Positions 1 through 64,000 of a DNA stretch of 64,000 nucleotides are shown one piece after another. A program made the position numbers and the translations under genes. Origin of the DNA: Bolinopsis microptera (Eukaryota > Ctenophora > Tentaculata > Lobata > Bolinopsidae); the NCBI RefSeq assembly GCF_026151205.1, contig NC_087072.1, positions 3,305,375 through 3,369,374 on the forward strand. The letters are read 5' to 3'. The notes under the pieces were generated by a model. That model did no database searches. It worked only from the letters and a program-made list of their open reading frames with translations, and was not told the origin of the DNA. How positions within the stretch are numbered: position 1 is the first letter of the stretch; the number at the start of each line of letters is the position of its first letter.

Positions 1-272
1 CTTGATAGTGTGTTGGTCGCTCCTCCAACTGACTGTGATGCTAACCGTCCAGTCATGAACGGAACATTAACATTCTTTAGTTATAGCATGTTTCGGTTTC
101 ATTGTTCAATTGCGGAGATTAGTATTATTAAAAACATTTACTCTAATATGAGACATACTATAACTAAAAAATTATGTTATTAAAAAATACTAAAAAATTA
201 TGTTATTATTCTGTTCCTGACTGGACGATAAGCATCACAGTCAGTTGGAGGAGCGACCAACACACTATCAAG
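1..272. mobile_element. Foldback / MITE-like hairpin element
   Basis: The first 62 bases are the reverse complement of bases 211-272 with about four mismatches. Both ends read CTTGATAGTGTGTTGG inward, and the interior of about 150 bp is AT-rich, with the phrase AAAAATTATGTTATT repeated. There is no coding potential. This is the anatomy of a short non-autonomous DNA element or foldback element. Because it begins at base 1, the true left edge and any target-site duplication cannot be seen. Confidence 0.65.
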
Positions 273-1282
273 ATCGGTTGTTTATCTTAAACCCCATCCC
301 CGCCCCCACCCCCCCAACAGTTTGTAATGTACGTGGGCGATGGGCACGGTTATATAAGTGTACAACAATAACACTATTTCAAGTTCATGACGTAATCATG
401 GCGTGTTTACCGCGGTGCAGATATTGCACGCGGACCTTGCCGAGTCAAGATGTGGTAGAGATAACAATGTGAACAGAGGGTCAAATAAAGATAAGGAAAG
501 TAAACACACGATATCGATCTGCTCACTTTTCCTGTTTGTGATTGGACGGATCGGTGTCACATGACATAACACCTCTATTACAAGTGGTCGCTCGTTGAGG
601 ACCACGGAGCACATCAGGGCTGCCCGTCGTCAGAATACATTTAATTCAGTTGTCAGTATGATTGTTATATTGTGGTGTTCATGTTGGTAACCTACCTTCA
701 TTGTGTTTCTTTTGACTTTGTTATCATGCTGTGCTCTGGAAATTGTGATAGTACCTGTTCGATTTGTTAAGGAGACGATCTCCCTGTTCATATGTTACAG
801 GATCAGAATGTTCGTGAGGAACAGTCACCAAAAGTGAGTTGCTTACCTGCTGTGTGTTTTCGTACTCTGGTCTTCACTCAAGTTGCAAAGCTGCAATAAA
901 CGTATCGCAAAGAACATATATATCTGAAAATTGTGTTAGTACCAGTTTGATCAGTTAAGGTGAGGATTGCCTCAATCTGTCGGGTTCAGCTTAACTGTCT
1001 AGGTCATGAGTAGAACCGAAGGATCAAAATATGTGTTGCTTGTTGGTCGTATTAACTATAAAACATCAATTTTGAGGGATAAGGAAGTGTTTATAGGTTC
1101 TGAAACCTAGCTAAATCGATTTTTCGTGCAATTTTAGGTCAGAAACAGTCATCAAAATGAGTTAATAAGAAGGTCGATTTCTCGGTTATTTTTGAGCTTT
1201 CGTTCAGAAAATAATTCGGGGTCCTCAAAGGGGGCAACAAGAAGGCGTTACAAGTGTTACAAACCTTCTATAATACAAGATA

Positions 1283-1408
1283 TGTATCACCTCCTCAGCC
1301 TGCTTAACATGTGCTCGACCTAAAATGTAAACAAACAATTATCACCTCCTCAGCCTGCTTAACATGTGCTCACTATTAATGTAAACAAACAATTATCACC
1401 TCCCCGCC
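1283..1408. repeat. Short direct repeat, about 56 bp unit
   Basis: A unit beginning ATCACCTCCTCAGCCTGC and ending with AAACAAACAATT occurs twice in full and once as a degraded third copy that starts ATCACCTCCCC. Copies are nearly identical, so the duplication is recent. The rest of 300-2,600 holds no gene I can support. Within it, 1,850-1,945 and 1,980-2,065 are a diverged AT-rich direct duplication. Confidence 0.6.
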
Positions 1409-2761
1409 AGTATCCACATCTATACCCCCTATAATACCAGGCCTCTTGCGAGTTGCGAGAGTGACAAAAAGTGCACAGTTTAAAGAAACCCCTGTGAGAA
1501 ATCGCATTTCTTGCACAACTGGGTCTAATTATAGAGGTAAATAAGAGGTCCGGTACATTCAGATACCCGGTATAGATTGGCAAGATTGACAGAGGTTTTG
1601 ATCATTGAAATCAATAAAATGATAGAACAGCAGGTAAAATCGGTTCGATCTTAAATGGTCCTTTTGTGCTGCTTCTTTATGTGGAATTTGATAAAGCTGT
1701 ATTGTAATTAGTTATGAAACTCTAATATTGTGTGGTTAACCTTTTTCAGGTCCAGCCCTTTCCGCTAAGCTATTCCTAATTACTAAAATATGTCGAAATT
1801 TACTGAACTCCAACTTCAAATATTGATGATTTTAGTATTCCCCAATCTAAAAATCTTCGAAGTTTTTCTGCAAAGCATTTTTATCCACGTTTCATGCAAT
1901 TCGATCACTTTTGGCGGAAAAAATATTTTCAAATTTTCAAACTTTTTTTTGAAGTCTCGAAAAAAATTTTTAAGTCAAAAATTTTTGAAGTTTTTCTAAA
2001 AACTACATTTCTCCGTGTTTCAAACGATTTCAATCATTTTGAGCCAATAAAAAATTTTCACTTTTTTTGGTGATTAACTAATTGGTAATTATCCAATTAG
2101 CTGATTGTCCAATGTAAAAATTTAGATACAAAAGTTTTACTCCTTGATAAGATAAACATTCTAGGTTAATTTTCAGCCTTCTACGACGTTCACAACTAAA
2201 GATATTTGGCAAACCAGAAAAGTGGTACAAAGGTGGTAAAAAGTGGTAAAAGTGGTGTTTCCGTTGAGATACAAAATTGGCAACAAGTCTAATTATGTTC
2301 GTAGGGGTCCTAACTACCATATTCCGTTGAGAAATCCTTGTGAACATTCGAATCCAACGGAATGCCACTTTTCCCCTTACTAAGAATAAAGCTATGTTTT
2401 TCCATGTTCTTAGTGATTCAGGACTCTGGGATCTCTGGATTCTAAACGTTACGCAAACCAGTGGTAAAAATATTTACACACTTAATTTGACATCAGTGTT
2501 GATATGCACACTTGAAGCTAAGTTGATATATGAGATTGTTCCAATTACTTCATCTAAAAAGGCAGATAAGGTTTGACTTTTAACAATAAGGGCAACATCT
2601 GATCCTCATCATGTGAGGCACTTCTGTAAGTTAAAGTGGACCAGACCTGTTGGCTGTTTAATTTTACATTTAAATATTTAATAGACAAATCTTTTACATT
2701 CAAGAATACTAAGTACTTTTCAATTGAAATCCAATATTTACAGTATTATTGTAAAGCAATT

Positions 2762-3847
2762 ATGACCCAAAAGAACTCCAATGAAAAGCGGCTTGCAGCA
2801 TTACAAAATAGAAAGCTGACTCAGTCCTCCCAAAATGAACTTGTTCGTAATGCATTGTCTGACAAAGCTGTCAGCAAGATTACCAAGTTCAGTGATTCTG
2901 ACGATGATGACACACAAGACGACCAAAAAATGACTGACATTCTTCATGATGTTGATGAGGAAGAAGATGTTTGCTTTGCTGTCAAGCCACAATTCTTGGG
3001 TAAAAAGGGTGTAAAACTTATGACAATGCAAAGTAAAATAGGTTCAGATGATAGATTCCAGCTCGATACTCGGTTTGAGTCTGGCTCAGACAGTAACACT
3101 GATTCTGAAGATGATGAAACAAGAGAAATGAATAATGAAAGACAAACTTTGTACAACACAATGGATTCTGTGTTGGGTGGCCTTGGTATAACTGCTAAAC
3201 CAATAACAGCGGCAGAAAACCAGCACGTCGTTGATCAGTATGTAAGGTTTGATCCAACTGATGTCAACCATGAGAAATTTTTAGTTTCTCACAAAGCTCC
3301 ACTAGAAGCTGATGGTCCTGTTGAGGAGACAATTCTGGGGCATGATTCAAATAACAAAGAAGATGAAACAAAAGCAAAAGATAAGATTGATCACATGCCA
3401 ATAGTTGATGAAAGTACATTCTTTGAAGTAAAAACTGATTTTAATAAGACTATTGCTGATAACACAAGCAATTCCAACGGTTTTAGTTTCAAATTTGATT
3501 TTGCTATTGAGAGTTCACAAACTAATGTCCAAGAGAGTGATACAAATCAGGCCCAAGCACAGGACTTCTCAATTAAAGAACTTCAACGTGATTCTTCCGA
3601 TGAAGAAGAAACAATTGACACTAAAACTTTTAATAAAGAATCTGTAAAACGTCAACAAGACAACTATTTCTTTTACAGCATAAACCCCTTATTTAGAAAG
3701 GGTCCCATTTCTCAGTTCAAGAGAACTAAAACTATGGAAGAAATTGAGCAAGATTGGATATCCCAGAGACAACAGCTTACTGCAGAATACAAGAAGAGGC
3801 ATAAAGATGCTGTCAGGTTTCAGAAGAAGTTTATTGCTAAAACCTGA
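2762..3847 (+). CDS. NOL8-like nucleolar protein, C-terminal region (single exon)
   Basis: A 361-residue open frame from the first in-frame ATG (2762) to TGA. The reading frame is open further upstream but has no ATG there. The product is very acidic in its first half (runs of Asp/Ser near residues 45-60 and 110-125). It carries the segment KPQFLGKKGVKLMTMQSKIG followed by SDDRFQLDTRF, which resembles the conserved C-terminal block of vertebrate NOL8 (pattern F-x-G-x-x-G-x-K-L-M, then DERF-x-x-D-x-RF). It ends in a basic helix, RQQLTAEYKKRHKDAVRFQK, like the family's tail. NOL8 is a nucleolar protein linked to ribosome biogenesis and normally has an N-terminal RRM, which is not in this frame. 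TTTACAG just upstream (about 2,735-2,745) could be a splice acceptor, so the RRM may lie in unrecognised upstream exons. An AATAAA at 3897-3902 fits as poly(A) signal. The NOL8 assignment is by motif memory. Confidence 0.68.
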   Translation: MTQKNSNEKRLAALQNRKLTQSSQNELVRNALSDKAVSKITKFSDSDDDDTQDDQKMTDILHDVDEEEDVCFAVKPQFLGKKGVKLMTMQSKIGSDDRFQLDTRFESGSDSNTDSEDDETREMNNERQTLYNTMDSVLGGLGITAKPITAAENQHVVDQYVRFDPTDVNHEKFLVSHKAPLEADGPVEETILGHDSNNKEDETKAKDKIDHMPIVDESTFFEVKTDFNKTIADNTSNSNGFSFKFDFAIESSQTNVQESDTNQAQAQDFSIKELQRDSSDEEETIDTKTFNKESVKRQQDNYFFYSINPLFRKGPISQFKRTKTMEEIEQDWISQRQQLTAEYKKRHKDAVRFQKKFIAKT

Positions 3848-3903
3848 CTTGAAATTTTTAACTTCTTAACTTACAAGGGTATTTATTTGATTTTTTAATA
3901 AAG

Positions 3904-5220
3904 GTTTTTAACTCATTTAGCTCTTATCAAAGTGCAACAAGAATTTGTTTGTTTTACTTTCATTCCATCCTATAGTCAAGCTCATACTCTGAGGTTTTTA
4001 TTTGCAGCGCTGAGACCGATAATGTGGCTATTTTCTCGCAGTATTTTACAGATTTCAAACATAAATTAATGGATTAAGTTTGTATGAAGTTGTTAGAACT
4101 ATACTAACGAAAACATGGTTTGGTAATTTAAACCTATTCAGTATCCAAGTAGGCTGAGCACTTACGGTAGATATCGAACAGTCTTTAGTAATAACTTTAC
4201 CCTTGTGTCTATCCTTCTGTCTACCCTTAGTGGTCGGGCTTTTTGGGTACTGATCAATTTTTTTTAAAACAATTGGACATGTGATTTATTTAATTTACAG
4301 CAGTGAAAGTTGTGTACCAATATTTTAAGTTGATTGTTTGATCGCTGTCAAATCTCATGACAAGCTTGGTTAAATTATTATGCTGGACCAATTTCTGCAT
4401 GGACAAAGAAATGGCTAGAATTTTAATTGATCATGCCCTATTCTCTGAAAAAAACCCTTTTATTCTACCATTACTACTACACATTTTAACCACACAATTC
4501 AATAACTAACAAACAAACTACTATAGCGATGTGAGCCATGTGAAGGATGCCATCTACCTCCTGCAGTAATGGTCAGGCATGAAAAGAAGAAACAACTTCT
4601 CCTGGCTAGATGCGACCAAATTTGTAAGTTATTTCAATAAACGCTGTCTGTAACCCTGATCCCGCCAGGAAATTGGCATAAATTCAAATTTTCTCCATAT
4701 AAATTTATGCCATTTTATAATGCCATATTGGTACTTTAGAAAAACCAATATTTTACAAAGTTTCAACCTTAGAGAACGATGTAAATTAATTTCAATATTT
4801 ATCTAGAAATTATTTTTAACGGAGAAATGACAGTTTTTGCCCTTTTCAATCGATTTCGACCTTAAACTTGATTTTCTAGCTTGAACACGTATAAGTTTTC
4901 TATAATATAAATTCAAGCTGATTGTACAGTAACTGCCCACACGCAACCCTTCAATAACTCACGTAATTCGTATCAAAATTGCACAAAAGTTTTAGAGCAT
5001 ATAGATATGGGTCAAACTTAAATTTCCTAAAGGTTTCGTAAAATTTCATTGATGAGAGAGGGTGTGGCACGCCATTCCCATTCAGCTAGGAACTCCAAAG
5101 TTTCTAGACACATTTGGTTTGATAATTGAAGTGCTTTCCCAAAATTTCAAGTTGGTTGTTCACAATTTAACCGAGTTATGACTCTTTTAAGATCTCGCAG
5201 ATACGTGATTTCGGCACTTA
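3904..5220. other. Intergenic, AT-rich, no gene seen
   Basis: No frame longer than about 60 codons with gene-like composition, no RNA gene and no clear repeat. AT-rich sequence only. Confidence 0.5.
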
Positions 5221-5239
5221 ATCAGTGATTTCGTCACCC

Positions 5240-5475
5240 ACCCACCCCCTTTGCGGTACTAACTGTTTTTTAGGATAATAATTAAGACACCCACCCTTTT
5301 TGCCGGCTTTTGCGGTACTAACTGTTGAGAAATCACGGTACTAACTGTGTCTTGGTATATAAAATAAGATACCCACCCATAAATTGCTTGGGGGGGGGGG
5401 GGGGGGGGGGTCCAACCCGATGTCCGATATGAGGGTTGATGAGGCCAAAATCGGAATCGGAAAAATCGAAAAATC
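5240..5475. repeat. GGTACTAACTGT repeats and 21-G tract with adjacent repeat
   Basis: The phrase GGTACTAACTGT occurs three times (near 5255, 5314, 5336), interspersed with CACCCACCC. It is followed by an uninterrupted G run at 5390-5410 that continues into TCCAACCCGAT and then ATGAGGGTTGATGAGG. The same ATGAGGGTTGATGAGG phrase recurs at 9,000, followed there by ATCGGGTTGGA and a C run, so the two G/C-tract junctions are in inverted orientation. They look like related element ends. Confidence 0.5.
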
Positions 5476-5984
5476 GGAAAATTGAGAAATTTACAGAATC
5501 GATCTCTAAATTCTAAAACCTCTCAGAAGTGATATAATTCAACCAGAACCCCTACATATAATGCTATATTGTTATGAGAAAACAAACCAATTGGACATTC
5601 CAATAGTATGTTTTATGTGTTTTTCCACTGCAGGGGCTAGTATGCTCACTACTAGTTGGAGTTGTCATGTACTCCCAGACCCGAGTGCTTTGGCCTCTTG
5701 ACGTGAGATCGATTGTTTCTGCTCATTAATTTTATCCCTGTTACTTGTTATTATGTATTAGTACAACACTAGGTACCGGGTTATATTTTGTGGTCCGGTC
5801 TTTAAACAAACCATAAAATCACTAGTACACTGCACCTTAAATGTATAGTCAAGTACATTTGTATCGTAACACATGCTTGGCTGGGGGATCATGTTTTGTG
5901 TCCGTTCGGTACCCTGTATTTTCAAAACGGACAAAAAGTAGGGCGGACAAAAACGGACAAAAACAGACAAAACATTTAGATGTC

Positions 5985-8405
5985 CTCCTCCTCCTCCTCT
6001 TAAGTCTTCCTCCTCCTGAGTCCTTCTCCTCCTCAGTCCTCTTCAGTCCTCTTCCTGACTCCTCGTCCTCGTCCTCCTCCTTCTCCTCAGTCCTCCTCAC
6101 CCTCCTCCTCTATCCCCTTCTCCTCCTCAGTCCTACTCCCAGTCCTCCTCCTTCTCCTTCTCCTTCTCAGTTCTCCTCCTCCTCATCCTCATTTCTCCTC
6201 CTCATCCTCCTCCTGATCCTCCTTCTCCTCCCCATCCGTCCTCCTCAGTCCTCCTCATAGTCGTCCTCCTCCTCCTGAGTCCTCCTCCTCATCCTCCTCC
6301 ACCTCCTGAGTCCTCCTCCTGATCCTCATCCTCCTCCTCAGTCATCCTCCTCTTCCTCCTCAGTCCTCCCCCAGTCCTCCTTCTCCTTCTCCTCCCCCTC
6401 ATCCTCCTCCTCCTTCTCCTCCTCATCAGTCCTCATCCTCTGTCCTCCTCATGATCGTCCTCGTCCTCATCCTCGTCCTTAGTCCTCGTCCTCCTTATCC
6501 TCCTCCTTAGTCCTCCCCCAGTCCTCCTCATCATCCTCCTCCTTCTCCTCCTCCTGATCCTCCTCCTCCTCCTTCTCCTCTTTCTTCTCCTCCTAATCAT
6601 TCCTCCTCCTCAGTCGTCCTCCTCCTCCTCGTCCTTAGTCCTCGTCCTCCTCAGTATTCCTCCTCAGACCTCATCAGTCCTCATCTTCATCATCCTCCTC
6701 AACAGTCCTCCTCCTCCTCCTTCTTCTCCTCAGTCTTCCTCCTCAGTCCTCCGCCTCCTTCTCCTTCTCATCAGTCCTCCTCCTCCTCAGCCTCCTCCTC
6801 CTCGTCCTCCTCCTTAGTCCTCATCCTCCTCGTCAGGTCTCCTCGTCAGTCCTTCTCCTCCTCCTCAGTCCTTCTCCTCATCGTCAGTCCTCCTCCTCCT
6901 CAGTCCTCCTCAGTCCTCCTCCTCCTTCTCCTACTCCTAAGTCCTCCTCCTTCTCCTCCTCAGTCTTCCTCCTCAGTCCTCCTCCTCCTTCTTCTTCTCA
7001 TCAGTCCTCCTCCTCCTCAGCCTCCTCCTCATCCTCCTCCTTAGTCCTCATCCTCCTCCTCCTCCTCAGTCCTCCTTCTCCTCCTTCTCCTCCTTCTCCT
7101 CCTTTTCCTCCTTCTCCTCCTACTCCTAAGTCCTCCTCCTCCTCAGTCCTCCCCCAGTCCTCCTCCTCATTAGTCCTCCCCAGTCCTCCTTCTCCTCCTC
7201 ATCATCAGTCCTCCTCCTGATCCTCATCATCCTCCTCAGTCCTACCCCAGTCCTCCTCTTCCTCAGTCCTCCCCAAGTCCTCCTCTTCCTCAGTCCTTCC
7301 CAGTCCTCCTTCTCCTCCTCCTCCTCCTCAGTCCTCCTCCTTAGTCCTCATCCTCCTCCTCCTCCTCAGTCCTCCTTCTCCTCCTTCTCCTCCTTCTCCT
7401 CCTTTTCCTCCTTCTCCTCCTACTCCTAAGTCCTCCTCCTCCTCAGTCCTCCCCCAGTCCTCCTCCTCATTAGTCCTCCCCAGTCCTCCTTCTCCTCCTC
7501 ATCATCAGTCCTCCTCCTGATCCTCATCATCCTCCTCAGTCCTACCCCAGTCCTCCTCTTCCTCAGTCCTCCCCAAGTCCTCCTCTTCCTCAGTCCTTCC
7601 CAGTCCTCCTTCTCCTCCTCCTCTCCTCCTCAGTCCTCCCCAAGTCCTCCTCTTCCTCAGTCCTCCCCAAGTCCTCCTCTTCCTCAGTCCTCCTCCCCCA
7701 GTCCTCCTTCTCCTTCTCCTCATCCTCAGTCCTCCTCTTCAGTCCTCCTCGTCCTTAGTCCTCGCGTCCTCTTAGTCCTCCTCCTCCTCCTCCCCGTCCT
7801 CAGTCCTCCTCCTCCTCCTCCTCCTCCTCCTCCTGAGTCCTCCTCCTCTGGAGTCCTCCTCATCCTCAGTCCTCCTCCTCATCCTCAGTCCTCCTCCTCA
7901 GTCCTCCTCGTCCTTAGTCCTCCCCCAGTCCTCCTTTTCCTCATCCTCAGTCCTCCTCCTCAGTCCTCGTTCTTCTCCTTTTTAACAGTCCTCCTCCTCA
8001 GTCTTCCTCCTCGTCCTCGCTCTCGTCCTCCTCCCTCTCCTCCTTCTCGTCTTCCTCCACAACAATCCTGCTCCTCTTCTTCAGTTCTCCCTCTCCTCTT
8101 CAGTCCTCCTCCTCCTCAGTCCTCCTCGGTCCTCCTCTTTCTCCTCAGTCTTCCTCCTTCTCCTCCTCCTCCTCAGTTCTCATCCTCATCCTCCTCCTCC
8201 TTCTTCTCTTCCTTCTCCTCCTCCTCAGTCCTCCTCCTCGTCCTTAGTCCTCGTCCTCATCCTCATCGTCCTTGGCCTTAGTCCTCGTCCTTAGTCCTCG
8301 TCCTCATCCTCCTAGTCCTCGTCCTGGTCCTCCTCAGTCTTCCTCCTCTGTCCTCCTCAGACCTCAGTCCTCCTTCTCCTCAGTCCTCCTACTCCTCCTC
8401 ATCAG
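5985..8405. repeat. TCC-rich polypyrimidine satellite, 2.4 kb
   Basis: Almost pure pyrimidine on the + strand, built from CTCCTC triplets punctuated by CAGTCCTCCTC every 20-60 bases. It is therefore a degenerate higher-order array rather than a simple trinucleotide run. All open frames here are Ser/Leu/Pro or Arg/Glu/Gly compositional artefacts. Just before it (5,925-5,970) CGGACAAAA occurs four times. Such mirror-rich polypyrimidine can adopt triplex (H-DNA) form. Confidence 0.9.
7031..7622. repeat. Near-perfect 300-bp tandem duplication within the TCC satellite
   Basis: Bases about 7,031-7,322 and 7,331-7,622 match essentially base for base at an offset of exactly 300, including all irregular interruptions (for example TACTCCTAAG and ATTAGTCCTCCCC). 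This is a recent segmental duplication or an assembly duplication. Confidence 0.85.
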
Positions 8406-8889
8406 TTAACACAATTTATTGTTACTAAAATGTTTTTAAACACATTTGAGTCTGTAACATATTGACATGTTACTGTTACTGACTCGAGAATATTTTTGTT
8501 TAACAGAGTTTTACTCTCCAGTACTATGGAAAAGTTGTTACATGATAAATAAAGATTTGATAAATAAAGTGATTTTCATCCCTTTTAATGTTATCAAAAA
8601 TTGTGTAGACTATTCTTTGTATCTAACTGAGGATTGGAAGTTTGAGAAAGAGACCATGGTCATTAACCGTGCTACCCATTTCTGCAGATAGCCTGTTACA
8701 AATTGTGGAGACAATTTAAATCAAAAGTTACTAAAGCGTTCGCTATTTGTTACGATTGTTATTACCAACCGTACCTCTTTCAATTGTGGACCGGGGTGGA
8801 TGTTTCTGTCAAACAGAGTTGATACGACAGTGTGTTGTTTTTTTCGGACGAAACGATTCTTGTTTGGAACAAGATACCATTTTGGGGTT

Positions 8890-13340
<4,451 letters not shown>

Positions 13341-13737
13341 AAACCGATTTAAAAGCTACCCTTTTCTCATGGCATTTAACCATGAAAATTTAATCGGGTT
13401 TTTTCCCCTTTTTTCACCATCATAAGTTTGAGGCATAAATCCTACTTTAACATTTAGTGATGGTTTGGTCTCCCTAATTTCCTTTATATAAGGATAAAGA
13501 TATCCTGCAAGGCACACCCGATGCGTTTCGCAATCTTTGCACATAGGAGGCCGTGAAAGTCGTCACTTATTGTAACAGTGCAGTTATTGCTTCGAATAAA
13601 ACGTCATGACATCACAACTATTTGTACATTCCCTAATAGAGATGTCTTAGAGAAGGGCAACCATTCCCGTCAAAAAGTGGTCCAAAACAATATCTCCAGC
13701 CTTGTACCACACTTAATGGAAGTAAATCTAGTATATG

Positions 13738-13790
13738 GGGGGGGGGGGGGGGGATTACTCATGATCCCCCCCCCCCCCCCCCCCCCCCCC
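13738..13790. repeat. G16-spacer-C20 hairpin
   Basis: A G run, the 14-base spacer GATTACTCATGATC, then a C run form one short hairpin of homopolymer arms, with AGTATAT on both outer sides. The region 13,300-14,500 around it has no supportable gene. Confidence 0.7.
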
Positions 13791-14539
13791 AGTATATAAT
13801 AAGAACTATTTATAAAGCAAGGTATCATGAGGCTGTAGGCCTGTTTAAAGTGTTCTTATCAAATGTAATAGAAAGATGAGAACTTAACATCAGTTTACGT
13901 TAAGTTACACTAGTGCCATTAAGAGGGGTATGTTGGGGAAACAACATGCTCCCTCTCTAGTGGCTGTATTACACAGTATCTTCTTGCTCCCTTTTTCCCC
14001 TCCACAATTGTTTTACTACCATTATAGCTCATTGCTTCTCTTGTAATGCCCTAATTTTAGCCGCCCTTTCGAACCCCTTTAGTTACTTTCCACTTTTCGG
14101 TTTGATAAGACTTGAAGTTAATGTTAATCTATATTAGATGTTTCTTGTGAACGAATACTCGTGAAATAGCAGCAGCATACTAGAAGACCCTTCTTTGGTT
14201 GGGGTGCCATTTTCGTCTGGGCAGGTTATGTTCCGGGATTTCCTTATTAGTTAGGAGAATATTGTCGTTTTACTACAAGCTTTTTCTAGAAGATTACAAG
14301 GAATCTCCAAAATAGAAGATGGCCTGGTTCAGTATGACAATCTTCAATACTGTGTAGAATGTAGATAAACGGCATCAGATTATTAGTCAAACTTACCTGT
14401 GAATGAAGGGAAGTCAATGTTATTGAATCTTTTCTCTTCTGGATCATGCTGAAAGGCAGTAAGTCTCTCACCTCGCAGTAGTGAGAGACTTATATAATCT
14501 GCGAAAAAAGCCCACTATGGGAAAAAATTTGAACTTGCT

Positions 14540-16910
14540 AAAGGAAATATTTAAAAAACCTGGGAATTGATCAACGAACTCAGGGGTAAATCTAAAAAAG
14601 ATATAAAAGCATCATTCTTAATTGATGGTAGAATTGTAACTGAACGCCGTGAGATTGCCAACGGATTTAACATCTACTTCTCGTCTATTGCTCGTAATCT
14701 TAATTCAAAAGTTCAATCTTCTGTACCATCTGATGGCAATTTCAATAAAACGAAGTTTAAACAATACCTCAAGGGCAGAGAAAGAATAGTGAACTCTTTT
14801 TTTCTCAGCCCCTGTGACGAGGAAGAGATAAGTAAAATTATTGGTAGCCTTGAAAATGGGAAGGCAAGTGATATCTCTGTTAAAGTCTTGAAAAAGAGTG
14901 TAAATTATCTGTCTGGTCATATCTCTAGATTCTTAATTGGTTCTTGGACAATGGGGTCTTTCCAAACAAGCTTAAAACGGGCTCTATTACACCAATTTAT
15001 AAAAAAAGGAGACTCACGATGCCTTGATAACTATCGACCTGTTTCTACATTACCGATATTTGGCAAAATACTTGAAAAAATAATTTATAATAGGTTATAT
15101 AATTACCTCAGTGCTATGAACGTGATTTATGATCGACAATTTGGTTTTAGAAACAACACTCAACATCTCATGCCGTAAACTATTCTGTCAATAAAATACT
15201 TAATGAGATTGAACAGAAAAAATCATGTAATTGGAATATTTATTGATCTAAGTAAAGCATTTGACACAATTGAGCACGATAAACTCCTGCATAAACTTGA
15301 ACACTATGGAGTAAGAGGTTATTGCACTAAAAACTCTTGCTAGCTATCTAACAAACCGTAGCCAAGTAACTTCTTTTCAAACTGAAAAATCGGACAAGTG
15401 TTCAGTTGAGTATGGTGTACCCCAGGGGTCAGTGTTAGGACCTCTACTATTTCTGATTTATATAAATGATATTGTGAGCTCCTCAAGTTTGGCTGAATTT
15501 GTCCTGTTTGCTGATGATACAAATATTTTTGTGATAGGTCGTTCAGCACATGAAGCTTTTGAAAAGCTAATCATGTAATGAAACAGGTCAGTAACTATAT
15601 GGAGTCTAACAAGTTACATATAAATGCAGGGAAAAGTTGTTTTTATGCATTTTCAGCCAGGTTTGTCAAGAGCAACACAGACCTGTGCTAGAACACGGCC
15701 CTTTAACAGGAATCTAACGATTTCAATAGATGGCAAAAAGCTAGAAAAAGTTCAATGTACAAAATTTCTTGGGGTGATAATAGACGAACAGCTATGTTGG
15801 GAACCACATCTTAATCATTTATCTTTAAAGCTGAACTCCAGTATTGTATCGATTAAGAGAATTTGCAAATTCATTCCCAAATCTGAATATTTGAAACTAT
15901 ACAATGCTCTTTTTATGTCACATCTTAGCTATTGTATAAGTTGCTGGGGTGGGATCCCTAAACATGCATAAGCTGAATAAAATCTTTGCTATTCAAAAAC
16001 GATGTATACGACTGCTATTTGGTAACATTCCCAATTTTGATCATAAAGAATACTACTTAACCTGTGCACGTTCAAGAACTTATAACGAACATATGGCTAA
16101 AAAGAACTACTGTCTTGAACACACTAAACCGCTATTTACTGAGCAGAAAATTATGAACCTGGAGAATCTGCACATGTACCATACATTTATGGAGCTATTC
16201 AAAATTCTTAAATTTGATGTCCCCCAGTCGATTAAAGATCTTTTCAAGTTCTGTCCTAGAAATGAAAAACTTCGTCTGATTGTCCCATTACTGAGGTTAG
16301 ATATCTCCCAACAGAACTTCTTGTACACCTCTACGAAAATATGGAATGATCTCATCCCCTATGTATTCGAAATATGTGATGCTAATGTAGATGGGATAAT
16401 AATCCCGGGTTCTTCCAAAAATTCAGACTTATCAGCCTCGTCAGGTATTATTAAATCTAACCTTAAAAAGCACTTGCTATCCCTCCAAAATCGAGGTGAC
16501 CCTAATATATGGTAACTAATCTATATTATATCTCAAATTCTACATCTGGTACGGCTCTGCACACATGATATCTCTCTCTGCCATGAAACATGGCTAACCT
16601 TTCAAACTATGATTTAAAACATAAACCTAAACTAAAACTCAACTGGGCTCTCCTATGTCACCAAACTAGACCAATAAGCAATTTTAGCTTAGATAATTAT
16701 ATTTTTCTATATTTGTATAATAAGTATTATATTGACGTAGTGGATGGTTGAGGGGGTTTCAAGCACAGGTCACTCTCAAATCCTAAAGATAAGCAGTGGC
16801 CTTCGGCACTTGAAACCTCTTCAAACCTCCCCTGATTTATTTATTATTGATATTGTTTGATTGTGCCGTAAAAATAAATATTTGTTTTATTAAATATTTG
16901 TTTTATTAGT
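14540..16910 (+). mobile_element. Decayed non-LTR retrotransposon (Jockey/CR1-like LINE)
   Basis: This is the 5'-truncated reverse-transcriptase half of a LINE, broken into frames by stops and frameshifts. In order: KTWELINELRGKSKK near 14,560; the RT region NYRPVSTLPIFGKILEKI (about 15,030-15,085) with QFGFR (about 15,140); [17 protein letters not shown] (about 15,237); GVPQGSVLGPLLF (about 15,415); and the catalytic box FADDT (about 15,508). After these come the thumb/connection part with CTKFLGVIIDE (about 15,755) and LSYCISCWGG, and a C-terminal frame ending at 16,515. A 3' region of about 400 bp ends in two copies of AAATATTTGTTTTATT (16,875-16,910), a short tandem tail typical of CR1/Jockey-type elements rather than poly(A). 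It is not functional: a stop follows QFGFRNNTQ and further breaks occur near 15,345, 15,578 and 15,970. It lies just upstream of the ASXL-like exons and may sit within an intron of that gene. Confidence 0.88.
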
Positions 16911-17410
16911 TGTACACCATGCCATCAGTTGTTGATGGAAATGACTATATTATTCAATTTGCTTGCTCAGCCTCCAGCCTTTTGTGGTTTGTCGATATCC
17001 CCATAGCGGTCCTTCAGAGGCCTGTCCAAATCTTGTACGCGCGCGTGCGCGTAGACCAAATAATTTCAGCATCGATCCTAGTCACTCGTAAACAAACTGC
17101 ACTGCTTTCAGCATTTTCTGTGTCTCAAAATAATTATAATGACATAAAAATTTTCTTGACGCTGATCCAAGATGTGATATCCCGTCGCTCTTGCAGAATT
17201 TCCTCAATTTTATGAGCGGTTGAATCATGAATGACATTACCTGTTATTACTTCACTCCAACCCAAGATTAGCACCCTATATATCCTCTTAGATCATTACG
17301 CAACCTACAATAAGTGTTCCTTAGATGTTACCATCAACCATGACGTAGTATAGTGTATTGAGACAACTGAAACACCACTAAAAATTATCCCAATAATTTT
17401 ATTCTTCCAG
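16911..17410. other. Gap between LINE and first ASXL-like exon
   Basis: No convincing exon. The frame at 16,910-17,215 has no recognisable domain and no good splice borders. Contains GCGCGCGTGCGCG at about 17,040. Confidence 0.4.
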
Positions 17411-20400
17411 GACAACCACAAGGCGTCTATATTTACCCACGGTAAGCTGTTCAGATTCGCTTTAAATATACCCACGATTTGTATCTCCAGAATTAATTAA
17501 ATATCGATTGTATTATTATCGAACTCCGATTAAATTTGGGTAAATTTAATTGTGATTGCAGACAACATCTGTGCGAACAAAAGGCAGCTACCTCAAAGAA
17601 AGAAAGCAAAAGCAATATCTGACGACTTCGTGGACTCAGATTCGTTGATCCATGCAAAAGAGGAGAAAGTCAGCTACTCTCCTTACTCGTCACATAGCGT
17701 CAGTTACATTTCCTTATGATAATTATTTGCACTTCCAATTATTTTCTGGGCCCTTCAGCGTTTTCTGTGTAAAGGTTGCTAAGAATTTGACTCTCAAAGC
17801 TAGCAAATCAGACCGGTGCCGGAAATTTCCCGAATTTCGGGCTCTTTACCCGCAGTCTTACTAAGTTTTGACTCTTTCAGTTTGACCATGCCCGCAAGAA
17901 CAAAAGGATGCGAACAAAGCCGGCTGTTTCAGTTTCGAGGTCCTCTGTAAAATCATCTATTCTCCTGAAGGAAGCTGTTAACTCCACAGTACAACCCTCC
18001 TCGGAAACCAGAGCTGTTGTGCAGGAAATGCTCAATGGAAACAGCGACATCATGAAATATGACGGCATCGCCAAGGTTAGTCGCACTTTAGAACTCTTAG
18101 GAAACGTTTTCTTTTCCCGCCCTTGTACGAAACGTTTGACTATATTTAGTGACGAAGATAGTTTACAAATGTGATTTTCAGAAGTGTCTGAACATGGAAG
18201 AGTTCATGAACCTGTCCAAGTGCCAGCAGCGTTACCTCGCCTCTTTACTGCCCTCCTCGGACGTCAGAAAAGAACGTAACAATCTGAAGTAGGTGTATTT
18301 TCGTGTCCTTAGCGGTGATCTGGGGCCATGTTGACGTAATCTCGGACAATGATTTGTAATAATAAAGCCATTTTATGTATACTAGACCAGGACGAAGCCC
18401 ATGTTGTTCTTATACACGGCCCTAAACTCGGAATCGTTAATATGTATTCCCTGACACTCTTGTATTGTGATGGTTGATAAGTCTATTCTCCAGACTGGCA
18501 CCGACTGCTCTCACCAACTCCTTCTTTGTTTCCTACTTCCGTGAGTGGCAGGACAAACTCGGCAAAGGTAAGCAGTGCAGCTTCAACTTTATTCAAACCT
18601 TCGACACGGTCATTTTGTTATTTGATCACCAGTCACTCACCGATTTCTATGAAGTTCATATTATTGTAACTGTATTGTATATTTTATAATGAACCAAGGT
18701 CAATGATCGGTAGATTACATTAAATCATTGATTGATTAAATTGCCAATGCTTTCCTAGACTTGGTGACTAAGGTGTGATTATTTTCTCATTGACCACGCC
18801 TCAGTCATGATGCGAAATATTTTCAAACATAATCAATTATAATGAACCAAAGAGGTGCTTTTCTATCTTTCAGTTTTCCATTAGATTATACCATTTAGGA
18901 GAGTTGTCGGTTGAATTCGCTGCCAAGATTAAAGCTGAAGCTGATAAACAGGTTTCTAGAGACCCTTGGAAGGAAACCTTCTTCGAGGATGTCTGGGGAT
19001 TCTCGTAAGTATTGTTAACTAATCAATAACTAATCAAGTATTACGTTTTTTCATAACGTCTGCGGTAAGGATTAGGATTTCCGTTTCCGGTATTACAATC
19101 CTGGTATAGTGTTTAAATATTGATAATATGGTTATTTTAGGCGAACGGAAGAAGTACGGAGCAGCAAGTCAAGGTTGCGGCAGTGGCACGAACCTTTTGA
19201 GGACAGCATCAAAGAAGCTCTGGCTCTAGTTCCCACCACTTTTTTCATCGCTCCGACTCCAGACCCCTTACAAGAAACTCTAACTCCTCCAACATCAGAC
19301 GGCTCAGAACACGACCGGTCACACTCGTTAAACCCCGATATTACTGATAAGGATCTCCACATTCTCACCCCAGATCATGAAATCGATCAGGGTCCCGAAA
19401 AGCTCGAGTTAGAAGAAAAGGTCCATCAGACTCATTCAGTTGGTGGTTTCGATTCAGATGTGCTAGAGGAACCCGAGAGTCCTGAAAATTCTATGATAGA
19501 AGCCGGGATTGGCATTCTTTTTGAAGAGGAAGCGAGGACACAAACAAATGATAATTTTTGTGGAGAGACTTCTGACCCACCTCAGGAATCAAATCAATCT
19601 TTAACACTCGAAAAAGAAGATTCAAAAGAAGTCCCTTCAGTAAGTGATATTGCTACAGCTGATCCTGAACATCTTGATCGTCCTATATCATCTGAAACGA
19701 ACTCTGAGTTGGTGGAGGCATCGTTAAATCTTGATTTTCGAGAAGAAATAACCCCTCCAGAATCACCCAAGAAAGTTCGAATGGAACATCAAAATAGTTC
19801 TGAGCAGGGTTCAAGCGTTGGTAAAATAAAACTGGTTATCACAATGGGCGGCCAGAAAGAAACTGTGGAAACTGAAGCAGTGGTTGTGCCACATATCATT
19901 AATCGGAATGATACGTATGTTAAGCCTGAAGTTTCCCAAACTCCTGTTTCACCAATCAAAGCTTCTTATATGAAGCATGAAGTTTCTGAAACTCCAATTT
20001 CACCTATCAAAAGTCCGCCTTCTAAATATCTTGGAGACTTGGATCTGGAGTTAGATCTGGACCATTCGATTATGAGTGATTATGGTGTCGAAAAGAAGCG
20101 CCATTCCCTAGGTGATTTAGATGATCCTGAACTGAATTGCGACTTTATCAATGAAAAGTCCTGTGATATCAAGATCGAGAAGCACCCTGAGGAACCAGTT
20201 TTTTCGGTCAAACCATCTGACGAGATGCCCTTCGAGACAGTGACAAAACTTGCTGTTTCTGACGATATCTCTCTTAATATCATGAACGAGATCAAAGTTG
20301 ATTTGAAAATCCCGGAACCGAAAGCCAAGAAAGTGGATCCACCACCAACACCAGCACCACCTGCCCGACAAAACGGTTTAGATGTTTCCAATCCTCTGAA

Positions 20401-21226
20401 TATTTACAATTCACCGAGTGCTAGCTCGTCAACCTCCTCCTCCCCTAGAACCGACACGGAGCGAAGAGAAAAACTTACCCTGAGAATTCCTAAGAAGGAC
20501 ATCGTTTTACCTCCAGAAAATGTTCTTCTCTCAAAGAAGCAAAAGTCTAAGAAGCGTAAATCGAAAAACAATTATTACTACGCGGATCAAGGAGGTCCCA
20601 GCAGTCAAATACCACCATATTTAGGTGGCGGGTACAGTCCGGATTTGTACGGAATGTACAGCGAAGAGGAAACGGATCTACGGAGAATATCGCTCCAACA
20701 GCAACTTCTTGCTGAAAAGGGGATCAAAACAAGCTCCATACCTGTCGAGCAAACACAGAACCTGGTAAAAAACATGAGAGAAAAACAGCAAACCCAAGCT
20801 CTTCCAAAACTGACGAAGGCTCCCTTGGAACACCAACCCATGATAGTGTTAGACAGTGGTTCTCAAAGGACGCCAGCTCACAAGTCTATACCTGTTGTTA
20901 AGGACCCTAGTTTGAAATCTGCAAAGCCGTCAAGTTCATCACGACAACCACCCCCCTACTCTCGGTCCGACAGCAGTGAGAGTATAAGGAGTGCGCTGAA
21001 AGCCAAGATAAACCAGCGGCGGTACACGGACATGCCATCCCCGCCCTCCCAATACCCTAATCTGAGTAGCGGAAACCACTGCTGCTACGTAGTGAAGGGC
21101 AGCCCAGGGGAGTGCGTGTGTTCCACCGCTCCCATGCTCTTCTGCACTAAGTGCTACCATCTCTCCCATTCCACCTGCTCCAATATTCTGTGCAGCAATT
21201 GTGGAGCTCTTTTCAAGTTCAATTGA
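17411..21226 (+). CDS. ASXL / Additional sex combs-like Polycomb protein (3' seven exons)
   Basis: Exons 17411-17441, 17562-17668, 17881-18075, 18182-18288, 18494-18567, 18899-19004 and 19141-21226 join in perfect phase (901 codons plus stop), each with GT and AG borders. Exons 4-7 encode a DEUBAD (ASXH) domain: KCLNMEEFMNLSKCQQRYLA, then LLPSSD, LTNSFFVSYFREWQDKLGKG and DPWKETFFEDVWG. The last exon holds a long acidic, Ser/Pro-rich linker, then EKLTLRIPKKDIVLPPENVL and a basic KKQKSKKRKSK patch. It ends in an atypical PHD finger, with Cys pattern C-V-C-x7-C-T-K-C-Y-H-L-S-H-x3-C-x4-C-x2-C. In ASXL proteins the DEUBAD binds and activates the BAP1/Calypso deubiquitinase, which removes ubiquitin from histone H2A (PR-DUB complex, nuclear). 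The first exon (ASIFTHD) may be the end of the N-terminal HARE-HTH domain. Earlier exons were not found, and the LINE lies just upstream. Exon 1 is the weakest call. The product is shorter than vertebrate ASXL1 (about 1,540 residues). Confidence 0.85.
18182..19004 (+). CDS. Three exons encoding the ASXL DEUBAD domain
   Basis: Detail of the gene above. Exons 18182-18288 (ends phase 2), 18494-18567 (ends phase 1) and 18899-19004 (ends phase 2) encode most of the BAP1-activating DEUBAD. Landmarks shared with vertebrate ASXL are the LLP turn before the domain core, L-x-N-x-F-F followed by a W (SFFVSYFREW), and the closing W-K-E-x-F-F-E-D. An alternative acceptor CTTTCAG at about 18,873 would add residues and breaks the match, so TTTAG at 18,898 was chosen. 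Confidence 0.85.
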
Positions 21227-23380
21227 TCATTCTTTTTGCCGCTACTACTAAGCAACTTGTCTGGTTTTGGACATCATGTTGAAGCAGTTACTTCTATAAA
21301 CTATTGGTAATTTTAAATATTGTACAGCATAGGATATATAATTGGTGTATAAGCTGGGGACTCAAACGCCCGACTTTCGATATAGGAAGGCATGTTCCAC
21401 AAGACTTCTCGCATCGAATATTGGGTCCCTTAACTATTTTGATGATGTTATTTTTGCTCGAGAAAGATAAGCCCGAATAGCCCTCGGAGAGTAATTAGTT
21501 ATTACTAACAAGTTAATTTCTGATAATCTTCTTTTCACTGCAGCGAGTCTGGTGATGATATATATTTTGTACATAACAAATATGCTTTGATTGTAGGATA
21601 CATTGGGTGAAGATCTTTCCCCCCAGCGTGCCCGCCGAATTGATACGATATATATATATTTATGTTTTGTTTACAAGGGGGTCAGGAGATTTTTTGACAT
21701 GTTTTCATGATCAGTCAGTGGATATTATGTTTCCATTTTTAGAATTAGACGTGGCTCTTAGCGCATGCCAGGTCACTGCATGACATTACTCGTTTTAGGA
21801 GGAAAGCTTATGAAATTTTGTGTTTAAATTTGTTATGGTTGTTTCCAAAAAATTACCCTTATAATTAATCAATTATCATGTTATCAACGTGTTTAGTTCA
21901 AGCTCACGTTTGAATACACAAATGCTCTTAAAATTTACATTGATTTCTTTTTTTCTTGTATCAGAATCTGATGGTCTTATAGTATGGAAAATCAGGATCA
22001 GAAATGTTCGCATTTCAATATTTTTACATGATGCATGACACTGTGATTGTTATCGTTTCACTGCTGAGTGAAGGCCGAAATCTAGGGATAGTCTTATCTT
22101 TTTTCTAAAACAAAAAGTAAGTTCTGCCTAATGTTATGTGATTATTTGGGTCTAAATTTGGGTTCGCTTGAATTTGAAATATTTATTGATTTTCAAAAGT
22201 TTAGTTTTTTAATCTTATCGAGTTATCTTAACCGTCCTTTCGGTCTTAGGATTTTCTTTTAATCTAGTGTAATTTCCATTTAGATTTACTGACAAAACCA
22301 ACTTTTAATTCTATTCTGTTTGCTGAAGACACCAAGAAAAGGGGGTGATTATCACTTAAAGCTGTCAAATTAATTACCGAGGATAATTTCGAAATATAAT
22401 TTGGGTAATTGTACACTGCTCTGTTGAAATATAAATTGTGTTCTCAAGTATTAGATCAGCAGTTGGTTTGTCAGATACTATTTTTACCAATTGCAATGGG
22501 TTGCATGCCATAATGACCACTCCTACCTGTTCATTTGTTCTATGAGCTAGCCTCCTTTGCCCCATGCCTAATTTGTCCCAGCTTTTGAAAATTTTTGAAA
22601 TGCAAATACCGCTTTACTGAAAAGGACAATTTAAAATTTCCCCCAAATTCTCTAAATCATTTCTGGGTCTGATGCTGATCTGAACGTACTGAACCAATTC
22701 TTTATGATCTCTGTGCTATTGATAAAATGGTAGCGACAGCTTTGAATTGTTTTCCGGCCGAAGATAACCTAACGATGTATATTGATGCCATTATATTATT
22801 AATTTGAGATTGAACATACTCCTAACAACGAGAATCAGGCACCAGTTCCGTGTCCTATATTTAGACATTGATATTATGCAAAGATTCGTTAAGTTCTATT
22901 TTTCTAATGTTTGATACGAATACATGCTTGCTACACCAAATTGATTTAGCTGTAACAGTATAGTTTAGAGACCATACTAGATACAGACTTATTTGAAATT
23001 TGTGTTGTAATTTGGAGTATTTGGTTATGTCTTCAAAATCAGAAACTGGTATTACTCGTTTTGTGTTGAGTGTTATCAGTAAATCCGTAAAAAAACCCCG
23101 GTCCCTAAAATACGGTTTCGGTATGAAAATTACAGAGTTGGACTCGTCGACGGTAATATTTGGAACAAATATCTTCCGAGTATCACCCTTAAGTGATTCA
23201 GCACCATAAAGTACTACGAAGTAGCGCTCACCGGGTCAGCCCATAAACAATAGACAAGGTTTATATCATTATCTACACGGAAAACACAGTAGAAATGAGC
23301 TGGAGGCCAGATTTATTGACAGACGCTGCAACCCCTTTTGATCGCGACCGGCCGACCGGGTCAGTCCATTAACAATCTAG
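21227..23380. other. 3' flank of the ASXL-like gene, no further gene seen
   Basis: AT-rich sequence that probably includes the 3' UTR. No clear AATAAA within the first kilobase, no long frame and no structured RNA that I can support. Confidence 0.45.
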
Positions 23381-23383
23381 ACA

Positions 23384-23468
23384 ATTTTTACCCCCCCCCC
23401 CCCCCACGTAATCACTTTTTGAAATTGTTCAAAATGTGATTACGTAATAATTATGTGAACGACCCCTA
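23384..23468. mobile_element. Degraded copy of GGGGTCGTTC-type MITE
   Basis: Contains TTTTTACCCCC followed by a C run, ACGTAATCA and TATGTGAACGACCCCT. These match the right-hand part of the complete elements at 32,188 and 35,629. The left terminus is lost. Confidence 0.55.
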
Positions 23469-26400
23469 TACAGTATACAACGTGTAGCAATTTACCTGGG
23501 GACCTCTTGTCATACGTTGTATGACCCGCCGCGCACGAGTGCGCGGCTCCCCCTGTATCGTTGAAACTTTACTATAGTGGAAACGACCGTGGGCAGTGGG
23601 GGTCACGATGTGATACAAGGGACCTCTTAATTGACGCTGTCAATTCATCGCAGCTCGGCGAGGCACAGTAGCGCATCTCGCCGATCTAGCGCTGTGAGAA
23701 GCCTCATTGAGTGCGCGTTAACGGGTGATACTCGTAAAATATCTGTTCCATATATTGGGACCGTCGACGAGTCCAGCTCGGCGCGGCACAGTAACGCACC
23801 GCGCTACAAGGGACCTCAGGCTATCATGTTCATAAATAATAGAGATTAGGCGGAATGACAGGCTGAGCGCGGACCAGTAAGTAGCAATAAATTAAGTGAG
23901 TGACTAAGCTTAAGCGTAGAAAGTTTATTGTTTATCTAGCTTGCTAATCTAGTTTGTACCATTCAGTTTCATAATGGACTAGACCGGCGCGCGCTACTTC
24001 GAAGAAATTTAGACGAGTATCATCCGTCATAGCAGGTTATATCCCAACAGAAAGCAGACTCCCCAAATTGCGCGCGTTGCAGTAACTTCTTTTAAACTTC
24101 ATTGATACATGTTGTAGCGCGATGCACTACTGGGTCGCGCGCGCATCAAATAATGCTTCTCGCAACCACAGCAGCAGATCGGCGAGATGCGAAGGATTGA
24201 CATCGTCAATTAATGATACATGTTGCGTATCCTTCGGCTTCGCGCGCGAAAAGTGGCATGCAACGTATATCAAAAACTTCATGAATCGAGATCAAATTTT
24301 TAATATATTCAGAATCAATAAATGCACTTAATTATACAAATCAAGTCGTGACCCCAATTGTCGTTCCACTAAGTGGCCATGATATTAACGGGTGATACTC
24401 GTAAAATATTTGTTTCAGGACCGTCGACGAGTCCAACTCGGCGCGCGTTCTGGTAGGTTATAAACCTACAATGATACTATAGTGCCGGTCACAATCAACA
24501 ATACAGCCACGCACTCGTGCGCAGCAGGTATTCACATAGCCATGTGTATACGCGTACTGCGTGACGCGCTTGTTTCGGCGGTCGCGCTTGTTTCGGCTTG
24601 TAGGTTTACAACCTACCAGGACGCGCGCCGAGTTGGACTCGTCGACGGTCAGATGGAACAGATATTATACGAGTATCACCCGTTATGTTTCGGCGGTCGT
24701 GCGCTACCGCAAGCGAGAGGGCTCTGGTTAGAGCAACAGCAGGTATACAACTATGGAAGCGCATGTGTGTCAAAAAAAATAATGATACACATGCGCTTCC
24801 TAGGTAGCGTATGTGTGTCAAAAAATTTTTTGATACACATGCGCTAGCAGGTTTATCATGTATATCATTAGGTGGCCCATGTGTGTCATTTTGTAAAATT
24901 GCATGCTGTAAAATCTCTATTTAATATTCTAATCGCTATCTTTGTCTATTTATATATGTATTTTATCCTTATCTCTATTTTATCTTTAAACTCATCTCCG
25001 CTCGCCTCCCGTGTGAAACGAGCGCGCCTGCACGCTGCAGTGGCGCGAAAGCACATGGTTAGGTTAAAGCGCGTGTACTGGTGCTGCACAGGCTATAATG
25101 TTAATTGACGATGTCAATTCATCGCAGCTCGGCGAGGCACAGTAGCGCATTTCACCGATTTAGCGTTGCAAGAAGCATAATCAATAATTGAATGCGCGGC
25201 GCGGCACAGTAACGCATCGTGCTACAAGCTATAATATTTATAAACATACTCATTGGAGAATGGAGCTATGGAGGAATGAAGCTGCCTGCTGCGCGTGCGG
25301 TAGAATGACAGGCTGAGCGCCGCCAAGTATTGCATATTGAAGCGTGTACGCCGACGCATGACAGGCGAGCTTCTGTGTCCTGGGATCATGCGCGAAGATC
25401 GAAATGCAATTCATGTATCAAGCCAACTGCCAAGTGCCAACAACAATGTGTTTATTGTTATAAATGATAATGGACTAACCCGTTTCGGGATACTTCGTAG
25501 CAAAGCTAGCAAGCTTGCCGCGCATCGATCCAATAATGCTTCTCGTCGTAAGTGGTAAGGCCACCTTGTTTGTCGTTAGATATAGGCAAAATGCACCCGG
25601 CACCCCTGCGGACCTCGCTGAGCTGCTATGCAAAGCGAAAAAGCAAAAACTCAATGGATGGTTAGTGGTTACCCGTACCGTAATGGGTGCTACATGCCTA
25701 GCACGAATTATTTACTTACTTACTTGTGCACTTAATTTGTGTATTATATGTTCATAATCATATAAATTCGGCGGAATGACAGGCTTGAGGCTGAGCGCGG
25801 CCCAGTAAACTTCGAATCGAAAAATTTAAACGAGTAACATCCGTCAACTAATAGTAATAGTTATATGTAATAATTAAAAACAAACTTTGCTTGTTTACCT
25901 GAAATTAGAATTTTATACAATTAATGTAAGATTAAAGTCGTGTTTTTACCAGTTTCCCTGCACCATCCGGTAAATTTATTACCGCCTCAGCCCTTCGTTG
26001 TGGGCTGCGCGGTCGTATCGTGGCTTTCGCCACGCGCGGTATAGCGGGGGCGAAATGAAATACAAATGAGGATCGCGACGCGTGACTTGTAGGTTTATAA
26101 CCTACCAGGACGCGCGCCGAGTTGGACTCGTCGACGGTCCTGATTAATATTTGAAGCAAATATTTTACGACTACAAGTATCACCCGTTAAAGAAAGGATT
26201 GGAAATTGAACTCGCCGGTATAGTACGTCGACGGATGATGCTTGTCTAAATTTGTTCGAAGTAACACGCGCAACTTTCTTTTCGAAGCGAAATGTCTGTG
26301 TTACTGGGCGGCGCTCAGCCTGTGCCTTTTCAATGTCATTCCGCAACCGTTTATCATTTACGAACGAATAAAAACAACGTCAATATTTTACATGTCACAG

Positions 26401-26696
26401 TTAGCTGGCAGTACGGCCCAGTTAATAAATTGTGCATCGCGCCGATCTAGCAAAAAACATTATTTGATGCGCTGATCAGTCTTCTAAGACTAATAATATA
26501 AAACATTGTTTCTTTTGTCCGTAATTGCCTGTACTGCGTGAGGATTACAAAATAATTACAGCATATTTACAAAATAAGAATAATGAAAAAGTAAACGTGT
26601 TTTCTCGGTTATAATTCATAATTATTTTTAGAATAACGCTTTATTGTTAATGCAATCATAGTGGTCAGCTTGTGACATGGCTATGACGCCTTTTTC

Positions 26697-26872
26697 TTAC
26701 ATGGTTATGACATGGTTATGACATGGTTATGACATGGTTATGACATGGTTATGACATGGTTATGACATGGTTATGACATGGTTATGACATGGTTATGACA
26801 TGGTTATGACATGGTTATGACATGGTTATGACATGGTTATGACATGGTTATGACATGGTTATGACATGGTTA
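26697..26872. repeat. 11-bp satellite (ACATGGTTATG), left block
   Basis: About 15 nearly perfect tandem copies of ACATGGTTATG. The complementary orientation (CATAACCATGT) forms blocks at 28,296-28,390, 28,912-29,006 and 29,530-29,803. The block is mirror-placed in the two arms of the large inverted repeat. Confidence 0.95.
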
Positions 26873-27460
26873 CAACCAAAACTCCTTCAGACCAATTTTG
26901 AACCATTATGAGCACTTTCAGGATACAATTCATTTCCGTTCATTTCCGTTCATTCTATGAACCTGGGTCATTTTGTGCGACTTTCGATGGTCTTTAGGCC
27001 TAGCTTATGACACTATCTATCATATAAAACCGAATTGGGGGTTCCCAGCCCTTACGTAATAAGTCTCAAATTGAAATGACACACATGCGCCACCTATTGA
27101 TTTACACGATAAACCTGCTAGCGCATGTGTGTCAAAAAAAAATAATGATACACATGCGCTTCCTAGGTAGCGCATGTGTGTCAAAAAAAATAATGATACA
27201 CATGCGCTAGCAGGTTTATCATGTAAATCAATAGGTGGCGCATGTGTGTCATTTCAATATGAGACTTATAACGTAAGGGCTGGGAACCCCCAATTCGGTT
27301 TTCTATGATAGATAGTGTCATAAGCTAGGCCTAGAGGTCATCGAAAGTCGCACAAAATGACCCAGGTTCAGAGAATGAACGGAAATGAACGGAAATGAAT
27401 TGTATCCCAAAATTGCTCATAATGGTTCAAAATTGGTCTGAAGAGTTTGGTTGGTCCTAG
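26873..27460. repeat. Palindrome 1 of the central array (about 590 bp)
   Basis: A near-perfect hairpin. It reads inward from both ends as CCAAAACTCCTTCAGACC, then ATTCATTTCCGTTCATTTCC, GGCCTAGCTTATGACACT, GGGGGTTCCCAGCCCTTACG and GACACACATGCGCCACC. The centre is made of GCATGTGTGTCA phrases around CCTAGG. There is no coding potential. A related palindrome occupies 27,715-28,296. The 250 bp between the two contain a smaller inverted repeat (GTGCTGGGAAG / CTTCCCAGCGC). Confidence 0.85.
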
Positions 27461-28295
27461 GACCACCCTAGCAAATTTTGGGAATTACTATTTAGATTTT
27501 TGGTACCATTTCGAAGACATGAGGACATCGTAGTATTCACTGTATTCGAGTGCTGGGAAGCATTAATTCGGTTTTCTTCCCAGCGCTCAAATACAGCTTA
27601 TACATTATACTTCGATGTCCTGGGTCCCCATGGCCATATATAATGTATAATGAGGCTATTATTATAGCATTATGGATCCCTTCGTCCCCAAAATTTGCTG
27701 GAGTGGTCGTAGGACCAACCAAAACTCCTTCAGACCAATTTTGAACCATTATGAGCACTTTCAGGATACAATTCATTTCCGTTCATTTCCGTTCATTCTA
27801 TGAACCTGGGTCATTTTGTGCGACTTTCGATGGTCTTTAGGCCTAGCTTATGACACTATCTATCATAGAAAACCGAATTGGGGGTTCCCAGCCCTTACGT
27901 AATAAGTCTCAAATTGAAATGACACACATGCGCCACCTATTGATTTACATGATAAACCTGCTAGCGCATGTGTATCATTATTTTTTTTGACACACATGCG
28001 CTACCTAGGAAGCGCATGTGTATCATTATTTTTTTTGACACACATGCGCTAGCAGGTTTATCGTGTAAATCAATAGGTGGCGCATGTGTGTCATTTCAAT
28101 TTGAGACTTATTACGTAAGGGCTGGGAACCCCCAATTCGGTTTTATATGATAGATAGTGTCATAAGCTAGGCCTAAAGACCATCGAAAGTCGCACAAAAT
28201 GACCCAGGTTCATAGAATGAACGGAAATGAACGGAAATGAATTGTATCCTGAAAGTGCTCATAATGGTTCAAAATTGGTCTGAAGGAGTTTTGGT

Positions 28296-29530
28296 TGTAA
28301 CCATGTCATAACCATGTCATAACCATGTCATAACCATGTCATAACCATGTCATAACCATGTCATAACCATGTCATAACCATGTCATAACCAATTTTGAAC
28401 CATTATGAGCAATTTTGGGATACAATTCATTTCCGTTCATTTCTGTTCATTTCCGTTCATTCTATGAACCTGGGTCATTTTGTGCGACTTTCGATGACCT
28501 CTAGGCCTAGCTTATGACACTATCTATCATAGAAAACCGAATTGGGGGTTCCCAGCCCTTACGTATTAAGTCTCAAATTTAAATGACACACATGCGCCAC
28601 CTATTGATTTACATGATAAACCTGCTAGCGCATGTCTGTAACTTTTGTTTTTGACACACATGCGCTAGCAGGTTTATCATGTAAATCAATAGGTGGTGCA
28701 TGTGTGTCATTTCAATTTGAGACTTATTACGTAAGGGCTGGGAACCCCCAATTCGGTTTTATATGATAGATAGTGTCATAAGCTAGGCCTAAAGACCATC
28801 GAAAGTCGCACAAAATGACCCAGGTTCATAGAATGAACGGAAATGAACGGAAATGAATTGTATCCTGAAAGTGCTCATAATGGTTCAAAATTGGTCTGAA
28901 GGAGTTTTGGTTGTAACCATGTCATAACCATGTCATAACCATGTCATAACCATGTCATAACCATGTCATAACCATGTCATAACCATGTCATAACCATGTC
29001 ATAACCAATTTTGAACCATTATGAGCAATTTTGGGATACAATTCATTTCCGTTCATTTCTGTTCATTTCCGTTCATTCTATGAACCTGGGTCATTTTGTG
29101 CGACTTTCGATGACCTCTAGGCCTAGCTTATGACACTATCTATCATAGAAAACCGAATTGGGGGTTCCCAGCCCTTACGTATTAAGTCTCAAATTTAAAT
29201 GACACACATGCGCCACCTATTGATTTACATGATAAACCTGCTAGCGCATGTCTGTCACTTTTGTTTTTGACACACATGCGCTAGCAGGTTTATCATGTAA
29301 ATCAATAGGTGGCGCATGTGTGTCATTTCAATTTGAGATTTATTACGTAAGGGCTGGGAACCCCCAATTCGGTTTTCTATGATAGATAGTGTCATAAGCT
29401 AGGCCTAGAGGTCATCGTAAGTCGCACAAAATGACCCAGGTTCATAGAATGAACGGAAATGAACGGAAATGAATTGTATCCTGAAAGTGGTCATAATGGT
29501 TAAAAATTGGTCTGAAGGAGTTTTGGTTGT
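28296..29530. repeat. Two tandem satellite-palindrome units (about 617 bp period)
   Basis: 28,296-28,911 and 28,912-29,530 are near-identical direct copies, each a block of CATAACCATGT repeats followed by a palindrome of about 520 bp from the same family as palindrome 1. Their shared private variant TTCATTTCTGTTCATTTCC, absent from palindromes 1 and 2, shows that one copy arose from the other. Confidence 0.85.
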
Positions 29531-29803
29531 AACCATGTCATAACCATGTCATAACCATGTCATAACCATGTCATAACCATGTCATAACCATGTCATAACA
29601 ATGTCATAACCATGTCATAACCATGTCATAACCATGTTATAACCATGTCATAACCATGTCATAACAATATCATAACCATGTCATAACCATGTCATAACCA
29701 TGTCATAACCATGTCATAACCATGTCATAACCATGTCATAACCAAGTCATAACCATGTCATAACCATGTCATAACCATGTCATAACCATGTCATAACCAT
29801 GTA
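29530..29803. repeat. 11-bp satellite (CATAACCATGT), right block
   Basis: About 25 tandem copies, slightly more diverged (AACAATGTCAT, AACCAAGTCAT variants) than the left block. It ends at ACCATGTAAGAAAAAGGCGT, the exact complement of where the left block begins. Confidence 0.95.
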
Positions 29804-32187
29804 AGAAAAAGGCGTCATAGCCATGTCACAAGCTGACCACTATGATTGCATTAACAATAAAGCGTTATTCTAAAAATAATTATGAATTATAACCGAGAAA
29901 ACACGTTTACTTTTTCATTATTCTTATTTTGTAAATGTGCTGTAATTATTTTATTAACTGGGCCGTACTGCCAGCTAACTGTGACATGTAAAATATTGAC
30001 GTTGTTTTTATTCGTTCGTAAATGATAAACGGTTGCGGAATGACATTGAAAAGGCACAGGCTGAGCGCCGCCCAGTAACACAGACATTTCGCTTCGAAAA
30101 GAAAGTTGCGCGTGTTACTTGAACTTCGAACAAATTTAGACAAGCATCATCCGTCGACGTACCGGCGAGTTCAATTTCCAATCCTTTCTTTAACAGGTGA
30201 TACTTGTAGTCGTAAAATATTTGCTTCAAATATTAATCAGGACCGTCGACGAGTCCAACTCAGCGCGCGTCCTGGTAGGTTATATTAAACTTACAAGTCA
30301 CGCGTCGCGAACCTCATTTGTATTTTATTTCGCCTTCGCTATACCGTGGCGAAAGCCACGATACGACCGCGCAGTCCACAACGAAGGGCTGAGGTTGTAG
30401 GTTTACAACCTACCAGGACGCGCGCCGAGTTGGACTCGTCGACCCGTTATATATTAAGGCTGAGGGTAATAAATTTACCGGATGGTGCAGGGAAATTGGT
30501 AAAAACACGACTTCAATCTTACATTAATTGTATAAAATTCTAATTTCAGGTAAACAAGCAAAGTTTGTTTTTAATTATTACATATAACTATTAGTTGACG
30601 GATGTTACTCGTTTAAATTTTTCGATGCGAAGTTTACTGGGCCGCGCTCAGCCTCAAGCCTGTCATTCCGCCGAATTTATATTACTATTAACGGGTGATA
30701 CTCGTAAAATATCTTTTCCATATATTGGACCGTTGACGAGTCCAACTCGGCGCGCGTCCTGGTAGGTTATAAACCTACAAAATTTATATGATTATGAACA
30801 TATAATATACAAATTAAGTGCAAGTAAGTAAGTAAATATTTCATGCTAGGCATGTGGCACCCATTACGGTACGGCTTTTTTGCTTTGCATAGCAGCTCAG
30901 CGAGGTCCGCAGGGTCGGGTGCCGGGTGCATTTTGCCTATATCTAACGACAAACAAGGTGGCCTTACGACGAGAAGCATTATTGGATCAATGCGCGGCAA
31001 GCTTGCTTATAGTTGCTACGAAGTATCCCGAAACTGGTTAGTCCATTATCATTTATAACAATAAACACATTGTTGGCACTTGGCAGTTGGCTTGATACAC
31101 GAATTGCATTTTGATCTTCGCGCACGATCCCAGGACACAGGAGCTCGCCTGCAATACTTGGCGGCGCTCAGCCTGTCGTTCTACCGCACGCGCAGCAGGC
31201 AGCTTCATTCCTCCATAGCTCCATTCTCCAATTTACTGGGCCGCGCTCAGCCTGTCATTCCGCCAAATCTTTATTTAATGAACATAATAGCCTGGGGTCC
31301 TCAGGTAATCTCCAATGAGTATGTTTATAAATATTATAGCTTGCATGTAGCACGATGCGTTACTGTGCCGCGCCGTGCATTCAATTATTGATTATGCTTC
31401 TTGCAACGCTAAATCGGCGAAATGCGCTACTGTGCATTGGCATCGCCGAGCTGCGATGAATTGACATCGTCAATTAACATATATTATAGCCTGTGCAGCA
31501 ACAGTACACGCGCTTTAACCTAACCATGTGCTTTCGCGCCACTGCAGCGTGCAGGCGCGCTCGTTTCACACGGGAGGCGAGCGGAGAGGAGTTTAAAGAT
31601 AAAATAGAGATAAGGATAAAATACATATATAATTATAAATAGATAAAGATAGCGATTAGAATATTAAATAGAGATTTTACAGCAATTTTACAAAAATGAC
31701 ACACATGGGCCACCTAATGATATACATGATAAACCTGCTAGCGCATGTGTATCAAAAATTTTTTTGACACACATACGCTACCTAGGAAGCGCATGTGTAT
31801 CATTATTTTTTTGACACACATGCGCTTCCATAATACAACGCGTATGACAAAATTGTATCACGTCGTTTCACTATGGTGGAAGTTTCTAGAGATTCTACGA
31901 TACAGGGGAGCCGCGCACTCGTGCGCGGCGGGTCATACAACGTATGACAATGACAAGAATAATTTTGAAAGAGAATAATAAGCTCAAAAACACAATTGTC
32001 CAATTTCTCCGTGAAAGCACAATACCGTCATTAGGTTTTGTCTATGTGTCTCTAAAGTGGTCTTAAACGATTCGGTGCACGTCAACTTCGAACTTGATGC
32101 AGGACTAGGATTAATCAAATTATTTACGGATGGTACTCTGTACTCGTATAAATTTCTTCGAAGTACAAAGTAGCGCGCGCCGGGTTA

Positions 32188-32469
32188 GGGGTCGTTCACA
32201 TATTACGTAATCAGCTGAGGGGCCAGGGGGTTAATTAACAATGTGAATTCTTCGCAGCTCGGCGAGGCCCAGTAGCGCATCTCGCAGATGCAAGATGGTT
32301 GCGATAAGCATAATTGAGTGCGCGGCGCGGCCCAGTAACGCATCGCGCTACAACTGAGGTGGGTTCCAAATAATTACGCTAATGTGATTTTGACACAATA
32401 GCTATGTGTAAAACTGATGCCGGGGGTAAAAATGTTCCAAAAATGATTAAGTAATATGTGAACGACCCC
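32188..32469. mobile_element. GGGGTCGTTC MITE with TTA target duplication, split by module B
   Basis: The termini are GGGGTCGTTCACATATTACG and its reverse complement (AATATGTGAACGACCCC), flanked on both sides by TTA. A three-base TWA duplication is characteristic of PIF/Harbinger elements. About 120 bp matching module B (from TTAATTAACAATGTGAATTC to GCGCTACAA) interrupts it after CAGCTGAGG, so module B moved after this MITE. Confidence 0.7.
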
Positions 32470-33740
32470 TTAGTCGATTAACAAGTCCAATTAAATAGTG
32501 CCTTGCGCGCGCTACAAGTAATATTTTTAATTTGTAGGTTTTTAACTTACCAAGAAGTGCGCCGAGTTGGACTCGTCAATGGTCTAGGTGCTTGAAAACA
32601 TTTGGAACAAATATTGAATATGTTACGAGTATCACCCGTTAAGTCGTAGCTTAGTACATACATATAACATTGCTGATTGCGCGCAATGAAACCTATGCAT
32701 TGCGATGAAATGCCGCGCACGCGCATTTATACAGGCGTACGTTTATATAGGCGCAGCATTTCATCGCAGTTTTCATCGCAATGTACGCGTTTCATTGCAA
32801 TGTTATAGTTAAGGCGCCACTATTAAAGATTATATTGTATATTATAGCGAGCCCATGTCGATCTATCCCACTTCAAATAACACCCGTTATTTTGATTTCC
32901 TAACCGTAACCTTGCTCTAACGAGAGCCCTGAGCCCTCTCGCTTGCAGTTCATACGTTGTAGACCTGCCACACACGATCGAGGCGAGTGCGTGGCTGTAT
33001 TGTGGCCACGATACTACGTACTAGCCACTTAATGAAACGACAATGGCAAATGGGGGCCACGACGTGATACAATTACAACCTTACCTGGGGACCTCAGGCT
33101 ATTATAAATAGAGATTCGGCGGAATGACAGGCTGAGCGCGGCCCAGTAATTACAACCCTAATAAAAGGATTGACATCGTTAATTAATCCTGCCGCGCACG
33201 AGTTTAATTGACAATGTCAATTCTTTGCAGCTTGGCGAGGTCCAGGAGCGCATTTCGCCGCGCCGATCTAACGAAGCATTGCGAGAGGCATTATTGGATG
33301 CGCGGCGCGTCACAGTAACGCATCGCGCTACAAGTAACGCGGTTGTATCGTGGCTTTCGCCACGATACTAGTTAAACGACTATAAAACAACAATGGGGGT
33401 CACGACGTGATACAAGGTCCCCTGCATGTAAAAAGTGTTTATTACCATTCTCCATTAAAATCCACATTTTTAGTTACCAATACCATGACAACCGAAAATG
33501 GAGAAAGGCATCTCAGCATTGCGAGTTAAACACTTATGGTAATTTGATATCGGGAGCGCGTACATCCAAGAATCGCAAAGAATTACAACCAGAGCTAGGA
33601 GAGTCATCGTTGTTAAAGTTATTTGTAGCGCAATGCACTACTGGGCCGCGCAGCCAATAATGCTTCTCGCTAGATCGCAGATCGGCGAGATGCACCACTG
33701 GGCCTCGCCGAGCTGTCAAGGATTGACATCGTGAATCAAC

Positions 33741-34680
33741 GTTGTTATATAAATAAGTGATTTGAGTTCATAGGGAGTTTGTAAGAAGCAATTCTCACTA
33801 TAAACCAATAACCACGCTATTCTGATTCAGCCCCTCTTCATGTTAGCATGGCTACCATGTACCAGATGTTTAATCGCCTACAGTAACCTGACACCAGGAG
33901 CTTATACTCCAAGGTTTACTGGGATCGAGAGTCAAGCGAGTCAAGGAGTTGCTATTTAAAGAAGCGATTTTGAGTTCAGAAGTGTCCAGTCGGGGTTGAG
34001 AAAGTATTGACTAATAGAAAGTATTAACTAATAGTTCTACTTCTCTACTTGTTCTAAGATTTGTTGACTCTCCCTCCGGGGAGAAGCATAGTTTTATTTT
34101 AAAAGGACAGCCTCTCGTGATAAATTAGTCTAGTTCCCTAGAAAGGGGTAATTTTAATTGGAAAGTAGTGTTGCTTATCATCCTTCTAATATTTTTAAAG
34201 TTTATCTTCGAGTTTCACTTGTCAACCTTGAACTTTGCTTTGAGATCATTTCGAGCTTACTCTCGGTCATCGCTCTTTTAGTTTTACAGTCTTTTGCGTA
34301 GAGTATACTTAGCATAGAACTGGGTATTAACCTCAGGTGATCTAAGGGGATCATCTAGGCCACTCTTACTCTATTATGTTATAAGTCTTCTAGTCGCTCT
34401 GTTAGCCATTCAACTAATTAGAGACAGATTACTAACGTTACAAAATTTTCCCTCGAACCAGATTTCTGTAAACATGCCCATACGTTGTTTTAAACCTATT
34501 AAAACATTCCTTTTAATAAATCTCAATCAAACAATTGGTTTCACTCAAATTAATTTTGCTGCAGATGTGTCAAAATAAATATTAAGTTTTAATGGTTTAC
34601 TTCAAAAACTTGCAGACTGAGTAAAGCATTCAAATCTTCTAATTTATCATTACATTAGGAAAATCAAAGCCATAAACAGA
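33741..34680. other. Unannotated spacer
   Basis: No repeat family from the preceding island and no convincing exon. Ordinary AT-rich sequence. Confidence 0.4.
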
Positions 34681-34815
34681 AAAGGAATGCCCGACGAAAT
34701 CACCGAACAAAAAGCCACAGAACAAGCTCCCTTTGGGTCTCAAACACCGGCCAACAAACAAAATGGTCCCTCGAACCAGATTTTACATCCTGATTGTAAC
34801 CCCATTTCCGTTTAG

Positions 34816-34905
34816 AATTACCATGGAACAAGCTTTGGAAATTGTTCAGAACGTCGCTGAGTTAGGCGAGAAAATAATGGAAGAGAACAACCGCCTCCGG
34901 GAGGG
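34816..34905 (+). CDS. Possible first coding exon, coiled-coil protein
   Basis: After the acceptor-like CCATTTCCGTTTAG, the bases AATTACCATGG give an ATG (34,823) in strong Kozak context. The frame reads MEQALEIVQNVAELGEK then IMEENNRLREG to a possible donor GTAAAT, and is a heptad-patterned helix. The piece VAELGEKIM recalls the AAxxGxxLL element of dynein-adaptor coiled coils (BICD, TRAK/HAP1, Spindly). That resemblance is suggestive only. No downstream exon could be matched. An overlapping upstream frame, MPDEITEQKATEQAP from 34,687, is an alternative. Confidence 0.3.
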
Positions 34906-35628
34906 TAAATGCTTTGCTATTTCTATAATGTCATTTTCCCTCAGACTAAAACTTGCAATAGATAGGGTAGGATTAAAACAACATTTCTATTCTTCCCTGA
35001 TTATCGTTAACTCAAATCCATCTCCCACACAACGAAACGATCTGAGAATAAAACTTGCAAAAGTGACAGCCCAACTACCCCCATGCGCGTGTAATTGGTG
35101 CATGCCTCAGTAAAAACTCTTCAAGTATTCTTGCACAAATAACGTTTATATGTTATATGTTGTATGTATACTATTTACACCCTTTGGTAACATCTGTTTT
35201 AATCGGTCCAAAATCATAACACAAAATTACTTCCAATTCTCCTGAAAAAAAATTAAATCTGTCAAATTCAAACAAGGTATCCGTATAAGAAGACCCTTGC
35301 TACTGCAATAATATCAAAGGAAAATTAATCTAAAAACGCGTCTGCACTCAGGGTCCATATGTTCAGCTTTATGATTAGTAATAGTAAAATAAAAATACAC
35401 GACCATCAGCACAAATATCCTTTTTTATTTTCTATCGAGTCAGTCCTCCAATCTGCAGCGGCCTCCAAGTAAAGTGGGGGATTCAGCCGAGTTTGAAGAA
35501 GTTCATTTACACTACTTCAAAAGTCAGGACGCGTCAGGGGGAGCCTCCACACTGGAAATGTTTCAGTTTAGCCCGTGTTAGACACATACAAAATTTAAAA
35601 AGCCGACTAAACGTGCCATTTGTACTTA

Positions 35629-35753
35629 GGGGTCGTAATCATTTTTTGAAACATTTTTACCCCCCCTTTACACATAACTATTGTGTCAAAATTACACTAG
35701 CGTAATCATTCGGAAACCCCCCTCAGCTGATTACGTAATATGTGAACGACCCC
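35629..35753. mobile_element. GGGGTCGT MITE copy with TTA target duplication
   Basis: A 125-bp element starting GGGGTCGTAATCATTTTTTG and ending ACGTAATATGTGAACGACCC, flanked by TTA on both sides. The interior (ATAACTATTGTGTCAAAATTAC) is the same family as the element at 32,188 in opposite orientation. Confidence 0.75.
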
Positions 35754-36694
35754 TTACGATAGTAAAACCTCCATTAAGCCAATTAATTCGCAGTTTTTAG
35801 ACAAAAGACGTTACCCACCTGGTTCTCGAGAGAAAGGAAGGTGACGAGGTGGCGACAATTTTCATTCCGGTTTAGACTCGCAGCTAAAGACGTCCACTTT
35901 ACTCTCTGCTACAACCACTACCAGTGTTACACGCGGACTAGTTCTCGCAGTCACTCTCCAGCCTTTTAAACTTAAAGGAAAAAACACTTTAGATCTTTCA
36001 TAAAAAGGTCTAAAGGCCTATGCTCCATTGGACGCGAGCATTCTCAAATATGGTTAACTTAGATACGGCGTCACGGTACTCACCATAGACAGTTAGGCCG
36101 CTCACTAATCGTAGGTGCGTTCGCTGACAGCCCTGGCTAAAACCCACGTCCTGAAAGATGTTTCTATCACCACAAAATAAGGTCTCATAATGTAGCACAG
36201 TAGGTGGTACCTAGCTGCCTGACTTAGGGGTAGGTTTTAACAAACGAAAAGCGACAAATATGGAGTTTTACGGAAAAGAACGAAAAAATTATAACTTACT
36301 AAAATAATGGATCCACGTCATGATTCGTGAAGCTAAAACTGGTGAGAAATGATCATGTAACATGAAAGTGAAATGAGTTTAGGTTTGGGCAGACGAATAG
36401 TGACAAACTCTTTCAACAATTGGTAGAAAGAAAATAGCAAAGTAGCAGATAATTAGAAATGGGGTCACGTGATGCATGGAACTAGGTCCAATTGGTGGAC
36501 TAATTATAGGAATGAAGTTTATTGGTTGTAGTGAAATGCTTTTACAGTACCTAATGATAGGTATGAAACTAAACGCTGAGAAATGAGAACGTGTATTATT
36601 TGAGGTACTGAACTGGATGATGATTAATCACTCTACACTCGACTGTCACGCGACTTTTTCAACCCGTTCTCTAGCTGGTCCTGAACGACTATTC

Positions 36695-36780
36695 GCAACC
36701 CTAACCCTCTCATCTGATCCCAACCCTAACCCTAACCCAATCCTTAGCAAAAACATATGCTGAAACCCTAACCCTAACGA
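36695..36780. repeat. Interstitial telomere-type CCCTAA repeats
   Basis: Several CCCTAA units in two clusters (CCCTAACCCTAACCC near 36,725 and again near 36,765) separated by CAATCCTTAGC. Weaker CCCTAA-like phrases occur at 38,655-38,690. This matches the animal TTAGGG telomere unit. Confidence 0.75.
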
Positions 36781-37013
36781 GAAATTAGACTAACTTCCTT
36801 ATACGGTCATATCACGTGATCGAGACAGTTTTTCGCCAATATCTCGTCAGGGGAGCATTTTAACCCTATGTCATGGGGGGTGATTCAGAATCAGCGTCCG
36901 AAAATACATCGATTGAAGTTGGTTACAACCGTCGGGGGCCTTTTTAGAACAATCTCGAAGATCGACTGTAGAGTGATTTAGCACGCTCGTACTGAACTCT
37001 GGTTTCTATATAT

Positions 37014-37079
37014 TCATTTTTCACACCTGACTCAAATTAGTTCATATATGAACTAATTTGAGTCAGGTGTGAAAAATGA
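37014..37079. repeat. Perfect 66-bp palindrome without spacer
   Basis: Two 33-base arms with no loop and no mismatch. The left arm starts TCATTTTTCACACCTGACTC and meets its complement at TTCATA|TATGAA. Confidence 0.95.
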
Positions 37080-37094
37080 TCTTACAATAAACAA

Positions 37095-37421
37095 TCATGA
37101 AACAAACAGTTTCAAATACGCACGCCTAACGTTCTTCCACCTCCAGCAAAAACGTCGAGTTATGTCCTCGTGGTTGGGTCCTGTACAAGCATGGCCCAAC
37201 AGCTCCAAGAACTCTCGAGCCTCGGTGAAAGTTAGCTTATGGTATCCTGCTGCAGACAGGCGTTCATACACTAACGCGTCCACCCGGGCCCAATATGAAT
37301 AACGCTGTTGAGGAGCTGTCGACCTAGGAATGCGCGGGGGGAGAGTCGAATTTTCCACTCTCCATCGAGTTTTGGAAGGGAGCGTAGGAATGTCGGGGTA
37401 AGGCTCATCTTCAACAGTCAA
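37095..37421 (-). CDS. Unrecognised minus-strand reading frame, possible exon or element fragment
   Basis: About 108 codons. An acceptor-like CTCGTAG precedes GLTVEDEPYPDIP, and the frame closes with a stop after KLFVS. The piece SYWARVDALVYERLSAAGYH followed by KLTFTEAREFLELLGHAC and RRFCWRWKNVRRAYLK has protein-like alternation and Trp/Arg-rich helices reminiscent of DNA-binding modules of mobile elements, but I do not recognise the family. It lies directly beside the perfect palindrome at 37,014 and inside the 36,850-38,790 repeat pair, which favours an element fragment. Confidence 0.3.
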   Translation of the reverse strand: MTVEDEPYPDIPTLPSKTRWRVENSTLPPRIPRSTAPQQRYSYWARVDALVYERLSAAGYHKLTFTEAREFLELLGHACTGPNHEDITRRFCWRWKNVRRAYLKLFVS

Positions 37422-38897
37422 TCCCTACGAGTGTAGCAGTAGAGGTTGTTATTTACCGGGATCTAGAGGACTAGTCTGAGTCAGGTACTATATACTGAGT
37501 TGGTTGGTTCAAAATGAAACCCGCTCAATTAGTTTGACGTTTAGGAAATTAAAGTCAGAAAAGGATTTTTAGTAAAACTGGAACTGAATCCAAGATCATG
37601 CGTATGTTACAAATCGGATAAATTAGACATATTTACAATCGGAGCCAAGGACGGCTATGGAGGTGAAAGGAGTGCAGTGTCATGTGATTCGTGTCTCTCA
37701 AATTTGATTGGTTGGTGCTAAGGTAGTGTTAGGAGTAGGACTGTGAAAGGTCAAGGTTGTAACTTAAACATTAAAAGGATTGTGTGAATGGATTCGTGGG
37801 GAAGTGCTAGTAGATGGTGTGAAGTCAAGGTGCTGGGAAATGTGGAAAATTCTTTGTGGAATTAGTTTGAATTTAGTTGGAGCCGTCCGGGAATAAAACA
37901 TGAAATATAAGTATTTTAATAATCAATAAAGTATATATACTGTACACGAGGAGAGACTTCGTCAAGTTTAACCTCAATAACATCACTAAAGTTCCACAAT
38001 TCTATATGATACTTTTGGAAAACTAAACATTTCACTCAGTTACAGTTTTCAGCTACAGTTTTCAAATCGAGATCAAATTGAGGTTAAACATTAAGGGTTA
38101 AAAAACCACAGATTTTCATCCCATTCACCTCAACAGATAAAGAATCACCCAAACCACTTTCTAATAGTAACCGATCCAACAGAAAGTCTCAGACATCGTC
38201 CATGAGGATTTAGATTTAAGAAAGAATATAGATAAATATACTACAGAATAGCCAATCTTCAGAGGAGTCTCCTATTATTAGAGGAACCAACCCCAAGTTA
38301 AACTGCCAATCTAATTCTTCACTTCCACTACCACACCACTGTTCATACCACATGGCACATTGGGGGAAGAAGTTACAGATCCGAATTAAAATAAGATAAT
38401 CATCTCACTCATTCCTAGCGACAACAAACGTTTTATTAGTAAATACATTCACCAGGTCGTAATCAGCAGATACGGTTAATTAAAACGCCTTACAGCATAG
38501 AAATAACGTCTTATTAGAAGAGACATTCACCTGGTTGTATTCAGCCAAACCGATTAATTAAGGGCATTAAACAAAACGGAAATTTGTTTAGGGTCATGTC
38601 GTGTTTAAATGACAGTTATGGGTTAAGGTTATAGCCCTGAAGCTACTCTTATAAAACCCTAACCATAATCAATAACTCTAACCCTCAGGGAAGCGTTTTC
38701 ATCCAACTCCAAGTTCAGGGAGTTGATTCGGATTTCGGAATAATCACTTTCATACCCATAGGGCCTTTTTACAAGATATAAGAACATTTGGGCAAGCCCA
38801 GATTTTTAATGGAAGTGGATTTTGAGGAGCTCTCACGACCTGATGTTTTATTCATTCCTGCTGTAAGACTAAGTAATACTGAACGGCACCAGCCTCT

Positions 38898-39643
<746 letters not shown>

Positions 39644-39649
39644 CCACAT

Positions 39650-41158
39650 CTTCGATCGATTTGTTTAACAACAAAGCCTGAAGTCCTCAGGTTGCCTATA
39701 AATAGTTTAAATCAGCCTTCTTCAAATTATCTCACTCTCAGTTGCCGGCACTTTGATATTTATAATCAATAATAGAGAGCTATATTTATACTCATAGACC
39801 CCACCTCTTTCTATAGCGAGGTAAAGACAGAGAGGCAGGAAAGCGATTAGCTTATTACCACCACCCGTAAAACTACTCCAATATGGACTGCACTGCGACA
39901 GTACAACGTCAGCTAGAACATCTCATCTCGTGATTCATGTAATTGTGAGGTCATTGTCTTAGTCTTACTACTTACCGTTAACGCTACCAGACATGACGCT
40001 GAAAACTACTTTTAATTGCCCAGCACTTATAGCCTACGTCTTTTGCCCATTATAATATTATATTCAATGATCGTAGGTCTTTATAGCCAAGTTGACGAGT
40101 ATAATTTCTATTTCATCTACATTTCCTACATCGTTGTAATGAAGAACTTTACCTGAAATTTGTGGTCGTTCGATTCATAGGATTTCTAATATTTCGACAC
40201 GTGTCTGCCACCATCACCGAGAAATATACGACACGATAAACAACAATATCCATCACTCCATTTTACTGCAATTTCATTCCCAGATGCACGTGACTGCCAC
40301 CGAACCGCTATCACTACTTTTTGCATATCCTGGTGAAGCGGGAGTAATTGGTGGGCAGTTGCCGGTTTGTTGTGTACTGTTATAACTATAAGAGAAGGAG
40401 TGCATGTAAAGAGAGAGAGCGGGAGAGCTAGCAGCTGTATTGCAGAGTTTATCATTAGTCGCAGGGCTGTGTTTACAAGCTCCCGCGTCACACTAGCCTC
40501 TGGGCCTGGGTTCATGTCCTGGTGCCACTCCCTCCCCTGCCTCAGCCACCTCATCACTCACTCCATTAGCCACTTATCCGCAGCTCCATTTAGGTGTGTT
40601 GTCCGAGCCATTATTGTCAGTCACGCTTTGCTTCGCGTCGTAACGACTAGTCTGTGTAGTGTGTTTATCTCGCCTTCATAAATCCGTTTCCATCTTACCT
40701 TCAATTTGCTCTCTTTTATTTTTCTATCTGCACGAAGTCAGAATATGTTGTAACTCGTCCTAATTCCTTACACTAAATTTTCCATCGTTTCAGTAGTACT
40801 ACGATAATAAGATACCGCCACTATTGTGATAAAAAATAGAGATGCCATAATTTGGCAGGCAGAATTAATGCGTACCATTGTACTCTGTACTTTACTTTTT
40901 AAATTGAACTGCAATTAAATTATCAGAGGCAGGACATAATTAGGGGATGTGAATAGCTAAGCTATTTGTGACCTGCCCATCCTTATACCATGATTTGATT
41001 ATCCGGCAGATCTGAATGATCTGTCCGAATCGTAACCGTGCAATGACTCAGAATGTAGATTGTAGAGTTAGAGTCAGCCAGCTAGTTCCTCTTCATTTCT
41101 TTGTTATATGTTTAGCAGTAAGACAGTAACGTTAGCCTCACTAATTACACCTACCTAG
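39650..41158. other. Upstream flank of the kinase, no exon supported
   Basis: No transmembrane-coding exon, signal peptide or Ig/FN3/cysteine-rich pattern could be recognised. The frames near 40,186-40,681 are on opposite strands with no family resemblance. The 5' exons of the kinase may lie here or further left. Confidence 0.4.
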
Positions 41159-43637
41159 TGATCCGTATCACAGTAGAATCACGAGATGCTGGTGGTGGAG
41201 GTGAGATTGGAGCAAGCACGGAATTAAAAACTGAGTTCCAGAATTTGGGAATGATAACGAACCTCTACCAAGATGCCAGCGCAGTTTTCAACAGCACAAC
41301 CCATCATTTCAGCAAGATCTCCGACAACCTTGCGAACAGTAAGATCACAGAAAATGTATCCAAGATCTCGGAGGCGATCAACAAGAGACTGCACTTCCAG
41401 CACAGACTGAATTGTGGAGCATTGAACCAGGAGACAAACAAGAGACAGTACAAAAAACTCAGCCCTCACTCCCTCTACAGCTCACTCACAAGATTAGAGG
41501 TTAGAGACCCTCTTCTAAACACATTTCTCTAGATCATTACCTTACCCAGACTTATTGATAACCAAGCTTACATCCATCACCAATAACCAAGTTTCTAGAA
41601 TTCTAAATGTAGCTCTCTATCTCCACCAGGGTTTAGCGATAAAGCAAGGAATAATCCCAGAGCTCGCCGATGAGGACCTTGTAGTGACCAAAGTAATAGG
41701 GAGGGGAGCATACGGTGATGTTCACGAGGGGCTACTCAGGGACCGGGAGACTGGAGCCCTGCACAACGTCGCTATTAAATCTCTCAAGAGTATGTCCCAT
41801 TTATTCATAACTTGGTACATAGTACATTGGTACTAGGAGTAGGTACATTACTAGGTACCTACATTCTGTGTCACAATTGATTATATGTTGAAAACATATC
41901 TGTATTTGTTTGAATTGGTGGTATGTTTAACATAGCAGCGACTGCAAATCTCGAACTTCTGGCCCATTATATATTCAGATTATATTGTAAATGTAAACAG
42001 ATTATTTTTTTGATTTGTGGAGTTGCAGAATTGGAGTTAACGACTAATTCTAAACAAGCTAAAAGCCTTTTTATGATGCTCCTATCTCCCCTAGAAGGAC
42101 GAGGGATAATGGTGGCTGCGTTTCTGAGAGAACTTCACATTCTAAGATTGTGTGGGACCCACCCAAACGTGATAAAGTTCTACGGGGCCTTGACCTGTAA
42201 CAGCCCGCGACCTCAGGTTATTTTGGAGCTCTGTACTAAAGGAGACCTCTTCAGACTTATCAGGTGAGGAAATTAAAAAATCAGGGGACCTACTCCATGA
42301 TCAATAATGCTACTCATTTCTAGCGTACTTTTTTGATTCAGAACGGCGCGGATTTAGCTACTGTAGAACTTTGTAAACTACAAATAAAATTGCAATAATA
42401 ATCACAATTTCAGCCAATGTACACCGTGTCACGATAGGAAGACCATTTATGGATCTGTTAAAGACGGAACAATGTTCACATTTACACAAATCTTTCAAAT
42501 GCTCAGAGACGTCGCACATGGTTTGGTAAGTCTATTAAAATGCTTAAAGACAGCGTACAACATTTGGTGGCAAGTAGGTACAATGCCAACCGGCTGTTAG
42601 AGGGCTATTAGCCGGCTATTTGGTTAGGATGAGGCAATTTTATAATTATCTCAGTACTGTTAAAGCTTCACGACTATTAAGCTTAAAGTAAGTCTAACTC
42701 CTTACTCTCGACTGTGCACCTCAGGAACACCTCCACAAGAAGGGAATAGTACATCAGGACTTGTCAGCTCGGAACATTTTACTGGACGAGACGTTCAGAC
42801 CCAAAATATCAGGTAAATTATGTTGTATATTATAAATTATAATATTATCCTAATACCCACATCCAAACCAATGGCATAACAACAAGTCGAACAGATCCTT
42901 TCTTAGAATTACTGTGTCTGTAAGCAATATTCTAGCTTGAAGTTCGACATTGTCATTATTGCCCACGTACAGATTTTGGATTGTCGTCTCACCACGTGGA
43001 GGTTAGAAGGGAACATGAAGCAAAACAGGGCGTGGCTATCCCTGTGAGGTGGGCGGCTCCTGAACTGGTTCTGGAGAGAGTTTACTCAGATAAGAGTGAC
43101 ATGTAGGTTCTTTTATTTAGTAAACAATTGCAAAGTGCACGTGTCTTCATTTTTTGAGCTTTTAGCTTAACGGAAAATTTGAAAACGTCTTGATTAATTC
43201 AGATAACCAAGGAAATAGCACCAAGATACATACACACAAAATAATAAGTTTCCTATTTCCTATTTCCCTCAGTTGGTCCTATGGTATTCTGATAGGGGAG
43301 GTGGTGTCTTACGGGGACGTTCCCTGGCCCAAACTCTCTCAGACTGACATCAGACGAGCTATGAAGAAACGAGTCCCTCCCGAGCCTCCACACAATACCT
43401 ACTTTCCACTGTGAGTTACACGTGACTTGTAGATCCTTATATGGACATCACGTGATATGTTGGGTATCAATTAATTTCACTTTTAACAACGTGTTACTGT
43501 TAAGTCAACACTGCTCACATCCATTTCAATATCCCAGACAGCAGATACTGCTGCAGTGTTGGGAATATGATCCAGAGAGAAGGCCGGAGTTGCAACAGTT
43601 AGGGGAGGCTATTGGGAACTTTAACGTCAGCAGATAG
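41159..43637 (+). CDS. Protein tyrosine kinase, catalytic domain (eight exons, 5' incomplete)
   Basis: Exons 41159-41499, 41630-41789, 42095-42263, 42414-42525, 42725-42812, 42973-43102, 43273-43410 and 43538-43637 join in phase (411 codons plus stop). The first exon is a polar helical segment without known domain. The rest is a complete kinase fold: glycine loop GRGAYGDV, ATP-lysine in VAIK, helix-C Glu in FLREL, catalytic loop HQDLSARN, metal site DFG, AAPE, DIWSYG and the helix-I Arg in PERRP. The helix-D/E region carries a short Cys-rich insert (QCTPCHDRKTIYG). The ARN and PVRWAAPE forms place it with tyrosine rather than serine/threonine kinases. Two departures stand out: Gln replaces the Arg of HRD, and there is no tyrosine between DFG and APE. 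No transmembrane segment is seen, so receptor or cytoplasmic nature is open. A second acceptor at about 42,020 would insert 25 residues before helix C. TAG at 42,094 was chosen because it gives normal spacing. AATAAA occurs at 44,478 and 44,514. Confidence 0.88.
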
Positions 43638-43644
43638 CTCGGGA

Positions 43645-44540
43645 TAACACGTTTAGTAGACTGTCACTCAGACTGATAACGCGTGATCCAAACTGCAATT
43701 AACGCGTGACTCAATCAGATATGAAATATGGGCAAGAGACTTATGGGTTCAACTTCAAGGAATTTACACTCAAGAACTTTATACTCATAATAGTTTTAAA
43801 GTTTTAAAATTACCCTGCCTACAAAAATAATGCCTTAAAAAACTTATGTCTTAAAAATTAGAATTTGTTTTATTTCCAAAAAAAATACATCTTATTTTTA
43901 TTCTTAACGTATAGAAGTTACACTTACCAGATAAATTGGCCAAAAACCATTATTTATTGATAGTTAATTTATGAATGATTTAGGACTTAAAATTTGTATT
44001 TATTAACATTGGTATTTGTTTTGATAAGCCATGGAATCTTAACGATATAATTCAGAAAACAAATCTTTGATAAGAATTATATTTATGATTTTATCTTTTC
44101 GTTTATTTTATAGCTGATATTATTTAATTAGTAATCATTTCATTATTTGATAATTAAGATTTGGCGTAATACAAAGTAGAAAACTGTTAATTAAGGGATG
44201 CAAATGAGAACAGTGACATAATATGTACAATTATTTACAAAGGTAATCGCATGACTTAAAAATATCCAAAATACTCTTGTTTTATTATTTTTTAGACTTA
44301 AATAATCTAAGGAACTCTTCACATATTATGCAGTTGTATTTTCGCACAATATAGTCCTCCTGTGTTTCTGCAGAGCTATAATTTAATCATCGTTTGTAAA
44401 ATATATTTTCTCAGAAACTGCGTTATACTTTAACTTATATGTGAAGGATCCTGGCATCTAACGAGATTTTTTGTGAGAATAAATTAAAAGTGTACAAAAA
44501 GTCTGCCATATCAAATAAAGTTCCGTTCAAGTACAGCACA
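43645..44540. other. Convergent 3' flank between kinase and CFAP69-like gene
   Basis: Very AT-rich. Contains candidate poly(A) signals for the kinase (AATAAA at 44,478-44,483 and 44,514-44,519) and, on the other strand, TTTATT near 44,280 for the opposing gene. The two transcription units may overlap at their 3' ends. Confidence 0.5.
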
Positions 44541-44559
44541 CTCACTAAGTGATGTCAGT

Positions 44560-44632
44560 CACCACGTGATGTCATAACATCACGTGACGTCACAACATCA
44601 CGTGACGTCACAACATCACGCGACGTCACTCA
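44560..44632. promoter_or_regulatory. Tandem 18-bp units of overlapping E-box and CRE sites
   Basis: The unit ATCACGTGACGTCACAAC is repeated about three to four times. Each unit holds CACGTG (E-box) overlapping TGACGTCA (CRE palindrome); one copy is CACGCG. These are consensus sites for bHLH-Zip and CREB/ATF-type factors. The cluster lies just beyond the stop codon of the CFAP69-like gene, not at an identified promoter, so it may be an enhancer, an unannotated promoter, or simply a small satellite. Confidence 0.45.
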
Positions 44633-44667
44633 CCACGGGACATGTTTTCACAGATCACGTGACGAAG

Positions 44668-47600
44668 TCACTGAGTGATGACACTGCGCTCGTTGCTGCG
44701 AGTGGGGGAGATACCAGGAAGGACCTTGTGCGGAGAGACAAGGTTAGGGTTATCAGAGAGGGGGACGTTGATGTGGCGCCCACTGTGAACAGTGGTGGTC
44801 AGCATCTTGAGCAAGGTGTTGTGTTCCACTGTGTCCCTGATACTGGGGGAGTACGAGAGTTAAAAATAAGATTGAAACTCCGGGTGAATCCTGGCTGTTA
44901 GAACCGGACAAACTTATCCCAAACCAAATTATACCTCAAGCTACAAAGGTTCGGGTTCCCTTCTAATAATGAGACTTGTGTCCAGTATAATTATTAATGT
45001 AGCTGCAGATCTTTCTAGAATTTTACTTTTAGACCTAATCGCTTTCAACAATCACGAGACGTAACATCACTTGTGTATAAGATGCATTCTACAGTCTCAT
45101 TGTCTGGCACACTTCGTCAGAATTGCTGAAACATTGGTACACGCGGCGAATAATAGAAAGTATAAATTGATAGATATTCTCCATTTCTTACCCTGGGGGA
45201 TCCTGTTTTGATTTCTCAGCCAGAGCACTTTGCCTTTGTTTTGATATTTGAAGAGTCTCGTAGTCGCTTGTTCTGCAGAAAATACGCAGTTAAAAGCAGG
45301 AAATAGCCCGGGCTTACCCACACTTTGAGATATAATCGATATCTAAGCGATTGTTTTGAGGTTAGCTGGTCAACTTTCTGGCCATTTATGTGAATCAGAT
45401 TAGCTGTACATTGTGACGTTACAAAAATTAGAGAGATAATGAAAGAGGCGATCCCAGTCGGGCGTTCCTTAATCAACCCGGAACTGTCGAAATGTTTGAA
45501 TAGGTGGTCACGTGATATCATGCTTTTATTCACGTGGTATGACGTCACATCATTCATGCCGAAGTATTAAGCTATTATTAAGTTATTTTACGTTGCAGTG
45601 ATTTAAATGACCCAATATTAAGTATAGACCAGACAGTATTCCGGAGAATTGTCAATAAACTTGAGAGATAAATGCCACGATTCCAGCCTCTTGGTCGAGT
45701 GTTATTACGCATTTAAAGTGCAAAGTACTGGCTAGGGCCAATGGAGAAAGTGCTGGAAGTTTCTAAAAGTTTGTAACCACTGACCAGGCGGTAGTCAGAC
45801 TCTTTTGTGAGGTACTTTGCAACTGTTCTACGTCGAAAGTTCAGAATAAAGCATATTCATAGTACAACCTGTCTTAATAGATAGACTTTGAGGATCGAAA
45901 CCAACATTCAACAACCCAGTAAAAAGCTTGGAAATAGAAAACAATATTTAAGTCTAGTACTCTTATAATGACCGTTTAAGGTATTAGAGTTAAAGAGTAC
46001 CACCCTACTACACATTCGAAGTTAGCGATATAAAATACCAACTTTAAAACGTTCCACTTCTAGATAATAAGCACGCTCCAACTACGGAAAATGACTGTGA
46101 AGTTGTATCTCTGATCGATCCATCCGGTATTATACAATATACAGTATACATACGATTCTAGAACACTTGAATTCTCACTTAAAATTTAAACTCAATCTTC
46201 ACATTGGCGATGGTGGCCCGTGGCATCCTAAAAGTATAATCTTCTGGCTGGCTGATCCCAGACACGGTCTGTAGCCATCGATTGTTCTCACAGTTATTCT
46301 CCTAAGTTCTAAACTACACCACGAGGAGGGAGGAGAGATTCTCTTATAACAGTTCACTTATCACTCCCCCAGGGTCACGTTATTATACCTGAATTCATTC
46401 CAGATGACACTCATTATCCCATTACAGCAATGTGAAAAGACAAGTGGACAGGTGGAGCAGGTGATGTCCGTGAGAAAGTGGTGAAATTTCCTGAAAACTG
46501 TGGCCAGCCGGAGTAGACGGCACACTAATCACAGCCTGCATTATTATACGTTATGATATTACCATATAAATTGCACTGCATAATTATCTTGCAAGCTCAT
46601 GAATTGGGAGGCGAGAAAAGTGATTACCCGGCTAATCAGATCCAGGGCGGTTATTAGTCGTTGTTATGGAAAAATTAGGCCATGTGTGTGTGTGTGTGTG
46701 GGGCGTCAATTTAAATATCCGTTAGCTTATAACGATTGCAGATTAAGTCAGAGTTAATTTGGCCACGGAATGATTAATAAATATAACTTTATCTTAAATT
46801 AAAAGAAAGGTCTGACAATTTGGTTGGAGCTTTACCTACCATGTGAAATGTTTGATCAGTACTTAACTTTTACATTTGGATAACGGCGACTTCTAGAATT
46901 GTAGACTAAATGAGTAAAAGGTAACTAACAAGCAATTTAAAGGTCACCAATAGGTTACTGACAGGCTTTCAACAGGTGAATTAACAGCTCTCAAAAGGTC
47001 ACTTAATGGTTGTATGTCACTAACCGTGACCAACATCCAACAAATCATTAATTATGGTTACCACTTAACAGACAACGAACGAACCAACATGGCGACCCTA
47101 GCAAACTAGGGACGAGATGCCGAAACCCTTTTCAAGCGGTATAGCCGCACGGTCCTTTTGGTACAGATTTCCCTGCAGCACAGTCGGGACCCAACCCCAG
47201 GTATATGCACTTTTGTCATTTCACCAGCTCTAGTAACGGTTATATAAACAGTTGACGAGTAAAGTAATACTTGTTGATGAAGTTGATCCTGGATGCGTTC
47301 TGTTGTTCCCACTGTTTGAAGTTGAACTTGATCTGTTCATAACAAGCTTGTTCATCTTCCAACTCAACTCGGCTCTCCCTGTCCAGTATCTCCATCTGAA
47401 AACACTGTTTTATAAATCAGGAAATACATTTCTCTCTAAGTGATTATTGAACCAAGATAAGGTTATATCATAGAGATTGTGGATCAAGATACAATTCTTC
47501 AATATATAGGTTTTGTGGACAACGATTTTGTCTCAAAATTCCCTTACCCATCAAAACATGGGTTTGATTAAAAGAAGTGGCATGTATAGTACTGATGTAC

Positions 47601-50600
47601 GGTCAATGGTCATATGGATAAATCTCCACCGGTCAAAAGTATCATACTTATTAAAATCAGTAAAGTGGTCTGTTAACGATATTTGATATGAGCTTAACAA
47701 ATTCTGATGCTTTGATTTCCATTTCATCACTTACAGACCTCATAATTCTGAACTTTTAGTTCTGCATCAATTCTCCTAATAGGCTGGTACTAGGAGTCCG
47801 ATATAATCGAATAAAGGGAATGTTGGCTCTGAAACTTCTTAAGAATGTATTCAGTAATATGTGGGCTATGAAGGGTTGTGGTTTGTAAGTTAAGTGACGA
47901 GTACCCTATATATAATACCCTAGTAGGTAGGTACGATAATACATGGTACCTTGTAGTAATTAAAAGAAACTCCCTAGACGTCAGAATGATAGACTAAACA
48001 TGGTCGAGCTATCAACAGTTATCCTGATCATTCCACTTTATTTCATGTTGCTAACGGCTAATGTCACGTGAGTAGTTGTGCATGCTCGGCTGCCTCTACT
48101 TCTCCTTATCATCTAATTGAACCGCGAATAATAAAAGTAATTGTCGCCACAATATCACCGGATACATAGTTGTGCCAAAGTCCTCTCTCTCTCACCTTCA
48201 CTCTCATCAGACTATAAATTTTCGGTTTTACAGTGCACTTGTGAAGATTTGGTAACATTTACAGTAGGATGCAAGGAATTAACAAGATTTATATTTTTCT
48301 GGAAGAAAAGGTAAGCTCTCCCACATGTGAGGGCCCGCTAATCTTGTACGGGAAAAAGAAGACAATTTAAACACTATTTTTGCGCTGCAAGATTCCCTCT
48401 CTGTGTGGGAGAGTAGAGTTGAGGGCTGGAGTTTAACTTTTCCTGGTAAATGTTTGCTGGTGCCACTCAGTCCGTAAACCATTGCAACATGACAGTTTAT
48501 TGCTGTAGGGTTCTGCCCATTTTAAAAGTACAGTCCGCGGCAGCTGCTCACTTTTTAGCCAGATACTTTTGTTAGGGTCAGTGGCGGCAAATTTGTTATA
48601 TTCAGTGCTGTTTGTTAGTAGAAATATGTTTAATTAGCAAATTCCTGTGCCGTTTGAGAACCCAACTCCGTTAATGGTAGACTCCCCGCCCAATTGTATC
48701 ACTTGATGCTGTTTTAAAAGCCTCACTTTTTGCGGCTATGGTAGTCTGTTTCTCACTTGATACTGTTTTAAAAGCCTCACTTTTTGCGGCTATGGTAGTC
48801 TGTTTCTCACTTGATACTGTTTTAAAAGCCTCACTTTTTGCGGCTATGGTAGTCTGTTTCTCACCTGATGCCGTTCTAAAAGCCTCACTTTTTTCGGCTA
48901 TGGTAGTCTGTTTCTCACTTGATAATGATACTGTTTTAAAAGCCTCACTTTTTGCGGCTATGGTAGTCTGTTTCTCACTTGATGCTGTTTTAAAAGCCTC
49001 ACTTTTTGCGGCAATGGTAGTCTGTTTCTCACTTGATACTGTTTTAAAAGCCTCACTTTTTGCGGCTATGGTAGACTGTTTCTCACTTGATGCCGTTTTA
49101 AAAGCTTCACTTTTGGCGGCTATGGTAGTCTGTTTCTCACCTGATGCCGTTTAACAGCTTCACTTTTGGCGGCTATGGTAGTCTGTTTCGCACCTGATGC
49201 CGTTTAACAGCTTCACTTTTGGCGGCTATGGTAGTCTGTTTCTCACCTGATGCCGTTTAACAGCTTCACTTTTGGCGGCTATGGTAGTCTGTTTCTCACC
49301 TGATGCCGTTTAACAGCTTCACTTTTGGCGGCTATGGTAGTCTGTTTCTCACCTGATGCCGTTTAACAGCTTCACCTTTGGCGGCTATGGTAGTCTGTTT
49401 CTCACCTGATGCCGTTAAACAGCTTCACTTTTGGCGGCTATGGTAGTCTGTTTCTCACCTGATGCCGTTTAACAGCTTCACTTTTGGCGGCTATGGTAGT
49501 CTGTTTCTCACCTGATGCCGTTTAACAGCTTCACTTTTGGCGGCTATGGTAGTCTGTTTCTCACCTGATGCCGTTTAACAGCTTCACTTTTGGCGGCTAT
49601 GGTAGTCTGTTTCTCACCTGATGCCGTTTAACAGCTTCACTTTTGGCGGCTATGATAGTCTGTTTCTTACCTGATGCCGTTTAACAGCTTCACTTTTGGC
49701 GGCTATGATAGTCTGTATCTCTCTGAGAGCCTCCCTGTCACTCTTGATAGGGGTGATGTTATCCAGCATCAGTTCTGCAATTATCTCCTCCCAAACCTCT
49801 CCAACTTTGAAATCCAAGTAGTTCTCAATCAGAGTCAGTGTGATCTGGAGTAGGGTGTTTTATTAGATAACATGCTGGGTAAGGTGTGATAAGAATTAGA
49901 TAACATCCTGTGTAAGATGTGATAAGAATTGCTCCCAGAAATTTTAGCGTATGTTAATATCTACCCTCCCCAATTATTTCCTTTGTGCTCGATCATTAAC
50001 TACAGGAAACCTGCACAAAGTATATGTATTTAAACACTGAGCGGTAAAATGCTTTACAGTTTATTATTGTATTTACAGTCTGCATTTATTACAGCCGACA
50101 TGAAGAGAACTTGTATCTGGGAATGAGAGGTTTGCTAAATCACGTACTTTGATCTTAATGCAGACAGCAATCAGGCAATCTTAGTCAACAAATGTAATTT
50201 TAGTCATTATCGTAACTAATGCAATGGTAAATGGTTATTATTGTAATGAATGGTTATCATGTTTAAAGTTGTTCTAACCTGATCCTTGGCAGAAACGGGA
50301 GGTAGATTATCAAACCCAATCCGGAAAAGCATAGCGTAAATCTTTGCTCGCATGTTATCAGCAACATCCAGTATAGCCAGAGTAGGAGTGGAGCTGAGGG
50401 CGTGCGCGCTAACGTCAGTCATCAGCTGTTCTGCTCCTTGTAGAGGCGTGGCTGGGTCTGTGAAGGAGTGGAAGGTTAGGGGCTGGGTCTGTGAAGGGGT
50501 GAAAGGTTAGGGGCTGGGTATGTGAAGGGGTGGAAGGTTAGGGGCTGGGTCTGTGAAGGGGTGGAAGGTTAGGGGCTGGGTCTGTGAAGGGGATGGAAGG

Positions 50601-53600
50601 TTAGGGGCTGGGTCTGTGAAGGAGATGGAAGGTTAGGGGCTGGGTCTGTGAAGGAGATGGAAGGTTAGGGGCTGGGTCTGTGAAGGGGTGGAAGGTTAGG
50701 GGCTGGGTCTGTGAAGGGGTGAAAGGTTAGGGGCTGGGTCTGTGAAGGGGTGGAAGGTTAGGGGCTGGGTCTGTGAAGGGGTGGAAGGTTAGGGGCTGGG
50801 TCTGTGAACGGGTGGAAGGTTAGGGGCTGGGTCTGTGAAGGGGTGAAAGGTTAGGGGCTGGGTCTGTGAAGGAGTGGAAGGTTAGGGGCTGGGTCTGTGA
50901 AGGGGTGGAAGGTTAGGGGCTGGGTCTGTGAAGGGGTGGAAGGTTAGGGGCTGGGTCTGTGAAGGGGTGGAAGGTTAGGGGCTGGGTCTGTAAAGGGGTG
51001 GAAGGTTAGGGGCTGGGTCTGTGAACGGGTGGAAAGTTAGGGGCTGGGTCTGTGAAGGGGTGAAAGGTTAGGGGCTGGGTCTGTGAAGGGGTGGAAGGTT
51101 AGGGGCTGGGTCTGTGAAGGGGTGGAAGGTTAGGGGCTGGGTCTGTGAAGGGGTGGAAGGTTAGGGGCTGGGTCTGTGAAGGGGTGGAAGGTTAGGGGCT
51201 GGGTCTGTGAAGGGGTGGAAGGTTAGGGGCATGGTCTGTGAAGGGGTGAAAGGTTAGGGGCTGGGTCTGTAAAGGGGTGGAAGGTTAGGGGCTGGGTCTG
51301 TGTATGGGTGGAAGGTTAGGGGCTGGGTCTGTGAAGGGGTGGAAGGTTAGGGGCTGGGTCTGTGAAGGGATGAAAGGTTAGGGGCTGGGTCTGTAAAGGG
51401 GTGGAAGGTTAGGGGCTGGGTCTGTGTATGGGTGGAAGGTTAGGGGCTGGGACTGTGAAGGGTTGGAAGGTTAGGGGCTGGGTCTGTGAAGGGGTGGAAG
51501 GTTAGGGGCTGGGGCTGTGAAGGAGTGGAAGGTTAGGGACTGGGTCTGTAAAGGGGTGGAAGGTTAGGGGCTGGGTCTGTGAAGGGGTGGAAGGTTAGGG
51601 TCTGTGAAGGGGTGGAAGGTTAGGGGCTGAGTCTGTGAAGGAGTGGAAGGTTAGGGGCTGGGTCTGTGAAGGGCGAAAGGTTAGGGGCTGGGTCTGTGAA
51701 GGGGTGGAAGGCTAGGGGCTGGGTCTGTGAAGGGGTGGAAGGTTAGGGGCTGGGTCTGTGAAGGGGTGGAAGGTTAGGGGCTGGGTCTGTGAAGGGGTGA
51801 AAGGTTAGGGGCTGGGTCTGTGAAGGGGTGGAAGGTTAGGGGCTGGGTCTGTGAAGGGGTGGAAGGTTAGGGGCTGGGTCTGTGAAGGGGTGGAAGGTTA
51901 GGGGCTGAGTCTGTGAAGGGGTGGAAGGTTAGGGGCTGGGTCTGTGAAGGGCGAAAGGTTAGGGGCTGTGAAGGGGTGGAAGGTTAGGGGCTGGGTCTGT
52001 GAAGGGGTGGAAGGTTAGGGGCTGGGTCTGTGAAGGGGTGGAAGGTTAGGGGCTGGGTCTGTGAAGGGGTGGAAGGTTAGGGCTGGGTCTGTGAAGGGGT
52101 AAACAGCGACGCAGCTGAGAGGCTAATTCCCCTGATAAATTATCGTAATTAACTCAAACTGCGTACCACACAGGGCTTGGAGTACTGGAAAAGATTACAA
52201 ATTTCCTGAAATCAAATTTAAAGTATTTAACTTTAAGTTCAATGTTTAAAAAAACTGGTCTGGATTATGTAGAACTGATTAACATTAATATAAACCCACT
52301 TTGCTGTAATAAAAGTTTATTAATTTCAATAATCGCTCCCTTTTCTCCAATAAAAGTTTTAAAACTCTCCATCATTAAATGAGTCCCGTCTAGCGAATTG
52401 TTACAATGTATGAGTCATACCTCTTATAATTATTATCTTAAGAAGGTCCTGTTCGATGTCTTTATCTTTGAGTCATATTATAGTGGTTCACGTCTTGTCT
52501 TGATATTGTTGTTAGTTACAACTCTGTTTTAAAACTGCCTTTAAAAATTAATTCACGACTTTTTTACCCGACAAATGGTTTGTTAAAACCTGAAGCTACT
52601 CGTGTAAAAATGAAATGGTATTAAGAGGCTATAATTTCCATCATTGCCTAGTTGTAAGTAATTTATCTTATTTGAGCATGCTTACGGTCAACAGATCCAC
52701 AAACTTGCTTAAAACGTGAGTTTATAATCCTATTACTTATCACTTAACTTTACCTTATATGTTTATCATTTTCTTCCCAAGCACCACCCAAAATACCGAC
52801 AGTTATCGATGAATTTAAATCAAATAAAGTGGCCATTGGCCAATCCATCCCGACGATTTCCCAATAAACTGATAGCCGCTTATAGGAACGTATATCATAC
52901 GTCTCATTGTAATATTCACACGGTATATTTGTCCTGGGTGCATGACAAAGTACGTAAGTTTTATGATAAAAATGGTGTTAATTCTTGCAGAAGTTTCCGT
53001 GCAGTAGTAATTTACCTAACAATAGGCCAATCGATAAGACTGATAATTCGATTATCAATTATCAGTAAATTTATCTTTCGAAAATGCAAGGCTTGGCTGT
53101 TATAACGTTCATGATTGGCCATAATATGACCTGCAGAATTAGGAACGTTCTAATAATGGGTTCATTGTAAGCGTCGGAGCATTCCGAGTATTATGCCCCA
53201 TCTAAATTCTCGATCGCGTGGTTTCTCTAGAAAACTAATCTTCAGCCCTGGGTGGTCTTCACATGTCACGTGAGATGTCGTAAAAACGTGAAAACCTAAA
53301 TTATTGAATTTTTTGATAATTAAGTAAAGGAGCCGATTGCCTAATTGCAGGCGACTACAGTCTTTTCCTTCTAGCTTTTTACGCTCCAGCGTTCACTTTT
53401 GTGAGCCTACATTATTTTCGAAGCTCTGATAAGAGCCTCTTTGAACTTGGGGACAATCACTTACATGCATTCAACCCCGTACGCTTAGGACATACCAACA
53501 GATCATAAAATCTGTACCGTACACAAAACTTAAACATAAACTACTGGTAGTGTGTCCTCAAAAAATCCCTAGATATACACCTGGCCTGGGTGAGACCTGC

Positions 53601-56600
53601 TTTGCAATTGCTAATAAGAAATTCAACGATTTGTGCTCCACAAGTCACCGCAGAGCCAAGGGATCTTCATTAATTGGAATGATTCAGTTCTGTAATACTT
53701 TGAGGTCTTTAGAATCTCATTCATCAATCATCACCAACTATAACTTCTTTTCAAGGCTGTTCAGATTTTTCACAGAAAAATCCATTGTACAAAAGGTAAG
53801 CTGTGTACTGCGTGCCGTTGTAAAAGCATTAATATTTTTAATAGTTTTAAAAACATGTTTTTCTGTAGAATTATACCTTATGGGGATATCAACCCGGGTT
53901 AAGATTAGTTTCTAAGATTAGTTTCTTCTACCCGGTTGCTGAATTAGGTAAAATATTGCGACAGTCGATACAGCAGCAAAGAAATATGAGTGACGAACGT
54001 ACACTGCATAAAACTAATAGCTCATTTCGTAATCTCGTGATTAAACAAATGCTGTAGACTGCCAGCGTCATGGCAATTAAATAATTTTGGATCAGAGTAA
54101 ACATAATTTTTAACTCTCCGCGAATTTCAAAATGTTGCTAAATTGTGGCTTTTGTACCTTAAGGTTCAGTTTTAAAGGTACGTACCGTACAGCAATTTTT
54201 AAAGGTACGTACTGTACGTACTTCTCTTCTTAGATTAGTTTGAAATGGTTGCCTTTGGCGCTTTTGATGGTCGTTTTGTATAATACACTCGGCTTCGCCA
54301 GCCTTCATATCATAATTGCTGCCTTTAAAAACTGGTATCTAACCTGCCATGATATGGTTCCTATCTCTCTTGACGCCCATTGCATGTTCCTCCGCCCTCC
54401 ACAGCTGGATCAGAAGGGACACTGCAGTTTTCTGGCCTGTTCCCCTCCACGTGACCACGTGCGGAAGTGCACGTGCATCTTCTGTGAGGTCAAGGAGCGC
54501 GCCCAGGACCAAGTTCTGCATACTTGGGGGACACTTCTCCAGCAGATCAAGAAGGATGGGGATACCTCCACGCTCTAGAAATAGGTCCTGGAAAACAGTT
54601 ATTGGAAGTAGGCGATTTTGTGTACAAATACTTAAATATGTAGTACTCAAAATTAATTGATGTTGTTTGGTACCTTAATACTGACTATAGGATCTGTTAC
54701 CCTTTATAAAATTAAAAAAGCTTTTCATTCTAACCTGGTTCATGAAGGAAACGCAGCACCAGATAGCATTGACAGAGCTGAGGAGCAGTTTGTGATACCC
54801 CAGCCCTGAGGAAAACTTCTCACTGTCGAGACTGAGAAAGTTGAGCAGGAGGTCGACCCCCTCGTCTCCAAACGTCGCCTGGTACACAAGATATGTTTTA
54901 ACTCTGGAGCACAGACACATGGCACTGCTAGGCTCAGTGCGTGGCACAGCCTGGCTCCCTGGCCAGGGATAGACTTATCCAGGGTACTACCGACTAGATG
55001 TACGAGGAAATGTTGGCCCGTGGGTCGTGGGATCAGAATATTTGTGAAGCGATATTGACCAATCACAAAGCAGTATTCATATCACGGTACCTGTTCTCAT
55101 CCAATCAAAAGGGGCTAGAGGGAAAGTTAAAATAGGAGCTATAACCTACCTTTCTGTGCGAGTCTGTCTCACAGACAACTGAGAGAATGAGCAGAGTGTT
55201 TGAGAGGATACTTAACTCTATCGGCACCTCAGTGTCTTTGTACATCTTCAATACCACTGGAAGATCAGGGGATTATTCAAGATCAAAGCCACAGTAAATC
55301 AGAGAAAACCTAGAACACAATAATTTCGTGATCCGACAGGCAGGTACTCCCGGGAATGCTCCAGAATGCTCCAAATCTGATGAATGGTCGCACAGTTAAC
55401 GCGTGTGGATGGAGCCTCACCTAGTAGCGACCCTATGAGTCCTTGATCGCACAGATCTTGTATGACGTTTTCGTTTCCCGTTCGCACCACCGCCAGAAGG
55501 ACTCTGATAGTGTATCGGAGCTGAGCTCGCCGGGTTTGGTAGCCCCCCTCTCCGAAGAAGCTGTTTCCGTGTCCTCCGTAATCACCTTCAGGGTAACAAA
55601 CTGGGGTGTGAGAATTAGAATCTGCAAATTAGGGTAATGTATGGGTAAAATCAAGTGGGGTGAGAGAATAAGGATGGTGTTTATAAAGGTACTATTTCTT
55701 GAGAAATGTAATGTTTGTGATCCACAAAAAGCGAAAACTGTGGAGATATATTATTCCTTTGGGGTTATAATTGCAAGAAACTGACCTTAAAAAGAGGGCG
55801 TTATTAGTTATTAATCAACTTATTGCCCTTATCATAACAATGAACATTGTATTATGTTATGTCATGTCTTATCGTACGTCGACTCTAGACGTTCTTCTGC
55901 CGCAGACCGTAAAAAACTTATCATATTTCATTCTTGGGAAATAATCCCGATACAAAAAAAAATGTCGCCCAGTTTGCTAATTTTAAAACTTTGGTGCCAG
56001 CCCTCAGTAACTGAACACAAATAATTACGATCGTTTTTAAAACTAATAGATGTAACAATTTCGGATATAGTTCACGGGGAATCATGGCCTGATATAGTGA
56101 TCGAGTGGCTTCAGGACTGACTACTAAAACCGATTAGGACCTCTCAAATTAACGGTACCCCATAGGTTATTTAATTACCAGAATTACCTGCTTGATATAT
56201 TTATTTCATAATTTAGTTAATTGTCTCGAATCGCTTTGCTTTTGATCCTGGAATTTACTGGTTCCCAGGATTTGGTGGTAGTTGAAATTTAAGCCACTAA
56301 ATTTTGGCGTTGTTTGGAATGTTTCCAGTTTGTTTGCTCTATATTCTAGAAGGTGTCTGAGAAGGGGACTTGGTGGCCAGAACTACCAGTGCCATTTTAC
56401 ACGTCAACCAAACGTTATTAAAATTCTGGTCTGGTTTGAGAGTAGCGTAGGTTAGTGGTTATTAATTTTCTTAAGATAAGGTATTAGGATAGGATCAGGT
56501 TAAATTTTCTTTAAACATTTTAAAGAAAATGTTAAATTTATGGCTGCATTTATGGGATGCACTATTTGTCCAACAAAATAAAAACCTTAGAAATTCACCT

Positions 56601-59600
56601 ATTAAACAATCAAACAAACTCTTATACTTCTATCCCCTCTTCAGTATTCCTTAGCCTTAATTCAACCACCAGTCTTAACTCTTAACTAAACTTAACCTCG
56701 CATACGCCCTAGATATATTACACAAAAGTCTTCGAATCTGGAATCAAATAATTAAATAATTAAATAATCGTTACAAAACCCTAACCACACCATCATATTT
56801 CACAACAAATAATTAAATATAGTTTTTGTAATTGTATATGCCCTAGTTACGCAGGCAAAACCCAAACGTGTCACCCTGTGTCAAAATTACCTGGTTGACG
56901 TTATATAATGCTAAAAACTTGAATAATCCTCCACTTTCCCATCCTCAATAATCTAACTATAATGACTATAATTAGACTGCGGACAAGTAATGTCAGCTCG
57001 ACAAAAATGCAGAAAAATGCACTGGTCAGAATGTCTCACTTCATCAGGTGTGACTCTGTTTAACCCGAGATATTCTCAACCTCCCTCTCATACTTGACTT
57101 CAAACTACTGCTAACTCAATTTCACTTAAAATTTCACTGCGCCTAACTCAATTTCACCTGAAATTTCACTTAATTTCATTTTTTATATCGACCACAGAGT
57201 TGGCCGGTCCATAAGTACATGACGATTTGTCACACACCTTACTGCTCTTTTTATGATTGCCTCGTGATTTTGATGTTGCTTTGTCACGCGGCCCGCACAC
57301 CGTGATATCAGTATTTTGGTCGAGGTTCGTTTAACGGTTGAATTATTAATTCAATGTCTCCTTCAACCTGATACCTGAGGAGAAGAGCTACGAGGGATAG
57401 ATAATATCTGTTGCTCAGGATTTACGATTGTGCTCTGCCAATTGCATCACTTGATTTAATTTATTGTATATAATAACATAAACCCGCCACGCAAAGGGTT
57501 TATATAACAGATCATCCCGCGCTAGCGGGATGATCTGATAAACACATACGAGTGCGCGCAGCGCACGAGTTTTGTGTTAATATGTAATCCCGAAGCGCCA
57601 GCTGAGGGATTACATTTATTTAGCCCTGAGCGTGAAGTGTTTATGGATTATAATTATCTCCGGCGATTTCGACAAGGGATTTATACTTTAGAACTGTACT
57701 GTCCGGAACACGATTGGAAAGCAGTTCATCAATCTGAATGTCAAACCGATCTGTCATAGTGGAGCAACAGCTTGAACGTTAGCAGGAACAAGAGCTGGAA
57801 GGAGAGCAAGCAAAACAATACTATTTTTAGGGCACGGACAAGGGTAGCTGGCTAGTCGCCAACTTCTCACGCCACGCGTTGGAGAAATTCCAAGAATTAG
57901 CTGCTTTGGCAACGTTCCCAGGAATTTGCGTGTAAAAGAAGTGGACGGTTACGATGTTTCATATCACGTGGTGCGCTTTCGTGTCACGTGGTATAGACTC
58001 GGCGTATGCTATTGGTGGCACGTGGTACGCACGTGACGCGCCCACGTGATCGCGCGTCTAACTGTTCTACTATTATCGAGTTCTAATCAGCAGTATCATT
58101 GATTATTGTAAGTCGGAGAATTGAATGATAAACATCAGTTACGACTAAAAAGCGGGCCGGGTTTATACAAATTTCCGGGGCGGGATGATGGTTAGAAACG
58201 ACATCTGGGTCCCTACCCTCGCACAAGATTATTCTCAATTTTCTTGTTGTGTCCACAACTATACCGTTGATCAGAGTCACATCTGATGACTTCAGTGAAA
58301 GGGCTGATGACTTCAGTGAAAGAGCTGGTGACCTAGTGAAAGTGCTGGTGACGATGAGAAAGACCATAAACCAGGGATTCCTTCGGGAGCATGTAAGATT
58401 ATATCCAAAGTTTGTTCGCCAATGGGGTGTGTCTGGGTGTCAAAGATCTTCAAGGTGGGTGCTACTTGTGATGAACTCTAGAAGGATGGGATGGTAATAC
58501 TCGGTCTGGCCGTCTGGAAGCCCATAGAATTCCAGTTCAGAAACCGAGTAAGGAGGTGCGGCTACTGATGAGAAGCCTCCTTAAAGTTTATTTGGGTTAG
58601 AAACGACATCTGGGTCCCTACCCTCGCACAAGATTATTCTCAATTTTCTTGTTGTGTCCACAACTAAAAGAAGTGGACGGTTACGATGTTTCATATCACG
58701 TGGTGCGCTTTCGTGTCACGTGGTATAGACTCGGCGTATGCTATTGGTGGCACGTGGTACGCACGTGACGCGCCCACGTGATCGCGCGTCTAACTGTTCT
58801 ACTATTATCGAGTTCTAATCAGCAGTATCATTGATTATTGTAAGTCGGAGAATTGAATGATAAACATCAGTTACGACTAAAAAGCGGGCCGGGTTTATAC
58901 AAATTTCCGGGGCGGGATGATATCACCTTGAGATGTTTATCTAACAGCGGGCCGGGCTGAGTGATAATATGATCCCGCGTCGAAATCCCGGAGATATTTA
59001 TATACTGTTTGACATTTTTACACAACACTTAACATTGCTGAAAAAAAAATTATTAATTCCAGTTTCCCTAATAATCACAACCAGTTGTAAATGTAAATGA
59101 TGAGTTTCTTATATTGAAGCCGTATTTGTAGCCGTGAAATGACTGTATGGTGACAGTACAATGGCCGCGTATTATAGTGGCCGTTAGGAGCAGAATAGTA
59201 ACTCCCAGTTAATCATATATTATGTAGTAACCTTACAGTTTCCCGTACGATTTCCCGTATTCAATGGTGACCCTCTAGTCACCGTATATTCATCGTATAG
59301 TAACCGTATAGTAACCGTATAGTAACCGTGTAAGTAACCGTATATTAACCATATATATATTATAGTAACCAATTGTGGGTGGTGTCGTCTGCTGACAGTG
59401 CTCATTCGGCAAGCCGAGAGCTAGATACAAATTGAAACGACTGGTTGAGTCAAACAATTGTTTCAATCATGAAAGCATGATATCATCAGTGACTTTCATG
59501 ATTGAAACAATTGTTTGACTCAACCAGTCGTTTCAATTTGTATTATAGTAACCATATAGTAACCGTATAGTAACCGTATAGTAACCGTATAGTAACCGTA

Positions 59601-62600
59601 TAGTAACCGTATAGTAACCGTATAGTAACATATAGTAACCATATAGTAACCGTATAGTAACCGTATAGTAACCGTATAGTAACTATATAGTAACCGTTTA
59701 GTGACCTGTGTCGGTGGGTGTGGTGAGTGAGTTGGTGATGTGGCGAGACTTACAGTCCAGACACGCCCACTCCAGTAACATTATAAGTCTTGTGTTGCCG
59801 TGTCCTCTCATGTATTCCTCCAGACACAGGGGCGACAGGGTTTCTAGACTCGACAGTGCCTGTAAATAGTAAGTTTTAGTTACTTCCATCGTACTGGAGT
59901 CAGTTTCACGCAGTGCACAATTTTCCGTTTTACGGTACATAATTTGTGGGTTTGAAGCTGGGTAATTCACACAACGTCCCCACCACACGATTGCCTTGGT
60001 ATTAGATCCTGTGATCTGGTGATGATTGTTTGACGCGGAGAGAGCCCCTGACAATAAACCATTATCTTACCACCGAACCCGGTGTCATGTCACCCCATCA
60101 ACACCTATCAAGGCTTCAGACGAATTACTGGTGTTTAAAATCTACCCTGTTGTTACCAAGCCAGGAATTCGTGACTCGTTGTCTCAGGTCTAAGCTGCGC
60201 TCTGTGTAGTCGGTGTGTTTGTCGGATATGTCGCTGTAGGGTGGGGAGGGAGAGAGCTTGCAGTGTAATTGTCGTGTAGATGTCGTCCTGTGTGACATGT
60301 CCTACGACACCTGCCCTCTCTCTCCCTCTCTCCGCAGCTGTGATCCATGACATTTACCATTGTTCCCTCTCACGCAGAAGGGGGTTTCTTACATTTATGC
60401 AAATAAAAACTGATGAATAAGACGCGTTACTGGGGTTTCCCTACTTAGTTTCCCGTAATGGTACGTTGTAAAGCTGTCTTCTTGACACAAACAGTTCTTT
60501 TTGCTTTGTAGTTTGTACTAATTAGGTGTCCTCTGCTACTGAAGTAGGTCGTACTGTAGTGCTAGCTCCCTACATCAGATCACTTAAACACTTCATTAAC
60601 TTCACCAGGCGTAACTTTGTAGTCGGTACTTCGAGTAATCGATCATTCAGTTGTTTGATCTTTCGATGAGTCGTTAAGTTTCTTTTATTTTATCCCTTGA
60701 TGGTCACACATACTCTACTTTTGTCCGATCTTTTGACAAGTCAGTCCTAAACGAGTCAACCTTTGACTTGTAGGCCGTTACATTAACCTATCAATTTCAG
60801 CTGTGTAATAAAGTTTGTAATCTGTCAAACTTTGACCTAGAATTCTTTTAATAATTATGTTACTTTTAACTTATTATCATTAATATTAACAATATTATTT
60901 TTCCCACCATTTTATCTCATTTCTATCAGTCTTCAGTTGTTGTGAGGATTTATCTTGATCGTAATCTAACAAATTTGCAAATAAGGCTTAATTTGGTGGA
61001 TTTCTCGGAAAAAGTAAGTTTCCTCAACTTCCTTGTCTTAAGATTATTTTTAAAAACCAGGAGTATGATTTTATTTTGTTTGATTAAATCTGATTTTCTG
61101 GCACACTAAAATTCTTCTTCAACATTCTATACCGATCTATTACCAGGAATTACATAACTGTATTTCTCATTAATATGTGTTTGTGGTGTATTTTAAAGTG
61201 TACTTTAAAGTGATTGTTGATCATGAGTATGTGGTCCTTCTCGTGGTTTTTACGAGCAACAAGTGTTGTGGTTTAAGAAGAACTCTAGTATTCTCTGAGT
61301 AAATATTCTCGTGTTGAGGTTACAGTGCATGGTGAGGACAGAAAGTTATCCAGCACTTGTCTACTGATCGAATGAATGGGAGCATTAACAACACAATATT
61401 TTTATTAGCAAGTATTAACTACAGAATACTTAGCGTATAGTGCAATTAAGGCCAGGGAGAGGGAGAGGGGGGGGGGGGGGGGACATACATTTTTCAGTTT
61501 TCACATAAGCTTCTGGAGACGAAGCTGCTTTTTTGAAATGGTTAACCTCATAATTCGTGAACCGAGTCGAATAAAAGAAGTCGCTATATCACTTTTCTAG
61601 ATACTATTCCAAAGAACCACTGTACCAAACTTCAAGATTAGGAAGTAGCTGGTTTTCTCAACTAAGAAACCGAAAGGTTATAAAAGTTATCTAGCTGTTT
61701 AAAGTCCCAGTTTTACTAGTAATTACATTTACAGGTAAACCCCAAACTTTGGCGCGCGAAATCTCAGGAACGTAAAGTCAGATTTCGATCCGGCTTTTTC
61801 TAATTTTTCGTCTCCAGCAGCTCTATCACAAATTATGTGAAAACTGAACAATTTATTTTTACCCCCACCCCCCCCATCTGGCCTTAACTAACACTAGATT
61901 TTATTAAGCATTTTACTAAGTACTATGAAGACTAGAGTACTGACTACAATTCCATTAACTATTGTCCTGTATTAGGGAGTATGACAGGTCACATAATTGG
62001 GGTTTACAACTTGACTAGGGTTCAATTGGACGGTAAAGAAAAAACGGAATTATTGCAACTAGACTCGGTTACACGTGCATCGTGCCCCATTTCAATCGCA
62101 TCTTCATTGGATCCTCTCATGATTACTGAGACTGAATCTCAGCTTCATAGTTTTCTTGGTGCATCCTTAAAATTACACATTCTTAGGGCATTCTAGTACA
62201 GAATAACGCCTTACCAAGAACGCCTTATTACGAAGTCTATAGTACTGCAAGTATAACACGTATCCCTAACACAACTTGACATCACATATCAGATTACTAA
62301 ATTCTATGGTGACAACCATGGAGCTACCAGTTTTGAAGTTGTAGCAAAACATTTGAAGTTGTAGCAATGTTTGAAGAGTAAACTGTATTTCGGCAGATCT
62401 GACCTGAAGTTGAAGTTCTTCATACTGAGCACTCGTCCATTCCACACTGCACACACTGTCGTTTGGCTTTACGTAATCGAACAGCGCCGTCAGCAGTCCC
62501 ACGTCAATCATCACCTGACAGCGGGGACAGCGTTAACATATTTGGGCATTACCATATTTGGGCATTACCATATTTAGGTATTTCCATATTTTTTTAACAG

Positions 62601-63916
62601 GGAAGAAGCTTATAGTTCTGAGAACTAGAATACAGAGAAGGTGAATGAGACAGGAGTCACGTCTACTAGACACAAGTCTTCTCTACACGAGCAATACGAT
62701 AAATCCAGCTAACAAGTCTGTTTAAATGCACCGTTAAGAGTGCGGGATCGGATAAGGCTGGTCGTCATGGAGACGACCACTTCTTTAATATCCCTCCTCG
62801 TCTAGAATAATGAGATCCATATTGTTTGAGGATTGTGTGGAATTTTTGAATTAACCTCGCGAAAGTGGGCCATTAGGCCATTAAAACACTTATAACCATG
62901 ATCATTGACGCTTTATCTTAATTTTATGTGAGCACATACCATAAAGTCATTACTAGGCCCTCTTTTACAGTCGTGTAGACAGTTACAGTATTGCTTTTAT
63001 TTCCCCGCGGCTATTGTTTGCTATGATAATATCTTAAAATAGTTTCAGTACTATTACCTGTCTCATGGCGTCATTTTCAGCCAGCCCGATGAGTGTGGTC
63101 CAGGCCGCCTTCTTTAGCTCAAAGTCGTCATTTTGCTGGGGAGTAATACGTTTTGAGTCATTTAGACAGAAACTAAGTAACAATTTAAATTTGCTCGGGC
63201 CATGCTTGTTCGTAATCTCGATCAGCGATTTGTCCCTTGGACGAAATATTTGCTGCGATCGGTGGATGATCATAAAATAATAATGTTCCGGCTAAGAACT
63301 GGGTGAGAACTAATATTTGAGTCGGGTGTGTAAAAAGTTTAACTAGTCCACAGTCTGACTATAATAAAGTCTGACTATAATAAAGGACTGGAGGTTTAAA
63401 CTGACCGGCTTCATAGAGAATCCTTTCATTAGCTCGTCTGTTGTTTTTACTGAGGTGTTCATTTCTTGTTAGCAAGCTATTTCCTAATACGGTATCCGTG
63501 TTTAGATTTGAACGAATCTTATAAGGGAAACCATTATCATTGCAAATATGGGGCTCTACATTCAACGAGCCGGTCATGAATTACTTGGTATTTTAAAAAG
63601 AGTTGTCGTGGCACTTCTGTAGTATCAAGTCATGGTAACTGAACACGGACCTTTCAGATTAAATGTAATATTAATAATTAATTCGACCCAAAGATCGAGT
63701 TTTATCTCAGGCAGCGTTTCCACAGAATTTGTAACCCATTCAGCCATGAGCCAACCTTTACCACAACCACCATATTAAAAACACGTACAAACACAAAGGG
63801 ACATACCCTCAGAACTGGTGGCTACCAGAGTGAGTATTTTAATGAAGCCACACTCGAGAAGTGGGGCGCTAGGGCACCGGGTCACTAGAACTTGCGTCAC
63901 TGACATCACATCGTTC
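44668..63916 (-). CDS. CFAP69-like cilia/flagella armadillo protein (thirteen exons, 5' end beyond window)
   Basis: In transcript order: 63916-63807, 63616-63585, 63252-63058, 62514-62404, 59859-59754, 55585-55421, 55256-55150, 54878-54735, 54587-54344, 50457-50279, 49844-49671, 47395-47271, 44842-44668. All phases agree, giving about 621 residues. Recognisable CFAP69 blocks are NDDFELKKAAWTTLIGLAEN, EYMRGHGNTRLIMLLEWA, GGHGNSFFGEGGYQTRRAQL, ATFGDEGVDLLLNFLSLD with KFSSGLGYHKLLLS and IWCCV, ERGGIPILLDLLEK with LVLGALLDL, LLIQLWRAEEHAMGVKRD, ILDVADNMRAKIYAMLFRIG, ENYLDFKVGEVWEEI and a C-terminal coiled coil (VELEDEQACYEQIKFNFKQW). CFAP69 is an axonemal protein needed for sperm flagella and is also found in olfactory cilia. 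It is an all-helical armadillo protein of about 940 residues in vertebrates, so roughly the first third lies right of this window. The last exon (TTTVHSGRHINVPLSD) is the least certain; an alternative last exon is listed separately. Confidence 0.88.
45000..47100. other. Intron of the CFAP69-like gene, no exon seen
   Basis: No conserved block on either strand. Includes a short (GT) run at about 46,686. Confidence 0.45.
47106..47172 (-). CDS. Alternative last exon of the CFAP69-like gene
   Basis: After GTGCTGCAG the bases G GAA ATC TGT continue the phase left by exon 47395-47271 and encode EICTKRTVRLYRLKRVSASR, then P and a stop. It is closer than the 44.8-kb exon but shows no resemblance to the CFAP69 tail, whereas the 44.8-kb exon does. 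It could be a second 3' end or a chance frame. Confidence 0.3.
48700..49725 (-). repeat. Minisatellite of tandem splice donors (53/54-bp units, about 18 copies)
   Basis: Read on the minus strand, each unit is a copy of the end of exon 49844-49671 plus its donor: ATAGCCGCCAAAAGTGAAGC, TGTTAAACGGCATCAG, then GTGAGAAACAGACTACC. The exon itself ends in the same words with donor GTAAGA, and its last 45 or so bases are thus the first unit. Ten units nearest the exon are 53 bp with CAG|GTGAGA. Eight distal ones are 54 bp with diverged TATCAA|GTGAGA. The 138-codon plus-strand frame over the distal part (VVCFSLDTVLKASLFAAM repeated) exists only because 54 is a multiple of three. Reading through from the exon into the array meets a stop within the first unit (VRNRLS-stop). 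Confidence 0.92.
49671..49844 (-). CDS. CFAP69-like exon whose 3' end seeds the donor array
   Basis: 58 codons in phase 0/0, beginning ITLTLIENYLDFKVGEVWEE and ending IQTIIAAKSEAVKRHQ. The matching vertebrate CFAP69 region has YLDFKIGEIWNEI. Its acceptor ACCCTACTCCAG is single copy. Its donor CAG|GTAAGA is followed immediately by tandem repeats of itself. Confidence 0.9.
50279..50457 (-). CDS. CFAP69-like exon bordered by the acceptor array
   Basis: Encodes (A)DPATPLQGAEQLMTDVSAH then TLAILDVADNMRAKIYAMLF and NLPPVSAKDQ. It starts in phase 2, completing the G left by exon 54587-54344, and ends in phase 0. Its acceptor CTTCACAG|ACCCAGCC is the terminal unit of the 31-bp array. Choosing any other single array unit shifts the frame. 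Confidence 0.88.
50443..52105 (-). repeat. Minisatellite of tandem splice acceptors (31-bp units, about 50 copies)
   Basis: On the minus strand each unit reads CCCCTAACCTTCCACCCC followed by TTCACAG|ACCCAG. That is a CTAAC branch-point match, a C/T-rich stretch and a CAG acceptor, and the exon-side bases ACCCAGCC are those of exon 50457-50279. The array forms the last 1.65 kb of a 3.9-kb intron. Variants (TTTACAG, CATACACAG, single-base losses) almost all preserve the AG. Confidence 0.93.
52110..54335. other. Remainder of the CFAP69-like intron
   Basis: AT-rich, no conserved exon found. Small direct repeat GGTACGTACYGTAC at about 54,176-54,218. Confidence 0.45.
55600..57480. other. CFAP69-like intron, no exon seen
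   Basis: AT-rich intron sequence with no block matching the neighbouring protein and no repeat family I can name. Confidence 0.45.
57508..57615. repeat. Three consecutive small hairpins
   Basis: CAGATCATCCCGC with its complement around GCTA (57,508-57,537), then GTGCGCGCAGCGCAC (about 57,552-57,566), then ATGTAATCCC / GGGATTACAT (57,582-57,615). A short plus-strand frame begins within them (57,574-57,756, including MDYNYLRRFRQGIYTLELYC) but matches nothing I know. Possibly the terminus of a mobile element. Confidence 0.5.
57932..58922. repeat. Direct duplication of about 260 bp with clustered CACGTG
   Basis: 57,932-58,190 and 58,668-58,922 are near-identical direct copies starting AAAAGAAGTGGACGGTTACG. 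A second shared block, GTTAGAAACGACATCTGGGT (58,190-58,261 and 58,598-58,665), sits at the inner sides. Each copy carries five CACGTG hexamers within about 85 bases. Confidence 0.85.
59280..59700. repeat. 11-bp minisatellite AGTAACCGTAT, interrupted by a hairpin
   Basis: Copies of AGTAACCGTAT run from 59,280 to 59,370 and 59,543 to 59,700, just downstream (in transcript sense) of CFAP69-like exon 59859-59754. The gap contains an unrelated 55-bp piece and a perfect hairpin. Confidence 0.9.
59426..59542. mobile_element. Hairpin with perfect 50-bp arms inserted in the minisatellite
   Basis: Arms 59,426-59,475 and 59,493-59,542 (outer end TACAAATTGAAACGACTGG) are perfect complements around a 17-base loop. 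It looks like a tiny foldback/MITE. No clear target duplication can be read because of the surrounding repeats. Confidence 0.7.
60060..61440. other. CFAP69-like intron, no exon seen
   Basis: Neighbouring exons are already joined in phase (62,404 to 59,859), so none is required. The minus-strand frame at 60,153-60,353 shows no family resemblance. Confidence 0.45.
61450..61883. mobile_element. MITE with TTAA target duplication and G-tract termini
   Basis: The element starts GGCCAGGGAGAGGG and a G run, and ends with a C-rich run and CCATCTGGCC. Inside, TTCAGTTTTCACATAA and CTGGAGACGAA on the left are complemented on the right (TTATGTGAAAACTGAA, TTCGTCTCCAG), so the imperfect inverted termini are about 75 bp. 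TTAA flanks both ends (61,446-61,449 and 61,884-61,887). TTAA targets are used by piggyBac and Kolobok elements. The superfamily cannot be settled without a transposase. Confidence 0.75.
62537..62592. repeat. 16-bp tandem repeat CATATTTGGGCATTAC
   Basis: Three to four copies (the last diverged, TTTAGGTATTTC) just upstream, in transcript sense, of the exon at 62,514. Confidence 0.85.
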
Positions 63917-63943
63917 CTGAAACACAGGGAAATACAGGGAACG

Positions 63944-63997
63944 GGCATTTTACCCCTTCATTCAGAGCTATACTTCTGAATGAAGGGGTAAAATGCC
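63944..63997. repeat. Perfect 23-bp-arm hairpin at right edge
   Basis: GGCATTTTACCCCTTCATTC plus AGA pairs perfectly with its complement around an eight-base loop. It lies in the intron before the first CFAP69-like exon of the window. Confidence 0.85.
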
Positions 63998-64000
63998 TGT

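Follow-up and report, generated by a model that had tools for sequence, protein, structure and literature searches.

A minisatellite of splice donors across an exon-intron boundary of CFAP69 in the ctenophore Bolinopsis microptera, probably one of a genome-wide class

Minisatellite-like tandem duplications across an exon-intron boundary, on its 5' or its 3' side, have been described in amphioxus as mirages, with the globins BflGb6 and BflGb9, Adh3, TnC and PGBD5 among the cases treated. In these accounts many copies keep AG/GT signals, and regular splicing is reported to be undisturbed (PMC3087553, PMC3902484). Where the units are detailed, they number 6 or 3 in BflGb6, at 150-160 bp each; BflGb9 has a single duplicate of 157 bp, and the Adh3 units measure 10-72 bp (PMC3087553). 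Among the internal tandem repeats of human segmental duplications, minisatellites at such boundaries are described as able to create new splice patterns and introns (PMC2812944). In the part of the matching open-licence papers surveyed, we found no report of such arrays in ctenophores or as a genome-wide class.

The array reported here lies in CFAP69 and resembles the amphioxus mirages in several respects. Its unit spans the exon-intron boundary, with about 49 exon nucleotides and 4 intron nucleotides; its copies carry splice signals, 18 donors in all; the true exon copy, found at one end of the array, preserves the reading frame; and the copies (u01-u18, counted from the exon) display concerted evolution with less homogenised edges, u02-u10 being homogeneous and the distal units divergent. 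Unlike the amphioxus genes, CFAP69 combines its 18 donors with 53 acceptors, and another gene holds at least 141 donors. About half of the human repeats lie in coding exons, with an average of four 30-bp copies in the data summarised, whereas the CFAP69 copies are intronic and would stop the frame (PMC2812944). As in the segment described from a potato RdRp gene, the duplication crosses an exon-intron boundary; unlike that case, as far as it is set out, no new intron or exon is seen in CFAP69 and the copies stay within the old intron (PMC4974935). Intron gain by tandem duplication was not found at this junction, where the two flanking exons, L and M, are ungapped against CFAP69 with no extra coding piece. 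The CeRep25B element of C. elegans, an intronic minisatellite near multiple splicing decisions, is linked to splicing like the CFAP69 array, but it is presented as a minisatellite holding regulatory motifs, whereas the CFAP69 array is a copied splice junction (PMC4039745). The CFAP69 array is known in kind, as a mirage; what is unexpected is the copy numbers, the involvement of two adjacent exons and the likely genome-wide reach. A first-pass annotation of this DNA had noticed the donor array and had missed the paired array of 53 acceptors at the preceding exon, the similar arrays across the genome and the published precedent.

The window analysed is a stretch of 64,000 nucleotides (C1:3305375-3369374), and the genome searched comprises 264.65 Mb in 232 contigs. 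Minus-strand exons of the window match CFAP69: one exon matches Pfam PF21049 at 6.4e-28, CFA69_ARM_rpt scores above the Pfam cut-off of 25.8 bits in five of six open frames tested (97.8, 51.1, 63.8, 29.8 and 37.4), and the joined exons J-O align to CFAP69 of PDB 9ijj at 5.6e-58. All on the minus strand, these are exon J (54344..54587, family match and PDB alignment), exon K (50279..50457, family match), exon L (49671..49844, 174 nt, phase 0 at its end), which is the source of the repeat unit, exon M (47271..47395), the true downstream partner of exon L, exon N (45192..45272, PDB alignment) and the last exon O with the stop (44668..44842, PDB alignment). Exon L (ITLTLIENYLDFKVGEVW...) aligns to 9ijj without a gap across its junction to exon M. 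The exon beside the array, whose place in a gene the first-pass annotation had left to be checked, is thus coding and inside CFAP69. Short 16-bp and 33-bp repeats also lie at window positions 62533-62591 and 49862-49930; they stop 17-18 nt short of the acceptors of two CFAP69 exons, E and L.

Exon L ends in CATCAG/GTAAGAAAC (the slash marks the exon-intron boundary), and 53/54-bp copies of the boundary unit continue down to position 48703. TRF delimits the array at 48699-49721 with a period of 53, 19.0 copies and 95% matches. It contains 18 in-register donors of the form GT[GA][AC]GA from 49670 to 48756, 11 of which read CAG/GTRAGA, in line with the roughly 18 donor copies annotated at first. 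The description of the unit as exon end plus donor also holds: u03 is identical to the last 45 nt of exon L at 44 of 45 positions, while the best ungapped match elsewhere in the window reaches 25/45. Counted from 49670, the donors are spaced by 53 bp ten times and then by 54, 54, 54, 60, 54, 54 and 54 bp, and the units comprise ten of 53 bp followed by eight longer ones (54 bp, one of 60). By donor register and unit alignment, a proximal block of ten 53-bp units (u01-u10, 49141..49670, minus strand) is followed by the 54-bp unit u11 (49087..49140, minus strand), a hybrid with a proximal-type 5' half and a distal-type 3' half, and by a distal block (u12-u18, 48703..49086, minus strand) of 54-bp units, one of 60, with mostly CAA/GTGAGA. 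The far end of the array reads CATCAA/GTGATACAATTGGG; its last donor, CAA/GTGATA (48697..48702, minus strand), runs into the unique intron sequence TACAATTGGG and may be a remnant of the parental donor.

The sequence classes are less uniform than the first-pass annotation had it. CAG/GTGAGA, assigned to the proximal ten copies, is present in nine of the first 11 donors, donor 1 being CAG/GTAAGA and the tenth CAG/GTGCGA, and one distal donor, at 48864, is CAG/GTGAGA too. The distal 54-bp units were said to carry TATCAA/GTGAGA; four of the seven units u12-u18 do end in TATCAA, but two end in GCATCAA and one in CAG, and one unit is 60 bp long. The greater homogeneity of the proximal units, in contrast, is borne out by mean pairwise mismatches of 0.67 among u02-u10, 2.29 among u12-u18 and 6.17 between the groups. 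Mean mismatches to exon L are 3.33 for u02-u10 and 8.86 for u12-u18, and exon L shares ACTATC with u01 (vs ACTACC). Over the whole array, neighbouring units are more alike than in 9,999 of 10,000 shuffles, but within the distal block no such resemblance exceeds that of the shuffles (9,282 of 10,000 as low or lower). The alignment of units, proposed earlier as a way to recover the order of expansion, therefore yields two layers and array-wide ordering of neighbours. The layers are real, and two expansion phases are one reading of them; since u11 is a hybrid and u15 retains the proximal CGGCATCAG end, continuous unequal exchange, in which the units near the exon were recently homogenised, would fit the layering as well.

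A second array precedes exon K, one intron upstream. At 50458..52100 (minus strand), 31-bp units supply 52 decoy [CT]ACAG acceptors in addition to the productive one, and TRF reports 53.6 copies at 50450-52100. Most units end in CTTCACAG and hold a branch-point-like CTAAC and a pyrimidine tract. Among the 53 acceptors, only the one adjoining the exon keeps the full frame, the 52 others all leading to a stop. The units of the two arrays are unrelated, and genome searches with each reported matches only here among the best-scoring candidates (nine of nine within the donor array for its distal units). A dispersed satellite or mobile element was set aside because the best-scoring matches of both the distal 53/54-bp units and the 31-bp units lay only inside their own arrays.

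The junction between exons L and M (SEAVKRHQ/MEILDRES) falls inside an ungapped stretch in the alignments to two PDB chains of CFAP69/FAP69, from which we infer that donor 1 (CAG/GTAAGA, 49665..49670, minus strand) is the productive donor; its use is predicted from frame and homology. It is the sole frame-keeping donor among the 18. Reading beyond it gives VRNRLS and then a stop, as first annotated, and the 17 decoy donors all meet an identical stop seven codons on, before three junctions and 238-1,099 nt upstream of the last one. A stop well upstream of the last exon junction is the usual setting for nonsense-mediated decay. The earlier expectation that distal donors would truncate the protein or trigger decay is consistent with these positions.

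What distinguishes donor 1 is not its strength. RF00003 gave 10 matches to U1 genes, and the one read starts ATACTTACCTG. In the calculated U1 duplexes, donor 1 stands at -11.0 kcal/mol; of the ten nearest decoys, nine stand at -11.1 and the remaining one at -6.8, while six of the seven last donors are at -4.6. A contrast between a strong donor 1 and weak decoys is ruled out for the proximal block by this equal pairing, and donor 1 is set apart by position, the near decoys being no weaker. Recursive splicing at the AG/GT of each unit was also considered and rejected, as no pyrimidine tract is seen by eye before CATCAG/GT.

A rule of this kind has been described for human genes. In the analysis concerned, when donors are near-equal and the exon is recognised by exon definition, the upstream donor, nearest across the exon, is preferred, as confirmed in five minigenes with identical donors, and exon definition is placed at flanking introns above 200-250 nt; over all events in the human data presented, the downstream donor wins about 60% of the time and the stronger site 86% (PMC9225289). 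Because its flanking introns measure 434 and 2,275 nt, exon L is likely recognised by exon definition. Among the near-equal donors, donor 1 would then win as the donor at the shortest distance across the exon from the acceptor, and stray use of a distal donor would add a stop and feed nonsense-mediated decay. The proximity rule rests on human data, and intron definition would predict the opposite choice, which would be harmful here.

We consider it likely that the donor array is a mirage, that is, a minisatellite that arose when a segment spanning the 3' boundary of CFAP69 exon L was duplicated in tandem; the array is most likely a tolerated by-product of duplication and probably one of a genome-wide class of minisatellites across exon-intron boundaries. 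The present sequence of this one genome allows the initial duplication to be tentatively reconstructed. The exon reads AGAGAGATACAGACTATC, and the segment from GATACAG to CATCAG plus GTGA is exactly 53 bp, the proximal period, with 2/53 differences from the observed unit. The array may have been born from a break at AGAGA^GATACAG in the exon and another at CAG/GTGA^TACA in the intron, with GA shared and 53 bp duplicated; the ancestral empty site would read about CATCAG/GTGATACAATTGG. Joining GTGA to GATACAG would have turned the exon-proximal donor from GTGATA into GTGAGA (+5T to +5G), a change that moves the U1 duplex energy from -8.2 to -11.1 kcal/mol. The +5G would have given the exon-proximal copy an advantage from the outset, a possible reason for the survival of the allele. 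Unequal exchange could then have raised the copies to about 19 and homogenised those nearest the exon.

It is also conceivable, if unlikely, that the array serves as a switch of splicing or expression, with distal donors used in some cells or states and array length tuning the yield of CFAP69 through nonsense-mediated decay. Such a switch would suit the nine near decoys whose pairing with U1 matches that of donor 1, the placement of every decoy's stop for decay, and the 52 decoy acceptors with the same consequence one intron upstream in the same gene. However, units of 53 or 31 bp change the reading frame and would be expected to bring in stops even in the absence of selection, and the amphioxus cases, as their splicing is published, splice normally (PMC3087553). 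We give a smaller chance to a benefit of extra U1 sites for CFAP69, whether by holding U1 along the intron against premature cleavage or by recruiting the spliceosome to the exon. The intron does offer 17 further donors, ten of them at -11.1 kcal/mol, and donor motifs are enriched in arrays genome-wide, but junction duplication alone predicts that enrichment, donor 1 is itself strong, and the weakness of six of the seven last donors (-4.6) fits poorly with such a role.

The distal block could be thought an old in-frame coding repeat of 18-residue units that was once part of the exon, since the codon phase of the exon stays open across the block for 159 codons, even through the 6-bp insertion. 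The opposite strand is open as well, for 157 codons, and any open 54-bp unit is open throughout; moreover, the exon frame hits a stop in the first 53-bp unit, and between L and M neither of the two PDB homologues contains residues of this sort. On these grounds we rejected the coding repeat, which we regard as highly improbable. An assembly artefact, in which a short polymorphic array was collapsed or expanded, is likewise highly improbable: tandem arrays are hard to assemble and the copy number may still be off, but ordered unit differences, matched by 1 in 10,000 shuffles, are hardly artefactual.

Pattern counts across the genome point to further arrays of the same kind as this mirage. Triples of AGGTRAG with gaps of 30-60 number 8,780 (4050+4730), against 1,778 (659+1119) for the reversed pattern, while single motifs number 66,851 (32881+33970) against 54,971 (27322+27649), so that the ratio is 1.22 for singles and 4.9 for triples. 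For CAGGTRAGT with gaps of 20-50, the triples are 290+491 vs 6+4 reversed and the singles 2114+2256 vs 1282+1294. The acceptor motif TTTCAG behaves likewise, with triples of 3821+3110 vs 653+825 and singles of 143934+143480 vs 79828+80454 (ratio 4.7 for triples and 1.79 for singles). Chance triples were ruled out, the single counts predicting roughly 0.5 AGGTRAG triples and roughly 40 TTTCAG triples per strand where thousands are observed. These counts are matches rather than arrays and are dominated by a few long arrays, C3:5823835 making up most of the listed CAGGTRAGT triples. In the window and the next 20 kb, the two CFAP69 arrays account for 2 of the 15 TRF arrays with a period of at least 15 and no fewer than 2.4 copies, a fraction biased by the choice of window.

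Fifteen other donor arrays were inspected, five among the AGGTRAG triples listed and ten among the CAGGTRAGT triples listed. A protein family supports five of them and a long frame one; four have frames (117-138 nt) too short to be informative, four show no exon at their edge and one (L085) is undecided. As a yardstick, an upstream open frame of at least 117 nt occurs at 27% of the window's 457 AG/GT sites and at 33% of random positions, so that a short open frame at the edge of an array gives little support for an exon. In four of the five AGGTRAG arrays the first donor coincides with the end of an open frame (216, 528, 138 and 150 nt); in the fifth, L050, the first motif match lies inside the exon and the array copies the apparent true exon end, GAG/GTTATT by eye. 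The next exon of L050, a gene we take to be ABHD17, matches Hydrolase_4 at 2.2e-5, slightly below the cut-off. L048, with 44 donors, has a Sushi match of 0.0038, below the Pfam cut-off, and one above it (1.2e-4) in the next exon; L049, with 5 donors, matches a dynein heavy chain (PDB, 4e-10). An array of at least 141 donors in 38-bp units lies at the end of an exon of nucleolar GTP-binding protein 2 (L052, C1:1100500-1110499, 4431-10000; PDB, 1.7e-10), and L051 matched no family. L094 follows a WD40 exon whose match to WD40_MABP1-WDR62 (1.3e-4, below the model cut-off) reaches the last residue before the donor, and L092 has a 516-nt open frame up to its first donor, with no family match. L086, L091 and L093, with frames of 117-129 nt, matched no family, and L087-L090 show no exon at the upstream edge. 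In L049 (C1:880500-890499), the open frame of the dynein exon holds a tandem coding duplication just upstream of the donors. The units of L086 and L092 are intron-only and start at an apparent donor, which is copied without exon sequence.

On the acceptor side, the TTTCAG triples listed fall in 16 places, of which the ten repetitive-looking ones were inspected. Downstream of the last acceptor, the open frame extends for 672 nt in L082 and 261 nt in L078; those of L075 (186 nt) and L076 (168 nt) do not exceed chance expectation, as roughly 15% of random positions reach 186, and that of L084 (522 nt) is itself repetitive. Five of the ten had no open-frame signal downstream, and a Pfam scan of L075, L078 and L082 gave no match. 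At L081 (C1:2293600-2294800) and at C1:2294645-2295738, 30-bp units carry both an acceptor, GGGATTTCAG, and a donor, AACAG/GTAATT, so that the unit looks like an 11-nt micro-exon.

Choice among equal donors is usually tested with few copies in minigenes. CFAP69 offers a natural series of 18 donors, with 53 acceptors one intron upstream, in which the frame marks the required winner. Should the class prove as broad as the counts imply, mirages would be no amphioxus oddity, and intron change would commonly have duplicated splice junctions as its raw material. It is tempting to go further and suppose that in this genome minisatellites arise preferentially at splice junctions, in hundreds of genes and beside donors as well as acceptors. 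Many introns would then contain concatemers of their own splice sites, concealed by exon definition, and each array would amount to a natural experiment in competition among many sites and a lasting reservoir for new introns and exons. We hold this broader idea to be doubtful, because a short open frame beside an array says little about the presence of an exon.

The window contains other simple and dispersed repeats. A CT dinucleotide tract of 748 bp occupies 38894-39641, and runs of C, A and G lie between 9060 and 9999. At 26699-29802, 11-bp repeats of ACATGGTTATG and its complement, with interleaved 10-bp repeats, recur every ~600-850 bp in a mobile-element-like arrangement.
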